Positions 1 to 64,000 of a DNA stretch of 64,000 nt are shown in pieces (within the stretch, counting starts at the first letter, position 1; each line of letters opens with the position of its first letter). The DNA comes from Candidatus Zymogenaceae bacterium (GTDB lineage Bacteria > Desulfobacterota > Zymogenia > Zymogenales > Zymogenaceae). The position numbers and the translations under genes were made by a program. The DNA is taken from assembly GCA_016933535.1 (NCBI GenBank), contig JAFGAS010000052.1:88757-152756 (forward strand), read 5' to 3'. The notes under the pieces were generated by a model. It was not told the DNA's origin, ran no database searches, and worked only from the letters and a program-made list of their open reading frames with translations.

Positions 1-1094
1 GCGCAAGCCTTGACGACTGGCCGGTGCAGCAGGTGCTCGGCAGGCCGCTCGTCACGGCCAAGACCCTCCTCATGAACCCCGTGGCCCGGTTCATAACCGA
101 CCGGTGGGGAAAACGTCTCAAGAAGGTCCTGGCCGACCCCTTCATCGCGGGGGGGCTCAAGAAAAGGATTGAGGCGGCCGTCGAGCTTGGCTTTGACGCC
201 GACTGGGTCACCTACGAGGCCACGATCATGGTCTGGGATTCCAAGACGCTGGCCAAGACGGTCGGCTGCTTCATGGACTGGATCGACGACGGTCACGGCA
301 ACATGTATTTCATGTTTCGGGGCCCGGCGATCCCCACGCCGGAGGCCTACGATGCCTGGCCCTATCACCAGGACATCGACGAGTTGGCGCACATGGCCTA
401 CACCTTCTTTAAGGACGCGGTCAGGCGATACGGAGACAAGATCTGCCTTGTGGGCGACGTGGCCAGCGGAGCCTTCGAGATACTTATCCAGATGATGGGG
501 TTTCCCGCCTTTTCGGTAAACCTAAAAAAGAGGACGGATTACCTTAAGAAGCTCATCGCCTATAACGACGAATATGTCATGAAGACGCAGATGGCGATGA
601 TGGACGCGGGCATCAAGATCATCCTCAAAGGCGACGATTTTTCCTACAAGACCGGCCCGATGATCAACCCGGACGCCGTTGATGAGCTCTTCGGGCCGAT
701 CTACACGAAGCTCTGTAAGGCGGTGCACGACCGGGGCGGAAAGATACTCCTTCATTCCTGCGGCGACAACACGAAGCTGTTTGATCTCTTCATCAAGTGG
801 GGATTTGACGGCGGGCACGCCTACGAGAACACGAGCACCGTGGACATAGCCCACGAAAAGAAGGTCCACGGCGACCGGTTTACCATCGTCGGCGGCGTGG
901 GGATTGACTACATATTGACGTCACGCTCCACGCCCGAGGAGGTGCGCGCCGAGACGCGGCGGCTCATCAAGCTCTGCGGGCCGGGCGGGCGGTTCATCAT
1001 CGGGCCGGTTCACGACCACCCGGATATGGACGTCTCAAAGCTTAAGGTAATGCTCGAGACGGTGTGGGAAGAGGGGGGATATCCGATCAAGTGA
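1..1094 (+). CDS. Uroporphyrinogen decarboxylase (URO-D) superfamily protein, 5' partial
   Basis: The reading frame is open to the left edge (ASLDDWPVQQ precedes the ORF-track GTG at 24), so the true start lies outside the window. The C-terminal half has the URO-D barrel signature HSCGDNTKLFD around residue 250, followed by a VGGVGIDYIL segment and a FIIGPVHDHP end. Members are either haem-pathway decarboxylases or, very often in anaerobes, corrinoid/methyl-transfer enzymes of the MtaA/CmuA type. Nothing visible links this copy to haem synthesis, so a methyltransferase-like role is equally likely. It converges on the racemase downstream. Confidence 0.8.
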   Translation, partial: ASLDDWPVQQVLGRPLVTAKTLLMNPVARFITDRWGKRLKKVLADPFIAGGLKKRIEAAVELGFDADWVTYEATIMVWDSKTLAKTVGCFMDWIDDGHGNMYFMFRGPAIPTPEAYDAWPYHQDIDELAHMAYTFFKDAVRRYGDKICLVGDVASGAFEILIQMMGFPAFSVNLKKRTDYLKKLIAYNDEYVMKTQMAMMDAGIKIILKGDDFSYKTGPMINPDAVDELFGPIYTKLCKAVHDRGGKILLHSCGDNTKLFDLFIKWGFDGGHAYENTSTVDIAHEKKVHGDRFTIVGGVGIDYILTSRSTPEEVRAETRRLIKLCGPGGRFIIGPVHDHPDMDVSKLKVMLETVWEEGGYPIK

Positions 1095-1122
1095 ACTAAG
1101 GGGATACAGACTAAGGGAATGA

Positions 1123-1199
1123 ATTAAGGGAACAGAATACTTAATTAGGAATCATCAGTCTAAAATAGAAATCTTAGATAAGTATTGTGTTCCCTTAAT
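1123..1199. repeat. Long inverted repeat between convergent genes (REP/MITE-like)
   Basis: Two 21-nt arms (1123-1143, starting ATTAAGGGAACAG, and 1179-1199, ending GTTCCCTTAAT) are reverse complements with one mismatch, separated by a 35-nt AT-rich spacer. It fills the gap between two converging genes. It may act as a bidirectional terminator. The arm sequence also resembles termini of short non-autonomous elements mobilised by REP-associated Y1 transposases; that resemblance is from memory. No transposase gene is present here. Confidence 0.6.
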
Positions 1200-1211
1200 C
1201 CCGGCGCCTGA

Positions 1212-1898
1212 TTAGTCCAGTGCGCGCTTCAGCGCCGCCTCCGCGTGAATGCGTGTCGTGTTAAATATGGGGACGGGGCAGTCCATCTGGCCGATCAACA
1301 GCGGCAGCTCGGTGCAGCCGAGGATAATGCCCTTTGCCCCCTCATCGACGAGCCAACCGATGATCATTTTCACCAGCTCCCGGCTCTCATCGTTAATTAT
1401 TCCCATGACAAGCTCCTCGTAGATAACCCGGTTGATCTGATCGATCTCGCCGTCTTCCGGTACGACGGCGGTGATCCCCCGATCGGCGAGGCCGCGCTTG
1501 TAGAAATCCTCTTTCATGGTGAATTTCGTCCCGAGAAGCCCGACGTTCCTCATGCCCGCGTGGATGACGGAGTCCGCCGTCGCGTCGATGATCGAGAGGA
1601 TCGGTAAGCTCGTCCCGGAGACGATATACGGCAGTGCCCGGTGGGGCGTGTTGGCGCAGATAAGGCCGAAATCGACCCCGATAAGCCGCATCTGTTCGAA
1701 GATCTCGGCCATATCCTTTCCCGCGCGCTCCCAGTCGCCCGCGGAAAACCAGCCGGTGTATTTGGTCAGGTCGACCGAGCGAATGACGATGTCGGGGTAA
1801 TCGCCCGTACTTTCATAAAAGCCCCGGGTGATGTGCTCGTAATAGGTGATCGTCGATTCTGGCGACAGCCCGCCGATCATCCCGATGGTCTTTGGCAT
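1212..1898 (-). CDS. Aspartate/glutamate racemase family protein
   Basis: A 228-aa protein of the usual length for the cofactor-independent Asp/Glu racemase family, which interconverts amino-acid enantiomers with a two-cysteine acid/base pair. Both cysteines are visible: Cys81 in ICANTPH and Cys195 in LGCTELPLL. The N terminus MIGGLSPEST matches RacX/YgeA-like members. The start at 1898 has a GAGGAGG ribosome-binding site. Substrate cannot be assigned; broad-specificity amino-acid racemase is the safest description. Confidence 0.88.
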   Translation of the reverse strand: MPKTIGMIGGLSPESTITYYEHITRGFYESTGDYPDIVIRSVDLTKYTGWFSAGDWERAGKDMAEIFEQMRLIGVDFGLICANTPHRALPYIVSGTSLPILSIIDATADSVIHAGMRNVGLLGTKFTMKEDFYKRGLADRGITAVVPEDGEIDQINRVIYEELVMGIINDESRELVKMIIGWLVDEGAKGIILGCTELPLLIGQMDCPVPIFNTTRIHAEAALKRALD

Positions 1899-1959
1899 AG
1901 GATAAAACCTCCTCTCGTTAATCGTGTCATCGCAAATGAGTAAGGCGCTTCATCGGGGC

Positions 1960-1997
1960 CCCCGCGAAGCAGGCTTCATGGGGTGATAGTCTACCCC
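1960..1997. repeat. Short palindromic element (AAGCAGGCTT-core hairpin) plus GGGGT/ACCCC hairpin
   Basis: CCCCGCGAAG-CAGG-CTTCATGGGG forms an imperfect hairpin, immediately followed by GGGGT...ACCCC. The same GAAGCAGGCTTC core occurs as a perfect hairpin at 57124-57147, and the TAGTCTACCCC part resembles the hairpin near 36013. This points to a dispersed repeat family. It abuts the ppcA stop codon and may terminate that transcript. Confidence 0.5.
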
Positions 1998-3454
1998 AAA
2001 AATCCCCGTATGTTTGCCGCCGCCAGAACATGACCGGAAATATTGCCGGTCTTTCCCTCCTTGAGCTGACTCGTGATGCGGTCGGTCAGTTCCTTGTGCT
2101 CGGGGTCCGGGGAGACGTCGCCGGCGTACGGCCCAAGGAACGTTGAGACGCCCTCCGGGAGGAAGGGACTGTCCGGATTGAAGTACCTGAGTGCGTCCCA
2201 TATGTCGTTGTCCAGGTGGATATAGAATTCCCGGATCAGGGCCAGATCATCCTTTGTCAGGGCCGACAGTGCCAGCAGCTCCGGAGGGATGCCGATCGAA
2301 TAGAGGGCGGCGGTGAACCTGATGGCCCGGGGTAGCTTGACGCCGGCCGTCTCCCGGGAGTAGCCGAAGAGCCCGATATGGAGCTTTCGTTTCCTGCGCT
2401 CGGGGACGTGGGCCGCCACCTCGTTGATGATCGGGGCTAGCGCTACAATGGCCTGGCTGAATCGTGCGGAGTACCGGTCTATGACCCCAAGGCATTGTTT
2501 CTCGTCAACGGGCATGGGGTTGCCCGTTTTCCGGTCCCTGAGCAGCCGGACAGCCTCGACCACGGTCTGGGGCGGATGATCGTATTTGAACGATGACTGT
2601 ATGGTGAAGGTATGGGCGCTCGGGTATTCCTCGATAACCCTCCTAACGGTATGGGGGGCGAGGTTTCCCCTGAACGGCGCCGATCCCACCCCGATGATCG
2701 GGTAGATGTCTATACCGGTTTGGTCGGAGAGGGCCGAAAGATGCATGAGGGCGATCTTGTTGAAAAGAACGGCGGCCACCAGCCCGTAGTTCATCGCCGG
2801 GTCCGACCGGGCCAGGAAGACCCGCTGGTGCGAGACATCCGGTTTATCGGAGAGGTACTCACCGACCATCCGGTGGGCGGTCAGCATCTTGTCCCGCTCC
2901 TCGAACAGGGGAATGACGTTTATCCGGTCCGGCTTGAACTGACCTATCCATTCCCTGATACGGATGTCGCCCTTTCGAAAGGGCGATTCCTGCCGTTTGA
3001 TGATAAAATCGGTGTAATAACGGTAGATACGATCGATACACCGGGTGGACGCCGTCATCGGGAGAATGACCTCGAAGATCGGTGCGATGTCCTGATCGTA
3101 AAAGAGATGCGCCGCGTCATAGGAGCGGGGAATACTCTCCAGCGTTTCAAGGAGGACTTTAGCCTCGGCCTTCTCCACGGTCGGGTTGGGAACCCTGAGC
3201 GTCAAGAAGAGGTCCTTTCCGAGCCGGTGTTCCTTGAAGAAAGAGTCGTAGCGCGTTAAAAGCTTCTTGACGACGTAGTTGTCGACCTCCTTGCCTTCGC
3301 AGTCCCACATCTGTTCGTCGCAGTCAAGGTGGGAGTAGGCATAGTAGGCCTCCTGGACCTCGTCCTCCCCTCCAAGTTCCGGACTCTCGGCGAAAAACGG
3401 GGAGGTGACGTTGTCGGGGTGCTGGGTGCTCATGCACCGGGGGATGCTAATCAT
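1991..3454 (-). CDS. ppcA: Phosphoenolpyruvate carboxylase, archaeal type (PpcA)
   Basis: A 487-aa protein with the diagnostic IPRCMSTQHPDN N terminus of the short, archaeal-type PEP carboxylase, which is about half the length of the bacterial Ppc. It carboxylates PEP to oxaloacetate with bicarbonate and replenishes the TCA cycle. Further family blocks include FTIQSSFKYDHPP and KLHIGLFGYSR. The upstream Met is used because family members carry a few residues before MSTQHPDN; no good Shine-Dalgarno is visible. The family is scattered in bacteria, which suggests transfer. Confidence 0.92.
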   Translation of the reverse strand: MISIPRCMSTQHPDNVTSPFFAESPELGGEDEVQEAYYAYSHLDCDEQMWDCEGKEVDNYVVKKLLTRYDSFFKEHRLGKDLFLTLRVPNPTVEKAEAKVLLETLESIPRSYDAAHLFYDQDIAPIFEVILPMTASTRCIDRIYRYYTDFIIKRQESPFRKGDIRIREWIGQFKPDRINVIPLFEERDKMLTAHRMVGEYLSDKPDVSHQRVFLARSDPAMNYGLVAAVLFNKIALMHLSALSDQTGIDIYPIIGVGSAPFRGNLAPHTVRRVIEEYPSAHTFTIQSSFKYDHPPQTVVEAVRLLRDRKTGNPMPVDEKQCLGVIDRYSARFSQAIVALAPIINEVAAHVPERRKRKLHIGLFGYSRETAGVKLPRAIRFTAALYSIGIPPELLALSALTKDDLALIREFYIHLDNDIWDALRYFNPDSPFLPEGVSTFLGPYAGDVSPDPEHKELTDRITSQLKEGKTGNISGHVLAAANIRGFLG

Positions 3455-3805
3455 GGCATATACACTGCTATCGAGCTTGGAAAGCTAAAACAACCATACA
3501 TGTTCATTATATACGCGATGATCGACCCGGGCCCCGTATGCGGGCCGGCCGACTACCCTGCCGACGGTGAGGCTGGCAGGCGGGGGTAAAATATCCAGAT
3601 CAACGCCGGCGGTATCAATCCTCATGACCCTTCCTCCCCCTACATAAGGGCGGCTCGTCATCCCGAGGCTATGATATATACGATCCCGCTCTGCAGCGAG
3701 GCGTACCGTGCCGGTGAAAGAAAAGGACCTACGGCGGATGCAAGTCCCCCTTTGACCCTTGTGGGCCCGGAACGAAATACGGTTGAGCCAGGGGAGGGAA
3801 CTGGA
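3455..3805. other. Intergenic region without a recognised gene
   Basis: About 350 bases between the divergent flank of ppcA and the end of a small membrane-protein gene. Short ORFs here overlap each other in several frames and lack ribosome-binding sites or family resemblance. No convincing terminator or RNA structure was seen. Confidence 0.5.
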
Positions 3806-4009
3806 CTAGAAAAGACCGCTGCACCCCTTATACAGGAAGAAAAGGACGACGACACCCGCGATGATCAGCGTAACGACAATACCCACGATGTTTCCGCAGC
3901 AGCCGCTCTTTTTTCCGCCGCCCTCCGTGGTGGGACGTGAAAAAAATCGCTTGGCGCCCCCGCCGCTCGGTCCGCCGCCGTCCTGCCCACCGGATTGCTG
4001 TGCTGCCAT
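3806..4009 (-). CDS. Small single-span membrane protein, unknown function
   Basis: A 67-aa ORF with a Gly/Ser/Lys-rich cytoplasmic-type N terminus, a CCGN motif, one strong transmembrane segment (IVGIVVTLIIAGVVVLFFLY) and a five-residue tail. The start has a GAGGAG ribosome-binding site at good spacing, which supports translation. It lies 90 bases downstream of the TPR gene on the same strand and may be co-transcribed. Not recognised as a named family. Confidence 0.6.
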   Translation of the reverse strand: MAAQQSGGQDGGGPSGGGAKRFFSRPTTEGGGKKSGCCGNIVGIVVTLIIAGVVVLFFLYKGCSGLF

Positions 4010-4099
4010 ACCTGACTCCTCAGTTACACAACGTGACTACAAAGGCGATATGCCCGGACCCTCACGGGTCGATCGAGCCGCCGGCATTCCCGCAATTCA

Positions 4100-4969
4100 C
4101 TACAGATTCGGGTTGATCTCCTTTGCCTTCGTCCTGTCGGCCTGGGCACCCGCCTTATTGCCGAGCCCGTCCCGGGCCTTTGACCTCAGAAGATACGCCT
4201 CGGCATCGTCGGGGTTGGCGGTAATGACGCGGGTGATCGTTTCCTCGGCCCTGGCATATTCTTTTGAGGCGATATAGAGACGCCCAAGGTTGAGCGTGGC
4301 GTCCCTGTTGCCGGGTGCCAGGAAGAGGGCGCGGTTGAAGTCCGCGGCGGCAAGCTCACGCTTGCCCTGGTCGAGATAGATCTTGCCCCGGAGGTTATAG
4401 ACCTCGGGGTTGTCGGCCACCAGCAAAATATAGTTGTTGAGGTCTTTGAGGGCCTCGGAGCTCCGTTTCTTCTCGATGAGAAGGGATGCCCGATTGATGT
4501 AGGCCGAGGCCGACAGCGCGTTGGTTGCGATGGCCGCGTTGTAGTCGGCCAGCGCCCCGGCGACGTCACCCTTCTTTTCTTTAATGACTCCCCGGTTGTT
4601 GAGCGTATCGGGATTATTCGGGTCAAGCGCGAGGGCCGTTTCGTAATCGGCCAGCGCCTCGTTGATAAAGCCCTTACGATAGTAGGCGAGTCCCCTGTTG
4701 GTATAGATGAGGCCGTAGTTGGCGTCTACGTCATACTCGGGGGGGAATTTCAGCTTGGCGGCCCGCGTCAGAACGTCTATCGCCTCGTCGTATCTACCCT
4801 GTTCGATGAGGGCGGTCCCCGCGTTCAGGAGAACAAAGGAGTCTTCCTCGGCGGCGAGCGTCGGACCCGAAAAGGAGACGAGAAAGACCGCGGCCGTGAC
4901 GGCCCCCAGGAAGAGGGCGCGGGCGGCCCGCTTGGCGTGACCTGATTTTTTAATGTTGTTGGTTTTCAT
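4100..4969 (-). CDS. Exported tetratricopeptide-repeat (TPR) protein
   Basis: A 289-aa protein with an N-terminal basic stretch and hydrophobic signal segment (ARALFLGAVTAAVFLVSFSG) ending near LAAEE, then about seven consecutive TPR units such as YRKGFINEALADYETALALDPNN. TPR arrays bind protein partners and commonly act in envelope assembly or secretion. No catalytic domain is present. The following small membrane protein may share the transcript. Specific partner unknown. Confidence 0.8.
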   Translation of the reverse strand: MKTNNIKKSGHAKRAARALFLGAVTAAVFLVSFSGPTLAAEEDSFVLLNAGTALIEQGRYDEAIDVLTRAAKLKFPPEYDVDANYGLIYTNRGLAYYRKGFINEALADYETALALDPNNPDTLNNRGVIKEKKGDVAGALADYNAAIATNALSASAYINRASLLIEKKRSSEALKDLNNYILLVADNPEVYNLRGKIYLDQGKRELAAADFNRALFLAPGNRDATLNLGRLYIASKEYARAEETITRVITANPDDAEAYLLRSKARDGLGNKAGAQADRTKAKEINPNL

Positions 4970-5107
4970 AATGTTAAAATTCTACGACATACCGAAGCCC
5001 AAGTCAAGAACTATCCGAATGAGGGTCGTGTATCGAGATGTTTGGGACCGCGCGGGGGTGATCGCAATGAAAAATGAGAGAAAGTTACGACCGTTGTTCT
5101 CTTTGTT

Positions 5108-5171
5108 TTGACAAATGAGTCGGTAACGAGTATCGTACGCGTATTACCGCTTGAAAGCGGTCACGATACTC
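5108..5171 (+). promoter_or_regulatory. Promoter with nested inverted repeats upstream of SDR gene
   Basis: TTGACA (5108-5113), 17-nt spacer and TATCGT (5131-5136) form a good sigma-70-type promoter. The -10 region lies inside paired repeats: CGGTAA (5121-5126) with TTACCG (5144-5149), and GAGTATCG (5128-5135) with CGATACTC (5164-5171). ACCGC/GCGGT also makes a small hairpin. The arrangement suggests a repressor operator, for example TetR or FadR type, but no cognate regulator is in the window. Confidence 0.55.
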
Positions 5172-5244
5172 AGATTTTCGGCAAACCGATCGACGAGAAA
5201 AAATCCAGGACAAGACGTCGATTTATTACATTACGAGGGGATCA

Positions 5245-6012
5245 ATGGAAATTGCTAAGAAAACCGCTGTCGTAACGGGAGGGGCCTCCGGATTGGGGGA
5301 GGGCACCGTTCGGATGTTTATCGCCGAGGGGGCAAACGTCGCTATCATGGACGTCAACGAAGAGCGGGGAGGGGAACTGGAAAAAGAGCTCGGTTCCGCG
5401 GCATTCTTCGTGAAGACCGACGTTACCGACAATGACGACGTAAACCGGGCCCTGTCGGTAATCGAACAACGGTTCGGTGGTGTCCACTGCCTGGTGAGCT
5501 GCGCCGGCACGGGCATTGCCCAGAGGACCGTTTCAAAGGAGGGCCCGCACCCGCTCAAGTCCTTCGAGTGGCTCGTGAAGCTCAACCTCATCGGGACGTT
5601 CAACGTGGCCAGCAAGGCGGCGTCTCTCATGAGCAAGAATGAGCCGAACGAAGAGGGCGAACGAGGCGTTATCGTAAATGTAGCCAGCGTTGCGGCCTTC
5701 GAAGGTCAGATCGGCCAGGCGGCGTATGCAGCCTCCAAGGCCGGGGTGGTAGGTATGACGCTGCCCATGGCCCGCGATCTTTCCGGCCTGGGGATAAGGG
5801 TGATGGCAATAGCCCCTGGCTTTTTCTGGACGCCGCTGACCAATATGCTGCCCGAGGAGCATATGAAGCGGCTGGCAGAGACGATACCGTTTCCGAGGCG
5901 CACCGGCAAAATTGACGAGTTCGCCCATCTTGTCCGGGAGATCGTGCAAAACCCCTATCTTAACGGGGAGACGATCCGACTTGACGGTGCCGTCCGCATG
6001 GCCCCAAAATAG
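5245..6012 (+). CDS. Short-chain dehydrogenase/reductase, 3-hydroxyacyl-CoA dehydrogenase type 2-like
   Basis: A 255-aa classical SDR. It has the cofactor motif TGGASGLGEG near residue 11, the NAD-preferring acidic residue in IMDVNEE, the VNVASVAA block and the catalytic Tyr-Lys in YAASKAG. The overall pattern (LVSCAGTGIAQR, PGFFWTPLT, FAHLVREI) matches 3-hydroxyacyl-CoA dehydrogenase type II (HSD17B10-like), which oxidises 3-hydroxyacyl-CoA in beta-oxidation. GAGGGG lies upstream of the ATG. Exact substrate is inferred from family resemblance only. Confidence 0.85.
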   Translation: MEIAKKTAVVTGGASGLGEGTVRMFIAEGANVAIMDVNEERGGELEKELGSAAFFVKTDVTDNDDVNRALSVIEQRFGGVHCLVSCAGTGIAQRTVSKEGPHPLKSFEWLVKLNLIGTFNVASKAASLMSKNEPNEEGERGVIVNVASVAAFEGQIGQAAYAASKAGVVGMTLPMARDLSGLGIRVMAIAPGFFWTPLTNMLPEEHMKRLAETIPFPRRTGKIDEFAHLVREIVQNPYLNGETIRLDGAVRMAPK

Positions 6013-6109
6013 CCCCCAATCCCGGCCGATTATGGGCGGCGGCGCGGCAGGATAGACGTCCTTGGCCAATGCCCGCCTCCCAAAAAGAGATTTCCGGCAT
6101 CGCGGGGGT

Positions 6110-6484
6110 CTATGCCCCCGCGATTACTTCGATCTCGATGTCGTATCCGCCCGGGAGTTCCTTGACCCCGACGGTACTGCGGGCCGGGGGATTGTCCGCG
6201 AAGACCTTTCCGTAGACCTCGTTCATCTGCGAAAATGTCCCCATATCGGTAAGAAAGATGGTGGTCTTGACGACCTTTGAGAGATCGGAGCCGGCCGCCG
6301 CGAGGGTGCGCTCGATATTTGATAGGATAACCTTCGTCGCCTGGGGAATATCCCCCTTTACGGCCTTGCCGGTATCAGGGTCAAAGGCGACGTTGCCCGA
6401 AACAAAGATCAGACCCCCCATCCGAACCGCGTGGGAATAGGGCCCGGCCTTGGGAAGCCCGGTAACCTCGATACATGTCTTCAT
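6110..6484 (-). CDS. RidA family enamine/imine deaminase
   Basis: A 124-aa protein of the RidA/YjgF family, which hydrolyses reactive enamines and imines made by PLP enzymes. The AGPYSHAVRMGGLIFVSGN N-terminal block and the conserved Arg in NPPARSTVGV are present. The ORF-track start adds 36 unrelated residues; the internal Met (MKTCIEVTG) has a GGAGG site and matches the family N terminus, so it is used here. It converges with the SDR gene. Confidence 0.9.
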   Translation of the reverse strand: MKTCIEVTGLPKAGPYSHAVRMGGLIFVSGNVAFDPDTGKAVKGDIPQATKVILSNIERTLAAAGSDLSKVVKTTIFLTDMGTFSQMNEVYGKVFADNPPARSTVGVKELPGGYDIEIEVIAGA

Positions 6485-6661
6485 ACCGCCTCCATCCTGT
6501 AATACGATAAAACGTCCCGGCCGATTCGTGGAGAAACACCATCGACCCCGGACGGCTCTCACGGCCTCTGTAATATCGGCCCGCAGGGACATGGATGCCC
6601 GGGCCGGGAAAACGGCGCGACGCCCGCCGGGAACCCGAGGTGTCGCGAACCGCGTCTCTCC

Positions 6662-8302
6662 CTACGTAGTCTTCAGGAAGAACCTGTTCTTATGGGCGAT
6701 ATCGGCGTAATCGTCCGTCTCCCGTTTGATGCGCTTCTCGTCCCATCCGAGGTGTTTGGCCATATGCCGGGAGATCACCTCTCCGAGCCGCTTATGGTCG
6801 TCTCGCTGGTGCAGAGAGAGATTGGTGCGCCGCAGCAGAAAATCCCTGGCCCTGGTGATCATCTCGTAATTTATACAGTAGTCGAGCTCCGCCAGGATGT
6901 AGTGTTGCTCGGCGGCAATCCGCTGCCCGAGGGACGCGTCTTTCTTGACCGATTCGAGGATCGCAATTCCACCGCGCCCGTAGTTTTCCCAGAGGGAAAT
7001 GACCGTTTTTTCATCGAGGTCCGTGGAGGGCCTTATCTTGTCCCATTGGTCCTTCGGCATTCCGACGGCAAAGGGGACTCGGGAGTCGGCCTTCGAGCCG
7101 CCGGTGACGCCCGCGGCACCCCGCTTGCCCATGAAGCCAAGGAGCTTATCGGCCATCGTCCGGAAGATGGTGAGTTTTCCGCCGGTCAGGACGAAGAATC
7201 CGGGAGCCGCCTCCTCGACGAATTCGCGCCGGGACGTCTTTGTCTCCGAAACTCCTTCTTTCTTCACAAGGGGCCGGCTACCCGCGTAACTCCCCACGAG
7301 GTCTTCTGGATCAAAATCGGCATCGGGAAAGGCGTTATCAACGATGCCCTTAAAATAATCATATTCCTTGGTTTCGGCGTAGCACTCGTCCAGGTCGCCC
7401 GAGTATTCGGTGTCGGTGGTGCCGACGTAGGTATAGTCGCCGTGGGGCAGTACAAAAACTCCCCGTCCGTCCACCGGGCTTTTTACGTAGAGCCCTCCCC
7501 TGTTGCCGATTGACTCCCGCCTCACTACCAAGTGGACACCCTTGCTCGGCCTCATCAGGGGTGGCCTTCCGTCGGGGAGCAAATCATCCGTCCAGGGACC
7601 GGAGGCGTTGACGACGTTTCGGGCGGCGATGACCAGGGTGTCGCCGGTGAGCCGGTCGATGGCCTCAATTCCGGCGGCCTTGCCGTCTTTATAGATAACC
7701 TTCAGGGCCTTAACGTAGTTCAAGGCGGTTCCGCCGAGGCGTACGCCCTCCTTGACGATCTCAATGGTCAGCCGGGCGTCGTTGATGATACATTCGTAGA
7801 GGAGTTCTCCCGAATGGAGCTTCGGGAACGCGATATCGGGTTCTCGCTTAAGGACCTCGCTGCGGGAGAGGTGGTGGGTATTTTTGTAGTTGCCAAAACC
7901 TGAAAGGCCGTCGTAGACGGCAAAATAACCGCGCATGACGGCCGACTCGATCGGGCTGTAGTCGGACCAAACGATGGGGATGGGCCTGGCGAGGTTGGGA
8001 AACGCGCCGCGCAGCCAGTCCCGCTCGTGGGTCTCCTCCCAGACAAGGCCGAACTCACCATTGGCAATGTAACGGGCGCCGCCATGGGCCAGGCGGGTGC
8101 TCTTGGACGATGTCCCAAAGGCAAAATCTTCCTTTTCGACCAGCGCCGCCCGGATGCCGGAAAGCCCGCAGGCACGCAAAACGCCGGCGCCGGTGATCCC
8201 TCCGCCGATAATCAGGACATCATAGGTAGTCTCGGAAAGCTCTTTCAGATAGCGGGCCCTTTCACGGGCGCTCCAGTTTTTCGGAAGGTACTCGTTGGTC
8301 AT
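6662..8302 (-). CDS. glpD: FAD-dependent glycerol-3-phosphate dehydrogenase
   Basis: A 546-aa protein with the dinucleotide motif VLIIGGGITGAGVLRACG near residue 29, the DAO-fold substrate region TSSKSTRLAHGGARY, and the family C-terminal helical domain. GlpD oxidises glycerol-3-phosphate to dihydroxyacetone phosphate at the membrane and passes electrons to quinone. It stands alone here without glpK or glpF. A run of weak basic residues at the N terminus fits peripheral membrane association. The upstream GGGGTAG is a modest ribosome-binding site. Confidence 0.92.
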   Translation of the reverse strand: MTNEYLPKNWSARERARYLKELSETTYDVLIIGGGITGAGVLRACGLSGIRAALVEKEDFAFGTSSKSTRLAHGGARYIANGEFGLVWEETHERDWLRGAFPNLARPIPIVWSDYSPIESAVMRGYFAVYDGLSGFGNYKNTHHLSRSEVLKREPDIAFPKLHSGELLYECIINDARLTIEIVKEGVRLGGTALNYVKALKVIYKDGKAAGIEAIDRLTGDTLVIAARNVVNASGPWTDDLLPDGRPPLMRPSKGVHLVVRRESIGNRGGLYVKSPVDGRGVFVLPHGDYTYVGTTDTEYSGDLDECYAETKEYDYFKGIVDNAFPDADFDPEDLVGSYAGSRPLVKKEGVSETKTSRREFVEEAAPGFFVLTGGKLTIFRTMADKLLGFMGKRGAAGVTGGSKADSRVPFAVGMPKDQWDKIRPSTDLDEKTVISLWENYGRGGIAILESVKKDASLGQRIAAEQHYILAELDYCINYEMITRARDFLLRRTNLSLHQRDDHKRLGEVISRHMAKHLGWDEKRIKRETDDYADIAHKNRFFLKTT

Positions 8303-8733
8303 ATCACTACCCCGTCAGGAAAGGTGTTAAAGGCGCCCAAAAATTACTATCACCGGAATCTGCCGGACGCGCATACGGGGTGGTCCGGAGGACGGCGGTT
8401 TCTTATTATGCGGGGCGGCTCGTGATTGGTCACGGACCGACTCCTCGACGCGCCTTTTGTCGGCCCCGATTCGCGCCGCTCCTCCCGCCGCCAAGAAGGA
8501 TCGGTATAGTGACGGAGCCGTGAGGCCGTTCTTTTGAGTGACGCGCGTGTCGAAGACGGCGGGCTTTCTGAATTATAGGAAGAAGGAAAAAATCTGTCAA
8601 GAACAAACGGGGATGGATAGGACAGATTGGATCGGCAAAGAGAAAACCGGGGGGCATGCGAAAAAGATCGTGGGGCGCTTCCGACAACGGCCCGAAGAAT
8701 TTCGGTCGGTCGCCCGCGATAATCATAAAGGTC
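8303..8733. other. Intergenic region without a supported gene
   Basis: About 430 bases between divergent transcription units. The 84-aa ORF at 8538-8792 runs into the promoter and terminator described next and has no family resemblance. No RNA gene was recognised. Confidence 0.5.
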
Positions 8734-8777
8734 TTGTCATCTCTGTTGGATTCCTGTACAATAATCCGCAACAGAGA
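8734..8777 (+). promoter_or_regulatory. Strong promoter overlapped by a 13-bp palindromic arm pair
   Basis: TTGTCA (8734-8739), exactly 17 nt and TACAAT (8757-8762) form a near-consensus promoter. A large inverted repeat covers it: TCTCTGTTGGATT (8740-8752) pairs with AATCC-GC-AACAGAGA (8763-8777), leaving a 2-nt bulge. Transcription would begin near 8769 and reach a rho-independent terminator within a few nucleotides. The palindrome could be an operator in DNA. It is unlikely to act as an RNA hairpin of this transcript, because its left arm lies upstream of the start. Confidence 0.6.
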
Positions 8778-8815
8778 CCTGCCTTTGTATGAAGCAAAGG
8801 CAGGCCGTTTTTGTT
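8778..8815 (+). terminator. Rho-independent terminator or attenuator directly after a promoter
   Basis: CCTGCCTTTG (8778-8787), a 7-nt loop and CAAAGGCAGG (8795-8804) form a perfect 10-bp stem followed by CCGTTTTTGTT. It is oriented for + strand transcription and lies about 110 bases before the carbonic anhydrase start. No + strand gene ends just before it, so it probably acts on the promoter at 8734 as a leader attenuator or ends a tiny RNA. Confidence 0.75.
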
Positions 8816-8925
8816 AGAATCGGACCATGGATCGGCCCGGCCGGGCGATCGCGTGTATCGATCGGCGTCGGGGACACAGATCATGATAAAGAGTTGAACG
8901 AATCGATGCAGCACAGGAGTCTTCA

Positions 8926-9543
8926 ATGATGCACAAGAACGTCGTTACCGATTTTTCCGACAGGGCCGTTGAGCCGAGCGTGGACCCAACGGCATACGTA
9001 CACCCCCTTGCCGCCGTCATTGGAAACGCCGTGATCGGAAAGCGGGTCATGGTATCGCCTGCGGCCTCGGTGCGCGGAGACGAGGGCGGGCCCCTGGTCG
9101 TCGACGACGAGGCCAACGTACAGGACGGTGTCATTATCCACGCCCTCGAAACCCAGCACGAGGGGCACGAGATCTTAAAGAATCTCATAGAGCATAACGG
9201 GAAGAGATGCGCCGTCTATGTCGGCAAACGCGTGTCGCTGGCCCACCAGGCCCAGATCCACGGGCCCGCCTATGTGGGCGACGATACCTTTGTCGGGATG
9301 CAGTCCCTCGTCTTTAAATCCACGATCGGAAAGGGGTGCGTTGTGGAGCCGGGGTGCGTTTTGATGGGGGTAACGGTGGGTGACGGCCGCTATGTACCGT
9401 GCGGAACGGTCCTCAACCACCAGTCGGACGCCGATAACCTCCCGGCTATAACCGACGACTATGCCTTCAAGGACCTCAACAAAGGGGTAGTACACGTCAA
9501 TACGGCGCTGGCCGACGGATACAACAAGGCCGGTATAAAATAA
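8926..9543 (+). CDS. Gamma-class carbonic anhydrase (Cam-like)
   Basis: A 205-aa left-handed beta-helix hexapeptide protein closely matching archaeal Cam. The metal-binding histidines are visible: His72 in IIHALE, His107 in SLAHQ and His112 in QIHGP. The catalytic/proton-shuttle glutamates are also present: Glu53 in RGDEGG and Glu75 in HALE. The family interconverts CO2 and bicarbonate in a trimer with Zn or Fe. No export signal is obvious. AGGAG precedes the ATG. Keeping both glutamates favours a true anhydrase over the inactive CamH/YrdA-type relatives. Confidence 0.88.
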   Translation: MMHKNVVTDFSDRAVEPSVDPTAYVHPLAAVIGNAVIGKRVMVSPAASVRGDEGGPLVVDDEANVQDGVIIHALETQHEGHEILKNLIEHNGKRCAVYVGKRVSLAHQAQIHGPAYVGDDTFVGMQSLVFKSTIGKGCVVEPGCVLMGVTVGDGRYVPCGTVLNHQSDADNLPAITDDYAFKDLNKGVVHVNTALADGYNKAGIK

Positions 9544-9581
9544 CGCAGCAGTAACACGAAGATAAAAACGAGCGGAGAAAA

Positions 9582-11870
9582 ATGGAAAAGATATCGATGG
9601 AAGAAGAAACAAAACCGACGATGGAAGCCCCAGTGGTTACGGACGAACAACTCAGGGGAAAGCATATCGTGCTGATCGCCCGGGAGCTTACCATTAAAAC
9701 GGGCCAGGTCCGGGCAACGGCGGACCTGTTGGCCGAGGGCGGCACCGTCCCCTTTATCGCCCGGTATCGAAAAGAGGCCACCGGTTCTCTGGACGAGGTC
9801 GCCGTCACCACTATCCGGGATCGGCTTGAGCAGCTGTTTGAGCTGGACAAGCGCAGGGCCGCGATCCTCGCTTCGCTCATCGAGCGGGGGCTTTTGACCG
9901 ATGAGCTCAAGGACATGATCATGGCGGCCGAAACGATGACGGTGCTGGAAGACATCTATCTTCCCTACCGCCCAAAACGTCGCACCCGCGCCACCATCGC
10001 CAAGGAGAAGGGGCTGGAGCCGCTGGCGCTCTCGATTCTCGCCCAGGACGAAAATCCGCCGCTGGACGTCCAGGCCGAGGCGGCACGATATATCGACGAG
10101 GAGAAGGGGGTGGCTTCGGTCGAGGAGGCGCTGGCCGGCGCCCGGGACATCGTTGCCGAGATGATAAGCGAGCACCAGGACGCCCGGGCCCGGGTCCGCG
10201 ATCTCTTCCTCGAAAAGGGAGATATCACGTCGGCGGCCGCCGAGGGAAAAGAAGCAGAAGGGGCCAAATATAAGGACTACTTCGAGTGGAGTGAGTCGGT
10301 CAAGACCGCGCCGTCTCATCGAATCCTTGCAATGCTGCGCGGGGAAAAGGAAAAATTCCTCAGGCTGGTCGTCGAGCCGCCCGAGGCCGAGGGGATCGGG
10401 ATCGTCACGGCCCTGTTTGTAAAAAACAAGACCCAGGCCGCAGGCGAGGTCAGGATTGCCGTCGAAGACGGCTATAAACGGCTCCTTGCCCCCTCGATCG
10501 AAACCGAGACCAGAAACGCCCTCAAACAACGGGCCGACGGGGATGCGATCAGCGTCTTTGCCGCAAACGTCCGGGAGCTGCTGCTGGCATCGCCGCTGGG
10601 GGGAAAGAGCGTTCTGGCAATAGACCCCGGCTACCGCACCGGCTGCAAGGTCGTGTGCCTCGACAACCAGGGAAAGCTCCTTAAAAACGAGACGATCTAC
10701 CCCCATACGGGCGGACAGCGAGCCGAGGAGGCGGGAAAAATCATCGAGGGCCTCGTGGAGCGGTTCGGCGCCGAGATTATCGCCGTCGGCAACGGGACCG
10801 CCGGCCGGGAGACGGAATCGTTTGTGAAGGGTCTCTCGTTTTCCCGGCAGGTCCCGGTGGTCATCGTCAATGAATCGGGCGCGTCCATCTACTCGGCCTC
10901 CGAGGCGGCCCGGGAGGAATTCCCCGATTATGACGTTACGGTTCGGGGGGCGGTTTCCATCGGGCGGCGGTTGATGGACCCGCTGTCCGAATTGGTCAAG
11001 ATCGACCCGAAATCGATCGGGGTGGGCCAGTACCAGCACGACGTGGACCAGGGGGCCCTCAGAAAGAGCCTCGACGACGTGGTGGAGAGCTGCGTCAATG
11101 GGGTGGGGGTCGATCTCAACACGGCCAGCAAACAGCTGTTGACCTACATCTCGGGATTGGGGCCGAGCCTCGCAAAACGGATCATCGAGTTCAGAAATAC
11201 GAACGGCGCATTCTCGTCCCGAGAAGAGATCAAGAAGGTGGCGGGATTGGGTCCCAAGGCATTCGAGCAGGCGGCGGGATTCTTGAGGATCAGAAACGGA
11301 GATAATCCGCTGGACAAAAGCGCGGTCCATCCGGAGAGCTATTCCATAGTCGACAGGATGGCCGCCGACCTCGGCTGTTCGGTCTCTGAGCTGATGGGTA
11401 ACGAGGACCTGCGGACAAACATCACGCTGGATCGGTACGTCACCGATACCGTGGGGCTGCCGACACTCAGGGACATCATGGCCGAACTGGCCAGGCCCGG
11501 CCGCGACCCGCGGGATAAGTTCGAGCCCTTCTCGTTTGCCGACGGCATAAATACAATGGAGGACTTGGCGGCAGGGATGAAGCTTGCCGGTATCGTCACC
11601 AACGTCACGGCCTTCGGCGCCTTCGTCGATATCGGCGTGCATCAGGACGGGCTGGTACACATCAGCCAGCTGGCCGACCGCTTTGTGAAGGACCCGGCCG
11701 AGGTCGTCAAGGTGCACCAGCGGGTCAGCGTTACGGTCATCGAAGTAGATATCGCCCGCAAGCGGATTTCGCTTTCGATGCGCAGCGACCCGTTCAAGCG
11801 CCCCGATGCTCCCGTACAAAAGGACCGGGACGGACGGGGCAAGAGGTTCGATGATCGGCCGCGCCGCTGA
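9582..11870 (+). CDS. tex: Tex, S1-domain transcription accessory / RNA-binding protein
   Basis: A 762-aa protein with the full Tex architecture. The N-terminal helical region has FIARYRKEATGSLDE near residue 62. A YqgF/RNase H-like domain starts near residue 344 (VLAIDPGYRTGCKV). A helix-hairpin-helix lies near 520 (SGLGPSLAKRIIEFR). A C-terminal S1 domain spans about 660-735 (GAFVDIGVHQDGLVHIS). Tex binds nucleic acid and affects transcription and tolerance in several bacteria. It follows the carbonic anhydrase by 38 bases with a GGAG site, so co-transcription is likely. Confidence 0.95.
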   Translation: MEKISMEEETKPTMEAPVVTDEQLRGKHIVLIARELTIKTGQVRATADLLAEGGTVPFIARYRKEATGSLDEVAVTTIRDRLEQLFELDKRRAAILASLIERGLLTDELKDMIMAAETMTVLEDIYLPYRPKRRTRATIAKEKGLEPLALSILAQDENPPLDVQAEAARYIDEEKGVASVEEALAGARDIVAEMISEHQDARARVRDLFLEKGDITSAAAEGKEAEGAKYKDYFEWSESVKTAPSHRILAMLRGEKEKFLRLVVEPPEAEGIGIVTALFVKNKTQAAGEVRIAVEDGYKRLLAPSIETETRNALKQRADGDAISVFAANVRELLLASPLGGKSVLAIDPGYRTGCKVVCLDNQGKLLKNETIYPHTGGQRAEEAGKIIEGLVERFGAEIIAVGNGTAGRETESFVKGLSFSRQVPVVIVNESGASIYSASEAAREEFPDYDVTVRGAVSIGRRLMDPLSELVKIDPKSIGVGQYQHDVDQGALRKSLDDVVESCVNGVGVDLNTASKQLLTYISGLGPSLAKRIIEFRNTNGAFSSREEIKKVAGLGPKAFEQAAGFLRIRNGDNPLDKSAVHPESYSIVDRMAADLGCSVSELMGNEDLRTNITLDRYVTDTVGLPTLRDIMAELARPGRDPRDKFEPFSFADGINTMEDLAAGMKLAGIVTNVTAFGAFVDIGVHQDGLVHISQLADRFVKDPAEVVKVHQRVSVTVIEVDIARKRISLSMRSDPFKRPDAPVQKDRDGRGKRFDDRPRR

Positions 11871-11973
11871 ATGAAATGATCGAGGAATTTTAAGAAAATA
11901 GTCGGATGCGTTCAGGACGCTTAACAGGGCCCGGCCTTTCAAACCGGATATTTGCCCGGGCCGGTGGATAAAG

Positions 11974-12918
11974 ATGTCCCAATCCAGCCCGGAAATTATC
12001 GACTGGCTCATGACCGGCGCGCGTACCGTCTCCCGGGAGACGGACCAATCGCTGGCGTCATTCAAGAGCCTTATCGACGAGAAGACCGTATCGTTTACCC
12101 TGCCGATCGATCGGGCCGTTGCCGGGGGCTTTTTGGCCGACCGGATCGCGTATGCATTCGCGGCGGGGTACGAGGCCGCCCTCCAAAGGCTCGTACCGAG
12201 ACTGCCCCAAAAAACTATCGTATCGCTGTGCGTGACGGAAAGCGGGGGAGGCCATCCCCGGGCGATCAAGACGCGGCTGGATAAAGACCCCTCGGGTGAG
12301 GGATTTACCCTCACGGGGGAAAAGACCTTTATCACCGCCGCGCTTCAGGCCGAGATCCTGATGGTCGCCGCGTCCACGGGCGCCGATAGCGCCGGAAAGA
12401 ACCGCATCAGGATGGTGCTGGTCAACCGAGGCGAAAAGGGGGTGACGATAACCCCGATGCCCGACCTTCCGTTCGTTCCCGAAATCAGCCACGGGGTCGT
12501 GTCGTTTGCCGGCGTGACGGTCCGGGAGCAAGACGTCCTTGCCGGGGACGGGTACACGGACTACATAAAACCGTTTCGCACCATCGAGGACATACATGTC
12601 GTCGGCGCGGTCATGGGTCACCTCCTGAGGGTCGCGATTACCTTCTCGTGGCCGAAGGAGACCTGCCAGGGGCTGTTGGCCCTGATTGCCGCCGTACGGA
12701 CGCTGGCGGCAGGCGACCCCCGTGACCCGGCGGTACATCTGGCACTGGCCGGCCTCATGACCCTCTTTGACCGGTTCATTACCGACATTGAGCCGCTCTG
12801 GGAAAAGACGGACGCCCCGACGTGCGAGCGCTGGGCGAGAGATCGAAAACTTCTCTCGGTGGCCGAAAAGGCGCGGCAGGCGCGGCTTTCAGGCGCGTGG
12901 AGTCATTATGATTTCTGA
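11974..12918 (+). CDS. Divergent short acyl-CoA dehydrogenase superfamily protein
   Basis: A 314-aa protein, shorter than the ~380-aa norm. The middle FAD-contact region is recognisable: CVTESGGGHPRAI corresponds to the TEPGAGSD block, and FTLTGEKTFIT is the following strand. The C-terminal helix ERWARDRKLLSVAEKARQAR fits the last helices of the fold. The N-terminal alpha domain is shortened and no convincing catalytic Glu could be placed, so it may be a non-dehydrogenase paralogue. It lies about 100 bases after tex. Confidence 0.65.
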   Translation: MSQSSPEIIDWLMTGARTVSRETDQSLASFKSLIDEKTVSFTLPIDRAVAGGFLADRIAYAFAAGYEAALQRLVPRLPQKTIVSLCVTESGGGHPRAIKTRLDKDPSGEGFTLTGEKTFITAALQAEILMVAASTGADSAGKNRIRMVLVNRGEKGVTITPMPDLPFVPEISHGVVSFAGVTVREQDVLAGDGYTDYIKPFRTIEDIHVVGAVMGHLLRVAITFSWPKETCQGLLALIAAVRTLAAGDPRDPAVHLALAGLMTLFDRFITDIEPLWEKTDAPTCERWARDRKLLSVAEKARQARLSGAWSHYDF

Positions 12919-13087
12919 TCAGAAATCCCCCCGGGTACGGTGATATACGGCGCCCTTCGGGATCGGACGGAGATCTCGCGCCGGTACCGCCATGACCGCC
13001 CGGGGTTCGGGCTGTCTTATCTGCGGCCGGCATCGGCTGATACAAGAAGATGACGGGCGGGACCCGATTCTACAACGAACCGGGGGC

Positions 13088-13939
13088 TCAAGACTTCTTT
13101 TTCAACTCCGCCGGCAATGAGTCGGTAATCCCGTGCCGCTTTTTAAACTCCGAAAACCCGTATACCTTTTTCCCCAGATAGGTCATGTCGATCGCACCCG
13201 CCGGGCAGTTGTTGATACACCCGAGACACGAGATACAGCGTTTCGTATCCACGGTAAACGTGCGAAGGTCTATTGCCCCCACGGGACACTTCTTTTCGCA
13301 GATGCCGCACGCGGTACAGGCCGACGCATCGATCGTGTGGCGTCCGGTCATGATCTTGTTGAAGGCGACACTCGGCCTTCCCCGGAGAAAATCGGCCGGG
13401 AAGAACTCCTTTCGATACGAGACGGCCGTACCCTCCCGGGCCCGCCCGAGGACCGCGGCTGCATACCGCCTGACCCGATTGTAGGTCTCTTCGTCGGGAC
13501 GGTGGCTAAACGTGAGGATCCTCCGTTCATTTCCCATAGACCAGGTCGGTGCGAAGGTGGAGACGGCGCCGAAGGTCTCCATGCCCACGGGAAGGCCGCC
13601 CCGCCGCCAGAGGAGCTTCAGGAGGCGTCGGGCGGTATTGCGCTGATTGCCGCCGTCACCGCCGTAAGTGACAAAGGACGCCACCGGAACACCGCCCAGG
13701 CGAGGAGCCGAAGACAGGGCACCGACGACGTTGGAGGGGACGTCCCAGTAGAAGACCGGTACGCCGACCATGATCAAATCGAACGACGGGAGGGCGGCCA
13801 TATTGAAGGTGCGTACGTCGGCCGTGACGGCCCGCAGGCCGGCCGATTCCCAGACCGCAGCAATCAACCGGCCGTAGATCTCCGTCTGTCCCGTCTGGCT
13901 GTAGGTGATTACAAGGGCGCGCCGGGGATCGTGTTTCAT
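13088..13939 (-). CDS. Flavodoxin-fold protein with C-terminal 2[4Fe-4S] ferredoxin domain (EFR1-type)
   Basis: The N-terminal 150 residues form a flavodoxin fold (ALVITYSQTGQTEIYGRL for FMN phosphate binding, VGVPVFYWDVPSN). The C-terminal end carries two ferredoxin motifs, CTACGICEKKCP and CISCLGCINNCP. Such fused proteins move electrons between FMN and Fe-S partners in anaerobes. The ORF-track start adds 52 residues of unlikely sequence; Met at 13939 (MKHDPRRAL), with AAAGGA upstream, fits the flavodoxin start. It is divergent from the methyltransferase gene. Confidence 0.85.
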   Translation of the reverse strand: MKHDPRRALVITYSQTGQTEIYGRLIAAVWESAGLRAVTADVRTFNMAALPSFDLIMVGVPVFYWDVPSNVVGALSSAPRLGGVPVASFVTYGGDGGNQRNTARRLLKLLWRRGGLPVGMETFGAVSTFAPTWSMGNERRILTFSHRPDEETYNRVRRYAAAVLGRAREGTAVSYRKEFFPADFLRGRPSVAFNKIMTGRHTIDASACTACGICEKKCPVGAIDLRTFTVDTKRCISCLGCINNCPAGAIDMTYLGKKVYGFSEFKKRHGITDSLPAELKKKS

Positions 13940-14100
13940 ATCGCATGTTCCTTTATGAAATCTGGGGGAATTTTCATTCTCCGGTTTATGCCCGTCTGTG
14001 AAGGGCCAAAATTTCGATAGGGCACGGCCATCGGTTATGATACTATACAATATGCCGTGATGTTTTATCAAGCCTCTAAAGATCGTGGAAAACACTTTTT

Positions 14101-14655
14101 ATGAAGCCTACGAAAATACCCTGCGACTACCTTGGCCGTGAAGGGAGCCGGCGCGCGGAGATCCTCTTCTCGGCGATCGAGCCGTACCTGAAGGCGTCAA
14201 TGACGTATCTCGACATCGGCTGCGGAACGGCCCCCCTTACCCTTTTCATCGACGAGTTGCTGCCCCCCGCGCGCTACATCGGGATCGACCTGAACAGCGA
14301 GGCGATCGGCGCCTGCAAGAGCGAGTATCCGCATCATACGTGGCTCTGCATCAGGAGCGATGCCTTCGTCATCGAAATACATCATGACGTAGTTATCCAT
14401 ACGGGCATCAACTCCCGGCGCTTCAATGATGCGGAAATTCACGGACGGATCCTCGATACTCCTGATTCGGGCCCGTCGGTGGTCTTGCTCGAATCGGGGG
14501 ATTATCATGACGGGCCCAGCGATACCCATGAAATCTACGAAGAGATCAGGGAACTCTACCGTGATCGGGGATTTTTGCTAAAGCGGGAGGAAGTTCTGGT
14601 GATTTCACACTTCCCTGTCCCGGTTCGCCGGTATGCGGTCTTTATCCGTTCATGA
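14101..14655 (+). CDS. Class I SAM-dependent methyltransferase-like protein
   Basis: A 184-aa protein with the SAM-binding glycine-rich motif LDIGCGTAPLT near residue 39 and an acidic second-strand end (YIGIDLNSEA). The middle part (HHDVVIHTGINSRR) is compatible with the motif IV region of the fold. No substrate-specific domain is present. It is divergently arranged from the flavodoxin-ferredoxin gene. Target could be a small molecule, tRNA or protein. Confidence 0.65.
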   Translation: MKPTKIPCDYLGREGSRRAEILFSAIEPYLKASMTYLDIGCGTAPLTLFIDELLPPARYIGIDLNSEAIGACKSEYPHHTWLCIRSDAFVIEIHHDVVIHTGINSRRFNDAEIHGRILDTPDSGPSVVLLESGDYHDGPSDTHEIYEEIRELYRDRGFLLKREEVLVISHFPVPVRRYAVFIRS

Positions 14656-15118
14656 TCCGGTCTACCCGCGTTTTTATATCCGAACAATCAAGTAAGACTA
14701 TTGTCCCCATATGACGCGATAATGCAATAAAGTAGCCTAACATACCGATAATATTAGTCTATCGGGTTGCTTAAGAAATAAGCAAATCCGTAGAATAGGC
14801 CTGTTTTCAATGAGTTAGTCGTCCGCGGCCATAAGGTTACCCACACGTTATACACAATGGCCGATCTCGGCGTATAAAATATACAAAAAAGACGGTACGC
14901 CGATACGTTACCGCGCGGACGATAGGCCGCGGGGGGGCGGTGATATGATATCGATAGGAAAACCGGCACGGATTCCCGACCGATTGTTTTTGCCGGGTCC
15001 GGGACATACAGAATACCCCCCGGCTTGCGATTTGACTTGAAATATTTCTCAAGCTGCGCTATTTTCGACAATTGGATATTACGAACCGGGAGCCCACTGA
15101 ACGAAAGGAGCATGTCCC
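14656..15118. other. AT-rich intergenic region with GAAATATTTC palindrome
   Basis: A 463-base gap with no supported ORF. Near its right end GAAATATTTC (15039-15048) is a perfect 10-bp palindrome flanked by CTT and TCAAG, about 70 bases before the TPP-enzyme start. It may be an operator for the downstream catabolic genes. No clear promoter spacing was found. Confidence 0.4.
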
Positions 15119-17026
15119 ATGAATCAAGCAGCTTTAACCGCCGACCGAAAGACACGTGCCATGATTATCGCCGCGGCCGGCGGAATCGATGAGGCCGTCA
15201 GGTCGGGAAAACTCGACAGACAGATCGACATCACCCTGTCGGAGGCCATCGTCCTTGGGCTCATCCGTCAGGATGTGCGGCGGTTTGTGGGGATCTTCGG
15301 GCACGGCTCCACGGAGGTGGGGGAAGTGCTGCGCGTCTACGAAGAAGCGGGGGTGGTAAAGAGCTACGCGGTCAGGAGCGAAATCGAGGCGGTCCATGCG
15401 GCCACGGCGCTTCGCTGGGTAACGGGCCAAAAGGCCGCCGTCTTTACCTCTATCGGCCCGGGCGCGATGCACGCGCTGGCGGCCTCCCTTGCCCCCCTGA
15501 GCGACGGGATCGGGCTGTGGCTTTTGCTGGGTGATGAGACCACCGAGGACGAGGGACCCAATATGCAGCAGATCGCTCGACATGAGCAAAACCTCTTCTT
15601 TGGGCTCTTTTCGGCCATGGGAAGCACCTATATGCTGCACACCCCGAGGGCGATCTCGTCGGCGCTGAGGCGCGGGCTCAACACGGTGGATCACCCCTTC
15701 CGGCCCGGGCCATTTTTTCTGCTTATGCCCATGAACACCCAGCCGGTGAAGATTACCTGCTTCAACCTGGATTCGCTTCCCTCCAAGGCCCCGCCGCGTC
15801 AGGGGGCGGCCGCCGAAAACGGCGTCCACGGGGGATCGAATATATATGACCGGGCGGTCGATGCGATCCTTTCGTCTCAACGGGTGGTGGTCAAGGCGGG
15901 GGGTGGAGCGCGCTTGGCCGGAAGAGAACTGGCCCGATTCCTCGAACTGGCCGACGCCGTGGCGGTCACCAGCCCCCTCGTTTCCGGGGTGATCCCGTTT
16001 GACCATCCCCGGAACATGACCGTCGGGGGATCCAAGGGCTCCATCTCCGGCAACTTTGCCATGGAAGAGGCCGACTGCCTGGTTGCCGTCGGGTCCCGGT
16101 TTGTCTGTCAATCGGACTGCTCCCGCACCGGTTATCCGAAGGTCAAGCAAGTCATCAATATCAACGGTGATATCGAGTCGGCCATGCATTACCGGCGGAC
16201 AATTCCATTTGTCGGGGATGCCGCGGCGACCCTGGCCGTTCTCAACGAGCGGCTGGCCAAGGCAATCAAAGAACGTCCGAAGGAGAAGTCCGACTGGTTT
16301 GAGCGGTGCCGGGCAAAGCGTCTGGAGTGGGACGCATTCAGGGAAAAACGATACCAAACCCCGGTCCTCTTTGATCCCGTATGGGAACGCGAGGTGCTGA
16401 CCCAGCCGGCCGTCATCAAGGCCGCCACCGACTGGGCCAGGTCGGGGGATGTGGTGACCTTTTTTGACGCGGGGGACGTGCAGGCCAACGGGTTTCAGAT
16501 ATCCGAGGATGATCGGCTCGGGCGGACCTTCACCGAGACCGGCGCAAGCTACATGGGCTTTGCCGTATCGGCGCTCCTGGCAACGGCGCTTGCGTCCGAA
16601 CCGTTTTACGGCCTTGCCCTTTCGGGCGACGGATCGTTCGTGATGAATCCGCAGATACTCATCGACGGGGTCGAGCACGGCGCCCGCGGCTGTATCGTCG
16701 TCATGGACAACCGACGGATGGGGGCCATCTCCGGCCTGCAGGAGGCCCAGTACTGTACGGCCTATGCCACGGCCGACTCGGTGAGGATCGACTATGCGGC
16801 GTGGGCGCGCTCGATTACCGGGGTGGCGGCTTTATCGGGGATTAATACGATCGAAGACCTGATTTCGGCCCTCAACAAGGCCAGGAAACATGACGGCATC
16901 TCGCTCATCCACGTGCCGGTCTACTGGGGAAGCGATCCGCTGGGGGGGATGGGAGTCTTCGGACGGTGGAACGTGGGCAACTGGTGCGAGGAGACACAGG
17001 ATTTTCGTCACGAGATCGGGTTGTAA
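15119..17026 (+). CDS. Thiamine-pyrophosphate-dependent enzyme (acetolactate synthase/IolD-like)
   Basis: A 635-aa ThDP enzyme. The catalytic Glu candidate lies in VRSEIEAVHAATAL, SIGPGAMHAL matches the Pyr domain, and GDGSFVMNPQ...MDNRRMGAI is the GDG-x(n)-DN cofactor motif near residue 505. Length and the IFGHGST block resemble IolD (trihydroxycyclohexanedione hydrolase), but no other inositol genes are nearby. Neighbours on the same strand are an aldehyde dehydrogenase and an IlvD/Edd dehydratase. That fits decarboxylation or cleavage of a 2-keto acid, an inference from context. Confidence 0.75.
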   Translation: MNQAALTADRKTRAMIIAAAGGIDEAVRSGKLDRQIDITLSEAIVLGLIRQDVRRFVGIFGHGSTEVGEVLRVYEEAGVVKSYAVRSEIEAVHAATALRWVTGQKAAVFTSIGPGAMHALAASLAPLSDGIGLWLLLGDETTEDEGPNMQQIARHEQNLFFGLFSAMGSTYMLHTPRAISSALRRGLNTVDHPFRPGPFFLLMPMNTQPVKITCFNLDSLPSKAPPRQGAAAENGVHGGSNIYDRAVDAILSSQRVVVKAGGGARLAGRELARFLELADAVAVTSPLVSGVIPFDHPRNMTVGGSKGSISGNFAMEEADCLVAVGSRFVCQSDCSRTGYPKVKQVININGDIESAMHYRRTIPFVGDAAATLAVLNERLAKAIKERPKEKSDWFERCRAKRLEWDAFREKRYQTPVLFDPVWEREVLTQPAVIKAATDWARSGDVVTFFDAGDVQANGFQISEDDRLGRTFTETGASYMGFAVSALLATALASEPFYGLALSGDGSFVMNPQILIDGVEHGARGCIVVMDNRRMGAISGLQEAQYCTAYATADSVRIDYAAWARSITGVAALSGINTIEDLISALNKARKHDGISLIHVPVYWGSDPLGGMGVFGRWNVGNWCEETQDFRHEIGL

Positions 17027-17230
17027 CGGGGCGGTTACCCGGACCGAATCGGCATGATTTCTTGCCAGGAGGCTAAGTGGGCGGTGAGTTGACCTTTAGC
17101 CCTTCGTGCCCGAAAAGAGAGGGACTCACCACCAGAACACTAAGGCACGAAGAGACAAACGCCGGCGTCTGACGTTCGAATAGGACGGCGACACGGCATG
17201 GCCATTATAACGTAAATACAGGGAAACACT

Positions 17231-18667
17231 ATGGATAGACCAAACCTGATGTATATAGACGGTCAGTGGGTTGGGGCATCCGACGGCAAGACCACCGACG
17301 TCATAGACCCCGCCAGCGAGCAAGTCGTCGATACGGTCCCCGTGGCGACGGGAACAGACCTTGACCGGGCCCTTGCGGCGGCCGAGATCGGATTTGCGGC
17401 ATGGAGGGAAACGGACGCCTGGACGCGCAGCGCGATCATACGCAGAGTTGCCGAACTCGTCCGGGAGCGGACGGATCGGATCGCCGAGATGCTCACGGAG
17501 GAAGAGGGCAAGCCCACCGCCGAGGCCGTCGGGGAAATACGGGCCGCCGCCGACCAGTTTGACTGGTACGCCGACGAGGCGCGCCGTATCTATGGGCGGG
17601 TTATCGACGGCCACAGCCGGGAGCACCGGCTTCTGGTCATCCGGCAGCCTATCGGGCCGGTGGCGGCGTTTTCTCCCTGGAATTTCCCGGCGCTCCTGTC
17701 GTCCCGCAAGATCGCCCCGGCGCTGGCGGCGGGCTGCTCGGTCATCGTCAAGCCTGCGGTCGAGGCGCCGCGCACGACGCTGTGCCTGGCGCAGGCCTGC
17801 CATGATGCGGGGGTGCCGCCGGGAGTGGTCGGTATGGTCACCGGCAGCTCTTCTTTCATCAGCTCATACCTCATTTCTTCTCCGATCATCCGAAAGGTAA
17901 CGCTGACGGGGTCGGTGCCGGTCGGGATCGATATCCTCAGGGCGTGTGCGGACGGCATCAAGGCCGTCTCGATGGAGCTCGGGGGGCATTCGCCGGTGCT
18001 GGTCTTCCCGGACGCCGACATCCAGAGGGCGGCCCAGCTCTGCGCCCGGGCAAAATATCGAAACAACGGGCAGGTCTGCATTGCGGCAAGCCGCTTTTTC
18101 GTCCACGAGTCGGTTGCCGAACAGTTCACCGATCACTTCGTAAAGGTCACGCGGTCACTGAAGGTGGGTGACGGAAGGAAAGCCGATACCGACGTGGGGC
18201 CGCTGGCAAACGTGCGGCGGCTTGAGACGACCGAACGGCTGGTAGAGGACGCCGTAAAAAAGGGTGCATCGCTGGTGGCGGGGGGGCACCGCGCCGACGG
18301 ATTTGAGCACGGCTATTTCTTTGAGCCGACGGTCCTGGTGGGGGTCGACGGGTCGATGGCCGTCATGACCGAGGAGCCGTTTTGCCCCATCGCTCCCATT
18401 GCGACGTTCGCCGACCTGGACGAGGCCGTGGCCAAGGCAAACGCGACCGAGTTCGGCCTGGCGGGGTACATCTTCACGACAGACACGAAAACGGCGTTTC
18501 TGGCCGCCGAGCGGCTCGACGTGGGGATGGTGGGAGTCAATACCCTGCTTCTGGCGGCAGCCGAGATCCCCTTCGGGGGGGTCAAGAAATCGGGATTCGG
18601 CCGCGAGGGGGGGACCGAATGGGTCGAGTCCTACACGGTGACCAAACATATCAATATCCAACTGTAA
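17231..18667 (+). CDS. NAD(P)-dependent aldehyde dehydrogenase (GabD/ketoglutarate-semialdehyde type)
   Basis: A 478-aa ALDH with all catalytic landmarks: FSPWNFPALL, LTGSVPVG, the general-base Glu in MELGGHSP and the nucleophile Cys in NNGQVCIAASR. The C terminus PFGGVKKSGFGREGG is typical of succinate-semialdehyde and 2-ketoglutarate-semialdehyde dehydrogenases. It sits between the TPP enzyme and the dehydratase, as would be expected if it oxidises an aldehyde made by the TPP enzyme. The start ATG follows AGGGAAACACT. Confidence 0.88.
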   Translation: MDRPNLMYIDGQWVGASDGKTTDVIDPASEQVVDTVPVATGTDLDRALAAAEIGFAAWRETDAWTRSAIIRRVAELVRERTDRIAEMLTEEEGKPTAEAVGEIRAAADQFDWYADEARRIYGRVIDGHSREHRLLVIRQPIGPVAAFSPWNFPALLSSRKIAPALAAGCSVIVKPAVEAPRTTLCLAQACHDAGVPPGVVGMVTGSSSFISSYLISSPIIRKVTLTGSVPVGIDILRACADGIKAVSMELGGHSPVLVFPDADIQRAAQLCARAKYRNNGQVCIAASRFFVHESVAEQFTDHFVKVTRSLKVGDGRKADTDVGPLANVRRLETTERLVEDAVKKGASLVAGGHRADGFEHGYFFEPTVLVGVDGSMAVMTEEPFCPIAPIATFADLDEAVAKANATEFGLAGYIFTTDTKTAFLAAERLDVGMVGVNTLLLAAAEIPFGGVKKSGFGREGGTEWVESYTVTKHINIQL

Positions 18668-18745
18668 CGGGTTCTTGTGCCCCTGGGCCTTCCGTTCGGC
18701 GGACGGGCCGAAGAGGAGCCGGGGGCCGGGAAGGAGTAACCGCCA

Positions 18746-20440
18746 ATGGTAAAGACGAGAAAACCCGAAGGTATCACGAAAAACCTGACCAGCTACGGCG
18801 ATAATGAATTCTCGCTCTATATCCGCCGGGCCTTCCTTGCGTCGGCGGGGTTTGACAGTGTCGATCTCTCGCGCCCCATTGTGGGGATCGTTGACACCAG
18901 CTCGGACTACAACACCTGTCATCGCCAGATGCCCGAAATGGTGGCGGCCGTAAAACGGGGGGTGCTTCAAGCAGGCGGCCTTCCCCTGGCCTTTCCGACC
19001 ATATCGCTCCACGAAATCCTGACGTCGCCCACAACGATGCTCTTTCGCAATCTGGCCGCCATGGACACCGAGGAGATGATACGTGCCCAGCCGATGGACG
19101 CGGTGGTGCTGCTCTCGGGGTGCGACAAGACGGTGCCGGCCCAGATCATGGCCGCGGTGAGCGCCGATATCCCGGCGGTCTCGGTGGTGGCCGGGCCGAT
19201 GCTCACGGGGTTCTGGCGGGGCGAGCGCCTCGGGGCGTGCACCGATTGCAGGCGCTTCTGGGCCTCGTACCGGGCCGGCGAATTGACCAAGGCCGAGATC
19301 GACGAAATTGAGGGTTCTCTCTGCTTTACCGGCGGAACCTGCATGGTCATGGGGACGGCCTCCACGATGGCGTGCCTCGTTGAGGCATTGGGGCTGATGC
19401 TGCCCGGCGGGGCGGCGATCCCACACGCGGCGGGCCGTCGTCTCATCCACGCGGCCGCCGCGGGAAGGCGCGCCGTAGAGATGATCCGCGAGGGACTGAC
19501 GCCGTCTAGAATCCTCTCGAAGGCGTCCTTTTCCAACGCGCTGGTTGTCCTGGCGGCGCTGGCCGGCTCCACAAATGCCGTTATCCATCTTCTGGCCGTT
19601 GCCCGCCGGGCGGGGATCGATCTCTCTCTGGCCGAGTTCGATGAGACGGCACGGCGCGTCCCGGTCCTGGTGGACGTGAAGCCGGCCGGGTCGGGATACC
19701 TCGAGGACTTTTTCCACGCCGGGGGGATGCCCGCGCTCCTCAAGGTGCTCTCTCCATTGCTGGATCACGGGGCGGCCACGATTGCCGGAAAGACGATCGG
19801 CCGGCTCATCGATGAGGCCCCGCAGCCCTTCGGCCCGACAATCCGCCCGCTCTCCGACCCCCTTAGGGAGGTACAGGACCCCGGGGCCCTGGCCGTCATC
19901 AGGGGAACGCTGGCGCCGGGAGGCGCGGTCCTGAAGGCAGCAGCGGCAAGCCCCGGCCTTTTTTCCCACCGGGGTCCTGCGGTGGTCTTCGAGTCGCCGG
20001 CCGATGCCGTGGCTCGTATCGACGATCCGGCGCTGGGAATCACTGCCGATCACGTTATGGTGCTCAGGAACGCCGGGCCGGTGGCGGCAGGGATGCCCGA
20101 GGCGGGGTCGTTGCAGATTCCACGGTATCTGGCGGCCCGCGGGGTCAAGGACATGGTGCGTGTCTCGGACGGTAGGATGAGCGGAACGGCATACGGGACG
20201 GTGGTGCTTCACGTAAGCCCGGAGGCCGCCGTCGGCGGGCCGCTGGCGCTGGTTTCCGACGGGGATATCATCGAGCTCGATGTAGGAAAGAGGAGGATCG
20301 ATTTGCTGGTGGACGACAAGGAGCTTGCCGCCCGCCGAGACCGGTGGAAGGCGCCCGCACCGCCCGCGCGGGGCTACCGGCGGCTCTTCTTCGAACACGT
20401 CTTGCAGGCCGAGGAGGGGTGCGATTTCGATTTTCTCTAA
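18746..20440 (+). CDS. IlvD/Edd family dehydratase (sugar-acid dehydratase-like)
   Basis: A 564-aa protein with the three Fe-S cysteines of the family: DYNTCHRQ, SGCDKTVPAQ and GGTCMVMGTAST. It also has the carbamylated-Lys region and VSDGRMSGTAYG near the C terminus. The family removes water from dihydroxy acids to give 2-keto acids, in either amino-acid synthesis (IlvD) or aldonic-acid breakdown (Edd, arabonate/xylonate dehydratase). The CHRQMP and CTDCRRFW blocks resemble the sugar-acid branch. No ilvBNC genes are nearby, which also favours a catabolic role. Confidence 0.88.
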   Translation: MVKTRKPEGITKNLTSYGDNEFSLYIRRAFLASAGFDSVDLSRPIVGIVDTSSDYNTCHRQMPEMVAAVKRGVLQAGGLPLAFPTISLHEILTSPTTMLFRNLAAMDTEEMIRAQPMDAVVLLSGCDKTVPAQIMAAVSADIPAVSVVAGPMLTGFWRGERLGACTDCRRFWASYRAGELTKAEIDEIEGSLCFTGGTCMVMGTASTMACLVEALGLMLPGGAAIPHAAGRRLIHAAAAGRRAVEMIREGLTPSRILSKASFSNALVVLAALAGSTNAVIHLLAVARRAGIDLSLAEFDETARRVPVLVDVKPAGSGYLEDFFHAGGMPALLKVLSPLLDHGAATIAGKTIGRLIDEAPQPFGPTIRPLSDPLREVQDPGALAVIRGTLAPGGAVLKAAAASPGLFSHRGPAVVFESPADAVARIDDPALGITADHVMVLRNAGPVAAGMPEAGSLQIPRYLAARGVKDMVRVSDGRMSGTAYGTVVLHVSPEAAVGGPLALVSDGDIIELDVGKRRIDLLVDDKELAARRDRWKAPAPPARGYRRLFFEHVLQAEEGCDFDFL

Positions 20441-20532
20441 TGCCGACCGGGTCGGAAAGCATTCCGCGGCCGGGTGACGTCATGGGCGGATATACCCGTG
20501 TCCCATAAGAGCATTGACAGGAGAACAGCGGT

Positions 20533-21897
20533 ATGAAGATTGTCGTCTTTACCGGAAGCCCCAAGGCCGAGGCGTCCAATACCTTTCAATATTTCCGTTA
20601 CATTCAACGGCAGCTGCCGAACCACCATTATTCGATCATCCACGTCGGCGTCGAGATTGGAAAGATCGAGGCGGATAAAGACTATTTAAATAAGATTATC
20701 GGAGAGGTGAAAAAGGCCGACGCCGTCCTGTGGGTCTATCCGATTACCTACTTCCTGGTACCCGCCGGCCTCAAACGGTTCATCGAGCTGCTCCTGCCCA
20801 ATAAGGCCGCCGACGCCTTTGCAAATAAATACGCGACGGCAATCACGACCTCCATGCACCTGTTTGACCATACCTCCCACGCCTATATCCACGGGATATC
20901 CGAGGACCTGGGGATGCGGTACGTTCCCGGATATTCGGCCCAGTTCAACGACATCATCGAGGAGGAGCAAAGAAGGCAGCTTCTTCTCTTTGGACAGGAA
21001 TTCATGACGACCGCCGGCCGAAAGCTTCCGGTGGAGCGGGTCTACGGGCCCGTGGCGGCGAAGGTCCCGGCATACCGACAGGCCGAGACGCGCATGGTCG
21101 GCAAGACCGGCCCATTCAAGGTACTCTTTCTGACCGATGAGACCCCGAACGACAAAAACCTCGGATACATGACCGATGTCTTTCTGCGTCACTTCCCGAA
21201 CCGGGTGGAGTTCATCAACATCAATGACATCCGCCTTGCGCCCTGCAAGAACTGCCTTCACTGCACGTATGACGGTGTCTGCGTTATCGACGACGACATG
21301 AACTTCCTCTATCGAGAGCGGATACTGCCGGCCGACGCGATCATTTACGCGGCCACCATACACGACCGGTACCTGTCGGCCCGCTGGAAGCTCTTTTTCG
21401 ACCGCTTCTTCCTCAACGGCCACCGGCCGGTCCTGACGGGAAAACAGGGCGGATTTATCATCTCCGGTCCGCTGCGTCAAGTCCCCAACCTTCGCCAGCT
21501 GCTGGCCTGCTTTACCGAGACATTCGGGCTTTCCAGCCGGGGGATTGTCACCGATGAGTATAAAGAGGCCGATCATGTCACCGGGCTTCTGCAGGCCCTT
21601 TCCGGCCGGATCATGGAAGGGCTCGAACACGGGGTGCACAGGCCGCCCTCGTTCCTCGGCGTCGGGGGGAAAAAGATCCTCCGGGACATCAACTTTTTCA
21701 CCCGGTTTATCTTCACGGAAAACCACCGCTACTACGCAAAACACAGCCTCTTCGATTTCCCCCACAATCAGCGCATGATGCGGCTCATGGGACGCATCAT
21801 CGTGCCGCTGATGAACATCGAGGGATTCAGAAAAAAATTTCAGGCCGGGATGAACGAAAAGATGCTGGCCCCCCTCAGGAAGGCGGCCGAAGAATAA
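20533..21897 (+). CDS. Tandem flavodoxin-fold NAD(P)H/FMN oxidoreductase
   Basis: A 454-aa protein with two flavodoxin-type domains. The first (1-190) starts MKIVVFTGSPKAEASNT and resembles the quinone-reductase branch (VYPITYFLVPAGLKRF). The second (about 195-400) has the anaerobe FMN-reductase pattern LAPCKNCLHCTYDGVCVIDDDM. The last ~60 residues are basic and aromatic (MRLMGRIIVPLMNIEGFRKKF) and may contact membrane or partner. AGGAG lies upstream. It follows the dehydratase by 92 bases and may be read with the upstream cluster. Confidence 0.75.
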   Translation: MKIVVFTGSPKAEASNTFQYFRYIQRQLPNHHYSIIHVGVEIGKIEADKDYLNKIIGEVKKADAVLWVYPITYFLVPAGLKRFIELLLPNKAADAFANKYATAITTSMHLFDHTSHAYIHGISEDLGMRYVPGYSAQFNDIIEEEQRRQLLLFGQEFMTTAGRKLPVERVYGPVAAKVPAYRQAETRMVGKTGPFKVLFLTDETPNDKNLGYMTDVFLRHFPNRVEFININDIRLAPCKNCLHCTYDGVCVIDDDMNFLYRERILPADAIIYAATIHDRYLSARWKLFFDRFFLNGHRPVLTGKQGGFIISGPLRQVPNLRQLLACFTETFGLSSRGIVTDEYKEADHVTGLLQALSGRIMEGLEHGVHRPPSFLGVGGKKILRDINFFTRFIFTENHRYYAKHSLFDFPHNQRMMRLMGRIIVPLMNIEGFRKKFQAGMNEKMLAPLRKAAEE

Positions 21898-22146
21898 CGG
21901 GAGCCCGCATCCCGCCGACCGCTCCGTTTTACTCACCGAGTTCCTCCACCCTGCCAGGTAGCGCAGTATTTGATCGGATTGCCCGTTCGGACATCGCGGT
22001 ATCTTTGTACCCGTCCAATTATTGGAAAATGTTAATATAGCAGATTATAAATGTCTAATTGTATCAAATAGTGCTTTACTTGTGGTCCATCGGGTTTTTA
22101 TAATTATTGCAGTGCAAACGGGCTATTTGCTTCTCCGAGGATTGGG

Positions 22147-23232
22147 ATGACTATGGGATTCAAAAAATGGGCGGCCTACGGCATTCTTGCGGCCGGTGCG
22201 ACCCTTTTTTTATCGGCGGCCTTTACGGTCGTCTCGATACTCTACGGCATGTCCTGGAGCGATGTTACGGCGCCGCCGCTTCTGGGCAACAGGCCGGAGG
22301 TTATATCACGGCTTACCGATGGACAACCGGACGTGAGGCCGTTTTCGTTTCTAATCGTTGGCGACACCCAGTCAAAGACGATATTCGAAAACTTCTTTCT
22401 GAAAGTGGCGCTCGACGTTGCACCTGATTTCGGGGTCGTCGTCGGAGATTTCGTCGCCAATCCCGAGATGAACCGGCACCGGTTTTTCATGGGGGAGTTC
22501 GGCGAATGGAACATGACGTTTCCCGTCTTTCTCATCGCCGGAAACCACGATATCGTCACGAATCACGAAACAGGCCTTGATTGGCTGCGCGATCCTGTAT
22601 ACGAAAAAGACTTTGAGAAGCTGTACGGCCCCGCGAATTTCTCCTTTATCTATCGGGGATGCCTCTTCATCGGTCTGAATGACGTATACACCATCGACTA
22701 TTTCGATTACGTGAAGGACGTCCTATCACACCGGCCGCCCGACATACTGATGACCTTCGTGTTCATGCACATCGCGCCCAAGTCTCTTTCTCCGTTGCTG
22801 CAAACCAGGCAAATGGAGGGCGAAGAGGAGTTCAAGCGCCTTATGGAGACGTATGACGTTGACTATGTTTTAGCGGGAGATTTTCACTCCTATCTCAGGA
22901 TGGATAGAAATAACACGGAATATATCATCACCGGAGGCGGAGGGGCTACCCTCCATGGAGGCGCCCGGAGTTTTCACCACGCCGTCCTGATGACGGTCGA
23001 CCCGGCGCGTGACCGGGCCGATGAGACCATTTACTCCTTCAGGCCGACTCTCGATGTAGGAGACGACATCGAGATCGCCATGATCTGCGGGATCTATCCC
23101 GTATTTGAGCAGCACCCCCTGGGGTGGGTAGCGCTCTTTACCCTGATAGCGGCGGCGGCCGCCGGGCTGGTTGCCTTTCTCCTCGTACGGATTACCCGGA
23201 AAAGACGCGGTCTTCGTCGGATCGGCGCGTAA
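22147..23232 (+). CDS. Membrane-anchored calcineurin-like metallophosphoesterase
   Basis: A 361-aa protein with an N-terminal transmembrane segment (residues ~8-30) and a C-terminal one (WVALFTLIAAAAAGLVAFLLV), followed by a basic tail. Between them are the metallophosphoesterase blocks GDTQ, VVVGDFV, AGNHDIV, HIAPK and GDFHSY, which bind two metals. The large domain is therefore probably outside the cytoplasmic membrane. Substrate is unknown. GAGG precedes the first ATG; a second ATG two codons later is possible. Confidence 0.8.
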   Translation: MTMGFKKWAAYGILAAGATLFLSAAFTVVSILYGMSWSDVTAPPLLGNRPEVISRLTDGQPDVRPFSFLIVGDTQSKTIFENFFLKVALDVAPDFGVVVGDFVANPEMNRHRFFMGEFGEWNMTFPVFLIAGNHDIVTNHETGLDWLRDPVYEKDFEKLYGPANFSFIYRGCLFIGLNDVYTIDYFDYVKDVLSHRPPDILMTFVFMHIAPKSLSPLLQTRQMEGEEEFKRLMETYDVDYVLAGDFHSYLRMDRNNTEYIITGGGGATLHGGARSFHHAVLMTVDPARDRADETIYSFRPTLDVGDDIEIAMICGIYPVFEQHPLGWVALFTLIAAAAAGLVAFLLVRITRKRRGLRRIGA

Positions 23233-23414
23233 CGGCATGACGGGTTCCGCATTTCGTTTTCGGCCTTTTTCCTGCCGTTATACTATCCGGCCGCGGGCAA
23301 CGGGGACCGAGGCCTCCCATGATTGGAAACGGGTGTACGGGCCCGATTATGGATTTCGGCGTCTCGTGAAATATCCCCATTCTTTTCGTTTGCGATAAGA
23401 GGATAGGTCGTGGT

Positions 23415-23441
23415 AATATATTATTAATTAACTAATATATT
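23415..23441. promoter_or_regulatory. AT-rich inverted repeat just upstream of the DUF255 gene
   Basis: AATATATTA (23415-23423) and TAATATATT (23433-23441) are perfect 9-nt inverted arms around TTAATTAAC, ending 10 bases before the start codon. It stands out from the GC-rich surroundings. It may be an operator or a 5'-UTR hairpin that covers the weak ribosome-binding site. Confidence 0.45.
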
Positions 23442-23450
23442 GAGATTCCG

Positions 23451-25538
23451 ATGACGAACCTACTTGCCCGGGAAAAAAGTCCGTACCTGAGGCAGCACGC
23501 CGAGAACCCGGTGGACTGGCGCCCGTGGGGTGACGAGGCCTTTCAACAGGCCCGCGCCGAGGATAAGCCGGTCTTCCTCTCCATCGGGTACTCGTCCTGC
23601 CACTGGTGCCACGTCATGGCCCGCGAGTCTTTTTCGGACGATGAGGTTGCCGCGATCCTCAATGAGCGGTTTATCGCCGTCAAGGTAGATAGGGAGGAGC
23701 GTCCCGATGTCGATGCCCTGTATATGGCGGCGTGTCAGGTGCTGGGGCAACCGAGTGGGTGGCCGCTGTCGGTATTCCTGACGCCTTCCGGCAGGCCTTT
23801 TTTTGCGGGGACCTATTTCCCGAAGCAGGCCCGGGGGGCGATGCCGGGATTGATCGAGGTGCTTGAGGCCGTCTCCCGAATGTGGGCGGCCGATCGGGCG
23901 CGCATCGATACGACCGGCGATCGGGTGACCGAGATCCTCCGTCAGGAGGCGTCGGTGGCGGGGGACGCATCGCCGATCGGACCGGAGGTATCCGACAAGG
24001 CCTTCTCTTCCCTTCGGGGCCGGTTCGACGAACGATACGGCGGTTTTGGGGAGGCGCCGAAGTTCCCCATGCCCCACCGCCTCTCCTTTCTCCTGAGATA
24101 CCACCGGGCGCCGGGGAATGCCCGCGCCCTCGAGATGGTCCGCGAAACCCTCCGGGGGATGCGGTATGGAGGGATCTTCGACCAGATCGGTCTCGGCTTT
24201 CACCGCTACTCGGTCGACGAGCGGTGGCGGGTTCCCCATTTCGAGAAAATGCTCTCGGACCAGGCCTTGTGCGCCTCGGCCTATATCGAAGCCTTTCTGG
24301 TTACCGGGGATCCCCTTTACGATCGGACCGCCCGGGAGATATTTACCTACGTCCTGAGAGACATGACGGCAGATGAGGGCGGCTTTTTCACCGCCGAAGA
24401 CGCCGAAAGCGATTCGGAGGAGGGGGTCTATTATCTCTGGACGAGAGACGAGATCCAGCGGCTGCTCGGGACCGCGGATGCCGATCTGGCGGCCGACTAT
24501 TTCGGCATCAAACGGGAGGGGAATATTCCCGTACCCGGATTTATGGACGGCATGAACATCCCGTATGTCCCGGTGGGGCCGGAGCTGTTTGCGGACCGAA
24601 GGGGGATGGAGACCGAGCGTCTGCTCGGATATATCGAATCGTTTCGGGAGCGGCTCTTGACGGCCCGGGAAATGAGGCCGCGGCCGAAAAGGGACGACAA
24701 GGTCGTCACGGCGACAAACGGCCTCATGGTCGGCGCCCTGGCGATGGGTTACCGAGCCCTCGGGGAACGGATGTACCTCGATGCGGCCGTCAGTGCCGTT
24801 GGATTTGTCTCCGAAAAGCTTTCCGACGGCTCAAGTGGCCTGCTGCGCCGGTACCGGGAGGGCGAGGCGGGCATCGGGGGGTTCCTGGAGGACTACGCGT
24901 TTTTTGTCTGGGGTCTCATCGAGCTCTATGAGGCATGCCTGGATATACAGTACCTCGAACAGGCCGGGGAGCTTTCCCGCGTCATGGTCGAGCGGTTCGA
25001 TGACCGGAAAAACGGCGGCCTCTTTACGACCCCGAGGGACGGGCAGCGGCTTATCGCCGACCTGAAGGAAGTCTACGACGGGGCGGCCCCGTGCCCCAAT
25101 TCGGTGGCGGCAGACAACCTCCTGAGGCTCTACGGTCTGACGGGAAACATCGATTTCTCCCGGGCCGCCGATCGAATCCTGGGGGCCTTTTCACGGCGGA
25201 TCGCCGCCCATCCCGATGCGGGCACCCGGTTTCTGGACGCCCTTGAGCGTTCCGGCGGTTCGGCCCGGGAGATCGTTATCGTCGGCCAACGTGAATCGGA
25301 ATCAACCCGAAAGATGATCGGGATGATCCACCGACTGTTTCTGCCCACGACAAGCCTCCTGTTCGTGCCGGACGGCGATGCCGAGGGGCGGCGGCGGGTC
25401 GAACGGATCGTCCCGTTTGTGACCGGGATGCGAGCGCAGGGCCGACGGACCACCGCATATATCTGCCGGGGACATACCTGCCGTGCGCCCCTAGTCGATC
25501 CCGAATCGGTTCGGGAGGCCCTGGTTGAGCAGCGGTAG
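23451..25538 (+). CDS. DUF255 thioredoxin-fold protein (YyaL/SPATA20 family)
   Basis: A 695-aa protein with the family N terminus [21 protein letters not shown] and a thioredoxin fold bearing Cys50-His-Trp-Cys53 in [15 protein letters not shown] long (alpha/alpha)6-barrel-like region follows. The family occurs from bacteria to mammals; its biochemical role is unsettled, with proposals around redox and nucleoside-diphosphate-sugar chemistry. Length matches homologues. It precedes an exported molybdopterin protein by 47 bases and may be co-transcribed. Confidence 0.9.
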
Positions 25539-25585
25539 CGGTTAACGGGAAACGACATGTTTCACCTAGCTTAGGGGGAGTTACC

Positions 25586-26215
25586 ATGACTCTATCGAGA
25601 AATAATCGGGTAAAAACGGTGATCGTAATGATCATCCTGGCCCTTGCGGCGCTCTCATCGGGGGTGAAGGCCGCCGAAATACGGGAGTATGAAGGTAAAT
25701 CGCTTGACCCGTTTGATCGAAAGTACGACAATTCCATCAAGGGCCCGCAGTATGTCAACAAGAACACGTATCGCCTGGAGGTAACGGGGCTCGTGCAAAA
25801 GCCCCTGAAGCTTACCTACGACGAGGTGCTGGCGCTTCCTCATGTAAAGAAGGTCTTCACCGTTCACTGTGTCGAAGGATGGGACGAGACGCTGCTTTAT
25901 GAAGGAGTCTATCTGCGAGACATACTCAAAGGTGCGGGGCCGAAGTCGGGAGTAAAGACCGTTATCTTTTATGCCGCGGACGGCTATTCATCGTCAATAC
26001 CCTACGATTACGCGAAGAAAGTGGATAGCATGATCGGGGCCAAGATAAACGGGCTGGTCCTGGACGCCAAGCGGGGATTTCCATTCCAGGTGGTCAACGA
26101 CGGTAAACTCGGTTATAAGTGGGTCAAGTGGCTTACGAAGATTGAGCTCTCCGACAAGGATTACAGGGGCTTCTGGGAGCGGCGCGGCTACAGCAACGAT
26201 GCCGACGTGAAGTGA
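25586..26215 (+). CDS. Periplasmic molybdopterin oxidoreductase, sulfite oxidase/MsrP-like catalytic fold
   Basis: A 209-aa protein with a signal segment (VIVMIILALAALSSGVKA) and a compact oxidoreductase molybdopterin domain. Cys95 in TVHCVEGWDE is the expected Mo-ligating cysteine, and the YSSSIPYDYA and FPFQVVNDGKLGYKWVKW blocks match the MsrP/YedY fold. The signal lacks a twin-arginine motif, which is odd for a cofactor folded in the cytoplasm. No MsrQ-like haem partner is adjacent; a BASS-like transporter follows by one base instead. Confidence 0.78.
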   Translation: MTLSRNNRVKTVIVMIILALAALSSGVKAAEIREYEGKSLDPFDRKYDNSIKGPQYVNKNTYRLEVTGLVQKPLKLTYDEVLALPHVKKVFTVHCVEGWDETLLYEGVYLRDILKGAGPKSGVKTVIFYAADGYSSSIPYDYAKKVDSMIGAKINGLVLDAKRGFPFQVVNDGKLGYKWVKWLTKIELSDKDYRGFWERRGYSNDADVK

Positions 26216-26216
26216 C

Positions 26217-27152
26217 ATGGACATGAAGAACTTCGGGCGTTTCATACTCGATCGAAATTTCATTTTTTTGGGGGCGCTCCTCCTGGGCCTCCTCTTTCCC
26301 GGGGGAGCACCTTTTTTGCTGCCGCTCCTTTTTCCCGCCCTTGCGCTGGTGATAATGATCTCAATGCTCTCCATCGGCCCTGAGGTATTCAGGTCACCGA
26401 AGGTCGTCTTCAAACATGCGCTCATCGGGATCGGAGTCAATTATCTCGTGATGACCGGCGTGATTCTTGCCGCCGGCCGACTTCTGATTTCAGACCCGGC
26501 GCTCCGTACGGGCTTCATCCTCATGGCGGCAATCCCGCCGGCCGTTGCCGTTATCCCGTTTACCGAGATGCTTGGCGGAAACCGGACTGCTTCCCTGTTT
26601 GGGACAGTCGGAGGATTTTTTTCGGCCTTCCTGCTGCTGCCCCTCATTACCCTTATATTCATCGGGACCGATATCGTTGAGCCGAGCAGGCTTTTCCTGA
26701 TCCTCACGGGGCTGATCATCGTTCCGTTCGTTTTCTCCCGCCTGCTGAGGGGCCTGCACCTGGACGCCGCCGTCGAGCCGTATAAGGGACCCGTCACCAA
26801 CCTTTGTTTCGGCACCGTGTTTTACATCATGGTTGCCGCCAACCATCACATTATCGTCCACCAGACCTCCGTCCTTGTGCTTCTGATCGCAGTCGGGCTT
26901 CTCATCATGGCGGTATCGGCGGCGATTGTGCTGACGGCGGCCCGGCTCCTGTCGGCAGACCCTCGGACGCGGATCAGCCTCCTGCTGCTGGCGACACTCA
27001 AGAACTACGCGGTCTCAGCGGGCCTGGGGCTTGTCCTTTTTTCCGACCGCGCGGCGCTGCCGTCGGTGATCATGACGGTCATCATGGTCCCCTATATCCT
27101 CCTGCTCGGTTTTTTTATCGGACGCAGAAAAAGGAAGGGTACCCCGTATTGA
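26217..27152 (+). CDS. BASS-like multispan transporter
   Basis: A 311-aa very hydrophobic protein with about nine to ten transmembrane segments. The AAIPPAVAVIPFTEMLGGNRTASL block in the middle and the pseudo-repeat near LLLLATLKNYAVSAGLGLVLF resemble the bile acid:sodium symporter (BASS) fold, whose discontinuous helices bind Na+ and an organic anion. The start overlaps the upstream stop region (TGACATGG), so translation is probably coupled to the molybdopterin protein. Substrate unknown. Confidence 0.65.
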   Translation: MDMKNFGRFILDRNFIFLGALLLGLLFPGGAPFLLPLLFPALALVIMISMLSIGPEVFRSPKVVFKHALIGIGVNYLVMTGVILAAGRLLISDPALRTGFILMAAIPPAVAVIPFTEMLGGNRTASLFGTVGGFFSAFLLLPLITLIFIGTDIVEPSRLFLILTGLIIVPFVFSRLLRGLHLDAAVEPYKGPVTNLCFGTVFYIMVAANHHIIVHQTSVLVLLIAVGLLIMAVSAAIVLTAARLLSADPRTRISLLLLATLKNYAVSAGLGLVLFSDRAALPSVIMTVIMVPYILLLGFFIGRRKRKGTPY

Positions 27153-27177
27153 AAATAAGACCTGTCATGAGTATAAT
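27149..27177 (+). promoter_or_regulatory. Sigma-70-like promoter for the HMA metallochaperone
   Basis: TTGAAA (27149-27154), 17-nt spacer and TATAAT (27172-27177), ending 32 bases before the start codon. It overlaps the stop codon of the transporter gene. A GTATAC-centred partial palindrome follows the -10. Confidence 0.65.
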
Positions 27178-27209
27178 AGTGGTATACTACATGAAGTAGA
27201 GGTGACCAG

Positions 27210-27410
27210 ATGACGACCATAAAAATAGAGGGAATGACGTGTAACCACTGCGTTATGGCGGTGACAAGGGCCCTGGAGGAAATCGATGGGATCAAAAACG
27301 TCAAGGTGGACCTCAAGAAGGGCCGGGCGACGTTCGACGAGGCCCAACCGGTCGACATGAAAACCATAAGGGAAAAAGTCGAGGATGCGGGCTACCGGGT
27401 AGCGCCATAG
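27210..27410 (+). CDS. Heavy-metal-associated (HMA) domain metallochaperone, CopZ-like
   Basis: A 66-aa single HMA domain with the metal-binding GMTCNHC loop near residue 8 and the beta-alpha-beta-beta-alpha-beta pattern ending DAGYRVAP. Such proteins bind Cu(I) or related soft metals and hand them to P-type ATPases or regulators. AGGTGACC is the ribosome-binding site. No copper ATPase is in the window, so the partner must lie elsewhere. Metal identity is not proven by the motif. Confidence 0.9.
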   Translation: MTTIKIEGMTCNHCVMAVTRALEEIDGIKNVKVDLKKGRATFDEAQPVDMKTIREKVEDAGYRVAP

Positions 27411-27481
27411 GCGCGCGATACAAAGACGGTGGGTTATACTCCATGCGGATGTCCCTATTTTGGCCATATGTGAAAAAAAGA

Positions 27482-27510
27482 TTAACAGGGACGCCGGAAT
27501 AGACTACAAT
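27482..27510 (+). promoter_or_regulatory. Promoter of the suf operon
   Basis: TTAACA (27482-27487), 17-nt spacer and TACAAT (27505-27510), each hexamer one base off consensus, 37 bases before the sufC ATG. A short inverted pair, GTCCCT upstream and AGGGAC at the -35, brackets the region and could be a regulator site or a small repeat. Confidence 0.6.
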
Positions 27511-27547
27511 AGACGTGTATTATATATCATACGGGAGACCGGCCAAT

Positions 27548-28306
27548 ATGCTGCACATAGAAGATCTCAAAGTACAGATCGAAGGACGGGTAGTGCTCGA
27601 CGGGGTTAACCTGGACGTGCCTGAGGGCAAAACGCACGTGCTGTTCGGTCCCAACGGTTCCGGCAAGACCTCGCTGCTGATGACCATCATGGGTTTTGAG
27701 GAGTATAAGGTCTTGCGGGGCAAGATCTATTTCAGGGGAGAGGATATCACCGGTCTTCCGATTCACGAGCGGGCAAAACTCGGCATCGGGATGTCGTTTC
27801 AGCGCCCCCCCTCCGTCGATGGACTGAAACTCGGGGAGTTGATACACCTCATCGGGTGCGAGGAAGACAAGGTGGAAGAGATCGCATCCGAGATCAAGTT
27901 TGAGCATTTCCTGAATCGGGATGTAAATGTCGGGTTTTCAGGAGGAGAGATCAAGCGGTCGGAACTCCTGCAGCTCATGGCCCAACAGCCGGATTTGCTG
28001 CTGTTTGACGAGCCGGAATCGGGAGTGGATCTGGAGAGTATCGTGCTCATCGGCAAGACGATCAGTGATCTGCTCAAGGAACGGGACGGAGGCGGAAGGC
28101 GCTACTGCCTCAAGAAGGAGCGGGAGAAACGTAAACGGTCGGGGCTTATCATCACCCATACCGGCCATATTCTTGATTACGTTGATGCAGATGAGGGACA
28201 CGTTATATATAACGGTCGTATTGCCTGCGAGGCTAATCCGCGGGAGATACTGAGGGAGATCTCCGCCAACGGCTATGAGGAGTGTCTCAGATGTCTGACT
28301 CAATAG
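27548..28306 (+). CDS. sufC: SufC, Fe-S cluster assembly ATPase
   Basis: A 252-aa ABC-type ATPase. Walker A is GPNGSGKTS near residue 36, the Q-loop lies in MSFQRPPSV, the signature is FSGGEIKRSEL and Walker B is LLFDEPESGVDLES. The shortened signature and the Glu/Ser after Walker B are typical of SufC. It powers the SufB scaffold during Fe-S cluster assembly. The ORF-track GTG start adds 11 residues; ATG at 27548 with GGGAG upstream is preferred. It overlaps sufB by 16 bases, so translation is coupled. Confidence 0.92.
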   Translation: MLHIEDLKVQIEGRVVLDGVNLDVPEGKTHVLFGPNGSGKTSLLMTIMGFEEYKVLRGKIYFRGEDITGLPIHERAKLGIGMSFQRPPSVDGLKLGELIHLIGCEEDKVEEIASEIKFEHFLNRDVNVGFSGGEIKRSELLQLMAQQPDLLLFDEPESGVDLESIVLIGKTISDLLKERDGGGRRYCLKKEREKRKRSGLIITHTGHILDYVDADEGHVIYNGRIACEANPREILREISANGYEECLRCLTQ

Positions 28307-29466
28307 ATAACAAGAAGATCGTCGATCGGTTCGCCGGTGAAAAAAGGGAACATTCCTATATCGAAGACCTCGATTCGGTTTCCACGGCCGATAAGGAGCG
28401 GATGCGCCTGGCGGGGATCGATACAACCACACGGGAGCGCTCCGCCACGTACCTCCAGAAGGACCACAGCCTGGTGCACTGTAACGTCACCCAGGAGGGC
28501 CTGGAGGTCATGGATATCAAGACGGCGCTTGAAACCCACGGCTGGCTTAATGAATACGTCTGGCGCCTGGTAAAGCCGGATAAGGACGAGTTTACCAAGC
28601 AGGCCGATGAAGTGCCGCATCTCGGATATTTCATCCGGGCGCTGCCGGGGGTCAAATCACTCTCACCGGTACAGGCCTGTCTCTACCTGGCTACCGACAG
28701 TATTTCGCAGAACGTCCACAACATCATCATCGCCGAGGAGGGCTCCAATCTCCATATCATCACGGGATGTTCCACCGCGCCGGGGGTGGCGTCCGGGCTC
28801 CATATCGGCGTGTCGGAATTTTACGTCAAGAAGGGGGCAACGGTCTCGTTTACGATGATCCACAACTGGTCCGAAGGCGTGGTGGTGCGGCCGCGGTCTT
28901 CCATACGGGTTGAGGAAAACGGGCGGTTTATCAACAACTACATCGTCCTGAACCCCGTCGAATCGATCCAGATGTACCCCTCCACCCACCTGGTCGGTGA
29001 TAACGCCGTGACAAGTCTCAACTCGATCCTCGTGGCGCCAAAGGGCTCCCACCTTGATATCGGCGGCCGAGCCGTCCTTTCGGGAAAAAACACGCGGGCC
29101 GAGATTATCGCCCGGGCCATCACCACCGGGGGGACGATCTATTCCCGCGGGCAAATCGTCGGCGAGGTCCCGGGGGTCAAGGCCCACCTTGAATGCAAGG
29201 GCCTGATACTCGAGGGCGGGGGATCCATCATCGCAATACCCGAACTGGAGGGAAGGGCCGAAGACCTGGAGCTCTCGCACGAGGCCGCTGTGGGACGCAT
29301 TAACCAGTCGGAAATCAATTACCTCATGGCCCGGGGATTAACCGAGGACGAGGCCGTCGGGGTGATCGTACGGGGCTTTCTGCACGTCGATATCGAGGGA
29401 CTGCCGCCGGAGCTCAAAGAAGAGATCAGCCGAAATATCCAGAAGAGCCAGAAGGAGTATCTCTAA
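28291..29466 (+). CDS. sufB: SufB/SufD family scaffold protein
   Basis: A 392-aa member of the SufBD beta-helix family, with CSTAPGVASGLHIGVSEFYV, FINNYIVLNPVESIQMYPSTHLVG and C-terminal MARGLTEDEAVGVIVRGFL. It partners SufC as cluster scaffold. Only one SufBD subunit is encoded, without SufA, SufS, SufU or SufD. This matches the minimal SufBC systems of archaea and anaerobic bacteria. ATG at 28291 is chosen because TGAGGAG lies 8 bases upstream; the GTG at 28282 overlaps that site. Confidence 0.9.
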   Translation: MSDSIDNKKIVDRFAGEKREHSYIEDLDSVSTADKERMRLAGIDTTTRERSATYLQKDHSLVHCNVTQEGLEVMDIKTALETHGWLNEYVWRLVKPDKDEFTKQADEVPHLGYFIRALPGVKSLSPVQACLYLATDSISQNVHNIIIAEEGSNLHIITGCSTAPGVASGLHIGVSEFYVKKGATVSFTMIHNWSEGVVVRPRSSIRVEENGRFINNYIVLNPVESIQMYPSTHLVGDNAVTSLNSILVAPKGSHLDIGGRAVLSGKNTRAEIIARAITTGGTIYSRGQIVGEVPGVKAHLECKGLILEGGGSIIAIPELEGRAEDLELSHEAAVGRINQSEINYLMARGLTEDEAVGVIVRGFLHVDIEGLPPELKEEISRNIQKSQKEYL

Positions 29467-30428
29467 TGCTCGTGCTGGGTATTTCAGGAAGCCCGCGCAG
29501 GGGCGGAAACACCGATGAACTGCTCGCCGCGTTCCTAAAAGAGTCTCAGTCCCTCGGGGCCGAAACAAAAGAAATCATCCCGTCATCCATGACGATCAAA
29601 CCCTGTATCGAGTGCCGAACATGCGAAAAGACGGGGTTTTGTTCTCTTGACGACGATATGCAGCGGGTCTACGGCCTGCTGTGGAGGGCCGACGTGATCG
29701 CCGCTGCAAGCCCGATATTTTTCTACAGCGTAACGGCCTATCTCAAGGCACTGATAGACAGGACCCAGTGCCTCTGGGCCAGGCGCCGTTTGCTCAAGCT
29801 GACAGATCCCGGGGCGCGCTCCCGTAAGGGGCTATTTCTATCGGTCGGGGCCACAAGGGGAGAAAAGCTCTTCGAGGGCGCGGCATTGACGATGAAATAC
29901 TTCTTCGATGCGGTGGGTGCGGCGTTTGTCGGGGGGCTCTACTATCGGAAGATCGAGCATCCCGGCGATATCGTGAAACACCCGACGGCGGCTTCCGACG
30001 CTCGGGCGCTTGCCGGGGCGGTCGTAGGGCCGTTAATTGCGCGAAAAAAAATTCTCTACCTCTGCCGCGAGAACGCCTGCCGGAGCCAGATGGCCTGGGG
30101 ATTTACCCGGTTACTCGCCGGCGATCGGATCGAGGCCGTGAGTGCCGGCGATACGCCGGCCGCCGAGGTCAACGCCGATATGGTCGCGGTTATGGCCGAG
30201 CGGGGGATCGATATGGGTTTCGTCCGCCCCGGGTCCATTGCCGACGCGATTGCACCGGGTGAGCCTGCCGTCATCGTGTCGATGGGGTGCATGGATGCCT
30301 GCCCGGTGGTACCGGGAGCCGAGATCATGGACTGGGGGCTTGCCGACCCCGCCGGAAAGCCCATTGAATTTATGCGGGAGATGCGCGACGATATAGAGCG
30401 CAGGGTCAGGGAACTAATCGGTTCGTGA
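29466..30428 (+). CDS. NADPH-dependent FMN reductase fused to thioredoxin-type arsenate reductase/LMW phosphatase
   Basis: A 320-aa fusion. Residues 1-190 form an iron-sulfur-flavoprotein-like FMN reductase (GISGSPRRGGNTDELL, then CIECRTCEKTGFCSLDDDM). Residues 195-320 form a low-molecular-weight phosphatase fold with the CX5R loop Cys200-RENAC-Arg206, and Cys275 and Cys279 in MGCMDACPV. This is the cysteine set of thioredoxin-coupled ArsC, which reduces arsenate to arsenite. The start overlaps the sufB stop (TAATG), so it is translationally coupled to the suf operon. The fusion implies an internal electron or thiol relay, which is inference. Confidence 0.82.
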   Translation: MLVLGISGSPRRGGNTDELLAAFLKESQSLGAETKEIIPSSMTIKPCIECRTCEKTGFCSLDDDMQRVYGLLWRADVIAAASPIFFYSVTAYLKALIDRTQCLWARRRLLKLTDPGARSRKGLFLSVGATRGEKLFEGAALTMKYFFDAVGAAFVGGLYYRKIEHPGDIVKHPTAASDARALAGAVVGPLIARKKILYLCRENACRSQMAWGFTRLLAGDRIEAVSAGDTPAAEVNADMVAVMAERGIDMGFVRPGSIADAIAPGEPAVIVSMGCMDACPVVPGAEIMDWGLADPAGKPIEFMREMRDDIERRVRELIGS

Positions 30429-30505
30429 CCGTATCCGCATTTTCTTTTTGTCGATAGTCAAGGGTAATGGTACATCATAAAGAGAAAAACTGAGGAGGTT
30501 ATCGC

Positions 30506-30664
30506 ATGGATAAGTATGTCTGCACGGTTTGCGGTTATGTCTATGATCCCGAAAAGGGCGACCCCGAAGGGGATATCGCGCCCGGCACCTCGTTTGAGAA
30601 GCTTCCCGATGACTGGACGTGTCCGGTTTGCGGGGCGGCAAAGAGCGAGTTCGAAAAGGAATAA
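30506..30664 (+). CDS. rub: Rubredoxin
   Basis: A 52-aa ORF below the ORF-track size limit. [15 protein letters not shown] and [15 protein letters not shown] contain the two CxxCG loops that ligate one Fe(Cys)4 centre, at the standard spacing and length. A strong GAGGAGG site precedes the ATG. Rubredoxin carries electrons to desulfoferrodoxin and rubrerythrin-type proteins in anaerobes, and genes for both kinds lie 4-6 kb downstream. Confidence 0.97.
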
Positions 30665-30696
30665 TAAGATTATCGTAGATTCAAAGGAGCATAGTC

Positions 30697-30945
30697 ATGG
30701 AAGAGCCGAAGGTAACCGTCTATTCGACCCCTACCTGACCCTACTGTAAAAAGGTGAAAGAGTTTCTTTTACAAAAAGGGATTACGTTTACGGACCATGA
30801 CGTCACTACGGATAAGGCCGCCCTCGAGGAGATGCGTAAAATCACCCAGGGAGGGCTCTCGGTTCCGGTGATTCATATCGCCGATGAGATTATCGTGGGC
30901 TTTGACGAAGAGCGGATCAGGAAGGCGCTCGATATAAAGCAGTAA
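30697..30945 (+). CDS. Selenocysteine-containing glutaredoxin-like protein (UPYC active site)
   Basis: Frame from ATG 30697 (AAAGGAGC site) reads MEEPKVTVYSTPT, then TGA at 30736-30738, then PYCKKVKEFLLQKG and a complete glutaredoxin C terminus, 82 aa in all. TGA replaces exactly the first Cys of the CPYC active site, so it most likely encodes selenocysteine (Sec14). A stem-loop suited to a bacterial SECIS follows directly. The cis-Pro block LSVPVIHIADEIIVGFDEERI is intact, which argues against decay. Standard gene calling shows only an N-truncated 63-aa ORF. Selenoprotein glutaredoxins are known in anaerobes; sel genes are not in this window. Confidence 0.88.
30739..30780 (+). promoter_or_regulatory. 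Putative bacterial SECIS element
   Basis: Starting right after the UGA, CCCT (30739-30742) pairs with AGGG (30777-30780). After a small AC/AAA internal loop, TGTAAAA (30745-30751) pairs with TTTTACA (30767-30773). The apical part contains AGGTG. Position, size and a G-rich apical loop fit SelB-recognised bacterial SECIS hairpins. Confidence 0.7.
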
Positions 30946-31094
30946 GGGAAAATCCTGGACCGACCTTTTGCGTTGACCCGCACTTTCGGATCCGGCGGGG
31001 CCAAGGCGGGCGGGCGCATCCGCCCCGCCGCACCGTCATCGCTCACGGTCGGCAGTAACCGGCCGCGTGGCGCTACCGCCGGAGGAGTATTGCC

Positions 31095-32282
31095 ATGAAA
31101 AAGGTTGCTATTTATACCCTTGCGGGGTGCCCCTTCTGTATTCGGGCCAAGAGTTTCCTTACCGAAAAGGGGATCGAGTACGAAGAGACAGAGGTAACGC
31201 CCCGATCCCGGCAATGGGAGGCAATGAAGAAGGCGACCGGGGGCGGCTCACTTCCGCAGATCGTTATCGATGAAAAGCCGATCGGTGGGTACGGGGACCT
31301 GATCCACCTTGAGGCAACGGGCGAGCTCTATGAGCTCCTCGACAAGCCGCTTACCGAAAAACCACCTCCATTGTACGACGTCATCATCATCGGCGGGGGG
31401 CCGGCGGGCCTGTCGGCGGCCGTCTATGCCGCCAGAAAAATGATGAAGACGATCCTCATATCTAAAAACATCGGGGGACAGGTAACCGACACCTTTGACA
31501 TCGAAAACTATCTGGGCTTTTCGGAAATTGAGACTGCCGACCTCATCGGTAGATTCGAGGAGCACGTGGTCAAGTATGGAGTAAAAAAACTCGTAGGTCC
31601 CGAGGTGGTGTCGCTGGACCTTACCGGAAAAATAAAGAAGGTGTTTGTCGACGACGGTAAGATTTGTCTCGGGCGCACGATCATCCTTGCCATGGGCAAA
31701 CGTCCGCGGCCGCTTAACGTACCGGGGGAAAAGGAGCTGGTGGGCAAGGGGGTCGCGTATTGCTCCACGTGCGACGCGCCGCTTTTTGCTGACATGGATA
31801 CGGCGGTAGTCGGCGGGGGCAACTCGGCGCTGGAGGCGGCGCTGGATCTGGCCAACGTGGCGCGCAAGGTATACCTTATCTCGATCACGCCGCTGACGGG
31901 AGACCCGATCCTCGTGGATAAGCTGAAATCGTCGGGAAAGGTGGAGGTGTTTACCGAGTACTCGACCAATAGGATCATCGGGCAGCAGGTGGTCGAGGGC
32001 ATCGAGATACAGGGTCTGGACGAAAAAAAAACCAGGCGGCTGGACGTCCAGGGCGTCTTCATCGAGATCGGGCTCCTTCCCAATTCCGACCTTGTGGTCG
32101 ATACGCTCAACGTCAACAAGACCGGCGAGATCCTGGTCGACTGTGAATGCCGAACGGGAATCTCGGGCGTCTTTGCGGCAGGAGACGTTACCGACGTTCC
32201 CTTCAAGCAGGTGATTATCGCCGCGGGTGAGGGGGCAAAGGCGGCACTGTCGGCGTATAACTTTCTCATGAAACAGATATAG
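31095..32282 (+). CDS. Glutaredoxin-thioredoxin reductase fusion
   Basis: A 395-aa protein. Residues 1-85 form a glutaredoxin domain with Cys12-PF-Cys15 and LPQIVIDEKPIGGYGDL. Residues 93-395 form an FAD/NAD(P)H disulfide reductase (VIIIGGGPAGLSAAVYAARK, then AVVGGGNSALEAALDLA) with the redox pair Cys223-ST-Cys226 and an FAAGDVTDVPFKQ FAD site. The usual ATCDG is STCDA here. The fusion probably reduces its own glutaredoxin domain or nearby partners such as the selenocysteine glutaredoxin and Tpx. An all-in-one arrangement resembles AhpF in logic. Confidence 0.9.
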   Translation: MKKVAIYTLAGCPFCIRAKSFLTEKGIEYEETEVTPRSRQWEAMKKATGGGSLPQIVIDEKPIGGYGDLIHLEATGELYELLDKPLTEKPPPLYDVIIIGGGPAGLSAAVYAARKMMKTILISKNIGGQVTDTFDIENYLGFSEIETADLIGRFEEHVVKYGVKKLVGPEVVSLDLTGKIKKVFVDDGKICLGRTIILAMGKRPRPLNVPGEKELVGKGVAYCSTCDAPLFADMDTAVVGGGNSALEAALDLANVARKVYLISITPLTGDPILVDKLKSSGKVEVFTEYSTNRIIGQQVVEGIEIQGLDEKKTRRLDVQGVFIEIGLLPNSDLVVDTLNVNKTGEILVDCECRTGISGVFAAGDVTDVPFKQVIIAAGEGAKAALSAYNFLMKQI

Positions 32283-32291
32283 GGACATATT

Positions 32292-33059
32292 GTGGAACCG
32301 AAACAAGGGGATTACGGCGGCCTTGAACGATATCTCGTCCAGACGCTGGGGCTTGACGATCATCCAATCGGCTTTCATTACACAAACAGCCCCCCCGAAG
32401 GTGCGCTTACGGTCACCAGGAAGAGCCGCGTATGCCTCTACCCGTTTCTGAACCAGGTCAGGAAGGGTAAGACCGCCTACTTTTCGCGAGAATGGAAGGC
32501 ATGCCGGGGAGGCGCTTTCTATACCGGCTACAAGAAGAGCCTCATGAAGGGCGTTGGGAAGTTTCTCTCCACCGGAATCCCCAACCTGATGCCGGGCGAA
32601 CGCTACAAGAAAAATCCCGAGCTCGGCGAAGAGACGGCCGCCCTCATGGAATATGTCCCGGCCGCCGCCGACTATCTCGTCTTTCGACCCCTCGGCGCCT
32701 TTACCGAACATGATCCGCCGGAGGCGGCCGTGATATTCGGAAACGCCGACGTCATGGGCGCCCTGCTTTTCCTTGCCAATTACGCGCGGCCCGGCAGGGA
32801 TAACGTCATCGTCCAGTTTTCCTCCGGCTGCTACAGCCTGCTTACCGAGCCCCGGGTGCAGGCGCGCCGCGAAGTCCCGCAGGCCGTCCTCGGGAGCTTT
32901 GACATCACGTGCCGCCCCTATCTTGACCCCTGCACGATGACCTTCTCGGTTCCGAACGGGATGCTCTGGGAAATGGCCGCCGAGATTCCCGAGAGTTTCC
33001 TGGTCATCGATCCCTGGATGAAGGTCCGGGGGAGAAGCTCCCGTGGAGTTTCCCGATAG
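32292..33059 (+). CDS. DUF169 family protein
   Basis: A 255-aa protein resembling the DUF169 family common in methanogens and anaerobic bacteria: LGLDDHPIGFHYTNSPPEGA at the N terminus, VIVQFSSGCYSLLTEP in the middle, and conserved Cys residues (CLYPFL, ACRGGAFYTG, GCYS). Function is unknown; the cysteine pattern hints at metal or cofactor binding. The start is GTG with AGGGACAT upstream, nine bases after the reductase stop. Its 3' end overlaps sfsA by 17 bases. Confidence 0.75.
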   Translation: MEPKQGDYGGLERYLVQTLGLDDHPIGFHYTNSPPEGALTVTRKSRVCLYPFLNQVRKGKTAYFSREWKACRGGAFYTGYKKSLMKGVGKFLSTGIPNLMPGERYKKNPELGEETAALMEYVPAAADYLVFRPLGAFTEHDPPEAAVIFGNADVMGALLFLANYARPGRDNVIVQFSSGCYSLLTEPRVQARREVPQAVLGSFDITCRPYLDPCTMTFSVPNGMLWEMAAEIPESFLVIDPWMKVRGRSSRGVSR

Positions 33060-33741
33060 CCTCATACCGGGACGGTTCCTTGAGCGCCCCAACAGGTTTT
33101 TGACCGTAATAGACTGTGATGGCCGACAGGTCCAGGCACACCTTCCAAATACCGGAAGGCTCCGGGAGATCCTTGTTCCCGGCAGGCCCGTCTACCTTTC
33201 CCGCGCACACGATTCAAACCGAAAGACCCAATACTCCCTCATGCTGGCCGAGATGGATTGCGGGCTGGTGTGTCTCGACTCCAACGTACCCACCATCGTC
33301 GCGGCTCAATTTATCGCGGAAGGTCTTTTTGGGCCTGCGGCGGGCTACGAGACCGTCAGGCGGGAGGTAGCGATGATGGGTTCTCGATACGACCTGTTGG
33401 CGTCACGGGCGGGGTTTGTCGATCTCATCGTTGAGGTCAAGGGGGTTACTCTCGTCCGAGGGGGCCGGGCGCTCTTCCCCGATGCGCCCACCGAGCGCGG
33501 GACGCGTCACGTCGAGGGACTCGCCAAGGCGCGCGAACGGGGGGTTCGGGCCGCGGTTATATTTATGGTCATGAGATCGGACGCGGATTCGTTTCGGCCT
33601 AACAGCGATAGCGATCCTCGATTTTTCCGCGCGCTCGGCGGGGCATTTGCGATGGGCGTGGAGGTATACGCGCTCTCGTGCCGGGTAACAAGGCGGGGCG
33701 TATGGGTAGACCGTGAAATCGAGGTTGACCTTTCGGGTTAG
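33043..33741 (+). CDS. sfsA: SfsA family nuclease
   Basis: A 232-aa protein with SfsA family blocks: IPGRFLERPNRFLTVI, HLPNTGRLREILVPG, then VDLIVEVKGVTLVRGGRALFPDAPTERGTRHVEGL, which contains the PD-(D/E)xK nuclease-like core Asp...Glu-x-Lys. SfsA was first described as a sugar fermentation stimulation protein and later as a nucleic-acid-degrading enzyme. The start is GTG inside the end of the DUF169 gene, preceded by a GGGGGAG site. Length is normal. Confidence 0.92.
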   Translation: MEFPDSLIPGRFLERPNRFLTVIDCDGRQVQAHLPNTGRLREILVPGRPVYLSRAHDSNRKTQYSLMLAEMDCGLVCLDSNVPTIVAAQFIAEGLFGPAAGYETVRREVAMMGSRYDLLASRAGFVDLIVEVKGVTLVRGGRALFPDAPTERGTRHVEGLAKARERGVRAAVIFMVMRSDADSFRPNSDSDPRFFRALGGAFAMGVEVYALSCRVTRRGVWVDREIEVDLSG

Positions 33742-33849
33742 GTGATCGGGCGGTATCTCGGGGTGGAGGAATCGCGGCAACGCGTATCGTGACGTATCAG
33801 GCCGATGATCTTCAGCTAAGAAAAGGTGGGAACAGGGGGCCGCCGGGCT

Positions 33850-33905
33850 TGACACGGGCCGGGGTGGTGGATATAATAGTGTAATAATAGTGATAACTAT
33901 TATTG
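33850..33905 (+). promoter_or_regulatory. Consensus promoter with palindromic operator upstream of tpx
   Basis: TTGACA (33850-33855), 17-nt spacer and TATAAT (33873-33878) are a perfect sigma-70 match. Just after it, AATAATAGT (33884-33892) and ACTATTATT (33897-33905) form a perfect inverted repeat around GATA, covering the transcription start. The AT-rich dyad resembles Fur/PerR-class boxes in style, which would suit the downstream peroxide and superoxide genes. The same AATAATAG half-site recurs in the ketosynthase promoter near 63161. Confidence 0.7.
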
Positions 33906-33974
33906 TTATAGAAATAATACATTTTTCGATCAAAATATGGTATATTTGACCGATGTGAATAAGGAGGAGCAGCC

Positions 33975-34490
33975 ATGAAAGAGAGAACGGGAATCATCAC
34001 CATGGGCGGCATACCCCTCACGCTCCTCGGCAACGAGGTGAACATCGGAGATCGGGCACCGGACTTCGTCGCGATCGACAACAACCTCGGCCTTTTCAGG
34101 CTTTCTTCCCTGAAGGGCAAGATTATTATTATCTCGGCCGTTCCATCCCTCGATACCCCGGTATGTGATCTGGAAACGCGGCGATTCAACGAGGAGGCGG
34201 CCGGCTTGTCACAAGATGTGGAGATCATCACGATCAGCATGGATCTTCCCTTTGCGCAGAAACGCTGGTGTGCGGCGGCCGGCGTAGAGAGGGTCAAGAC
34301 CTATTCCGACCACCGCGACGCCGATTTTGGGGAAAAATACGGCGTTTTGACAAAAGAAACACGGCTCCTGGCCCGAGCGGTCTTTGTCGTCGATCGAGAA
34401 GGGACGATACGTCATATCGAGGTCCTCGGCGATATATCGCATGAGCCTCATTACGACGCGATCCTTACGGCCGTCGCGCAACTCACATAA
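33975..34490 (+). CDS. tpx: Thiol peroxidase (Tpx)
   Basis: A 171-aa atypical 2-Cys peroxiredoxin. It has the N-terminal GGIPLTLLGNEV strand specific to Tpx, peroxidatic Cys64 in SLDTPVCDLE and resolving Cys99 in KRWCAAAG. It reduces hydroperoxides using thioredoxin-like donors, plausibly the Grx-TrxR fusion upstream. GGAGGAG precedes the ATG. It has its own consensus promoter and heads the tpx-Rieske-dfx-ftn series. Confidence 0.93.
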   Translation: MKERTGIITMGGIPLTLLGNEVNIGDRAPDFVAIDNNLGLFRLSSLKGKIIIISAVPSLDTPVCDLETRRFNEEAAGLSQDVEIITISMDLPFAQKRWCAAAGVERVKTYSDHRDADFGEKYGVLTKETRLLARAVFVVDREGTIRHIEVLGDISHEPHYDAILTAVAQLT

Positions 34491-34517
34491 CCGGCCGGCG
34501 CGATATAACGGCCGGCA

Positions 34518-34546
34518 TTGACGCGTACGGGGGAGTCACGTATAAA
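34518..34546 (+). promoter_or_regulatory. Promoter of the Rieske protein gene
   Basis: TTGACG (34518-34523), 17-nt spacer and TATAAA (34541-34546), located 26 bases before the start codon. Confidence 0.6.
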
Positions 34547-34572
34547 ATAGTGGACTTAAAAAGGAGGGAGAA

Positions 34573-34989
34573 ATGACAGATGGAATATCACGACGAGGTT
34601 TTCTCGGTGCAGTATTAACGATAGCGGCAGTCCTGGGAATCGGCAGGTCGGCTCGGGTGTACGGGGCCGGTTCCGGTGAAAAGTGGATCCCGGCGGGCAA
34701 GTCGAGCGATTACACCCCAGGACAGGCCAAACTGTTTAAAGACGAGAAACTCTATGTCATCCGAAAGGAAACGGGATTTGAGGCGATGAGCGCCAAGTGC
34801 ACGCATTTTGGCTGCGTGGTCGACCGGCAGGCGGACGGGACGTACCTGTGCCCCTGTCACAAGTCGACATTCGACGCCAGGGGGCTGAATACCCACGGTC
34901 CCGCCAAGAAGCCCCTCGTCTGGTATCAGACCAAGGAAGAAGGAGGCTCGGTTTTCGTCAACATCAAGGGGATCGTCGAGCCTAAGTAA
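34573..34989 (+). CDS. Tat-exported Rieske [2Fe-2S] protein
   Basis: A 138-aa protein with a twin-arginine signal (SRRGFLGAVLTIAAVLGIG) and a Rieske domain whose cluster ligands are visible in CTHFGCVV and CPCHKSTFDARG. Rieske centres carry electrons; this small solitary form has no cytochrome b gene beside it, so it is not clearly part of a bc complex. GGAGGGAG is the ribosome-binding site. Its place between tpx and desulfoferrodoxin suggests a role in periplasmic redox protection, but that is inference. Confidence 0.9.
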   Translation: MTDGISRRGFLGAVLTIAAVLGIGRSARVYGAGSGEKWIPAGKSSDYTPGQAKLFKDEKLYVIRKETGFEAMSAKCTHFGCVVDRQADGTYLCPCHKSTFDARGLNTHGPAKKPLVWYQTKEEGGSVFVNIKGIVEPK

Positions 34990-35051
34990 CCGGATGGTAT
35001 TGAGCCCGGTGTAACGCTCTTATGTATTTTAATTATTGAGGATAAGAATAA

Positions 35052-35429
35052 ATGACTAAGAGACTTGAGATCTATAAGTGTGAGGTTTGTGGAAACATAG
35101 TGGAGGTGGTACATACGGGTGCAGGGGAGCTTGTCTGCTGCGGGCAGCCGATGATCCTCCTGACTGAAAACAGCGTGGATGCCGCCAAGGAAAAACATGT
35201 TCCGGTTGGGGAAAAGACGGCCGACGGTATGACCGTAAAGGTCGGCAGCGTCCCCCACCCGATGGAAGAAAAACACTATATCGAATGGATCGAGATCATC
35301 GACACCCAGGGAAAGGCATACCGGAAATTCCTCAAACCGGGCGATACGCCCGAGGCGGCTTTTTGCGTTCCGGAGGGCGCATACACCCTTCGGGAGTACT
35401 GCAATTTGCACGGTTTATGGAAGGGGTAG
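35052..35429 (+). CDS. dfx: Desulfoferrodoxin (class II superoxide reductase)
   Basis: A 125-aa two-domain protein. The N-terminal desulforedoxin centre has Cys10, Cys13, Cys29 and Cys30. The C-terminal superoxide reductase domain has its His/Cys ligands in [24 protein letters not shown] and EYCNLHGLW. It reduces superoxide to peroxide with electrons from rubredoxin, whose gene lies 4.5 kb upstream. Ferritin follows after only four bases, so the two are almost certainly one operon. Confidence 0.96.
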
Positions 35430-35433
35430 AATC

Positions 35434-35943
35434 ATGATCAATAAAAAGATAGAAGAGGCGCTCAACAGGCAGATGGTGGCCGAGACCTATTCCGGCTATA
35501 TCTACCTGGCGATGGCGGCCGACTTCGATGCGCAGAACATGAAGGGCTTCGGCCGCTGGATGAAGTCCCAGGCGCTGGAAGAGCTCTTCCACGCCATGAA
35601 GTTCTATGACTTCATCAACGACCGCGGCGGCAGGGCCGTATGCGGCGCCGTGGATGCGCCCCCGGCCAAGTGGAAGACCCCCCTGGACGCGTTTAAGGCA
35701 GCCTATGATCACGAGGTGAAAGTCACCGGGATGATCAACGATCTGGTGGACCTTGCGCGCAGCCAGAACGATAAGGCGACCGAGAATTTTCTGCAATGGT
35801 ACGTGAACGAGCAGGTCGAAGAGGAAGCCCAGACCGACGAGATCGTCAAAAACCTCGAAAAGATCAAGGATCACCCGGCTGCCCTCTTTATGTACGACGC
35901 CAGGCTCGGGGAGAGAACGGCCCAGTGGGGGGGCGGGGATTAG
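35434..35943 (+). CDS. ftn: Ferritin
   Basis: A 169-aa four-helix ferritin. The diiron ferroxidase ligands are visible: Glu17 in VAETYSGY, Glu50 and His53 in EELFHAMKF, Glu94 in AYDHEVKV and the EQVEEE segment. It stores iron and limits Fenton chemistry, and is located directly behind desulfoferrodoxin. AAGGGGT acts as ribosome-binding site. Length and C-terminal LGERTAQWG fit bacterial FtnA-like proteins. Confidence 0.94.
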   Translation: MINKKIEEALNRQMVAETYSGYIYLAMAADFDAQNMKGFGRWMKSQALEELFHAMKFYDFINDRGGRAVCGAVDAPPAKWKTPLDAFKAAYDHEVKVTGMINDLVDLARSQNDKATENFLQWYVNEQVEEEAQTDEIVKNLEKIKDHPAALFMYDARLGERTAQWGGGD

Positions 35944-36312
35944 ATGCAACCGTACGGGGCCGCTTACCGTAACCTTATTTCTTATGGCAGCGCGATCTCG
36001 CGAAACGGTCGTGGGGGGGTAGACTCCCCCCTACCACCGGCATAATAGTGACGGCTCCGAGACGGTACGCAGCCGACGGCTGTGCCGGAGACGAACGAGA
36101 CATTTCTGTCGGCCGGCATTGAGAAGACCGCCGCCGAACCGGGACGGCCCTTACCGAATCCATGATAAATGTGCCGGCTCTCCCGGGGGGGCGGGCGGAT
36201 ATGATAATCCATAATGAAATGAACCGTCCCCTGATTTAACGAGATCAACGGTCGACCGCGGCGGGAGGCTTGAGCCGCCCGGCCGCACTAAACCATTTAT
36301 GGAGTGGTACAG
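35944..36312. other. Intergenic region with G7/C6 hairpin and GC-rich dyads
   Basis: A 369-base gap without a supported ORF. GTGGGGGGG-TAGACT-CCCCCCTACCAC (36011-36038) is a strong hairpin whose TAGACT loop resembles the hairpins near 1985 and 44690. GGTACGCAGCC and GGCTGTGCC form another imperfect dyad. These look like dispersed palindromic repeats and may end the ferritin transcript. Confidence 0.45.
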
Positions 36313-36846
36313 ATGAGCAATACGCCGGAATCATCACTGGAGATGCTGGACAAGGCCCTCGAAATGGAAAAGAAGGGAAAAGATTTTTACGAGAAGGCCG
36401 CCGTCAATTGTCAAAATGAATTAGGCAGAGAGGTTTTCCAGACCCTCAAGCGGGACGAGGACGTTCACATCGCGCGGATTATGGATATTTACAACAATCT
36501 TACGAAAGGCGGCCAGTGGAGCTCCGAATGGAAGGCAAAGGACTTTTCACACGGCGACCTTACCGCCTTTTTTTCGGACCTGGCCCATAAACACCGGAAC
36601 CAAACTACCGCGGATGCCTCAGATATCCAGGCCCTCGAGATCGGCATTGACTTCGAGCTAGGATCGGTGACGTTCTATGAGCAGAGGCTGGCGGCCGCCG
36701 AAGATACGCTCGAGCGCGAGTTTATCGGCCGGATGGTTGTGGAGGAGAAGAGTCATCACAATATCCTCCAGGACGCCAAGCTCTACCTGACCGATCCCTC
36801 GTCCTGGTTTCAGGAGCATGAACGGGGCGGACTGGACGGGGCGTAG
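36313..36846 (+). CDS. Rubrerythrin-like ferritin-family diiron protein
   Basis: A 177-aa four-helix protein of the rubrerythrin erythrin-domain type. Helix-1 ligand region is ALEMEKKGKDFYEKAA, helix 2 has RDEDVHIARI, helix 3 has IGIDFELGSVTFYE and helix 4 has VVEEKSHHNIL. No C-terminal rubredoxin domain is present, so rubredoxin would have to act in trans. The ORF-track GTG start overlaps the GGAG site; ATG at 36313 is used. A peroxide-reduction or iron-oxidation role is inferred from family and location. Confidence 0.85.
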   Translation: MSNTPESSLEMLDKALEMEKKGKDFYEKAAVNCQNELGREVFQTLKRDEDVHIARIMDIYNNLTKGGQWSSEWKAKDFSHGDLTAFFSDLAHKHRNQTTADASDIQALEIGIDFELGSVTFYEQRLAAAEDTLEREFIGRMVVEEKSHHNILQDAKLYLTDPSSWFQEHERGGLDGA

Positions 36847-36885
36847 CGGCTATCGTTAACAATACCGTGAAAGGACATAGATGCC

Positions 36886-37458
36886 ATGAGATACTTATTT
36901 TCGCGTATAAGAATCTTCATCCCGTCTGTCGTTACCGTTGCCCTGATACTGCTCTTTTCCCAGCCCGCCCACGCAGTCCCCGCGGTGGGCGACCCCTTTC
37001 CCAAGATTACTCTCCCGGCACCGGACGCCGGCGCCGACCGGGACTATCTCGGGATTGCGCGAGGCAAGGCGTTTATGATCGGAGACATCGCGGCACCCGT
37101 CGTCGTCGTGGAATTTTTCAGCATGTACTGCCCCCACTGCCAGGCGGACGCGCCCACGACCGTTGACCTCTTCGACCGCATCAAGAAGGATCCCCGTCTT
37201 GCACAACGGGTCAAGATGATCGGTATCGGTGTCGGCAATTCGGATTATGAGGTCGGTATTTTCAAGAAGAAATACCGGATACCCTTCCCGCTCTTTCCGG
37301 ACGGCGACTATACCATCCTAAATCTCCTGGAGATTAAGTATACGCCGGCCTATATCGTTGTAAGGATCGATAGGGGAAAGGCAACCGTGGTCCACACCCA
37401 GATCGGCCGGATCAAGGACATCGAGTCGTTTCTTACAACGCTCTCTTCGGTTCGATAG
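36886..37458 (+). CDS. Exported thioredoxin-fold protein (TlpA/peroxiredoxin-like)
   Basis: A 190-aa protein with a clear signal peptide (VTVALILLFSQPAHAV) and a thioredoxin fold bearing FFSMYCPHCQADAPTTV, a CPHC redox site as in DsbA-type proteins but set in a TlpA-like context. The cis-Pro lies in YTPAYIVV. It probably works in periplasmic thiol exchange. It is followed after a few bases by an exported peroxiredoxin, so the two may be partners. Reduction source is unknown. Confidence 0.82.
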   Translation: MRYLFSRIRIFIPSVVTVALILLFSQPAHAVPAVGDPFPKITLPAPDAGADRDYLGIARGKAFMIGDIAAPVVVVEFFSMYCPHCQADAPTTVDLFDRIKKDPRLAQRVKMIGIGVGNSDYEVGIFKKKYRIPFPLFPDGDYTILNLLEIKYTPAYIVVRIDRGKATVVHTQIGRIKDIESFLTTLSSVR

Positions 37459-37470
37459 AGGATGATGAAG

Positions 37471-38094
37471 ATGAGAATAACAACCGGTAGTATATCGTTT
37501 CTCTGTTTTGCGGCGGCGCTCTTTATCTTGGCCGCGGCCAGCCTGTCATGGGCCGAATCCGGGGCATTTGCCGGCAGCATTTACGATCCGGGCCGGCTCA
37601 AGCCGACCGACAGCGTGTCCGTGGTAAAGGTGGGCGACCGGGCCCCTGATTTTGATCTCCTCTCCGTAACGGGGGAACGGGTTTCGCTGTCGTCATTTAA
37701 AGGCACAAAGAATGTCGTTATTTCGTTTGTCCCCGCGGCGTGGACGCCCGTATGCTCGGATCAGTGGCCGGGATATAACGCTTTCAAGGAAATATTCGAC
37801 GGACACGACGCGATCCTCCTGGGAATCACCGTGGACAATATCCCGACTCTCTTTGCATGGACGCACGAAATGGATCCGGCGGCGGGAAGGGTTTGGTTTC
37901 CCGTTCTTTCGGATTTCTGGCCCCACGGTGAGACGGCCGCACGGTACGGCGTCCTGAGGTCCAACGGCACGTCGGAGCGGGCCCTTTTCGTGATCGACAA
38001 AAAGGGGATCATCCGCTGGATCGACGTACACGACATAAACAAACGGCCGAACATCGAGGATCTCGTGCGGGAACTGGATAAGCTGGCCGATTGA
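37471..38094 (+). CDS. Exported AhpC/TSA-family peroxiredoxin
   Basis: About 207 aa with a signal peptide (FLCFAAALFILAAASLSWAE) and a peroxiredoxin domain. VGDRAPDFDLLSVTGE starts the fold and PAAWTPVCSDQWPG holds the peroxidatic Cys within TxxC. A possible resolving Cys is not evident, so a 1-Cys mechanism reduced by the neighbouring CPHC protein is plausible. GAGG at 37458-37461 lies 9 bases before ATG 37471, which is preferred over the ORF-track start at 37462. Confidence 0.82.
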   Translation: MRITTGSISFLCFAAALFILAAASLSWAESGAFAGSIYDPGRLKPTDSVSVVKVGDRAPDFDLLSVTGERVSLSSFKGTKNVVISFVPAAWTPVCSDQWPGYNAFKEIFDGHDAILLGITVDNIPTLFAWTHEMDPAAGRVWFPVLSDFWPHGETAARYGVLRSNGTSERALFVIDKKGIIRWIDVHDINKRPNIEDLVRELDKLAD

Positions 38095-38190
38095 GGGATG
38101 ATGCGAGCGAGTATCGGGCCAGGTCGTCGGGTTCTCGGGAATGCCGGTTCCGAAAGCGCGTAATGCGGGCACATTCTTTTGTGAAATAAA

Positions 38191-38218
38191 AACCGAGGGA
38201 TAGTTCCCTCGGTTTTTT
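38191..38218. terminator. Bidirectional rho-independent terminator
   Basis: AACCGAGGGA-TAGT-TCCCTCGGTT is a perfect 10-bp stem followed by T-rich sequence on the + strand and preceded by an A-rich run that gives a U tract on the - strand. It separates the convergent peroxiredoxin and acyl-CoA ligase genes. Confidence 0.88.
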
Positions 38219-38249
38219 AGTGTACATGAGTCCGTTGCGTAGTGCGCCG

Positions 38250-39779
38250 TCATTTACTTTTCTGATAGTCGTCTTTCATCTTGTACTTGAGGACCTTGCC
38301 GGAAGGATTGCGCGGCAACGCCGGCAGGAAATAGATAACCTTGGGCCGCTTGTAGCCCGGAAGCTTTTCCCTGGCGTAGGCAAAGAGATCCTCTTCGGTG
38401 ACGGCCTGGCCCGGCTTTACCACGATAGCCGTGTGGATCATCTCCCCCCATTTAGGGTCGGGCATTCCAAAGACCGCCGCCTCCTGCACGGCAGGATGGG
38501 TCAGGAAGGCATCCTCCACTTCCTTGGCGAAGACGTTTTCCCCCCCGGTCTTGATCATGTCTTTCTTCCGGTCAACAAAATAGAGAAATCCTTCCTCGTC
38601 ACGGCGCACGATGTCTCCCGTGTGGAGCCACCCGTCCACGAAGGTCTTTTTTGTCTCGTCTTCCCGCTTATAGTAGCCCGATATGACCGACGGTCCCTTG
38701 AGAAGGAGTTCGCCGGGTTTGCCGATCGCGGCCTCCTTTCCCTCGTCGTCGACGATCCGGTAGGACAGCACAGGATTGATCACACCGATAGACTCCTCCT
38801 TTTCAAACATCTGTGCGTCGGGGAGCACGGTGGCATTGCCGCCCGACGACTCGGTCAGGCCGTAGGTATAGAAGAGCCCCGCGTTGGGCATGTATTTTTT
38901 AACATCGTCCTTGAGGTCCCGGGGAAACGTTGCCGCGGCGGTGGCGAATATCCTCACGTGGCTCACGTCATAGGCGATTGCCTCCGGCACTCCCATGATC
39001 CAGTTGAAAAGGAAGGGCGGCACTACCATGGCGACGGTAACCTTTTCCTCGGACAGGTTTCTCATATACTCTACCGGCTCGAAACGGTGCTGCAACACGA
39101 CCCGCGCGCCGGCAGCCATCAGGGAGTTGAGGCAGTTGTTGATGATGACGTGAAACAGCGGTAACACCTGGATCCCCGTGTCGGCAGGCGAGAGAGAAAG
39201 GGCGTTGATGGTCGTAAAGGCTGCCCAGAGGGCGTTTTCGTGCGAGAGCATCGCCAGCTTGCTCACGCCGGTGGTCCCGCCGGTGCACAGGAAGATGTAG
39301 GGGTCCTTGGCATCGACATCGGCGGCGGGCTCTTCCGGTGCGCCCTTTGTCAGGAATTGTTCATAGTCCAGGGCGAAATCAGGCTTTCCTTCCCCCACCC
39401 CGATAAAGGTCTTGACCTTGGGCAGATCAGCCCGCATCCCGGCGACCATCTCCGCGAACTCGTTGTGAAAGATAAGGACCGTGGCGTCGGACAGATCGAT
39501 GAGGTACCGGATATCGGGGGCCAGCAGCCTCGTTTTAACGGGAAAATAGACGACGCCGATCTTGGCCAGGGCGTAGTTCGCCTCGACCATGGCGGGGATG
39601 TTCTCGGCGAGCATCGCGACTTTGTCTCCCTTTTTCAGGCCGAGGGAGAGCAGGGCGTTGGCCAGCTGGTTCACCCGCCGGTTCAGATCCTTCCATGTGT
39701 AGCGGGTCTTCTCGAAGACGAGGGCTTCCCGGTCCGGGTATTGGATTGCGTTTCGGGAAACAATATTTCCAATCGTCAT
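38250..39779 (-). CDS. AMP-dependent acyl-CoA synthetase/ligase
   Basis: A 509-aa ANL-superfamily enzyme that activates a carboxylic acid to acyl-AMP and then acyl-CoA. The phosphate loop reads CTGGTTGVSKLAML (Ser to Gly variant of SGTTG). YGLTESSGGN is motif A5, GWLHTGDIV holds the ribose-binding Asp, and NPSGKVLKYKM has the catalytic Lys. AGGGGGGT precedes the ATG. Substrate is probably a medium/long-chain or aryl acid; not determinable here. Confidence 0.9.
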   Translation of the reverse strand: MTIGNIVSRNAIQYPDREALVFEKTRYTWKDLNRRVNQLANALLSLGLKKGDKVAMLAENIPAMVEANYALAKIGVVYFPVKTRLLAPDIRYLIDLSDATVLIFHNEFAEMVAGMRADLPKVKTFIGVGEGKPDFALDYEQFLTKGAPEEPAADVDAKDPYIFLCTGGTTGVSKLAMLSHENALWAAFTTINALSLSPADTGIQVLPLFHVIINNCLNSLMAAGARVVLQHRFEPVEYMRNLSEEKVTVAMVVPPFLFNWIMGVPEAIAYDVSHVRIFATAAATFPRDLKDDVKKYMPNAGLFYTYGLTESSGGNATVLPDAQMFEKEESIGVINPVLSYRIVDDEGKEAAIGKPGELLLKGPSVISGYYKREDETKKTFVDGWLHTGDIVRRDEEGFLYFVDRKKDMIKTGGENVFAKEVEDAFLTHPAVQEAAVFGMPDPKWGEMIHTAIVVKPGQAVTEEDLFAYAREKLPGYKRPKVIYFLPALPRNPSGKVLKYKMKDDYQKSK

Positions 39780-39824
39780 GGCACCCCCCTGAATTAGAAA
39801 ATAGTGAAGATAAATGATAAATTA

Positions 39825-39853
39825 GTGATACAAATGTATGATCGGATTGTCAA
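39825..39853 (-). promoter_or_regulatory. Promoter of the acyl-CoA ligase gene (minus strand)
   Basis: On the minus strand TTGACA (39853-39848), 17-nt spacer and TATCAC (39830-39825), 46 bases before the ATG at 39779. Confidence 0.55.
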
Positions 39854-39889
39854 GACCTTTCAACACCGGTCGAGAAAAAGAAAAATATC

Positions 39890-39918
39890 TTGAGGTCCGG
39901 GCGGAGATACTCTATAAT
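39890..39918 (+). promoter_or_regulatory. Promoter of azlCD
   Basis: TTGAGG (39890-39895), 17-nt spacer and a perfect TATAAT (39913-39918), 70 bases before the azlC start. It lies back to back with the acyl-CoA ligase promoter. Confidence 0.65.
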
Positions 39919-39988
39919 AACACAATTTATCTCACCATCGGGGGAGCGGGGCCGATAGAAACGATATGGACGGGATGCGGATAGTGCC

Positions 39989-40690
39989 ATGAGTGGACCA
40001 ACCTTTGACCGACGACAGATATGGAAGGGCTTCGCGGAATCGGTCCCGGTTATGGTATCGGTGTTCGCCTTCGGCCTCGTCTACGGCGTCCTGGCGGTGC
40101 AGTCGGGGTTGACGGTCCTCGAGGCGTTCCTGTCGTGCGTCATCGTCCTGGCAGGGATGAGTCAGTTTGCCTCGCTGCCGCTGTTTGCCGCGGGTATCAG
40201 TCCGCTCACGATCATCGGCACCACCTTTATCATCAACATGCGCCACTTGATCATGGGGGCGTCGATCGCCGGGAAGTTCACGGAGCGGGGGCTGTTCGGG
40301 AAGGCCGCGGCCTCCTATTTTCTCATAGACGAGTCGTTTGCCATGGCGACCGCCTACGCAGAAAAAAAGAAGGGCGGCTCGGTTCGGGATTACATGATCG
40401 GGTCGGGGATTGCGGTCTTTGCGGCCTGGAATATCGGCACGATACTGGGGGCGCTCTTCGGCAACTTCCTCGGAGACCCAAAAGAGTTCGGGCTCGATTT
40501 TGCCGCGGCGGCCGCCTTTATCGGGCTTCTGGTCCCGCAGATCAGGGGCAAGGGAGATATCCTCGTGTTATTGATCGCGGCGGCCCTTTCGGTCGGCGCA
40601 TACCTCACGTTTGAGGGGAGCTGGTATATCCTCATCACAGGGATAACCGCAAGCCTCGCGGGGGCGCTGGTGACACGCGATGAGAAGTGA
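39989..40690 (+). CDS. azlC: AzlC family branched-chain amino-acid exporter subunit
   Basis: A 233-aa membrane protein with about seven transmembrane segments and the AzlC family region FGLVYGVLAVQSGLT, LAGMSQFASLPLF and INMRHLIMGASI. AzlC with the small AzlD subunit exports branched-chain amino acids or related compounds (BrnFE/YgaZH systems). The downstream azlD ATG overlaps its end, so the pair is translationally coupled. Confidence 0.9.
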   Translation: MSGPTFDRRQIWKGFAESVPVMVSVFAFGLVYGVLAVQSGLTVLEAFLSCVIVLAGMSQFASLPLFAAGISPLTIIGTTFIINMRHLIMGASIAGKFTERGLFGKAAASYFLIDESFAMATAYAEKKKGGSVRDYMIGSGIAVFAAWNIGTILGALFGNFLGDPKEFGLDFAAAAAFIGLLVPQIRGKGDILVLLIAAALSVGAYLTFEGSWYILITGITASLAGALVTRDEK

Positions 40691-41003
40691 GATCATTATA
40701 ACGCTCGTTGGCATGGGGATCGTAACCTACCTGACCCGGGTGCTCTTTATCGTCGGAATGAAGGGAGACAGGCTGCCCCCCTTCGTGGTCCGCTGGCTCT
40801 CCTATGTGCCGGTGGCGGTGCTGACGGCCATCATCTGTCCCATGATCGCCGCCCCCGAAAAACACCTCAACCTCACCTACGACAATCCGTATCTCGTGGC
40901 GGGAATTCTCACGACGATCATCGCCGTGGCCACAAAAAACCTGGTGATCACCGTCATCGGAGGGATGGGCGTTATTCTCCTTTTAAAGTTCCTGGTGGGA
41001 TAG
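40680..41003 (+). CDS. azlD: AzlD family small exporter subunit
   Basis: A 107-aa protein with about four transmembrane segments, VTYLTRVLFIVGMKG and LSYVPVAVLTAIICPMIAAP matching AzlD/YgaH. It starts 11 bases inside the azlC gene (ATGAGAAGTGA overlap). The two form an export complex for branched-chain amino acids in characterised cases. Confidence 0.88.
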   Translation: MRSEIIITLVGMGIVTYLTRVLFIVGMKGDRLPPFVVRWLSYVPVAVLTAIICPMIAAPEKHLNLTYDNPYLVAGILTTIIAVATKNLVITVIGGMGVILLLKFLVG

Positions 41004-41057
41004 GTCGTTTTCATGCCCCACGGGGACGGAAGGAATTCAATTAGCGGCGGCCGGCCG

Positions 41058-41834
41058 CTATATCCTTCCGGCGATATCCAGCAGAATACAGAAGATCACG
41101 ATGTCCGCGAAGACGTGGGTGATGATCGCCATCAATAGCCCGTCCGCGCGCAGCCTGATGATCCCCAGCATCAATCCGTAGATCGTGGCCATGACGGCCC
41201 CGACGATCCCGTTCGGGACGCCCCAGAAGTGCGCCGTGCCGAAGAAGAGGGCCTGCACGGTCAGTAAGACCCACGGAGCGGGGACGAGTGCCTTTATTCC
41301 GTCCCAGAGTATTCCCCGAAAGATCACCTCCTCGACCACGCCGTTGAGCAGCGCAAACGCCAGCCCGCCAACCAGGAGCTGATACAGCGGCCGGGCTGGG
41401 ATAAACTCCGTGAAGACCGTGATGTCGGGATCCATGATCAAGTACCAGGCGACGAGCGCCGCGGAGCTCACCGCGACCACAGCAACAGCCCCGATGACGA
41501 GCCGCGGCGTGACCGCGCAACGGGAAAGCCAGGTCGTTTCCCGGCGGACGGGCCGGGCTGTGAGGACGATCCCGGTATAGACGGCGATCGGGATGATGAG
41601 CAGGACGCTCAGCGGGGGCAGAGGCAAAAACCGGAAGAGGTAGCACAACAGGAGAAAGAGGGTCGGCCCGAACAAGGGGAAGAAAGAGAATCGGAAGAAG
41701 ACGACGGCGCCCGCAAGCGGGACGATCAGCAGCCACCGATAGGGGCCCGCGGCCGACGGCACCAGGAGCGTAACGATTACCATCAGGCAAAAGAGGATCA
41801 GGGAGAGGAGCGTCCCGGTCGTCTTCAGGGTCAT
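41058..41834 (-). CDS. CPBP family intramembrane protease (CAAX/Abi-type)
   Basis: A 258-aa protein with about eight transmembrane helices and the CPBP motifs EEVIFRG near residue 168, FFGTAHFWG, and HVFADIVIF. The Glu-Glu and two His are the proposed metalloprotease ligands of the CAAX-protease/bacteriocin-processing family. It stands alone, convergent with azlCD, so substrate and process are unknown. Confidence 0.85.
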   Translation of the reverse strand: MTLKTTGTLLSLILFCLMVIVTLLVPSAAGPYRWLLIVPLAGAVVFFRFSFFPLFGPTLFLLLCYLFRFLPLPPLSVLLIIPIAVYTGIVLTARPVRRETTWLSRCAVTPRLVIGAVAVVAVSSAALVAWYLIMDPDITVFTEFIPARPLYQLLVGGLAFALLNGVVEEVIFRGILWDGIKALVPAPWVLLTVQALFFGTAHFWGVPNGIVGAVMATIYGLMLGIIRLRADGLLMAIITHVFADIVIFCILLDIAGRI

Positions 41835-41911
41835 GGTCGATTCCGTTATATATATTTAGATGTACAGTAAAATTAACTATACGGTATCTCTATCCGCGTT
41901 TCAATGAAAAA

Positions 41912-41954
41912 CCGGCCGGTAGAAACGAACTTCACCACGGGAATTACGCCGTAA
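41912..41954 (+). pseudogene. 3' remnant of an inverse-autotransporter paralogue
   Basis: The frame NRPVETNFTTGITP-stop matches the C terminus TNGPVNTNFTTGVSP of the gene ending at 44685, and GAACTTCACCACGGGA is shared exactly. The similarity continues past the stop through CCGGCGCAAA and into an almost identical terminator. Upstream of 41912 no further homologous coding sequence is recognisable. This is best read as the tail of a deleted tandem copy, or of a copy lost by recombination. Confidence 0.7.
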
Positions 41955-41987
41955 GGAAGGGGGCCGTTAGGCTACCGGCGCAAATAA

Positions 41988-42020
41988 AAATCCCCTTCTC
42001 GAAAGAGAAGGGGATTTTTT
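41988..42020 (+). terminator. Rho-independent terminator behind the remnant
   Basis: AAATCCCCTTCTC-GAAA-GAGAAGGGGATTT, a 13-bp stem with a stable GAAA loop, followed by TTT. It is the near-twin of the terminator at 44721-44754. Confidence 0.88.
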
Positions 42021-42159
42021 ATGGCTATTGCCGAGCGTCGCCTGCCGCACCCTAAGGCCGTACCAGGGGAGTCCCATACACACAGCCATACATGCGCGGG
42101 ATAACAGTTACGTCCGCATACCCGATTGTCTCCGGAGACCGGGTAAACCGCTGCGATGG

Positions 42160-42181
42160 AGAGGGGATCATCCCTCTTTTT
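42160..42181 (+). terminator. Short terminator-like hairpin in the inverse-autotransporter leader
   Basis: AGAGGG-GATCAT-CCCTCT followed by TTTTTG. It lies in a 436-base gap (42022-42457) that otherwise shows no supported gene. It could be an attenuator for the downstream adhesin gene or a spurious dyad. Confidence 0.4.
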
Positions 42182-42457
42182 GTTCTCTCTCTTATCGTCT
42201 GTCGGGTACTCCCGGCAACAGGGAATGCAGCAAAGAAACGATATCGTTTCATATTAGCAACGTCAGTGCAGCGTGCCGTCCTGTCTCTCTTCCACTATCA
42301 TGTAACCGGCTGATATAACTGCTGTTAAAAGCGCCCAGAGGATGAGCCGATCGGCATTAAAATTGCGTAATTAGAATCCTTGCATCATAGGAATTTTCTG
42401 TGGATGAATCAGGTGCGACTGCGCCTTAACCGTTTACCATTCTACAGGGGCTTTGCC

Positions 42458-43555
42458 ATGAGTTTCAGACGTTTCTTTTCCCTTACCGTGGCTTTCTGGT
42501 TGCTGGCCGCTTTTGTTATCCCCGTATCGGCAGCCGCCGCGGCCGACGACAGCGATGCCTGGACGATCTACTTTCGCCCCGGTACCCGCTTCGGGACGGA
42601 CGACCGGACGCTCTTCATCTTGGATTTTTTAGTACCCATATACCAGGGGGAAAAGAACATCCTCTTTTTCAATCCCCGGCTCACGCCGGACGACCATGAC
42701 GGCCTCGAGGTCAACCTGGGGCTCGGCTACCGCCACCTCCTGTTTGACGACAAGCTGATCCTGGGCGGCAACGTCTTCTACGACAACCGGCGCACCGGCT
42801 GGGGGACCCGGTGGGAGCAGGTCGGCGTGGGCGCCGAGGCGATGGCCGAGCTCAACAAGTACGTGGCGCTCACCGGCCGCTTCAATTACTACTTCCCGCT
42901 GACCGGCGCGAAGGTCTCCGGCACGGGCGGTCCGGCAACGGGCTATTACTTCCGTACCGGCGGCATCTGGATCGGCGGCGGCGGACTCGCGTACGAGGAA
43001 TCCCCGGAAGGGTTTGACGGCGAGCTGGGCGTTCGCATCCCGTTCGTCTCGGACTACGTGGAGACCTGGGTCTACGGCGGCGGCTACCACTACCACGGCA
43101 GCCACGTGGGCACCATCGACGGGTGGACGGCGCGGCTCGAGGTGATCCCGACCGACTTCCTGCGCCTGGCCTACGAATACCGGGACGACAACACCACCCG
43201 CCGCGGCGACCACTACGGCGAGGTGACGTTCGAGGTGCCGTTTTCCATCGAGAACCTCATTGCCGGCAAGAACCCGTTTGAGGGCCTGGGCAAAAGGCTT
43301 TCCGGCAGCCGCGACATGAAGGAGCGGCTCGTTGAGCCGGTGAGGCGCGACGTGGATATCCGCATCGTGCACGGCGGTTCCGCCGCCGGCGGCGCTGCCT
43401 CGGAGACCCTGGCCGCTGGCGTGGTATTTGTGAGCGAGAATGGGGATGACACGACGGGCGACGGCTCGTTCGAGAACCCTTTCAATAGCATCGGCAGGGC
43501 GGTGACGGCCATCATTCCGGCGGCGTCTATTCCGGGATCACGACGATCCACGTGA
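42458..43555 (+). CDS. Inverse-autotransporter (intimin/invasin-like) beta-barrel domain, 5' part of frameshifted gene
   Basis: A signal peptide (FFSLTVAFWLLAAFVIPVSAAAAA) is followed by an inverse-autotransporter beta-barrel: FNPRLTPDDHDGLEVNLGLGYR, GGNVFYDNRRTGWGTRWEQVGVGAEA and repeated amphipathic strands up to about residue 265. A linker then leads into VFVSENGDDTTGDGSFENPFNSI, the usual start of a right-handed beta-helix passenger. The frame is lost near 43511-43525 and ends at TGA. ATG 42458 with ACAGGGG upstream replaces the TTG of the ORF track. It probably anchors an adhesin in the outer membrane. Confidence 0.82.
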   Translation: MSFRRFFSLTVAFWLLAAFVIPVSAAAAADDSDAWTIYFRPGTRFGTDDRTLFILDFLVPIYQGEKNILFFNPRLTPDDHDGLEVNLGLGYRHLLFDDKLILGGNVFYDNRRTGWGTRWEQVGVGAEAMAELNKYVALTGRFNYYFPLTGAKVSGTGGPATGYYFRTGGIWIGGGGLAYEESPEGFDGELGVRIPFVSDYVETWVYGGGYHYHGSHVGTIDGWTARLEVIPTDFLRLAYEYRDDNTTRRGDHYGEVTFEVPFSIENLIAGKNPFEGLGKRLSGSRDMKERLVEPVRRDVDIRIVHGGSAAGGAASETLAAGVVFVSENGDDTTGDGSFENPFNSIGRAVTAIIPAASIPGSRRST

Positions 43556-44685
43556 TGGACGACGGCGGCACCGGCGCGGGCGGGGGCACGGCCGATATCG
43601 CGGGCCTCATGATCTGGGGCTCCGGCATGCCGCACCCGACGTACGGCTACATCACCAACCAGTACCTCACGGCCCCGGACGTATCCTCCTATCTTTACAT
43701 CACGGCCGACAACGTCGAGGTATTCGGCTCTAACTTCACCGCTACTAATTTAGGCATCCACGTCCGCGACGTCGGCGCCGGCACGTACATCCACGACAAT
43801 ACGTTTACCGGCGAGACCAATGCCGGCGTCTCAATACTACGCTCGGTGGCGACGATTTCCGGCAACACCTTTACGGACTGCCACCTGGGCATCCGCGACG
43901 GGGGCGGCACGGTGACGATTTCCGATAACACGTTTAATGGCGGGGCGTTCGGCGTCTACGTCAACGTCGGGGCGACCGGGACCCTGACGATCACGGATAA
44001 CACCATCGGCACGGCCGCCGATCCGATAACCGATTATGGCATCTGCATAGAGGCCGGCGGAAACGTCGTCGTCAATGGAATTTCCGATAACGACATCACG
44101 GTACACGGTTCCGGAGGGGGTATACTTGCCAGCGATATTAGGAACGTCTCATTCTCCGACAACGACATCACGGTTACGTCCGATGACGATCTTGCGCTCG
44201 GCATCAGTCTCCACAGCTATGGCGATATCACCGGCAGAATCACCGGCGGGACGATCACCGTAAACGGGTATACTTTTGCCCACGGGATCAATATTGCACC
44301 GAGTACCGGCACGATCGGTATTTCCGGCGACCCGCTTACGATCACGGGCGTCACGATCAACGTGAACAGGGCCGGAAACCCGGCTGTCGCTGGCGCTTAC
44401 GCCATAAGACTTTACAACACCAGCCCCTCCGGATATATCTTCGCAACGGTCACCGGCAACACGGCTAACGTTACGGCGGTCGATCGACGCCTCTTCCTGT
44501 GGCTCTCCTGCACGCACGCGTTGGGCAACGCGGTAGACTGGGGAAGCGTTCCGGGAACGGAGAATACGTACAACGCGTATGACCTTCTCGGCAATCCGGC
44601 GAGCTGGAGCGGAAACTACGACGTGGGAGGACCCACGACAAACGGGCCGGTAAATACGAACTTCACCACGGGAGTTTCCCCGTAG
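43552..44685 (+). CDS. Right-handed beta-helix passenger, 3' part of the same frameshifted inverse autotransporter
   Basis: The -1/+2-shifted frame already reads sensibly upstream of this ORF (SGGVYSGITTIHV before MDDGG), so the two ORFs are one gene broken by a single-base indel. The passenger consists of parallel beta-helix repeats such as ISGNTFTDCHLGIRDGG and TISDNTFNGGAFGVYV, ending NTNFTTGVSP. Such passengers display adhesive or carbohydrate-interacting surfaces. No independent start signal or signal peptide is present, so it is not a separate gene. A sequencing error, phase-variable shift or recent mutation are all possible. Confidence 0.78.
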   Translation: MMDDGGTGAGGGTADIAGLMIWGSGMPHPTYGYITNQYLTAPDVSSYLYITADNVEVFGSNFTATNLGIHVRDVGAGTYIHDNTFTGETNAGVSILRSVATISGNTFTDCHLGIRDGGGTVTISDNTFNGGAFGVYVNVGATGTLTITDNTIGTAADPITDYGICIEAGGNVVVNGISDNDITVHGSGGGILASDIRNVSFSDNDITVTSDDDLALGISLHSYGDITGRITGGTITVNGYTFAHGINIAPSTGTIGISGDPLTITGVTINVNRAGNPAVAGAYAIRLYNTSPSGYIFATVTGNTANVTAVDRRLFLWLSCTHALGNAVDWGSVPGTENTYNAYDLLGNPASWSGNYDVGGPTTNGPVNTNFTTGVSP

Positions 44686-44720
44686 ATAACGGGAGGGTCG
44701 ACTCCCCCCGGCGCAAACGG

Positions 44721-44754
44721 AAATCCCTTCCTCGAAAGAGGAGGGGATTTTTTT
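44721..44754 (+). terminator. Rho-independent terminator of the inverse-autotransporter gene
   Basis: AAATCCCTTCCTC-GAAA-GAGGAGGGGATTT followed by TTTT. It has the same GAAA loop and layout as 41988-42020. Just upstream GGGAGGGTCGACTCCCCCC makes a second dyad resembling that near 36013. Confidence 0.88.
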
Positions 44755-44782
44755 GTCGGACGAATTGGCCTACCTGTCCTGT

Positions 44783-45847
44783 TTACATCCACCGCTTGCG
44801 TCTGAAGAAGAGAAGCATGAACATGACGATGACAACCATCAGCCCGATAGTAGCCCAGAAGCCCATCGGATTGGCGAGCCCCGGCATATCCCGGAAGTTC
44901 ATGCCGTAGACCCCGGTGATGAACGACAGCGGGATGAAGATCGTCGTGATGATGGTCAGCACCTTCATGATCTCGTTCATTCGGTTGGATACGTTGGTCA
45001 GGTAGATATCGAGCATCCCGGAGAGCATGTCCCGGATGGTCTCCACCGTCTCGATGAGGCGGATCGTATGGTCGTAGACATCACGCAGGTAGATGACCGT
45101 ATCCCTCTTGATTAACGGGGACTCCCCGCGCTCCAGAAAGCCGATCATCTCGCGCAGCGGTGAAATCGACTTTCTGAGCATGATCGTCTCGATTTTGGTG
45201 TCATGGATGACCGAGAGGTTCTCGCGAGAGGGGTCGGTAATTATACGATCTTCCAGAAACTCAATCATCTCTTCGAACCGCTCGACAATGTTGAAGTAGC
45301 CGTCGACAACGGCGTCTATCAGGGCGTAGGCCAGAAAATCGGCCCCGGACTTCCTGATGAGCCCCCCGGCCTTCTTGATCCGCTGCCTTATCTTGTCGAA
45401 GACGTCTTTGCCGTTTTCCTGAAAGGATATGACGTAGCTATCACCCAGGATGATGCTGATCTGCTCCTCAATGATCTCGTCGGCTTTCTCGTCCTCGTAG
45501 ACCATCTTCATGACGATGTAGATATAGCGCTCGTAGGCCTCCATCTTCGGCCGCTGGGTCGTGTTCATGATGTCTTCCATCACCAGCGGATGCAGGTCAA
45601 ACGCCGCGCCGATCTCCTCGAGGATAGGGACCTCGTGGATGCCGGAGACGTTAACCCAGGTGACGGTATCGGTCTTCATACATGAGCGGCAGTCGGCCAC
45701 GGTCGCATCGGGCGTCTCGGTGAAGCTCTCCTGATTATAGTCGATGATGGAGATCGTGGTTTTTTTAGCCGTTTCCTCCCCAATATGGACCAGCGAGCCG
45801 GGGGGAAGGCCGGTCTTGAGGGATACTTTTTTGATGATCCGGGTCAT
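44783..45847 (-). CDS. corA: CorA family magnesium/cobalt transporter
   Basis: A 354-aa protein with a long cytoplasmic alpha/beta and helical funnel domain (LHPLVMEDIMNTTQRPKMEAY) and two C-terminal transmembrane helices. The pore signature YGMNF lies in ITGVYGMNFRDMP. The basic tail RRKRWM is typical. CorA forms a homopentameric Mg2+ channel. AGGTG precedes the ATG. Confidence 0.95.
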   Translation of the reverse strand: MTRIIKKVSLKTGLPPGSLVHIGEETAKKTTISIIDYNQESFTETPDATVADCRSCMKTDTVTWVNVSGIHEVPILEEIGAAFDLHPLVMEDIMNTTQRPKMEAYERYIYIVMKMVYEDEKADEIIEEQISIILGDSYVISFQENGKDVFDKIRQRIKKAGGLIRKSGADFLAYALIDAVVDGYFNIVERFEEMIEFLEDRIITDPSRENLSVIHDTKIETIMLRKSISPLREMIGFLERGESPLIKRDTVIYLRDVYDHTIRLIETVETIRDMLSGMLDIYLTNVSNRMNEIMKVLTIITTIFIPLSFITGVYGMNFRDMPGLANPMGFWATIGLMVVIVMFMLLFFRRKRWM

Positions 45848-46095
45848 CGGTCACCTCGTATAGTGGCTGGGAAAAAACGGAGGCGTCAGCTTACAAGAGA
45901 AGAGACTAACCAAAAAGACATAAAAGGCACGAAGGATACGTGGAATCATTCCAAACCATCTTTGTGTCTTTGTGCCTTGTAATACAATCCGTGCGGCATC
46001 CGAAATGAGACAAGCCACAAAAGCGGGATGGAACGACGCTGCAGAAGATACGTTATCCCATCGATCCCGCCGAATCACGGGTCGCGCATTCCGTC

Positions 46096-47475
46096 TTAAT
46101 CTCGGTCAGGCCCATTGTCCCGCTCCATCAACATCTTCAGGATCACGTCGTCGAGCCTGATTTCCTTGGCGAGCCGCCGAAAATTCCTGAGGGTGCCCAG
46201 AAAATCGTCGCCGACGATCCCCATGCCGCGGGGGGCGGCGTTGTCCTTCATCGAGAGATAGGCGTTTTCAACCGCGGCCCCCGCCCCCATCGAGGTCTTG
46301 AGGGCGCATGACTCCTTGGCGCCGTCGCAAAAGACGCCTTCGGTGGCGGCCACCGTCAACTGAAAGGCGTTTGCCATCTGACCGGGAGTACCGTTCATGA
46401 GAAAGACGCAGCCCGCCGACGCTGCGCCGGCCGTGGTCACCGCCGCCTCGCAGTAGGGGGAGAGAATGCCCGTATAGACCTTTGTAATGCCGGTGACGAT
46501 GTGGGCCAGGGCAAGGGAGCGAACGACGATTTCCCGATACTCGGGTTTTATAATTACTCGGTCCGATGAATCAGTCCCGTTCGATTCTTCACCGCCGTCC
46601 GGGGGCGGGGAGGCGTCGATATACCCAAGTTCCCGGGCAACGGACCCGACCGCCGCGTTGATGACGATTCCCTGGTTGCCGCTGCCGAAGCTTGACAGCA
46701 CCGGAACGGCAAGCCCCGCCATCCGGGCGCCGGAGGCCGCCGCCGCATCGACCCTGGCCCGTGCGATGACGTTGCCGACGATAAATCCACCGGAGCAAAG
46801 CGCCGTGAGATCGGTGGCATACCCGAGGCCCGCCTTGTGTTCGAGCCCCACGTCACGGGCCCGGGCCGTCAGTTCGAGCCCTTGGGCCATGTACTCAATG
46901 TCGGAAAGTGGCACCGACCGGGCGAATCGCTCGGCGTCGGCGATCGTAAGGTCCGAGAAGCTCTCGAACCAGGCGTCTTCCTGCGATCCGGCGGCCTCGT
47001 CGACGAAGAGGACATCGCCGTTGCGCTCGACAGCAACCAGGTGCTCGTGGGTTCCCTCGATGGCGGCCGAGGCGGTATGGCCGCCGCCGGTAATCTCGAC
47101 CTTGATGTAGATGCCGGGGGCGTTTTCCTTGACGGCGATGGTGATCCGTTTTTCGTGCGCGAACTTCTTTGCCCGGGCCACGTCCCGCGGGTCGGCTCCC
47201 TCGATGACCATGAGGGCCCGGTCGGGGTCCCCCGCAAAGGCGCCGAGGGCTGCCGCCACGGCAACCCCGCGGCTGTCGGTCCCCGGAACGCCCACGGCGA
47301 TGGCGTTTCTGAGGATATAACGGTCAAGCGTCAGGGTCATCGATTCCGGCGGGCACCCGAGCGCACGGGCGGCGGCCGCCGCGGCAAGGGCGATGCTCAC
47401 CGGCTCGGTGCATCCGAGGGCGGGGACCACGTAGCGTTTGAGGATCGTGAGGATCGAGTCGTCCGTTTTAGTCAT
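46096..47475 (-). CDS. L-cysteine desulfidase/serine dehydratase alpha-like protein (CyuA/UPF0597)
   Basis: A 459-aa protein of the CyuA/YhaM family. The cluster-binding cysteines are visible: VVPALGCTEPVSIALA near residue 21, SPYCEAAVTTAGAASAG around 343, and GVFCDGAKESCALK near 385. Characterised members use a [4Fe-4S] cluster to release sulfide, ammonia and pyruvate from L-cysteine. In an anaerobe it may supply sulfide or degrade excess cysteine. No good ribosome-binding site is visible. A serine dehydratase activity cannot be excluded. Confidence 0.85.
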   Translation of the reverse strand: MTKTDDSILTILKRYVVPALGCTEPVSIALAAAAAARALGCPPESMTLTLDRYILRNAIAVGVPGTDSRGVAVAAALGAFAGDPDRALMVIEGADPRDVARAKKFAHEKRITIAVKENAPGIYIKVEITGGGHTASAAIEGTHEHLVAVERNGDVLFVDEAAGSQEDAWFESFSDLTIADAERFARSVPLSDIEYMAQGLELTARARDVGLEHKAGLGYATDLTALCSGGFIVGNVIARARVDAAAASGARMAGLAVPVLSSFGSGNQGIVINAAVGSVARELGYIDASPPPDGGEESNGTDSSDRVIIKPEYREIVVRSLALAHIVTGITKVYTGILSPYCEAAVTTAGAASAGCVFLMNGTPGQMANAFQLTVAATEGVFCDGAKESCALKTSMGAGAAVENAYLSMKDNAAPRGMGIVGDDFLGTLRNFRRLAKEIRLDDVILKMLMERDNGPDRD

Positions 47476-47717
47476 GTTTCAAGTGGAGTCCAACGGGCCG
47501 CCCGATTGGTGCGGCGAACATTGAAAGAGTTACGCTGAAATAGTACCACACTAAGAGGTCAAAGGGAATCGTCTTATTTTGCCGTGGAGTTGGCCGGCGT
47601 TTCTTTCGACGTCCGGGCCGGGTTGACGAGAATCGGGCGTCCGGCGGGCGTTTTCGCCAGGATGCTCGGTGGGCACTTACCGTGATGACCCCTTAAATCG
47701 TATATGCAGACCCTGTT

Positions 47718-47749
47718 AGAAAAAAGGGCGGGGAATATACCCCGCCCTT
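47718..47749 (-). terminator. Rho-independent terminator (minus strand)
   Basis: AAGGGCGGGG-AATATA-CCCCGCCCTT is a 10-bp GC-rich stem; on the minus strand it is followed by TTTTTTCT. It ends the lipoprotein-like gene whose stop lies at 47772. Confidence 0.85.
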
Positions 47750-47771
47750 CTTACTCCTATGGTTTGTTCGA

Positions 47772-48203
47772 TCATTTGACCATCATCCCGTCCCACGCGC
47801 CGTTGCCCGTGTTGTTTTCGCCGTCACCGTGTTCGCCGATGAATTTATCGCTCGTGGGGTCCATGGTGAAGTAACCGCGGCCCCTTCCGGCGGGTCCGTT
47901 CCATTCGAAGTCCCAGGTATCGTTGGTGACGTTACCGGTCAACTTGTAGAAGCCGCCGCCGATCCCCTCGAGCTTCCCCTCGGCTTCGCACCCCTTCTGG
48001 AGTACCTCGAGCTTGCCGTTGTTCGTGTCCCACACGCCGGTGAAGTTGACGCACCCCTCGGTCTTTTCGGCCTTGAGCTTTTCCATCCGGCGCTCATTGG
48101 CACCTTCGCGCATCTTACGGCACGACGGCAGGGCTAGGGCAAGAGAAACAACCAGAAGGGATGTCATAATGATGAGTCCGATTGACGATCCGTATCGCTT
48201 CAT
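47772..48203 (-). CDS. Small secreted protein, possible lipoprotein
   Basis: About 143 aa with a signal segment (SIGLIIMTSLLVVSLALALPS) and Cys in ALPSC, a weak lipobox. A basic helical stretch (REGANERRMEKLKAEKTEG) follows, then a beta-rich C-terminal half (FTGVWDTNNGKLEVLQKG, TWDFEWNGPAGRGRGYF) that recalls lipocalin-like small barrels. Start at 48203 has AAGGAGG; the ORF-track start lies nine codons upstream without one. Not assigned to a named family. Confidence 0.7.
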   Translation of the reverse strand: MKRYGSSIGLIIMTSLLVVSLALALPSCRKMREGANERRMEKLKAEKTEGCVNFTGVWDTNNGKLEVLQKGCEAEGKLEGIGGGFYKLTGNVTNDTWDFEWNGPAGRGRGYFTMDPTSDKFIGEHGDGENNTGNGAWDGMMVK

Positions 48204-48303
48204 ACTGTCCTCCTTGCTATGTATCGGCAAAGGCGCATCCCAGCCGACGGGGGATGCGCATAACAGGAGAGGGGCGTGTGCCTTTTCCCCGTTCGAGCAT
48301 CCG

Positions 48304-49098
48304 CTACGGTATAACCTTGAAGAAACAGTTGCCCTCGATCCCCGAGTCGGGAACGTTGGGAAGCTTTACCTCCAGTTCATAGTCGTCGGCAGCAACAAAT
48401 CCGCCGGAGTCGTTACGCATATCCCACGACCAGGAGGCCGACCTGCCCGGTAGCAACGGGTTGGGAACGCCGGTGGGCCTGGAGTTGTGGGTCGATCGGG
48501 CCTGAGGTCCCGATGAGGTGTGACGGTAGATAATCCATGAGAAATTCCCGGTGTCAAGCCCCACGTCTCCGGTGTTCTTGATGGTAAAGGTCACGGTGCC
48601 GCCCACGTGGTACTGCGCCCTGTTGGAGGTGACGCGGATATCCTTTGCCGCGCTCCAGCCCGACGTCAGCGTGAATGAGCTCGTTACTTTATCGTCCTGA
48701 TAGCTGTGCCGGGGCATGATCACCCAGACCTTGATCCGGTATTCACCGGCAGGCTGGATCGTACCCTCGTTGTCCTTACCGTTCCAGGTCCAGGTGGCGA
48801 TGTCGCCCACGGGCAGGTCATCAGAGACGGTAGAGGGCTTGGCCGCCTCGGTGAATACCTCGCGCCAACCGCCGTTGCTCTTAACCTGGACCATCCAGCG
48901 CATCGACCTGAGCGAAAGCGAATTGGTGCCGGTGTTTGTGAGCTGAATGGTAACGGTGGTGCCTGCCGCGTAGGAACTCTTGTCTCTTGCCACGGAAAAG
49001 TCGTAAGCGGCAAGGGCGGGAAGGGCGAAGGCGAGAATCGTGAAGCATGAGATGATAATAACAAAAGGCCTTAAAAAACGTCCCGTTGCTTTTCCCAT
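48304..49098 (-). CDS. Secreted protein with two Ig-like (BsuPI/FlgD-type) beta-sandwich domains
   Basis: A 264-aa protein with signal peptide (FVIIISCFTILAFALPALAA) and two related beta-sandwich repeats. Each has a TVT(I/F) strand with NTG, and an end like WTWNGKDNEGTIQPAGEYRIKV or WSWDMRNDSGGFVAADDYELEV. That pattern fits BsuPI or FlgD-Ig-like folds. No enzymatic motif. GGAGGG precedes ATG 49098; the ORF-track start lies 33 residues upstream in an unlikely extension. Role unknown, perhaps in surface assembly. Confidence 0.72.
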   Translation of the reverse strand: MGKATGRFLRPFVIIISCFTILAFALPALAAYDFSVARDKSSYAAGTTVTIQLTNTGTNSLSLRSMRWMVQVKSNGGWREVFTEAAKPSTVSDDLPVGDIATWTWNGKDNEGTIQPAGEYRIKVWVIMPRHSYQDDKVTSSFTLTSGWSAAKDIRVTSNRAQYHVGGTVTFTIKNTGDVGLDTGNFSWIIYRHTSSGPQARSTHNSRPTGVPNPLLPGRSASWSWDMRNDSGGFVAADDYELEVKLPNVPDSGIEGNCFFKVIP

Positions 49099-49605
49099 AA
49101 ATCCCTCCAAAAAAAAGTTATGCTCAAAGGATCGTTTCCGGGTAGGCGTATTACGGCCCATTGTATCCGGAAGCATCACAATATATGAATTGTCCACCCC
49201 GATTGCCCGGGTTGCGGGCAGGGAGTTGTATCACGCCGGTTAGTGTTTCGTTCGGCAGGAGATCGTCCCGAATCCGACAGGAAATCGGCAGGGTGGTGAG
49301 GCCGAAGACGACGCCGTGCGGATGATATTTTGCCGTTTGTTTCATACAACACCGATATAAATAGTCACAAGCACAAGTAGTCTAACTTAGAATATCACAA
49401 CAATCAATTAATAACAAGGGCATGCCATTTTCCCCGGCGAGGCCATGATGTGGTTAAAAGTGGAATCGGAACCGGTGAGGAACCTGATCGTGGGGGCTTC
49501 TCCCATCGCGTCTCATTTGCCACCGATAAATTCATTGCTTGAAATAGGCCACAAAAAAAGTATATGATAAAGGAAAGCTTTTCATTGTTACGGGTGTCAC
49601 AAAAT
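49099..49605. other. Intergenic region with a candidate promoter for the amidohydrolase
   Basis: About 500 bases between divergent genes. TTGAAA (49539-49544), 18-nt spacer and TATGAT (49563-49568) could drive the amidohydrolase. If so, the ORF-track ATG at 49564 lies inside the -10 and cannot be the start. The 64-aa ORF on the minus strand (49151-49345) has no ribosome-binding site or recognisable family. Confidence 0.45.
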
Positions 49606-50442
49606 ATGACAAAAAACGACAAAATTCCTCCTGACATCATTGATTTTCACGTCCATCTCTTCCCCGATCGGCTCTTCGATGCAATATGGAAATATTTTTC
49701 CCGGGATTACGGGTGGGACGTGCTCCACCGGTTCTACTGGCGCCAATGCATCGATTACCTGCGAAACCATAACGTGGGGCCGATCGTCTTTTCCACCTAC
49801 GCCCATAAGAAGGGCGTGGCCCGGATGCTCAACGACTGGAGCATGAAGGTGCTCGAGTCGGACCCGGATCTCTACTATTTTGCGGCCTATCACCCCGACG
49901 ACGAGGACGGACCCGCGCTGGCCCGGGAGGTCCTCTCTCACCCGCGAGTGCTGGGGTTCAAGCTGCAGCTTCTGGTACAGCGATTCTACCCCCACGACGA
50001 ACGGCTCTTCCCGCTCTATGACCTGGTGATGGAACAGGCGAAGCGGATACTACTACATGTCGGAAACGGGCCGGCGGGAAACGAGTTCGTGGGGCTTGCC
50101 AATTTCGAAAAGCTGATGCGCCGTTACCGGGAGCTTTCGGTCAACGTCGCCCACATGGGGGGGTTCGAGTTCGGCGGGTTCTTCGGACTGCTGCCCGAGT
50201 GCCCGAACCTGATGTTTGACACCGCGTTCGCCTTCCTGAAGGGCCTGGGGCATGTCTGCGACGTGCCGCCGGAAGACCTGGAGCGGCACCGCGACCGAAT
50301 CGTCTACGGGTCGGATTTTCCCAATATCATCTTTCCCCGGGAAGAGGAAATCGATTACCTGCTTGATCTGGGCCTGTCGGACGAGTTTTATCGAAAGGTT
50401 TTTTGGGAGAACGGGATGCGGATTATCGGGGAGCAGAGATGA
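49606..50442 (+). CDS. Amidohydrolase-family (amidohydrolase 2) metal-dependent hydrolase
   Basis: About 278 aa of TIM-barrel amidohydrolase type. The HxH metal site is IIDFHVHLFPD at the N terminus; ILLHVGNGP, VNVAHMGGFEF and the C-terminal YGSDFPNIIF (barrel Asp) follow. The family includes hydrolases and decarboxylases related to 2-amino-3-carboxymuconate-semialdehyde decarboxylase. Start at 49606 (MTKNDKIPPD) is chosen because the upstream ATG overlaps a promoter-like -10; certainty on the start is low. Substrate unknown. Confidence 0.8.
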   Translation: MTKNDKIPPDIIDFHVHLFPDRLFDAIWKYFSRDYGWDVLHRFYWRQCIDYLRNHNVGPIVFSTYAHKKGVARMLNDWSMKVLESDPDLYYFAAYHPDDEDGPALAREVLSHPRVLGFKLQLLVQRFYPHDERLFPLYDLVMEQAKRILLHVGNGPAGNEFVGLANFEKLMRRYRELSVNVAHMGGFEFGGFFGLLPECPNLMFDTAFAFLKGLGHVCDVPPEDLERHRDRIVYGSDFPNIIFPREEEIDYLLDLGLSDEFYRKVFWENGMRIIGEQR

Positions 50443-50469
50443 TCATCCGGGAGGCAGGGTCGATTGGTG

Positions 50470-51483
50470 CTATCCCTTGATTTGTTCTTCCTTCACGTGC
50501 GTCATCTCCGCAAAGCTCATCTTATCCAGCCAGATGAAGAGCAGACCTCCGGCGATGGCCGGGATGAAGTTGAGCGCGTGCATAACGATCCCGATCCCGG
50601 CGGCCTCGCTGGCCGGAAGCGCATAGAAGACCAGGGCGTAGCGGGCGGCGGCGTGAAACGTCCCGATGTACCCGGGAGGGGCCGGCAGAGACACCGCAAA
50701 CGCGATGAGCACCGTTACGAAGACCGCCGCCATGAACGGCAGCGAAATATCGAAGGAAAAAAGGATCACCCAGTAGAAGGCGGCGATCACCAGCCACAGC
50801 AGGACCGAAAAAAAGACGATCCCCACGAGCTTCCTGCCGTGATAGAGGATATTGAGGCCGTCGGCAAATGAGGTTATCATCGATTCGATGCGCAGCCGGA
50901 ACCGCTCGGGAAGCGGGCGGGAAAAGAACCTGACGATGACCATCGCCCGGTCCCGATTTTTTTCCAGCAGCACCAAAAACGAGATAAAGACGGCCATTGC
51001 GACCAGCGATGCGATTCCGGCCGCCCGAAGCCCCGTCATAAAATTCCCGTAGGCTTCCGGAAACGTTACGAAGAATAAGACGACCACGAGCATCCCCAGA
51101 ACCGTCAGAATATCAAAGACGCGCTCGATGACCACGGTAGCCAGGACGGCGCTCGTCCTGACCTTTTCCATCTTGCCCAGAGAGTAGGCCCGCACGAGTT
51201 CACCGAGGCGGACCGGAAACATATTGTTTGCCCCGAACCCGATGGCAACGGCGGAAAAAAGGTTGCGGTACCTGGTGTCTTTAATGGGCGCCATGAGGAG
51301 TTTCCACCGGAACATCCTGGCCACGTACGTCAGGTAATAGAGGACGAGAGCGACGATGATCAGCGGCCACCTGATGCGGGAAAAGACGAGCGCCATTTGC
51401 ACAAAATCGACCTTGTGCAGCGCCAGATAGAGGAACACCACCCCGACCAGCAGGCCGAGGTAGAACTTATAGTCGAGCCTCAT
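50470..51483 (-). CDS. YbhN/UPF0104-type lysylphosphatidylglycerol-synthase transmembrane (flippase-like) protein
   Basis: A 337-aa integral membrane protein with about eight helices. It carries family blocks VARMFRWKLLMAP, GFGANNMFPVRLGELVRAYSLGK and SLPAPPGYIGTFHAAARYAL. The family shares the membrane domain of MprF/AglD and is thought to move lipids or lipid-linked molecules across membranes. It starts 17 bases inside the end of ribF, so translation is coupled. No soluble synthase domain is present. Confidence 0.85.
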   Translation of the reverse strand: MRLDYKFYLGLLVGVVFLYLALHKVDFVQMALVFSRIRWPLIIVALVLYYLTYVARMFRWKLLMAPIKDTRYRNLFSAVAIGFGANNMFPVRLGELVRAYSLGKMEKVRTSAVLATVVIERVFDILTVLGMLVVVLFFVTFPEAYGNFMTGLRAAGIASLVAMAVFISFLVLLEKNRDRAMVIVRFFSRPLPERFRLRIESMITSFADGLNILYHGRKLVGIVFFSVLLWLVIAAFYWVILFSFDISLPFMAAVFVTVLIAFAVSLPAPPGYIGTFHAAARYALVFYALPASEAAGIGIVMHALNFIPAIAGGLLFIWLDKMSFAEMTHVKEEQIKG

Positions 51484-52402
51484 AGCTTTTGATTATCCTT
51501 TCGGCGAGCGTTATGTCGTCCCGGATCTGCCTGACCAGCTCATCGGGTCCCGAGAACTTGACCACATGACGAATCCGATCGATAAAACCAACTTCGATCA
51601 CCTTGTCGTAGATATCTTCGTCGAAATCCAGGATATGGACCTCAATCGTAAAATTCCGCGCGCCGAAGGTCAGGTTGCTGCCGAGGTTTGCCACACCCCA
51701 ATAGCGCCGTCCGTCGATGACCACCCAGGTGACATAGACGCCGCCCAGCGGCATGAGCCTTCCCTTGTAGTCGATATTTGCGGTGGGATACCCAAGCTGG
51801 CGGCCCCTTCCGACTCCCCGGACTACCTGGCCGCTGATGGAAAAGTCGCGGCCCAGCAACACCGACGCGTCCTTTATGCGCCCCATCTGGATGAGGTTCC
51901 TGACCATCGTGCTGGAAACCAGCATGCCTTGTACGACAACGGCGCTCTTTTCCTCGACCCCGAAATCGTACTGCTCCCCCAATCTCGTCAGCAGGTCGAT
52001 GGTTCCCGTTTTCCCCTTGCCAAAGGTGAAATCGTGGCCCACGAAGATATAGGCCATCTTGAGGCTGTCCAGCAGGACACCGCGCACGAATGTCTCGGCG
52101 TCCTGATCGTAGAATTCCCGGTTCTTCCCGGCCACGAAGACCGCCTCGATCCCGTGCGATTCGATGAGCTTGAGCCTTTTTTCAAACGTCGTGATAAGCG
52201 GGGGCTCACCGTGCCGGAAAAAGTGCTGGGGGTGGGGGTTAAACGTGAGCACGGCCGGTATCGCCGAAAGCTCCCGGGCCTTGGCGATGACCGAGGAGAA
52301 TATCGCCTGGTGCCCGAGGTGGACGCCGTCGAAGTTGCCGGCGGTCAGGACCGTCTTGAGATATGGGGAGCGGTAGTTCGGCTCCCATGAAACGATTTTC
52401 AT
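51467..52402 (-). CDS. ribF: Bifunctional riboflavin kinase/FAD synthetase
   Basis: A 311-aa RibF. The N-terminal nucleotidyltransferase has TAGNFDGVHLGHQAIF near residue 21, FNPHPQHFF and IFVGHDFTFGKG. The C-terminal flavokinase has VVRGVGRGRQLGYPTANID. It makes FMN and FAD from riboflavin, needed by the many flavoproteins in this window. The start is ATG at 52402; the ORF-track TTG one codon earlier is less likely. It overlaps the downstream YbhN-type gene. Confidence 0.95.
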   Translation of the reverse strand: MKIVSWEPNYRSPYLKTVLTAGNFDGVHLGHQAIFSSVIAKARELSAIPAVLTFNPHPQHFFRHGEPPLITTFEKRLKLIESHGIEAVFVAGKNREFYDQDAETFVRGVLLDSLKMAYIFVGHDFTFGKGKTGTIDLLTRLGEQYDFGVEEKSAVVVQGMLVSSTMVRNLIQMGRIKDASVLLGRDFSISGQVVRGVGRGRQLGYPTANIDYKGRLMPLGGVYVTWVVIDGRRYWGVANLGSNLTFGARNFTIEVHILDFDEDIYDKVIEVGFIDRIRHVVKFSGPDELVRQIRDDITLAERIIKSYEARL

Positions 52403-52412
52403 CAATTTTGTC

Positions 52413-52439
52413 TTGACATTGCAAAAGGAACAATATAAT
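52413..52439 (+). promoter_or_regulatory. Promoter upstream of tRNA-Leu
   Basis: TTGACA (52413-52418) and TATAAT (52434-52439) are both perfect hexamers but the spacer is only 15 nt. It lies about 200 bases before tRNA-Leu and is divergent from ribF. Confidence 0.5.
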
Positions 52440-52646
52440 TTAAAACGTGCTCGGATTCAAGCAAAAAAGCTCCGGGCGCATGGGATGGGTGGGAGCGCCG
52501 AACATCCCGGGGAGGGGCGGGGGTCGAAAATGGAAGGCAAAGGGAAGGTATTTTCGGGAAGGGCGCAAACGGGACATCTCATTTTGACGTATCTTGAGAA
52601 GGAGTCATAGGGCACCGCCCGGATACATAAGAAAGAAACGAATCGT

Positions 52647-52733
52647 GCCGAAGTGGCGGAACTGGTAGACGCGCTAGGTTCAGGGTCTAGTGGGCGTTGG
52701 CCTGTGCGGGTTCGACTCCCGCCTTCGGCACCA
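52647..52733 (+). tRNA. tRNA-Leu (CAG)
   Basis: 87 nt with encoded CCA. Acceptor stem GCCGAAG/CTTCGGC is perfect; anticodon stem-loop CTAGG-TTCAGGG-TCTAG presents CAG. A long variable arm (TGGGCGTTGGCCTG region) marks a class II tRNA, and the T loop is GGGTTCGACTCCC. It reads the CUG leucine codon. Confidence 0.96.
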
Positions 52734-52744
52734 CTTACGATAAA

Positions 52745-52778
52745 AAAGGGGAGATAACGTTTTCGTTATCTCCCCTTT
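52745..52778. terminator. Bidirectional rho-independent terminator
   Basis: AAAGGGGAGATAAC-GTTTTC-GTTATCTCCCCTTT is a perfect 14-bp stem. The A-rich left side gives a strong U tract on the minus strand for the alpha/beta hydrolase; it also closes the tRNA-Leu unit. Confidence 0.9.
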
Positions 52779-52781
52779 ACC

Positions 52782-53552
52782 TTATACCGCGGTGAAGAAA
52801 TCGGAAACGGCCCCCCAGCACTCGTCGGGTTTCTCGACCATCGGCAGGTGGCCGCACCCCGCAAACCCCCGGTTATCCATACCGCTTTTTTCCAGAAAAT
52901 CCCGCGAACGTTTCGAGGCGGTCTTCTCGCCCCACAGGTAGAGAGTCCTGCAGGCCAGGTCCCGGTACGCTTGCCCGGCGCTCTGCTCGCCCGTGGCCGA
53001 TACGCACTCCCGGGCCCACGTGAGCAGCGCTTCGGGATGCGCGGCTGAGAGGTCCGAAACCCATCTGAGGAGGATTTCGTCTTCGGAAGCCGCGGGAAGA
53101 AAAAGATCGATAAGGTGCCGTTTGAACGCCTCGGCGTCCGTGAAGCCGGCCGAGAGCCCCGTAACGAACGTGTCGTCTTTGGTGAGGTTTCCCTCGATGT
53201 TCGCGTATGCCCGCACGCGCGGCCCGAGGCGTGCGGCCGCCCCGGTCGCGATGATACCCCCCAGGGAATGGGCTACAAGAAAAACCGGGAGGTTCCCGGA
53301 AAACTTTTCAATCAGCTCCACGAGAATCTGCGTGGCCGCCGCGATTGTCTTGGACTCCGGCCGAAAGGGGCTTGCCCCGTAACCCGGAAAATCCGGGGCA
53401 AACAGGGAAAAACGGCCGGCGAGCACCGACGAGAAGGATTCCGTAAATATGCCGCCCGACTCTCCAAACCCGTGGACAAGCCAAACCGCGCCGAGAGCGC
53501 CGCTCTTTTGGCTGTGTCTGATCAAGATGTTATCGGTGGTCATGATATCCAT
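52782..53552 (-). CDS. Alpha/beta hydrolase
   Basis: A 256-aa alpha/beta-hydrolase fold protein. The oxyanion region is WLVHGFGESGG, the nucleophile Ser is in VAHSLGGI near residue 95 and the likely catalytic His is in AGCGHLPMVEKP. FAPDFPGYGASPF is the typical second block. No signal peptide. Substrate is unknown; esterase, lipase or C-C hydrolase are all possible. GAGGAACC precedes the ATG. Confidence 0.85.
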   Translation of the reverse strand: MDIMTTDNILIRHSQKSGALGAVWLVHGFGESGGIFTESFSSVLAGRFSLFAPDFPGYGASPFRPESKTIAAATQILVELIEKFSGNLPVFLVAHSLGGIIATGAAARLGPRVRAYANIEGNLTKDDTFVTGLSAGFTDAEAFKRHLIDLFLPAASEDEILLRWVSDLSAAHPEALLTWARECVSATGEQSAGQAYRDLACRTLYLWGEKTASKRSRDFLEKSGMDNRGFAGCGHLPMVEKPDECWGAVSDFFTAV

Positions 53553-53753
53553 AACGGTTCCTCGGGACGACCGTTGCCGGCCGTTGGTTCTGGTGCTGCC
53601 GGGGCGCGGCGAAGTCCTCTAAATATCAAATATCTTTTTTGTTGTCAACGTTCCCGACGTTCCGATTTAGGTCCGAAAAATATGATTTATCTGTTTGAGC
53701 CGCACCCGTCGTGTGGTATCATCGGATTTCTATAACTCAGGGATTCAATACAC

Positions 53754-54668
53754 ATGGAACGGATTACCGACTGCCTCATCCTCATCGGGACCTGGGACAT
53801 CCCCGCATACCTGGTTGTCGGGAAGGACCGCGTGGTCATGGTCGACGCCGGGGCGGTCTCCACGGCCCCGGCGATGTATGACGACATCGTGCAGGCGATC
53901 GATGCTATGGGCGGCAAAGGCTTTCCCGATCTCGTTGTCTTTACCCATTCGCATTTCGACCACGTGGGCGGCGCGCCCTACCTGAAGCGGCATATCCCGT
54001 CGATCCGATTCGGGGGACACGAGTATCTCTTTTACACCATGGGGCGCCAGGGGGCGCGAAAGCTCATCGAGGGGCTCAACAGGAGGACGTCCGATCCTGC
54101 GCTGATTCGCGATAAGCTGACGGACGCCGACTTTGACTATTCGCTGATAACCGGAGACGTCGTTCTGACCGACGGCGAGCTTATGGATCTGGGCGGTGGC
54201 GTATCGGTCACGGCCGTGGCCACGCCCGGCCACACTAAGGACAGCATGTGCTACCTCGTCGAGCCGGGGGGGATCATGCTGACCGGCGAGGCGCTGGGGA
54301 TCGTGCCCGGCGACGAGCTCTACGTGGGGCCGGAGTTCCTCACGAGCTACGAGGACTACGTTGCGTCGATTAAAAAGGTCAAAGCCCTCAAACCCAACCG
54401 CATCCTCACCGGCCACCACTCGTTTGCGTTTTCCGACCGCGTGGACGAGCTGATCGCGGCATCCCTCAGGGACGCGGCGGCGCTCAGGGATAAGATCGAG
54501 CGATATCTTGGGGAAGAAGCGATGGACGAGGCGCGGGTGATCGAGCGCGTCAAAGCCGAGGAATACCTCACGGCCCGGCAGGGCAGGCAGCCCGAGGAGG
54601 CCTACCTCTTGAACCTCAAGGCCCAGGTGCAGATGGTCAAAAACGGGATGGACAAAGGGGAGGGGTGA
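53754..54668 (+). CDS. MBL-fold metallo-hydrolase
   Basis: A 304-aa metallo-beta-lactamase-fold protein with the metal motif THSHFDHVGG near residue 65, the third His in TPGHTKDSM, the bridging Asp region MLTGEALG and the last His in TGHHSFAF. The family includes glyoxalase II, lactonases and arylsulfatases. The C-terminal 70 residues are helical and acidic/basic. AGGGA precedes the ATG. Substrate not evident. Confidence 0.88.
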   Translation: MERITDCLILIGTWDIPAYLVVGKDRVVMVDAGAVSTAPAMYDDIVQAIDAMGGKGFPDLVVFTHSHFDHVGGAPYLKRHIPSIRFGGHEYLFYTMGRQGARKLIEGLNRRTSDPALIRDKLTDADFDYSLITGDVVLTDGELMDLGGGVSVTAVATPGHTKDSMCYLVEPGGIMLTGEALGIVPGDELYVGPEFLTSYEDYVASIKKVKALKPNRILTGHHSFAFSDRVDELIAASLRDAAALRDKIERYLGEEAMDEARVIERVKAEEYLTARQGRQPEEAYLLNLKAQVQMVKNGMDKGEG

Positions 54669-54708
54669 GCCGGGAGACGGTGTCAACGATCTCTCCACAC
54701 CTGCGCTA

Positions 54709-55644
54709 TTACCATTCCGAATGCCTGTTTTTATAGAGGATCAGCGAGCCCTTTTTCGCGGAGACGTAATCGGCAACACCGCCGCATTTCACCTTAAAAA
54801 TAAAATAGATGTCCTTGGGATCGCCGTTTGAATCCGTGGTGCCTTCCAGCACTTCGAAATTGCCCTGGCCCTTGGAAATTATAACGTCCGCTTCATTAAA
54901 TGCCTTCTTAAAGCCTTCGGAGGCATAGGCGAGGTCCGCTCCCGGGACGTCACTGCCCGTGTCGATAATCCTTAGCCGTGAGAGCGCCTTTTGCGACAGT
55001 TTACCAAGGATATGCTTTTGGGCGTCGTCGATGATCGCGTCGTTTATCGTCGGCGCGCCTCTTACGCACAGCGTTATGCCGGCCCCCTTCAGGTGCGTGA
55101 GCATCCATTCGATCAGCAGCCGGTCCAGTACGATTTCCCCGGCATTATCCGCGATAAACAGGATAGTCCGTGCCTTATGGATATGGTCCTTAAGGAGCTC
55201 ATAGTCGTCTATTTCAAAGGCCCTCTTGTTTCTCCCCGCCTTGATCAGCCTGATAAAATCATCCCTGATTTCTTCGGGTGTATAGGTGTTGTCTGGAATC
55301 CCAAAATCAATGCTGTTGCCCAGGGCCGACGCAATGATCGATGCCTTTAGTCTATCGGCGGAAAAAAGGATCCTTCTCTTTATGAATGGATAGACCTTCT
55401 CCATCTCCGCGTTGCTTCGCTGCCTGATCGAAAGAAAGGGATCTCCTTTTCCGGTTTTTGCTTTTACAATATCGGCCAGTCTCTTAGCAAGCACGGGAGC
55501 AGTCATTGTATCGGGTACGCCGGCCAGCTCGGACAGGATATCTTTCTGTAACTCAAGCCATGTTGTATCGTCGACCCCGAAAAAGCCTATCAACTTGTTT
55601 GCCTGTTTATGGACGCATTCAATACAGCCGCGTTGAAATCTCAT
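54709..55644 (-). CDS. DUF89/ARMT1-like metal-dependent damage-control phosphatase
   Basis: A 311-aa protein of the DUF89 family, short prokaryotic branch with the N-terminal CIECVHKQ cysteine pair. Metal/active-site blocks are FIADNAGEIVLDRLL, VRGAPTINDA and SKGQGNFEVLEG. The family dephosphorylates damaged or excess sugar-phosphate-type metabolites with Co/Ni/Mn/Mg. It is common in archaea and anaerobic bacteria. Exact substrate unknown. It converges on the MBL-fold gene. Confidence 0.88.
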   Translation of the reverse strand: MRFQRGCIECVHKQANKLIGFFGVDDTTWLELQKDILSELAGVPDTMTAPVLAKRLADIVKAKTGKGDPFLSIRQRSNAEMEKVYPFIKRRILFSADRLKASIIASALGNSIDFGIPDNTYTPEEIRDDFIRLIKAGRNKRAFEIDDYELLKDHIHKARTILFIADNAGEIVLDRLLIEWMLTHLKGAGITLCVRGAPTINDAIIDDAQKHILGKLSQKALSRLRIIDTGSDVPGADLAYASEGFKKAFNEADVIISKGQGNFEVLEGTTDSNGDPKDIYFIFKVKCGGVADYVSAKKGSLILYKNRHSEW

Positions 55645-55973
55645 TTCCTGCTCTTGCTCCGATTTGTATTAAGCATTTGATTTGCCGTATCAGGCAGGAA
55701 CGTACCCGTCCGGACCCAACCGCAGGTAAACCGCAAAATCCGAAGGGATCCTTCGGTTCGTCTTATTTTGCCATTATAGCTATTTTTGCCATAAACCGAA
55801 AGCTCAATCTTTCGTCCTGCGAAACTTTCGGTTCATGGCGAGGAGGAGATATCCAGTCACACCTCTGTGCCTCGGGTTATGGTTTTCGTTGGGTTTTGAT
55901 TTCCTCGATCGCTTTGGGATTGCGCCATACCTTGTATCCGTTTCACGCGCGTACGTGCGTAGTAGACAAGCTC
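55645..55973. other. Intergenic region with small dyads
   Basis: A 329-base gap. CCGAAGGGATCCTTCGG and an ACCGAAAG/CTTTCGGT pair are small dyads. No ORF with a ribosome-binding site and no recognised riboswitch or RNA gene. Confidence 0.4.
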
Positions 55974-56621
55974 TTATCTCTTTGAGGTCTTCTTTGCAGA
56001 CTTCTTCTTAGATTCGGCTGGTCGTCGACTTTTCTTTTCGACTAGCTTTCCCTCGATGGCACTCATTCGTTCGGTTAGACTTGATACAGCGGCCTCAAGC
56101 TTTTTTATCTCACTATCTATATTCCCGATTGCGGCTAATAAAGACTGATTCATTATTGAAGAATTTTTAGAAGACGAGAATTCCGTATCGCGAACCGGTC
56201 CCTCAATGAAGTGCCCGCTCTTATCCACTCGACGAATCTCTATATTCTGAGAATCGTGGCGATGATGTCGGTAAGTATTACCGCGAATTTCCCTCCATAG
56301 CATAAGAACCGAAAATTCCAGACTTATTATGGATGCGTAATCCGCAAGAATACTTATTATCTCCAATCCCGTTTCGTGTTCGACGACAATGATCTTTGTC
56401 CTGTCATTTCCAACAAGATGAGCTTTTCCCTGGAAGTCGCCGGCTATGGGCGAATGGGTGATCCCCGCCTCTCGATCAAGCTCGTGGAGGAGTTCTTTGT
56501 ACTCATGATAGGCCCCCACATTCTCGCGTACCTTCAGCGATATAATCCGCTCCACGGGTACTCCGAGACACCTAGACGCAGCGTAGAACTTATCCCGAAA
56601 GGCCTTCTCTTTGTAATCCAT
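55974..56621 (-). CDS. Hypothetical protein with C-terminal coiled coil and lysine-rich tail
   Basis: A 215-aa protein of no recognised family. The N-terminal part looks globular (RCLGVPVERIISLKVREN, IIVVEHETGLEIISILADYAS). Residues ~165-195 form a likely coiled coil (NIDSEIKKLEAAVSSLTERMSAIEGK) and the end is very basic (KKSRRPAESKKKSAKKTSKR), suggesting nucleic-acid or membrane binding. GGAGGT precedes ATG 56621. Its lower GC and isolated position suggest an accessory or acquired gene. Confidence 0.6.
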   Translation of the reverse strand: MDYKEKAFRDKFYAASRCLGVPVERIISLKVRENVGAYHEYKELLHELDREAGITHSPIAGDFQGKAHLVGNDRTKIIVVEHETGLEIISILADYASIISLEFSVLMLWREIRGNTYRHHRHDSQNIEIRRVDKSGHFIEGPVRDTEFSSSKNSSIMNQSLLAAIGNIDSEIKKLEAAVSSLTERMSAIEGKLVEKKSRRPAESKKKSAKKTSKR

Positions 56622-56921
56622 CTGACTTACCTCCATTAACCGTCCTGATGTCTCAGTAAGTTTATAGATTTATGTTTTATGATTAGATCCCGAAACCTTT
56701 CCGAGTATGGCTTCTGAATGTTAATATACACATAACTATTCAGAATGCAATTAAAATCATTTACGGACCGAGTCGTGATTGTTGATATATTTGGCAAAGT
56801 TTTAGGCGGCATTCGATCGTGCATTTCGGGAGGGTGAAGGAGACGGCAGGAAGTATGTACTTGATGACGCGTCTGAGATTGCCGCGGTCGCTGACGCTCC
56901 CTCGCAATGACGAGAAGCCAC

Positions 56922-57355
56922 CCCAAAAGGCCAGCCTTTTGGGGGCCCCGACAGGAAGAGACGGCCCCCACATGTGGCACCCATCCAGCGTGAAACGGGA
57001 ATGGACACGACGAGTCGTGTCCCTACGGTTTTAAAACGGTTCGTGGAATGGAAAAACGGACGGATTATTACCGGGTACGGCGGGCAATCCGTAGGGGCAT
57101 GACTTGTCATGCCCGTTAATCACCCCACGAAGCAGGCTTCGTGGGGGGCGATGAGGAAGGGAAGGGAAAACGCAATGACGGTATTTGGGGGTAGGGGGGG
57201 ACGGACACGACAAGTCGCGTCCGTCCGACAGAAATAAAAGACGGGCACCACATGTGGTGCCCCTACAATCGGAAAACCGCTCGTATGTGGAAAAGAAAAA
57301 CGGGTTTTCAACCAGTACGATGAATAACCCGTAGGGGCATGATATATCGTGCCCA
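56922..57355. repeat. Cluster of short interspersed palindromic repeats
   Basis: At least seven distinct hairpins lie in about 430 bases: 56922-56945, 57004-57023, 57096-57115, 57124-57147, 57201-57226, 57244-57263 (a perfect 20-bp palindrome around CACATGTG) and 57336-57355. Two share CCGTAGGGGCATGA (57090s and 57330s). The CGAAGCAGGCTTCG unit also occurs near 1960. No ORF here has coding support. It looks like a nest of REP-type elements. Confidence 0.75.
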
Positions 57356-57368
57356 TTGAATCGTTTTT

Positions 57369-58901
57369 CTACTGCACCTCTAACTGTCTCTTGAGCTCTT
57401 TCTTCAATATCTTGCCCTGGGTGTTGCGGGGGAAATCCTCAACGAAGAAGACCTTGCGCGGCATCTTGAAATCGGCGATCTTGCCGGAAAGCCTTTCGAT
57501 GAGCTGTTGCTCGGTGAGGGTGTTGGGCTGCTTGAGGGAGACGAACGCGGCCACCACCTCGCCCCGGCGGGCATCGGCAAGCCCCACTGCCGCCGACTCC
57601 TTGACCTCGATGATGGATTGAATCGCTTTTTCCACCTCCGCCGGGTAGATATTAATTCCGTTGCAGATGATAAGCTCCTTCTTTCTGCCTTCGAGGAACA
57701 GGAACCCGTCGGCGTCTTTTCGGGCCATGTCCCCGGTGTGAAACCAGCCGCCGCGCATGGCCGTCTCGGTCTCCGCGGGCTTTTCCCAGTAGCCCGAAAA
57801 GACCGTCGGGCCCTTGATGATGATCTCGCCGGTCTGGTCGTCCCCGGCGTCGTTGTGGTCTTCGTCGACGACCCTGAGCATCACGTGGAAGTTCTCCTTT
57901 CCCACGGAGCCGGCCTTGGTGATCGAGTCGGTAAGGGACAGCGCCGAGATCTGCAGCGCCTCGGTCATGCCGTATCCCTGGGCAAACCGGACGCCCTTTT
58001 CTTCCTGGTAGCGCCTGATCACCGGCACGGGCATGGGCGCGGCGCCCGAAAAGAAATAGTGGACGTGTGAAAAATCAGCCGCGTCCCACTCGGCGGCGTC
58101 GGCCATCATCTGGTACATCACCGGGACGGTGAACATGTAGTTGATCCGCTCCCGCATGATGAGCTTGATGATCTCAGACGCGTTGAAAAACCGCTTGAGG
58201 ACGAGCGACCCCCCCGCGTAGATCACGGGGGTCGTGGACGCGCCGAGCGGCCCGACGTGGTAGAGCGGCGCCGTGACCAGCGACCGGAACCCCTTGTCCA
58301 GCGAGAAGTTGATGAGGTTGTGAACCGAGTCGAAGATGATGTTGGCGTGGGTGAGGACGGCGCCCTTTGGGTCGCCGGTGGTGCCGGAGGTATACATGAT
58401 CAACAGGGGATCGTCGGCGGTCACGTCGGTGTCCGGAGACGGTTCGTGGTCGGGGAAGGTCTCGACAAACGGAGTGATGTCGGGGTCTTCGGGAAGGTTC
58501 GGGCCGCTGTGCCGAAACCAGTCCGAGACCGTATCGGTCTGAGCCTTGAGGTCGGTGATCTTTTCGGCAAAATCGGCCGTATAGATGAGCACCTTCGGGC
58601 GTGAGTCGTTGATTATATAGGCGATCTCGGGGGCCGCCAGGCGGTAATTGATGGGGACGAGGATCGCCCCGATCTTGGCGCATGCAAAGAACACCTCGAG
58701 AAACTCCGAGGAATTGAGCATGACGACCGAAACCCGGTCCCCCTTTTTTACGCCTGTCGAGATAAGTGCGTGGGCCATGCGGTTGGTCCGCCGATTGAAT
58801 TGCCGATTATCAAACGACCTCATCCCGCCGTCCACGTCTTTTAAAAAAGGCAGGTTGGGATCGGTCGCGGCCCGCTGGGAAATCCACTGTCCGACGTTCA
58901 T
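57369..58901 (-). CDS. AMP-dependent acyl-CoA ligase (second of a tandem pair)
   Basis: A 510-aa ANL-superfamily ligase. The phosphate loop is MYTSGTTGDPKGAVL, the aromatic acid-pocket region is YGMTEALQ, GGWFHTGDMARKD holds the ribose-binding Asp, and NTQGKILKKELKR has the catalytic Lys. It is a close paralogue of the ligase 13 bases upstream (shared MNVG-W start, YAGGSLVLKRFFNASEIIKL). ATG 58901 is preferred over the TTG of the ORF track. Likely an acyl- or aryl-acid:CoA ligase. Confidence 0.9.
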   Translation of the reverse strand: MNVGQWISQRAATDPNLPFLKDVDGGMRSFDNRQFNRRTNRMAHALISTGVKKGDRVSVVMLNSSEFLEVFFACAKIGAILVPINYRLAAPEIAYIINDSRPKVLIYTADFAEKITDLKAQTDTVSDWFRHSGPNLPEDPDITPFVETFPDHEPSPDTDVTADDPLLIMYTSGTTGDPKGAVLTHANIIFDSVHNLINFSLDKGFRSLVTAPLYHVGPLGASTTPVIYAGGSLVLKRFFNASEIIKLIMRERINYMFTVPVMYQMMADAAEWDAADFSHVHYFFSGAAPMPVPVIRRYQEEKGVRFAQGYGMTEALQISALSLTDSITKAGSVGKENFHVMLRVVDEDHNDAGDDQTGEIIIKGPTVFSGYWEKPAETETAMRGGWFHTGDMARKDADGFLFLEGRKKELIICNGINIYPAEVEKAIQSIIEVKESAAVGLADARRGEVVAAFVSLKQPNTLTEQQLIERLSGKIADFKMPRKVFFVEDFPRNTQGKILKKELKRQLEVQ

Positions 58902-58914
58902 CTTCCGGTATCCT

Positions 58915-60444
58915 TTACGTGTCAAACCGTTTTTTTAGCTGGGTCTTTACTATCTTGCCCGATACGTTTCTCGGGAAATCCTCAACAAAAAAGACCTTCT
59001 TGGGGAGCTTGAAAGCGGCGATCTTATCGGAAATCTTGTCGATAAGCTCCTGCTCGGACAAGGAGGCCCCCTCCTTGAGGGAGACGAACGCAGCCACCAC
59101 CTGGCCCCGACGGGGATCGGGCATACCCACGGCCGCCGCCTCCTTGACCGCCGGGACCGACTGAATCGCCCGTTCCACTTCCGCGGGATAGATATTTTCT
59201 CCGGAGCTGATGATCAGCTCCACCTTCCTGCCCACGATATAGAGAAATCCTTCCTCGTCCTTCCTGCCCATGTCGCCGGTGTGAAACCAGCCGTCCCGGA
59301 CGGCCTTTGCCGTTTCCTCGGGTTTGTTCCAGTAGCCGAGAAAGACGTTGGGGCCCCTGACGATGATCTCGCCAACCTCACCGGGCGTTACGTCGTTTTT
59401 CTCGCCGTCGACTATGCGCATGATGACGTGAAACTCCTCCTTGCCGACTGAACCGGCCTTTCTGATCGAATCGTCTATGGGAAGCGAGCTGAGCCGCCCG
59501 GTCTCGGTCAGGCCGTAACCCTGTGCGAACTTGATTCCCTTTTCGTCCTGGTATTTCCTGATGAGCGGCACGGGAATGGGCGCGCCGCCGGCGATAAAGT
59601 AGCGGACGTGAGAAAAATCGGCGGTCTCCCATTCGGCGGCCTCGGCCATCATCTGGTACATAACGGGTACCGCGAACATATAATTGATCTTCTCGGCGGC
59701 AATCAGCTTGATGATCTCAGACGCGTTGAAAAACCGTTTCAGGACCAGGGACCCCCCCGCGTAGATGACCGGGTTTGCCGCCGCAGACAGGGCCCCGATG
59801 TGAAAGAGGGGTGCGGTGACCAGAGAGGTAAAGGTCCTGTTGACGCCGTAACCGAGGAGGTTGTGGATGGCGTGAAAGGTGATGTTGGTATGGCTGATCA
59901 TGACGCCCTTGGGATTGCCCGTGGTCCCGGAGGTATACATGATGACGAGGGGATCGTCGCCCTCGATATCCCGCGGGGGCGCGGGTTCCCGGTCGGGTTG
60001 ACCGGAGACGAAATCCGAAAAGGAGGCGTCCCGTCCGGGTTGGTTTCCCCCCAGTCCGAAGATAAAGGGGATGACGGCCTCTGTCTTCTTGACCTCGGCG
60101 ATCTTTTCGGCAAAATCGGAGGAATAAACGAGGACCTTCGGCGCGCAATCGGCAAAGATATAGGCAAGCTCGGGCACGGCCAGCCTGAAATTGACCGGCA
60201 CCATGATCGCCCCGATCTTTGCACAGGCGAAGTAGATCTCGAGAAACTCCGAGGAGTTGAGCATGACTACCGAGATTCGGTCCCCCGGGACGGTTCCCAG
60301 GGACATGAGCGCGTGGGCCGTCTGATTGACCCGTTCGTTGAACTGCCGGTTGTTGTACCGGCGGTCGACGCGCTCGCTTTCCTTAAGAAACGGGCCGTCC
60401 GGATCGGTCAGGGCCCGCTTATAGACCCATTCTCCAACATTCAT
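58915..60444 (-). CDS. AMP-dependent acyl-CoA ligase (first of a tandem pair)
   Basis: A 509-aa ANL ligase with MYTSGTTGNPKGVMIS, YGLTETGRLS, GWFHTGDMGRKD and NVSGKIVKTQLKK as the canonical motifs. ATG 60444 (MNVGEWVYKRAL) with AAAGGAA upstream aligns with its paralogue; the ORF-track start adds 24 residues. The pair arose by duplication. It has a clear own promoter and lies downstream of a ketosynthase pair on the same strand. Confidence 0.9.
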   Translation of the reverse strand: MNVGEWVYKRALTDPDGPFLKESERVDRRYNNRQFNERVNQTAHALMSLGTVPGDRISVVMLNSSEFLEIYFACAKIGAIMVPVNFRLAVPELAYIFADCAPKVLVYSSDFAEKIAEVKKTEAVIPFIFGLGGNQPGRDASFSDFVSGQPDREPAPPRDIEGDDPLVIMYTSGTTGNPKGVMISHTNITFHAIHNLLGYGVNRTFTSLVTAPLFHIGALSAAANPVIYAGGSLVLKRFFNASEIIKLIAAEKINYMFAVPVMYQMMAEAAEWETADFSHVRYFIAGGAPIPVPLIRKYQDEKGIKFAQGYGLTETGRLSSLPIDDSIRKAGSVGKEEFHVIMRIVDGEKNDVTPGEVGEIIVRGPNVFLGYWNKPEETAKAVRDGWFHTGDMGRKDEEGFLYIVGRKVELIISSGENIYPAEVERAIQSVPAVKEAAAVGMPDPRRGQVVAAFVSLKEGASLSEQELIDKISDKIAAFKLPKKVFFVEDFPRNVSGKIVKTQLKKRFDT

Positions 60445-60572
60445 GGTACGAAAATTCCTTTCCTGGATAAGACGCGTAGGGTCGATAACGGCCCTGCAAA
60501 AAGGGCCGACAAACATTCCGCTGGTTGCCTCTCCTGTCGACCGTTACGGTCCGTTTGGGCGGATACGTGAAC

Positions 60573-60601
60573 AGTATAGTGATATCGGGGGGGGTTGTCA
60601 A
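60573..60601 (-). promoter_or_regulatory. Promoter of the tandem acyl-CoA ligase genes (minus strand)
   Basis: On the minus strand TTGACA (60601-60596), 17-nt spacer with a run of eight C, and TATACT (60578-60573), 129 bases before the first ligase ATG. Confidence 0.65.
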
Positions 60602-60663
60602 TCACCATTACGGCTCTATCGGCCCGGATCGGCAGGGCGGGGTGCATGTGACGTTATCGGCCC

Positions 60664-61884
60664 TCAGGGGGTCTTGAAGACGAGGGCCACAAACGTTCCT
60701 CCGGACGATACGCCGCATAAAAGGGCATTTGCAATCGGGGTCTCTCTTTTTTGGGTAACGAAATTAAGGGGGGAGATGGGGTCGTTCAGTCCAACGACCG
60801 GGGGGATAATCCCGCCTTTGATGGAGGCCGCCAGCGCGGCCGCTCGTATACCGCCCCCCGCACCGAAGAGCTCACCGATAGCACCCTTTATCGAAGAGAC
60901 CGAAACGCCGTCTGCGCCGGTGCCGAAGACGGAGGCGATCGCGGCGGTCTCCAGAGCATCCAGCCGCATTCCTCCGTTGGCGGTTCCCGAGATATAGTCG
61001 ATATCCCCGGGGGAAAGCACGGCCGATTCCAGGGCGCGCCGGATGGCCAGGACGTATCCCCTCGGGTCGGCCGGGAAATCGGACGGCGGGGCGGGCGACG
61101 AGCTCATTCCGAAACCCGACACCTCGGCGTAGACCTCGGCCCCCCGGGCCTCGGCGTGCTCCGATGATTCGAGGCAGATAATCCCGGCTCCTTCGCCGAC
61201 CACCGGACCGCTTCTTTTTAGGTCGTAGGGCCGTGCGTCCTCCGGCCGGCCGGCAGCCGGCGAAAGGGCATTAAACCGTGTCAGCACCTCAAAGAGGAGC
61301 GGAGATATGATATCGACTCCGCCGGCGAACATGATGTCGGCTACGCCCGCCCTGATTTGATCGAACGCGTAGCCGATGGCCGTTTCCGCCGAGGACTCCT
61401 TGTGGTTTATCGTGGAATTGAATCCCCGAAAACCGAGCTCGATGGAGGCGTGACCCGCCGGCGCGTTCATAACGGTGTTGGGCACATGGAGCGGGTTGAA
61501 CAGCATCGGTCCGTCGGAAAAGAGGGTTCGGGCAAACATGATGGAAATATCGGTGGAGCCGAACGAGGTGCCCAGGATGATGCCGATCCGGTCACGGTTG
61601 GTCGGGTCGATGACGATCTTTGCATCGTCGGCGGCAAGCCTCGTCGCGGCAACGGCCGTCCGGGAGAGGTCGTCCATCTTGCGGATGCCTTTGGGATTGA
61701 TGATTTCCTTCGGATTGAAATCCGAAAGCAACGCGCCCTTATGGGACGACAGCGCACAAGTATCGAACCTGGTAATATCCCGTATGCCCGAGTCGCCGGC
61801 AAACAGCCGATCCACGAACGACCGGATCCCCACCCCGAGACACGAGACAACCCCCGCCCCGGTAATTACCACACGCCTACTCAT
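60664..61884 (-). CDS. Degenerate beta-ketoacyl synthase, chain-length-factor-like
   Basis: A 406-aa KAS-II/FabF-fold protein (MSRRVVITGAGVVSCLG start, AVGAG-type GEGAGIICLES block). All three catalytic residues are replaced. The Cys position is Glu163 in HKESSAETAIG, the first His (AHGTAT) is Ser in YISGTANGG, and the second His is Glu in KGAIGELFGAGG. The structural Lys remains. This is the pattern of a catalytically silent chain length factor that pairs with an active ketosynthase. It overlaps the active KS gene by 8 bases. ATG 61884 replaces the longer ORF-track start. Confidence 0.85.
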   Translation of the reverse strand: MSRRVVITGAGVVSCLGVGIRSFVDRLFAGDSGIRDITRFDTCALSSHKGALLSDFNPKEIINPKGIRKMDDLSRTAVAATRLAADDAKIVIDPTNRDRIGIILGTSFGSTDISIMFARTLFSDGPMLFNPLHVPNTVMNAPAGHASIELGFRGFNSTINHKESSAETAIGYAFDQIRAGVADIMFAGGVDIISPLLFEVLTRFNALSPAAGRPEDARPYDLKRSGPVVGEGAGIICLESSEHAEARGAEVYAEVSGFGMSSSPAPPSDFPADPRGYVLAIRRALESAVLSPGDIDYISGTANGGMRLDALETAAIASVFGTGADGVSVSSIKGAIGELFGAGGGIRAAALAASIKGGIIPPVVGLNDPISPLNFVTQKRETPIANALLCGVSSGGTFVALVFKTP

Positions 61885-63124
61885 GAACGATCCCCTTTTC
61901 GGTGTATCTTCCGTAGATGACAGAGGTGTTATTGCCGCCGAAGGCAAACGAGTTGGAAAGCACGATGGATAGCTGTTTCCTTCTGGATCGGCCGGGTACG
62001 TAGTCGAGGTCGCACTCCGGATCGGGCTTTGAGAGGTGAATGGTCGGCGGGATAAAGCCATTGATTATAGCAAGAATACAGGCGATCCCTTCCAGCGCCC
62101 CCGCGGCTCCCAGGGTGTGGGCGATCATCGACTTGGTCGACGAGACCGGTATGTCATAGGCCCGCTTTTCAAACAGCGTCTTGATTCCCCGGGTCTCGGC
62201 CGCGTCGTTGGTGGGGGTGGCGGTGCCGTGGGCGTTGATATACTCTATTTGTTCCTTGGCCACCCCGGCGTCCAAGAGCGCCGCCTCCATCGCCCTGATC
62301 GATCCGGACGCCTCCGGATCGGGGGAGGTCATGTGGTGAGAGTCGCAGGTCACGCCGTATCCGAGGACTTCGCCGAGGATCCGGGCCCCCCGGGCCGATG
62401 AGTGGGCGAGAGACTCCAGGATGAATATCCCCGCCCCTTCCCCGAGGGAGAGGCCCTGCCGGTCTTTATCGAAGGGTTTGCAGTATTCAGGGTCAACCGA
62501 GCGCAGCGAATTGAAGGCGCCGTATATAATTCGGGAGAGCGGCTCGGTGCCCCCGGCGATCATAATGTCGGCCCTCCCGCTCTTGATCTGGTCAGCGGCA
62601 AAACCAACGGCCGTGGCGCCGGAGGAGCAGGCGGTCATGAAGGTGGTCTTGGGCCCGAAAAGGCCGAGGCCCGATGCGATATGATCGCCCGACGAGGCGC
62701 AGAAGAGCGACGAGAGCGGCGAAAAACGGGTTCCTTCTCTTCCTTTTTTCACGTACGATTCGAAGAACGTCTCCCCCTCGAACATCCCCCCGGCGCCCCC
62801 GCCGATTGAGATGCCGGTCGTATCGCAGAGGGATTCGGGAAACGGGAAGAGCCCGGCCTGTTCGAGGGCCTGGACGGCGGCCGCCATTGCCAGGAGATCG
62901 GAACGGGACATACGCTTGAGCGTAAAAGACGAAGGGATCATTTCGTGTGGATAAAAATCCCTGACTTCCCCCCCGGTTTTTGTTCGATGGGCGGAGGTGT
63001 CGAAGATCGTGATGGGGCCGATTCCACACACGCCGTTTTCCAGGGCACCGGCATATTCGTCGGGATTCTTTGCTATTGCGTTTACTGTCCCCATTCCCGT
63101 GATGACGACCCGGTTTCGTTTCAT
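61877..63124 (-). CDS. Active beta-ketoacyl-ACP synthase (KS-alpha, FabF-like)
   Basis: A 415-aa ketosynthase with an intact catalytic triad: Cys166 in TACSSGATAVG, His299 in NAHGTATPTND and His336 in SMIAHTLGAAGA, with Lys331. It condenses acyl chains with malonyl-ACP. The next gene is a KS homologue lacking all catalytic residues, and the coding regions overlap, so a KS/CLF-type heterodimer is likely. No ACP, ketoreductase or acyltransferase is visible in the window. Housekeeping FabF is an alternative but does not explain the partner. Confidence 0.88.
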   Translation of the reverse strand: MKRNRVVITGMGTVNAIAKNPDEYAGALENGVCGIGPITIFDTSAHRTKTGGEVRDFYPHEMIPSSFTLKRMSRSDLLAMAAAVQALEQAGLFPFPESLCDTTGISIGGGAGGMFEGETFFESYVKKGREGTRFSPLSSLFCASSGDHIASGLGLFGPKTTFMTACSSGATAVGFAADQIKSGRADIMIAGGTEPLSRIIYGAFNSLRSVDPEYCKPFDKDRQGLSLGEGAGIFILESLAHSSARGARILGEVLGYGVTCDSHHMTSPDPEASGSIRAMEAALLDAGVAKEQIEYINAHGTATPTNDAAETRGIKTLFEKRAYDIPVSSTKSMIAHTLGAAGALEGIACILAIINGFIPPTIHLSKPDPECDLDYVPGRSRRKQLSIVLSNSFAFGGNNTSVIYGRYTEKGIVHE

Positions 63125-63152
63125 GGCGCACCGATTCAGATAGTATTTTTTA

Positions 63153-63181
63153 AGTGTATCAATAATAGTCTATTATTTCAA
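63153..63181 (-). promoter_or_regulatory. Ketosynthase promoter with palindromic operator in the spacer
   Basis: On the minus strand TTGAAA (63181-63176), 17-nt spacer and TACACT (63158-63153), 29 bases before the KS ATG. AATAATAG-T-CTATTATT (63161-63177), a perfect 8-1-8 dyad, fills the spacer and touches the -35. AGTGATATCACT (63193-63204), a perfect 12-bp palindrome, lies just upstream. Both are plausible repressor sites. Confidence 0.65.
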
Positions 63182-63534
63182 CGAAAAATATGAGTGATAT
63201 CACTATAACGCGATTTATGTGGAATGAACGGAGAGGAAGAAAATCGGGTTTCGGCTAATGGTGGAACATTTGGATTAAGAGGACATCGGGTCGCTGTCCG
63301 TCCGTATAATCACCGGCGGTTTGGGTGCTATCGTCGGTCGCCGGATTGTTGCGGGAGCGGGGATTCATATCGCGCGTCCCTATTGACGAGGGGAGTTTGT
63401 AAATAGTAGTCCGTAATGATACCGGCGGTTCGCGGGAATAATCGAGGCCGATAAGTGACCGATATAACGGTGTATTTAGGCTGTGTTCGGGAGACCTCCA
63501 AATAAGTACATCGCACAATAATCCCATATTTTCC

Positions 63535-63563
63535 TTGACATCTCCTGCATAAAGGGATATTCT
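63535..63563 (+). promoter_or_regulatory. Candidate rRNA promoter P1
   Basis: TTGACA (63535-63540), 17-nt spacer and TATTCT (63558-63563), about 300 bases before 16S. The stretch 63205-63534 to its left has no supported gene. Confidence 0.6.
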
Positions 63564-63694
63564 TAAAAATGTGCCGAAAGAAAGGCGGGGGAGGATTGAT
63601 TGTCGTTATTATGCGGCAGGTTGTCGGGATTGGAAGGGAAATGTTGGGAAGGGGATCGGGGGCACAAAAAAAATTGAATAAGGTGATTATTCTC

Positions 63695-63723
63695 TTGACA
63701 AAGGAATTATAGATCACTATAAT
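63695..63723 (+). promoter_or_regulatory. Candidate rRNA promoter P2, perfect consensus
   Basis: TTGACA (63695-63700), exactly 17 nt and TATAAT (63718-63723), about 140 bases before 16S and preceded by an A/T-rich stretch that could act as an UP element. The leader TCTTTGAGAACTGAATAG follows. Confidence 0.8.
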
Positions 63724-63864
63724 CGAAAAATTGTGAAAATGAGAAGCCTGATGTGGCTTTCTTTTGGGTCTTTGAGAACTGAATAGTGGGGATGGGAGCT
63801 TGTGGCGCACTATCGTCTTTTCTTTGTTAAAATGCAAGGCGGTTTTTCCGCTTTGGAACCAATT

Positions 63865-64000
<136 letters not shown>

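Follow-up and report, generated by a model that had tools for sequence, protein, structure and literature searches.

The closest described systems are the thioredoxin-dependent arsenate reductases Cg_ArsC1' (structure 3t38) and pI258 ArsC (structure 1lk0) on one side, and the iron-sulfur flavoprotein Isf and the YwqN/FMN_red flavoproteins on the other. The catalytic cysteines of Cg_ArsC1' are C88, C162 and C166, and ArsC has also been found joined to other functional modules, in the ArsR-ArsC and Acr3-ArsC fusions (PMC6514093). For Isf, the published cysteine motif is CX2CX2CX5-7C (PMC3164229). The window, by which we mean the whole stretch of 64,000 nucleotides that was analysed, carries a gene in which an ArsC domain with putative activity is likewise part of a larger chain; its partner, however, is a putative electron-donating flavoprotein, whereas in the two known fusions it is a regulator (ArsR) or a transporter (Acr3). 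Each domain is known singly. The earlier note on this DNA did not know of the fusion as characterised, and the open-licence literature gave no description of the architecture either; an earlier description elsewhere is possible.

The fusion gene and its two domains

The gene and its parts, all on the + strand, are as follows.
29464..29468, +, TAATG, the stop codon of sufB overlapping the start of the fusion gene (from the sequence)
29466..30428, +, fusion gene of 320 aa, FMN_red-type flavin domain plus ArsC/LMWPc domain (translation, Pfam, full-length homologues)
29466..30026, +, N-terminal flavodoxin-fold domain, residues 1-187, with an SGSPRRGGNT phosphate loop (PF03358; Foldseek to azoreductase/SsuE/YwqN)
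29604..29642, +, Isf-type motif C47-x2-C50-x2-C53-x5-C59 (alignment of 44 fusions; motif definition from PMC3164229)
30042..30425, +, C-terminal ArsC/LMWPc domain, residues 193-320 (PF01451; rmsd to 1lk0 of 1.7 A)
30063..30086, +, active-site loop C200-RENAC-R206-S207 (sequence, alignment)
30288..30302, +, second cysteine pair C275-MDA-C279 (sequence, alignment)

The reading frame from 29466 to 30428 was open throughout and gave 320 aa plus a stop codon, and both domains were found above the Pfam gathering score, FMN_red (PF03358) at residues 1-130 with E 3.8e-19 and LMWPc (PF01451) at residues 196-317 with E 5.4e-11. The predicted structure of the window protein was confident for both domains (pLDDT 95.5, pTM 0.92), with a helix at residues 175-191 that passes into the ArsC domain at its first strand. 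The final A of the sufB stop TAA (29464-29466) was also the first A of the fusion ATG (29466-29468), a one-base overlap, and GGAG was present just 5' of this ATG. These data bear out the earlier note in its description of one 320-aa chain made of a flavin reductase and ArsC, in the TAATG overlap with sufB, and in the residues it named (Cys200-x5-Arg206, Cys205, Cys275 and Cys279), each of which was found in the translated protein. The frameshift or assembly join between the domains against which it had warned was ruled out: full-length homologues without internal stops recur in other genomes across the phylum, so the fusion is neither a chance product nor an assembly join.

The N-terminal domain shares with Isf and the YwqN/FMN_red flavoproteins the flavodoxin-like fold (Pfam, Foldseek), the FMN_red profile, a CX2CX2CX5C motif and anaerobic hosts; the fusion differs from them in its additional C-terminal ArsC domain and in the absence of the second motif cysteine from 12 of the 44 aligned members, and its cofactors are predicted. 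Top Foldseek matches of the window model included azoreductase, SsuE and YwqN-type flavoproteins, and the sequence matches included no PDB entry under the name Isf. The spacing of Cys47, Cys50, Cys53 and Cys59 in the window protein agreed with the compact Isf motif. C47, C53 and C59 were present in 44/44 aligned fusions and C50, one of the four presumed cluster ligands, in 32/44, which is also the number with the complete motif. Loss of Cys50 follows a single clade, whose ArsC domains decay as well, and is therefore taken as one event.

The C-terminal domain has in common with Cg_ArsC1' and pI258 ArsC the fold, the CX5RS loop, the catalytic triad and a second cysteine pair in the signature MGCxxxCP...W...DP. 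By Foldseek it was placed at 1.7 A from the disulfide-intermediate structure of pI258 ArsC (1lk0) and also matched Cg_ArsC1', whose structure 3t38 was the closest solved one by sequence. The window protein combines PF01451 above the cut-off, the C200-x5-R206 loop of the LMW-PTPase fold and the Foldseek matches to ArsC with the C275/C279 redox pair that a disulfide cascade needs; with S207 and D294-P295 it thus has the full residue kit of a thioredoxin-type ArsC, and its C200, C275 and C279 are the motif counterparts of C88, C162 and C166 of Cg_ArsC1'. It scored below the NCBIfam ArsC equivalog/subfamily cut-offs (TIGR02689, 75.9 vs 157.6; PRK13530, 64.4 vs 215; TIGR02691, 59.3 vs 174.3). Among the aligned fusions C275 was kept in 37/44 and C279 in 36/44, and the triad C200/C275/C279 was intact in most members; Cys205 would by this measure be dispensable, since several triad-bearing members have Gly, Tyr or Arg in its place. 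Unlike in Cg_ArsC1' and pI258 ArsC, the domain sits behind a flavin domain in oxygen-defence or Suf neighbourhoods, and its active site is missing, with Cys200 lost, in 8/44 fusion members.

Distribution and descent of the fusion

Full-length fusions without internal stops were found in 35 of the 395 genomes sampled from the phylum (window genome counted), distributed over 15 families, and ten additional fusion loci lay outside that sample, among them L016, which is truncated by a contig end. The fusion was absent from 300 genomes sampled in the phylum of locus L021 (E <= 1e-50), and none was apparent outside the phylum in a genome-contig scan that used short peptide patterns. Judged from sequence, the fusion is genuine, a two-domain protein that belongs to bacteria of the sulfate-reducer type.

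A maximum likelihood tree of the flavin domains, rooted at the midpoint, set 48 clade rows against 18 stand-alone flavin proteins, and the 48-row fusion clade received support of 100/99. It comprised 37 fusions with intact ArsC residues, eight without the catalytic Cys200 (L015, L017, L086, L088, L091, L092, L093 and L097) and three proteins of family f50 ending near residue 190. Nested in the fusion clade, family f50 has retained the flavin domain while the whole ArsC domain is gone, and its short proteins are best read as a secondary loss of that domain; the tree supports a single origin among the sampled sequences, and its simplest reading is one fusion event, followed by decay and by one domain loss (f50). 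Homologues stopping at about residue 190, which the earlier note would have held against the fusion, do therefore exist, but they are either outgroup stand-alone flavin proteins or f50 and leave the fusion standing. A pre-fusion state with adjacent separate flavin and ArsC genes was seen at none of the stand-alone loci, and a seeming split in G372/L103 gave no match with the ArsC profile.

For seven close pairs dN/dS in the N-half was about 0.07-0.25, and the C-half gave 0.10-0.21; these low values in both halves indicate that both domains are under purifying selection. When degenerate members were compared with intact ones, identity of the N-domain was unchanged at 56%, whereas that of the C-domain was 40% vs 54%. 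The active-site-dead L091 was predicted still to fold (pLDDT 93.7, pTM 0.92). In our interpretation the flavin domain forms the conserved core, with the ArsC domain as an intact yet dispensable partner, and the series from intact through active-site-dead to domain-lost proteins in one clade offers natural controls for the role of the ArsC half. Another LMWPc protein was present in 4/6 genomes with a degenerate fusion vs 10/29 with an intact one, some of these proteins resembling phosphatases and not ArsC; a link between active-site loss and a second LMWPc protein in the genome is suggestive at most.

Neighbouring genes and the possible role

The genes around the fusion in the window, all on the + strand, include the following.
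27515..28306, +, sufC (ABC_tran; orthologue order conserved in L066)
28282..29466, +, sufB (SUFBD_core)
30507..30665, +, rubredoxin
31095..32282, +, glutaredoxin-thioredoxin-reductase-like fusion
35052..35429, +, desulfoferrodoxin (superoxide reductase, SOR)
35434..35943, +, ferritin
36304..36846, +, rubrerythrin-like protein

The same run also holds an HMA-domain ORF, a glutaredoxin-like ORF, a thiol-peroxidase-like protein and a Rieske-like protein. Within 5 kb of the 45 fusion loci we counted SOR at 20, rubredoxin:oxygen oxidoreductase (ROO) at 19, rubrerythrin at 18, flavodoxin at 25, cytochrome c3 at 13 and sufB at 10, vs 0 for each of them in the same interval around 21 stand-alone relatives; these figures are counts and not probabilities, the loci being non-independent, the groups coming from different organisms and some loci being cut by contig ends. 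At least one oxygen-defence marker was found at 27/45 fusion loci, from 11/15 families, and 18/45 had none within 5 kb, seven of these having sufB/sufC instead. The gene directly upstream varied (sufB, cytochrome c3, FTR beta chain, DUF166 or flavodoxin), and rubredoxin-ROO often followed directly 3' of the fusion. The TAATG overlap with sufB was observed in the window genome alone; most members have another upstream gene, and in the sister genome L066 a 10-nt gap separates sufB from the fusion. The idea in the earlier note that the Suf location reflects a role in protecting or sensing Fe-S assembly thus held in part: the association with Fe-S and oxidative stress was retained, but Suf lay at only 10/45 loci (f1, f11 and f49) and the link with oxygen/ROS defence was broader, so that a Suf-specific partner is at most a lineage-limited description.

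The reading that we favour, with somewhat less than even confidence, is that of a flavin/Fe-S-driven thiol redox enzyme of anaerobe oxygen defence in which ArsC chemistry is accessory. The N-terminal flavodoxin-fold domain, as the probable core of the protein, would bind FMN, would hold an Fe-S cluster through the Isf-type CX2CX2CX5C motif, and may receive electrons from NAD(P)H or from a local carrier such as rubredoxin, flavodoxin, cytochrome c3 or ferredoxin. In intact members Cys200 would attack the oxyanion and Cys275 and Cys279 would close a disulfide, which the N-domain could reduce inside the chain or a dimer, and the C-domain may in this way act on arsenate, or on another thiol-reactive substrate like it, as a reductase that needs no separate thioredoxin. 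A presumably accessory C-domain would explain why the active site or the whole domain was lost in lineages that keep the flavin domain; the same losses, of Cys200 in eight fusions and of the domain in f50, mean that feeding the ArsC disulfide from the flavin, which the earlier note had put forward as a possibility, is not a universal role. If the flavin domain does reduce this disulfide directly, the protein would be an arsenate-reductase-type enzyme with a built-in reductase. It is possible, though doubtful, that the protein is a wholly self-contained enzyme of this kind, with reductase and ArsC catalyst in one thioredoxin-free chain serving the oxygen/Fe-S stress response of sulfate-reducer relatives, and that a sub-lineage made the ArsC half non-catalytic or dropped it. 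Strict anaerobes have SOR, ROO and rubrerythrin genes for oxygen defence, and the fusion represents a recurring, unstudied addition to this set.

The strongest rival to the oxygen-defence thiol enzyme holds that the protein is a flavoprotein resembling Isf and passes electrons to O2, to H2O2 or to a partner carrier, for example rubredoxin, on behalf of ROO/SOR. The ArsC-fold domain would then have no enzyme activity of its own and would serve for docking or redox sensing, with its cysteines registering oxidation. Cruz and Ferry reportedly studied the interaction of Isf with O2 and H2O2 in 2006, a work cited in PMC4338226. Retention of the N-domain where the C-domain is dead or lost is consistent with this proposal, as are the predicted folding of the degenerate C-domain of L091 and the frequent position of rubredoxin-ROO immediately 3'; however, most members keep the complete ArsC set (CX5RS, cysteine pair, DP) under purifying selection, and docking alone would not need it. 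We regard this alternative as tentative and rather unlikely.

Several further features were observed in these neighbourhoods. An HMA-domain ORF lies 5' of the fusion in the window (27210-27410) and in L066, L068, L070 and L073, and an HMA-bearing ATPase-like gene lies 5' of it in L064 and L066; the upstream HMA genes suggest a link with metal stress. The glutaredoxin-like ORF (30697-30945, + strand) contains an in-frame TGA at 30736, at the first Cys of CPYC; at this position L064 and L066 encode Cys in the orthologous ORF, which makes selenocysteine likely. The window genome gave a tRNA-Sec match of 75.6 bits; SelB above the cut-off was not found in this 89% complete genome and was present in both sister genomes (L064 and L066). 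Downstream of the fusion gene in L083, a rubrerythrin-like N-terminus is fused to a histidine kinase (4193-5212).

Possible arsenate reductase or phosphatase activity

ArsC usually, though not obligatorily, sits with ars genes. A tblastn search around the 45 fusion loci detected neither acr3 nor arsR nor a second arsC at any of them, and an arsenic-operon gene was thereby ruled out. In 22/35 fusion genomes acr3 was present above the cut-off, on a different contig or far off, and it was absent at that cut-off from 12/29 genomes with an intact fusion, in which arsenate is therefore possibly not the substrate. A separate LMWPc protein occurred in 14/35 fusion genomes and PF03960 ArsC in 0 of the 35. 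The window genome (89% complete) has the fusion as the sole LMWPc protein found, and its acr3, on another contig, follows ORFs for thioredoxin-like and membrane proteins. The stretch listed around it contained no arsC, and the fusion could serve this acr3 at a distance.

Such service forms the basis of a second alternative, an ordinary arsenate reductase for a distant Acr3 that is reduced by thioredoxin or glutaredoxin, with the flavin domain engaged in an unrelated task and the fusion just providing co-regulation. We consider it improbable: the full ArsC residue set, the status of the fusion as the only ArsC-like protein found in the acr3-bearing window genome, and the Grx/TrxR genes adjoining the fusion there and in some relatives speak for it, but the lack of ars genes near all 45 loci and the 12 intact-fusion genomes without acr3 above the cut-off speak against it. 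A tyrosine or arginine protein phosphatase under flavin redox control is very unlikely despite the LMW-PTPase fold and CX5R loop, as the ArsC structures (E 1e-28 to 1e-16) outscored the YwlE phosphatases (E 1e-11 and weaker) in the profile comparison and the C275/C279 pair is an ArsC signature. In one genome, an ArsR-ArsC fusion (L116, 13878-14729) was found together with a flavin-ArsC fusion.
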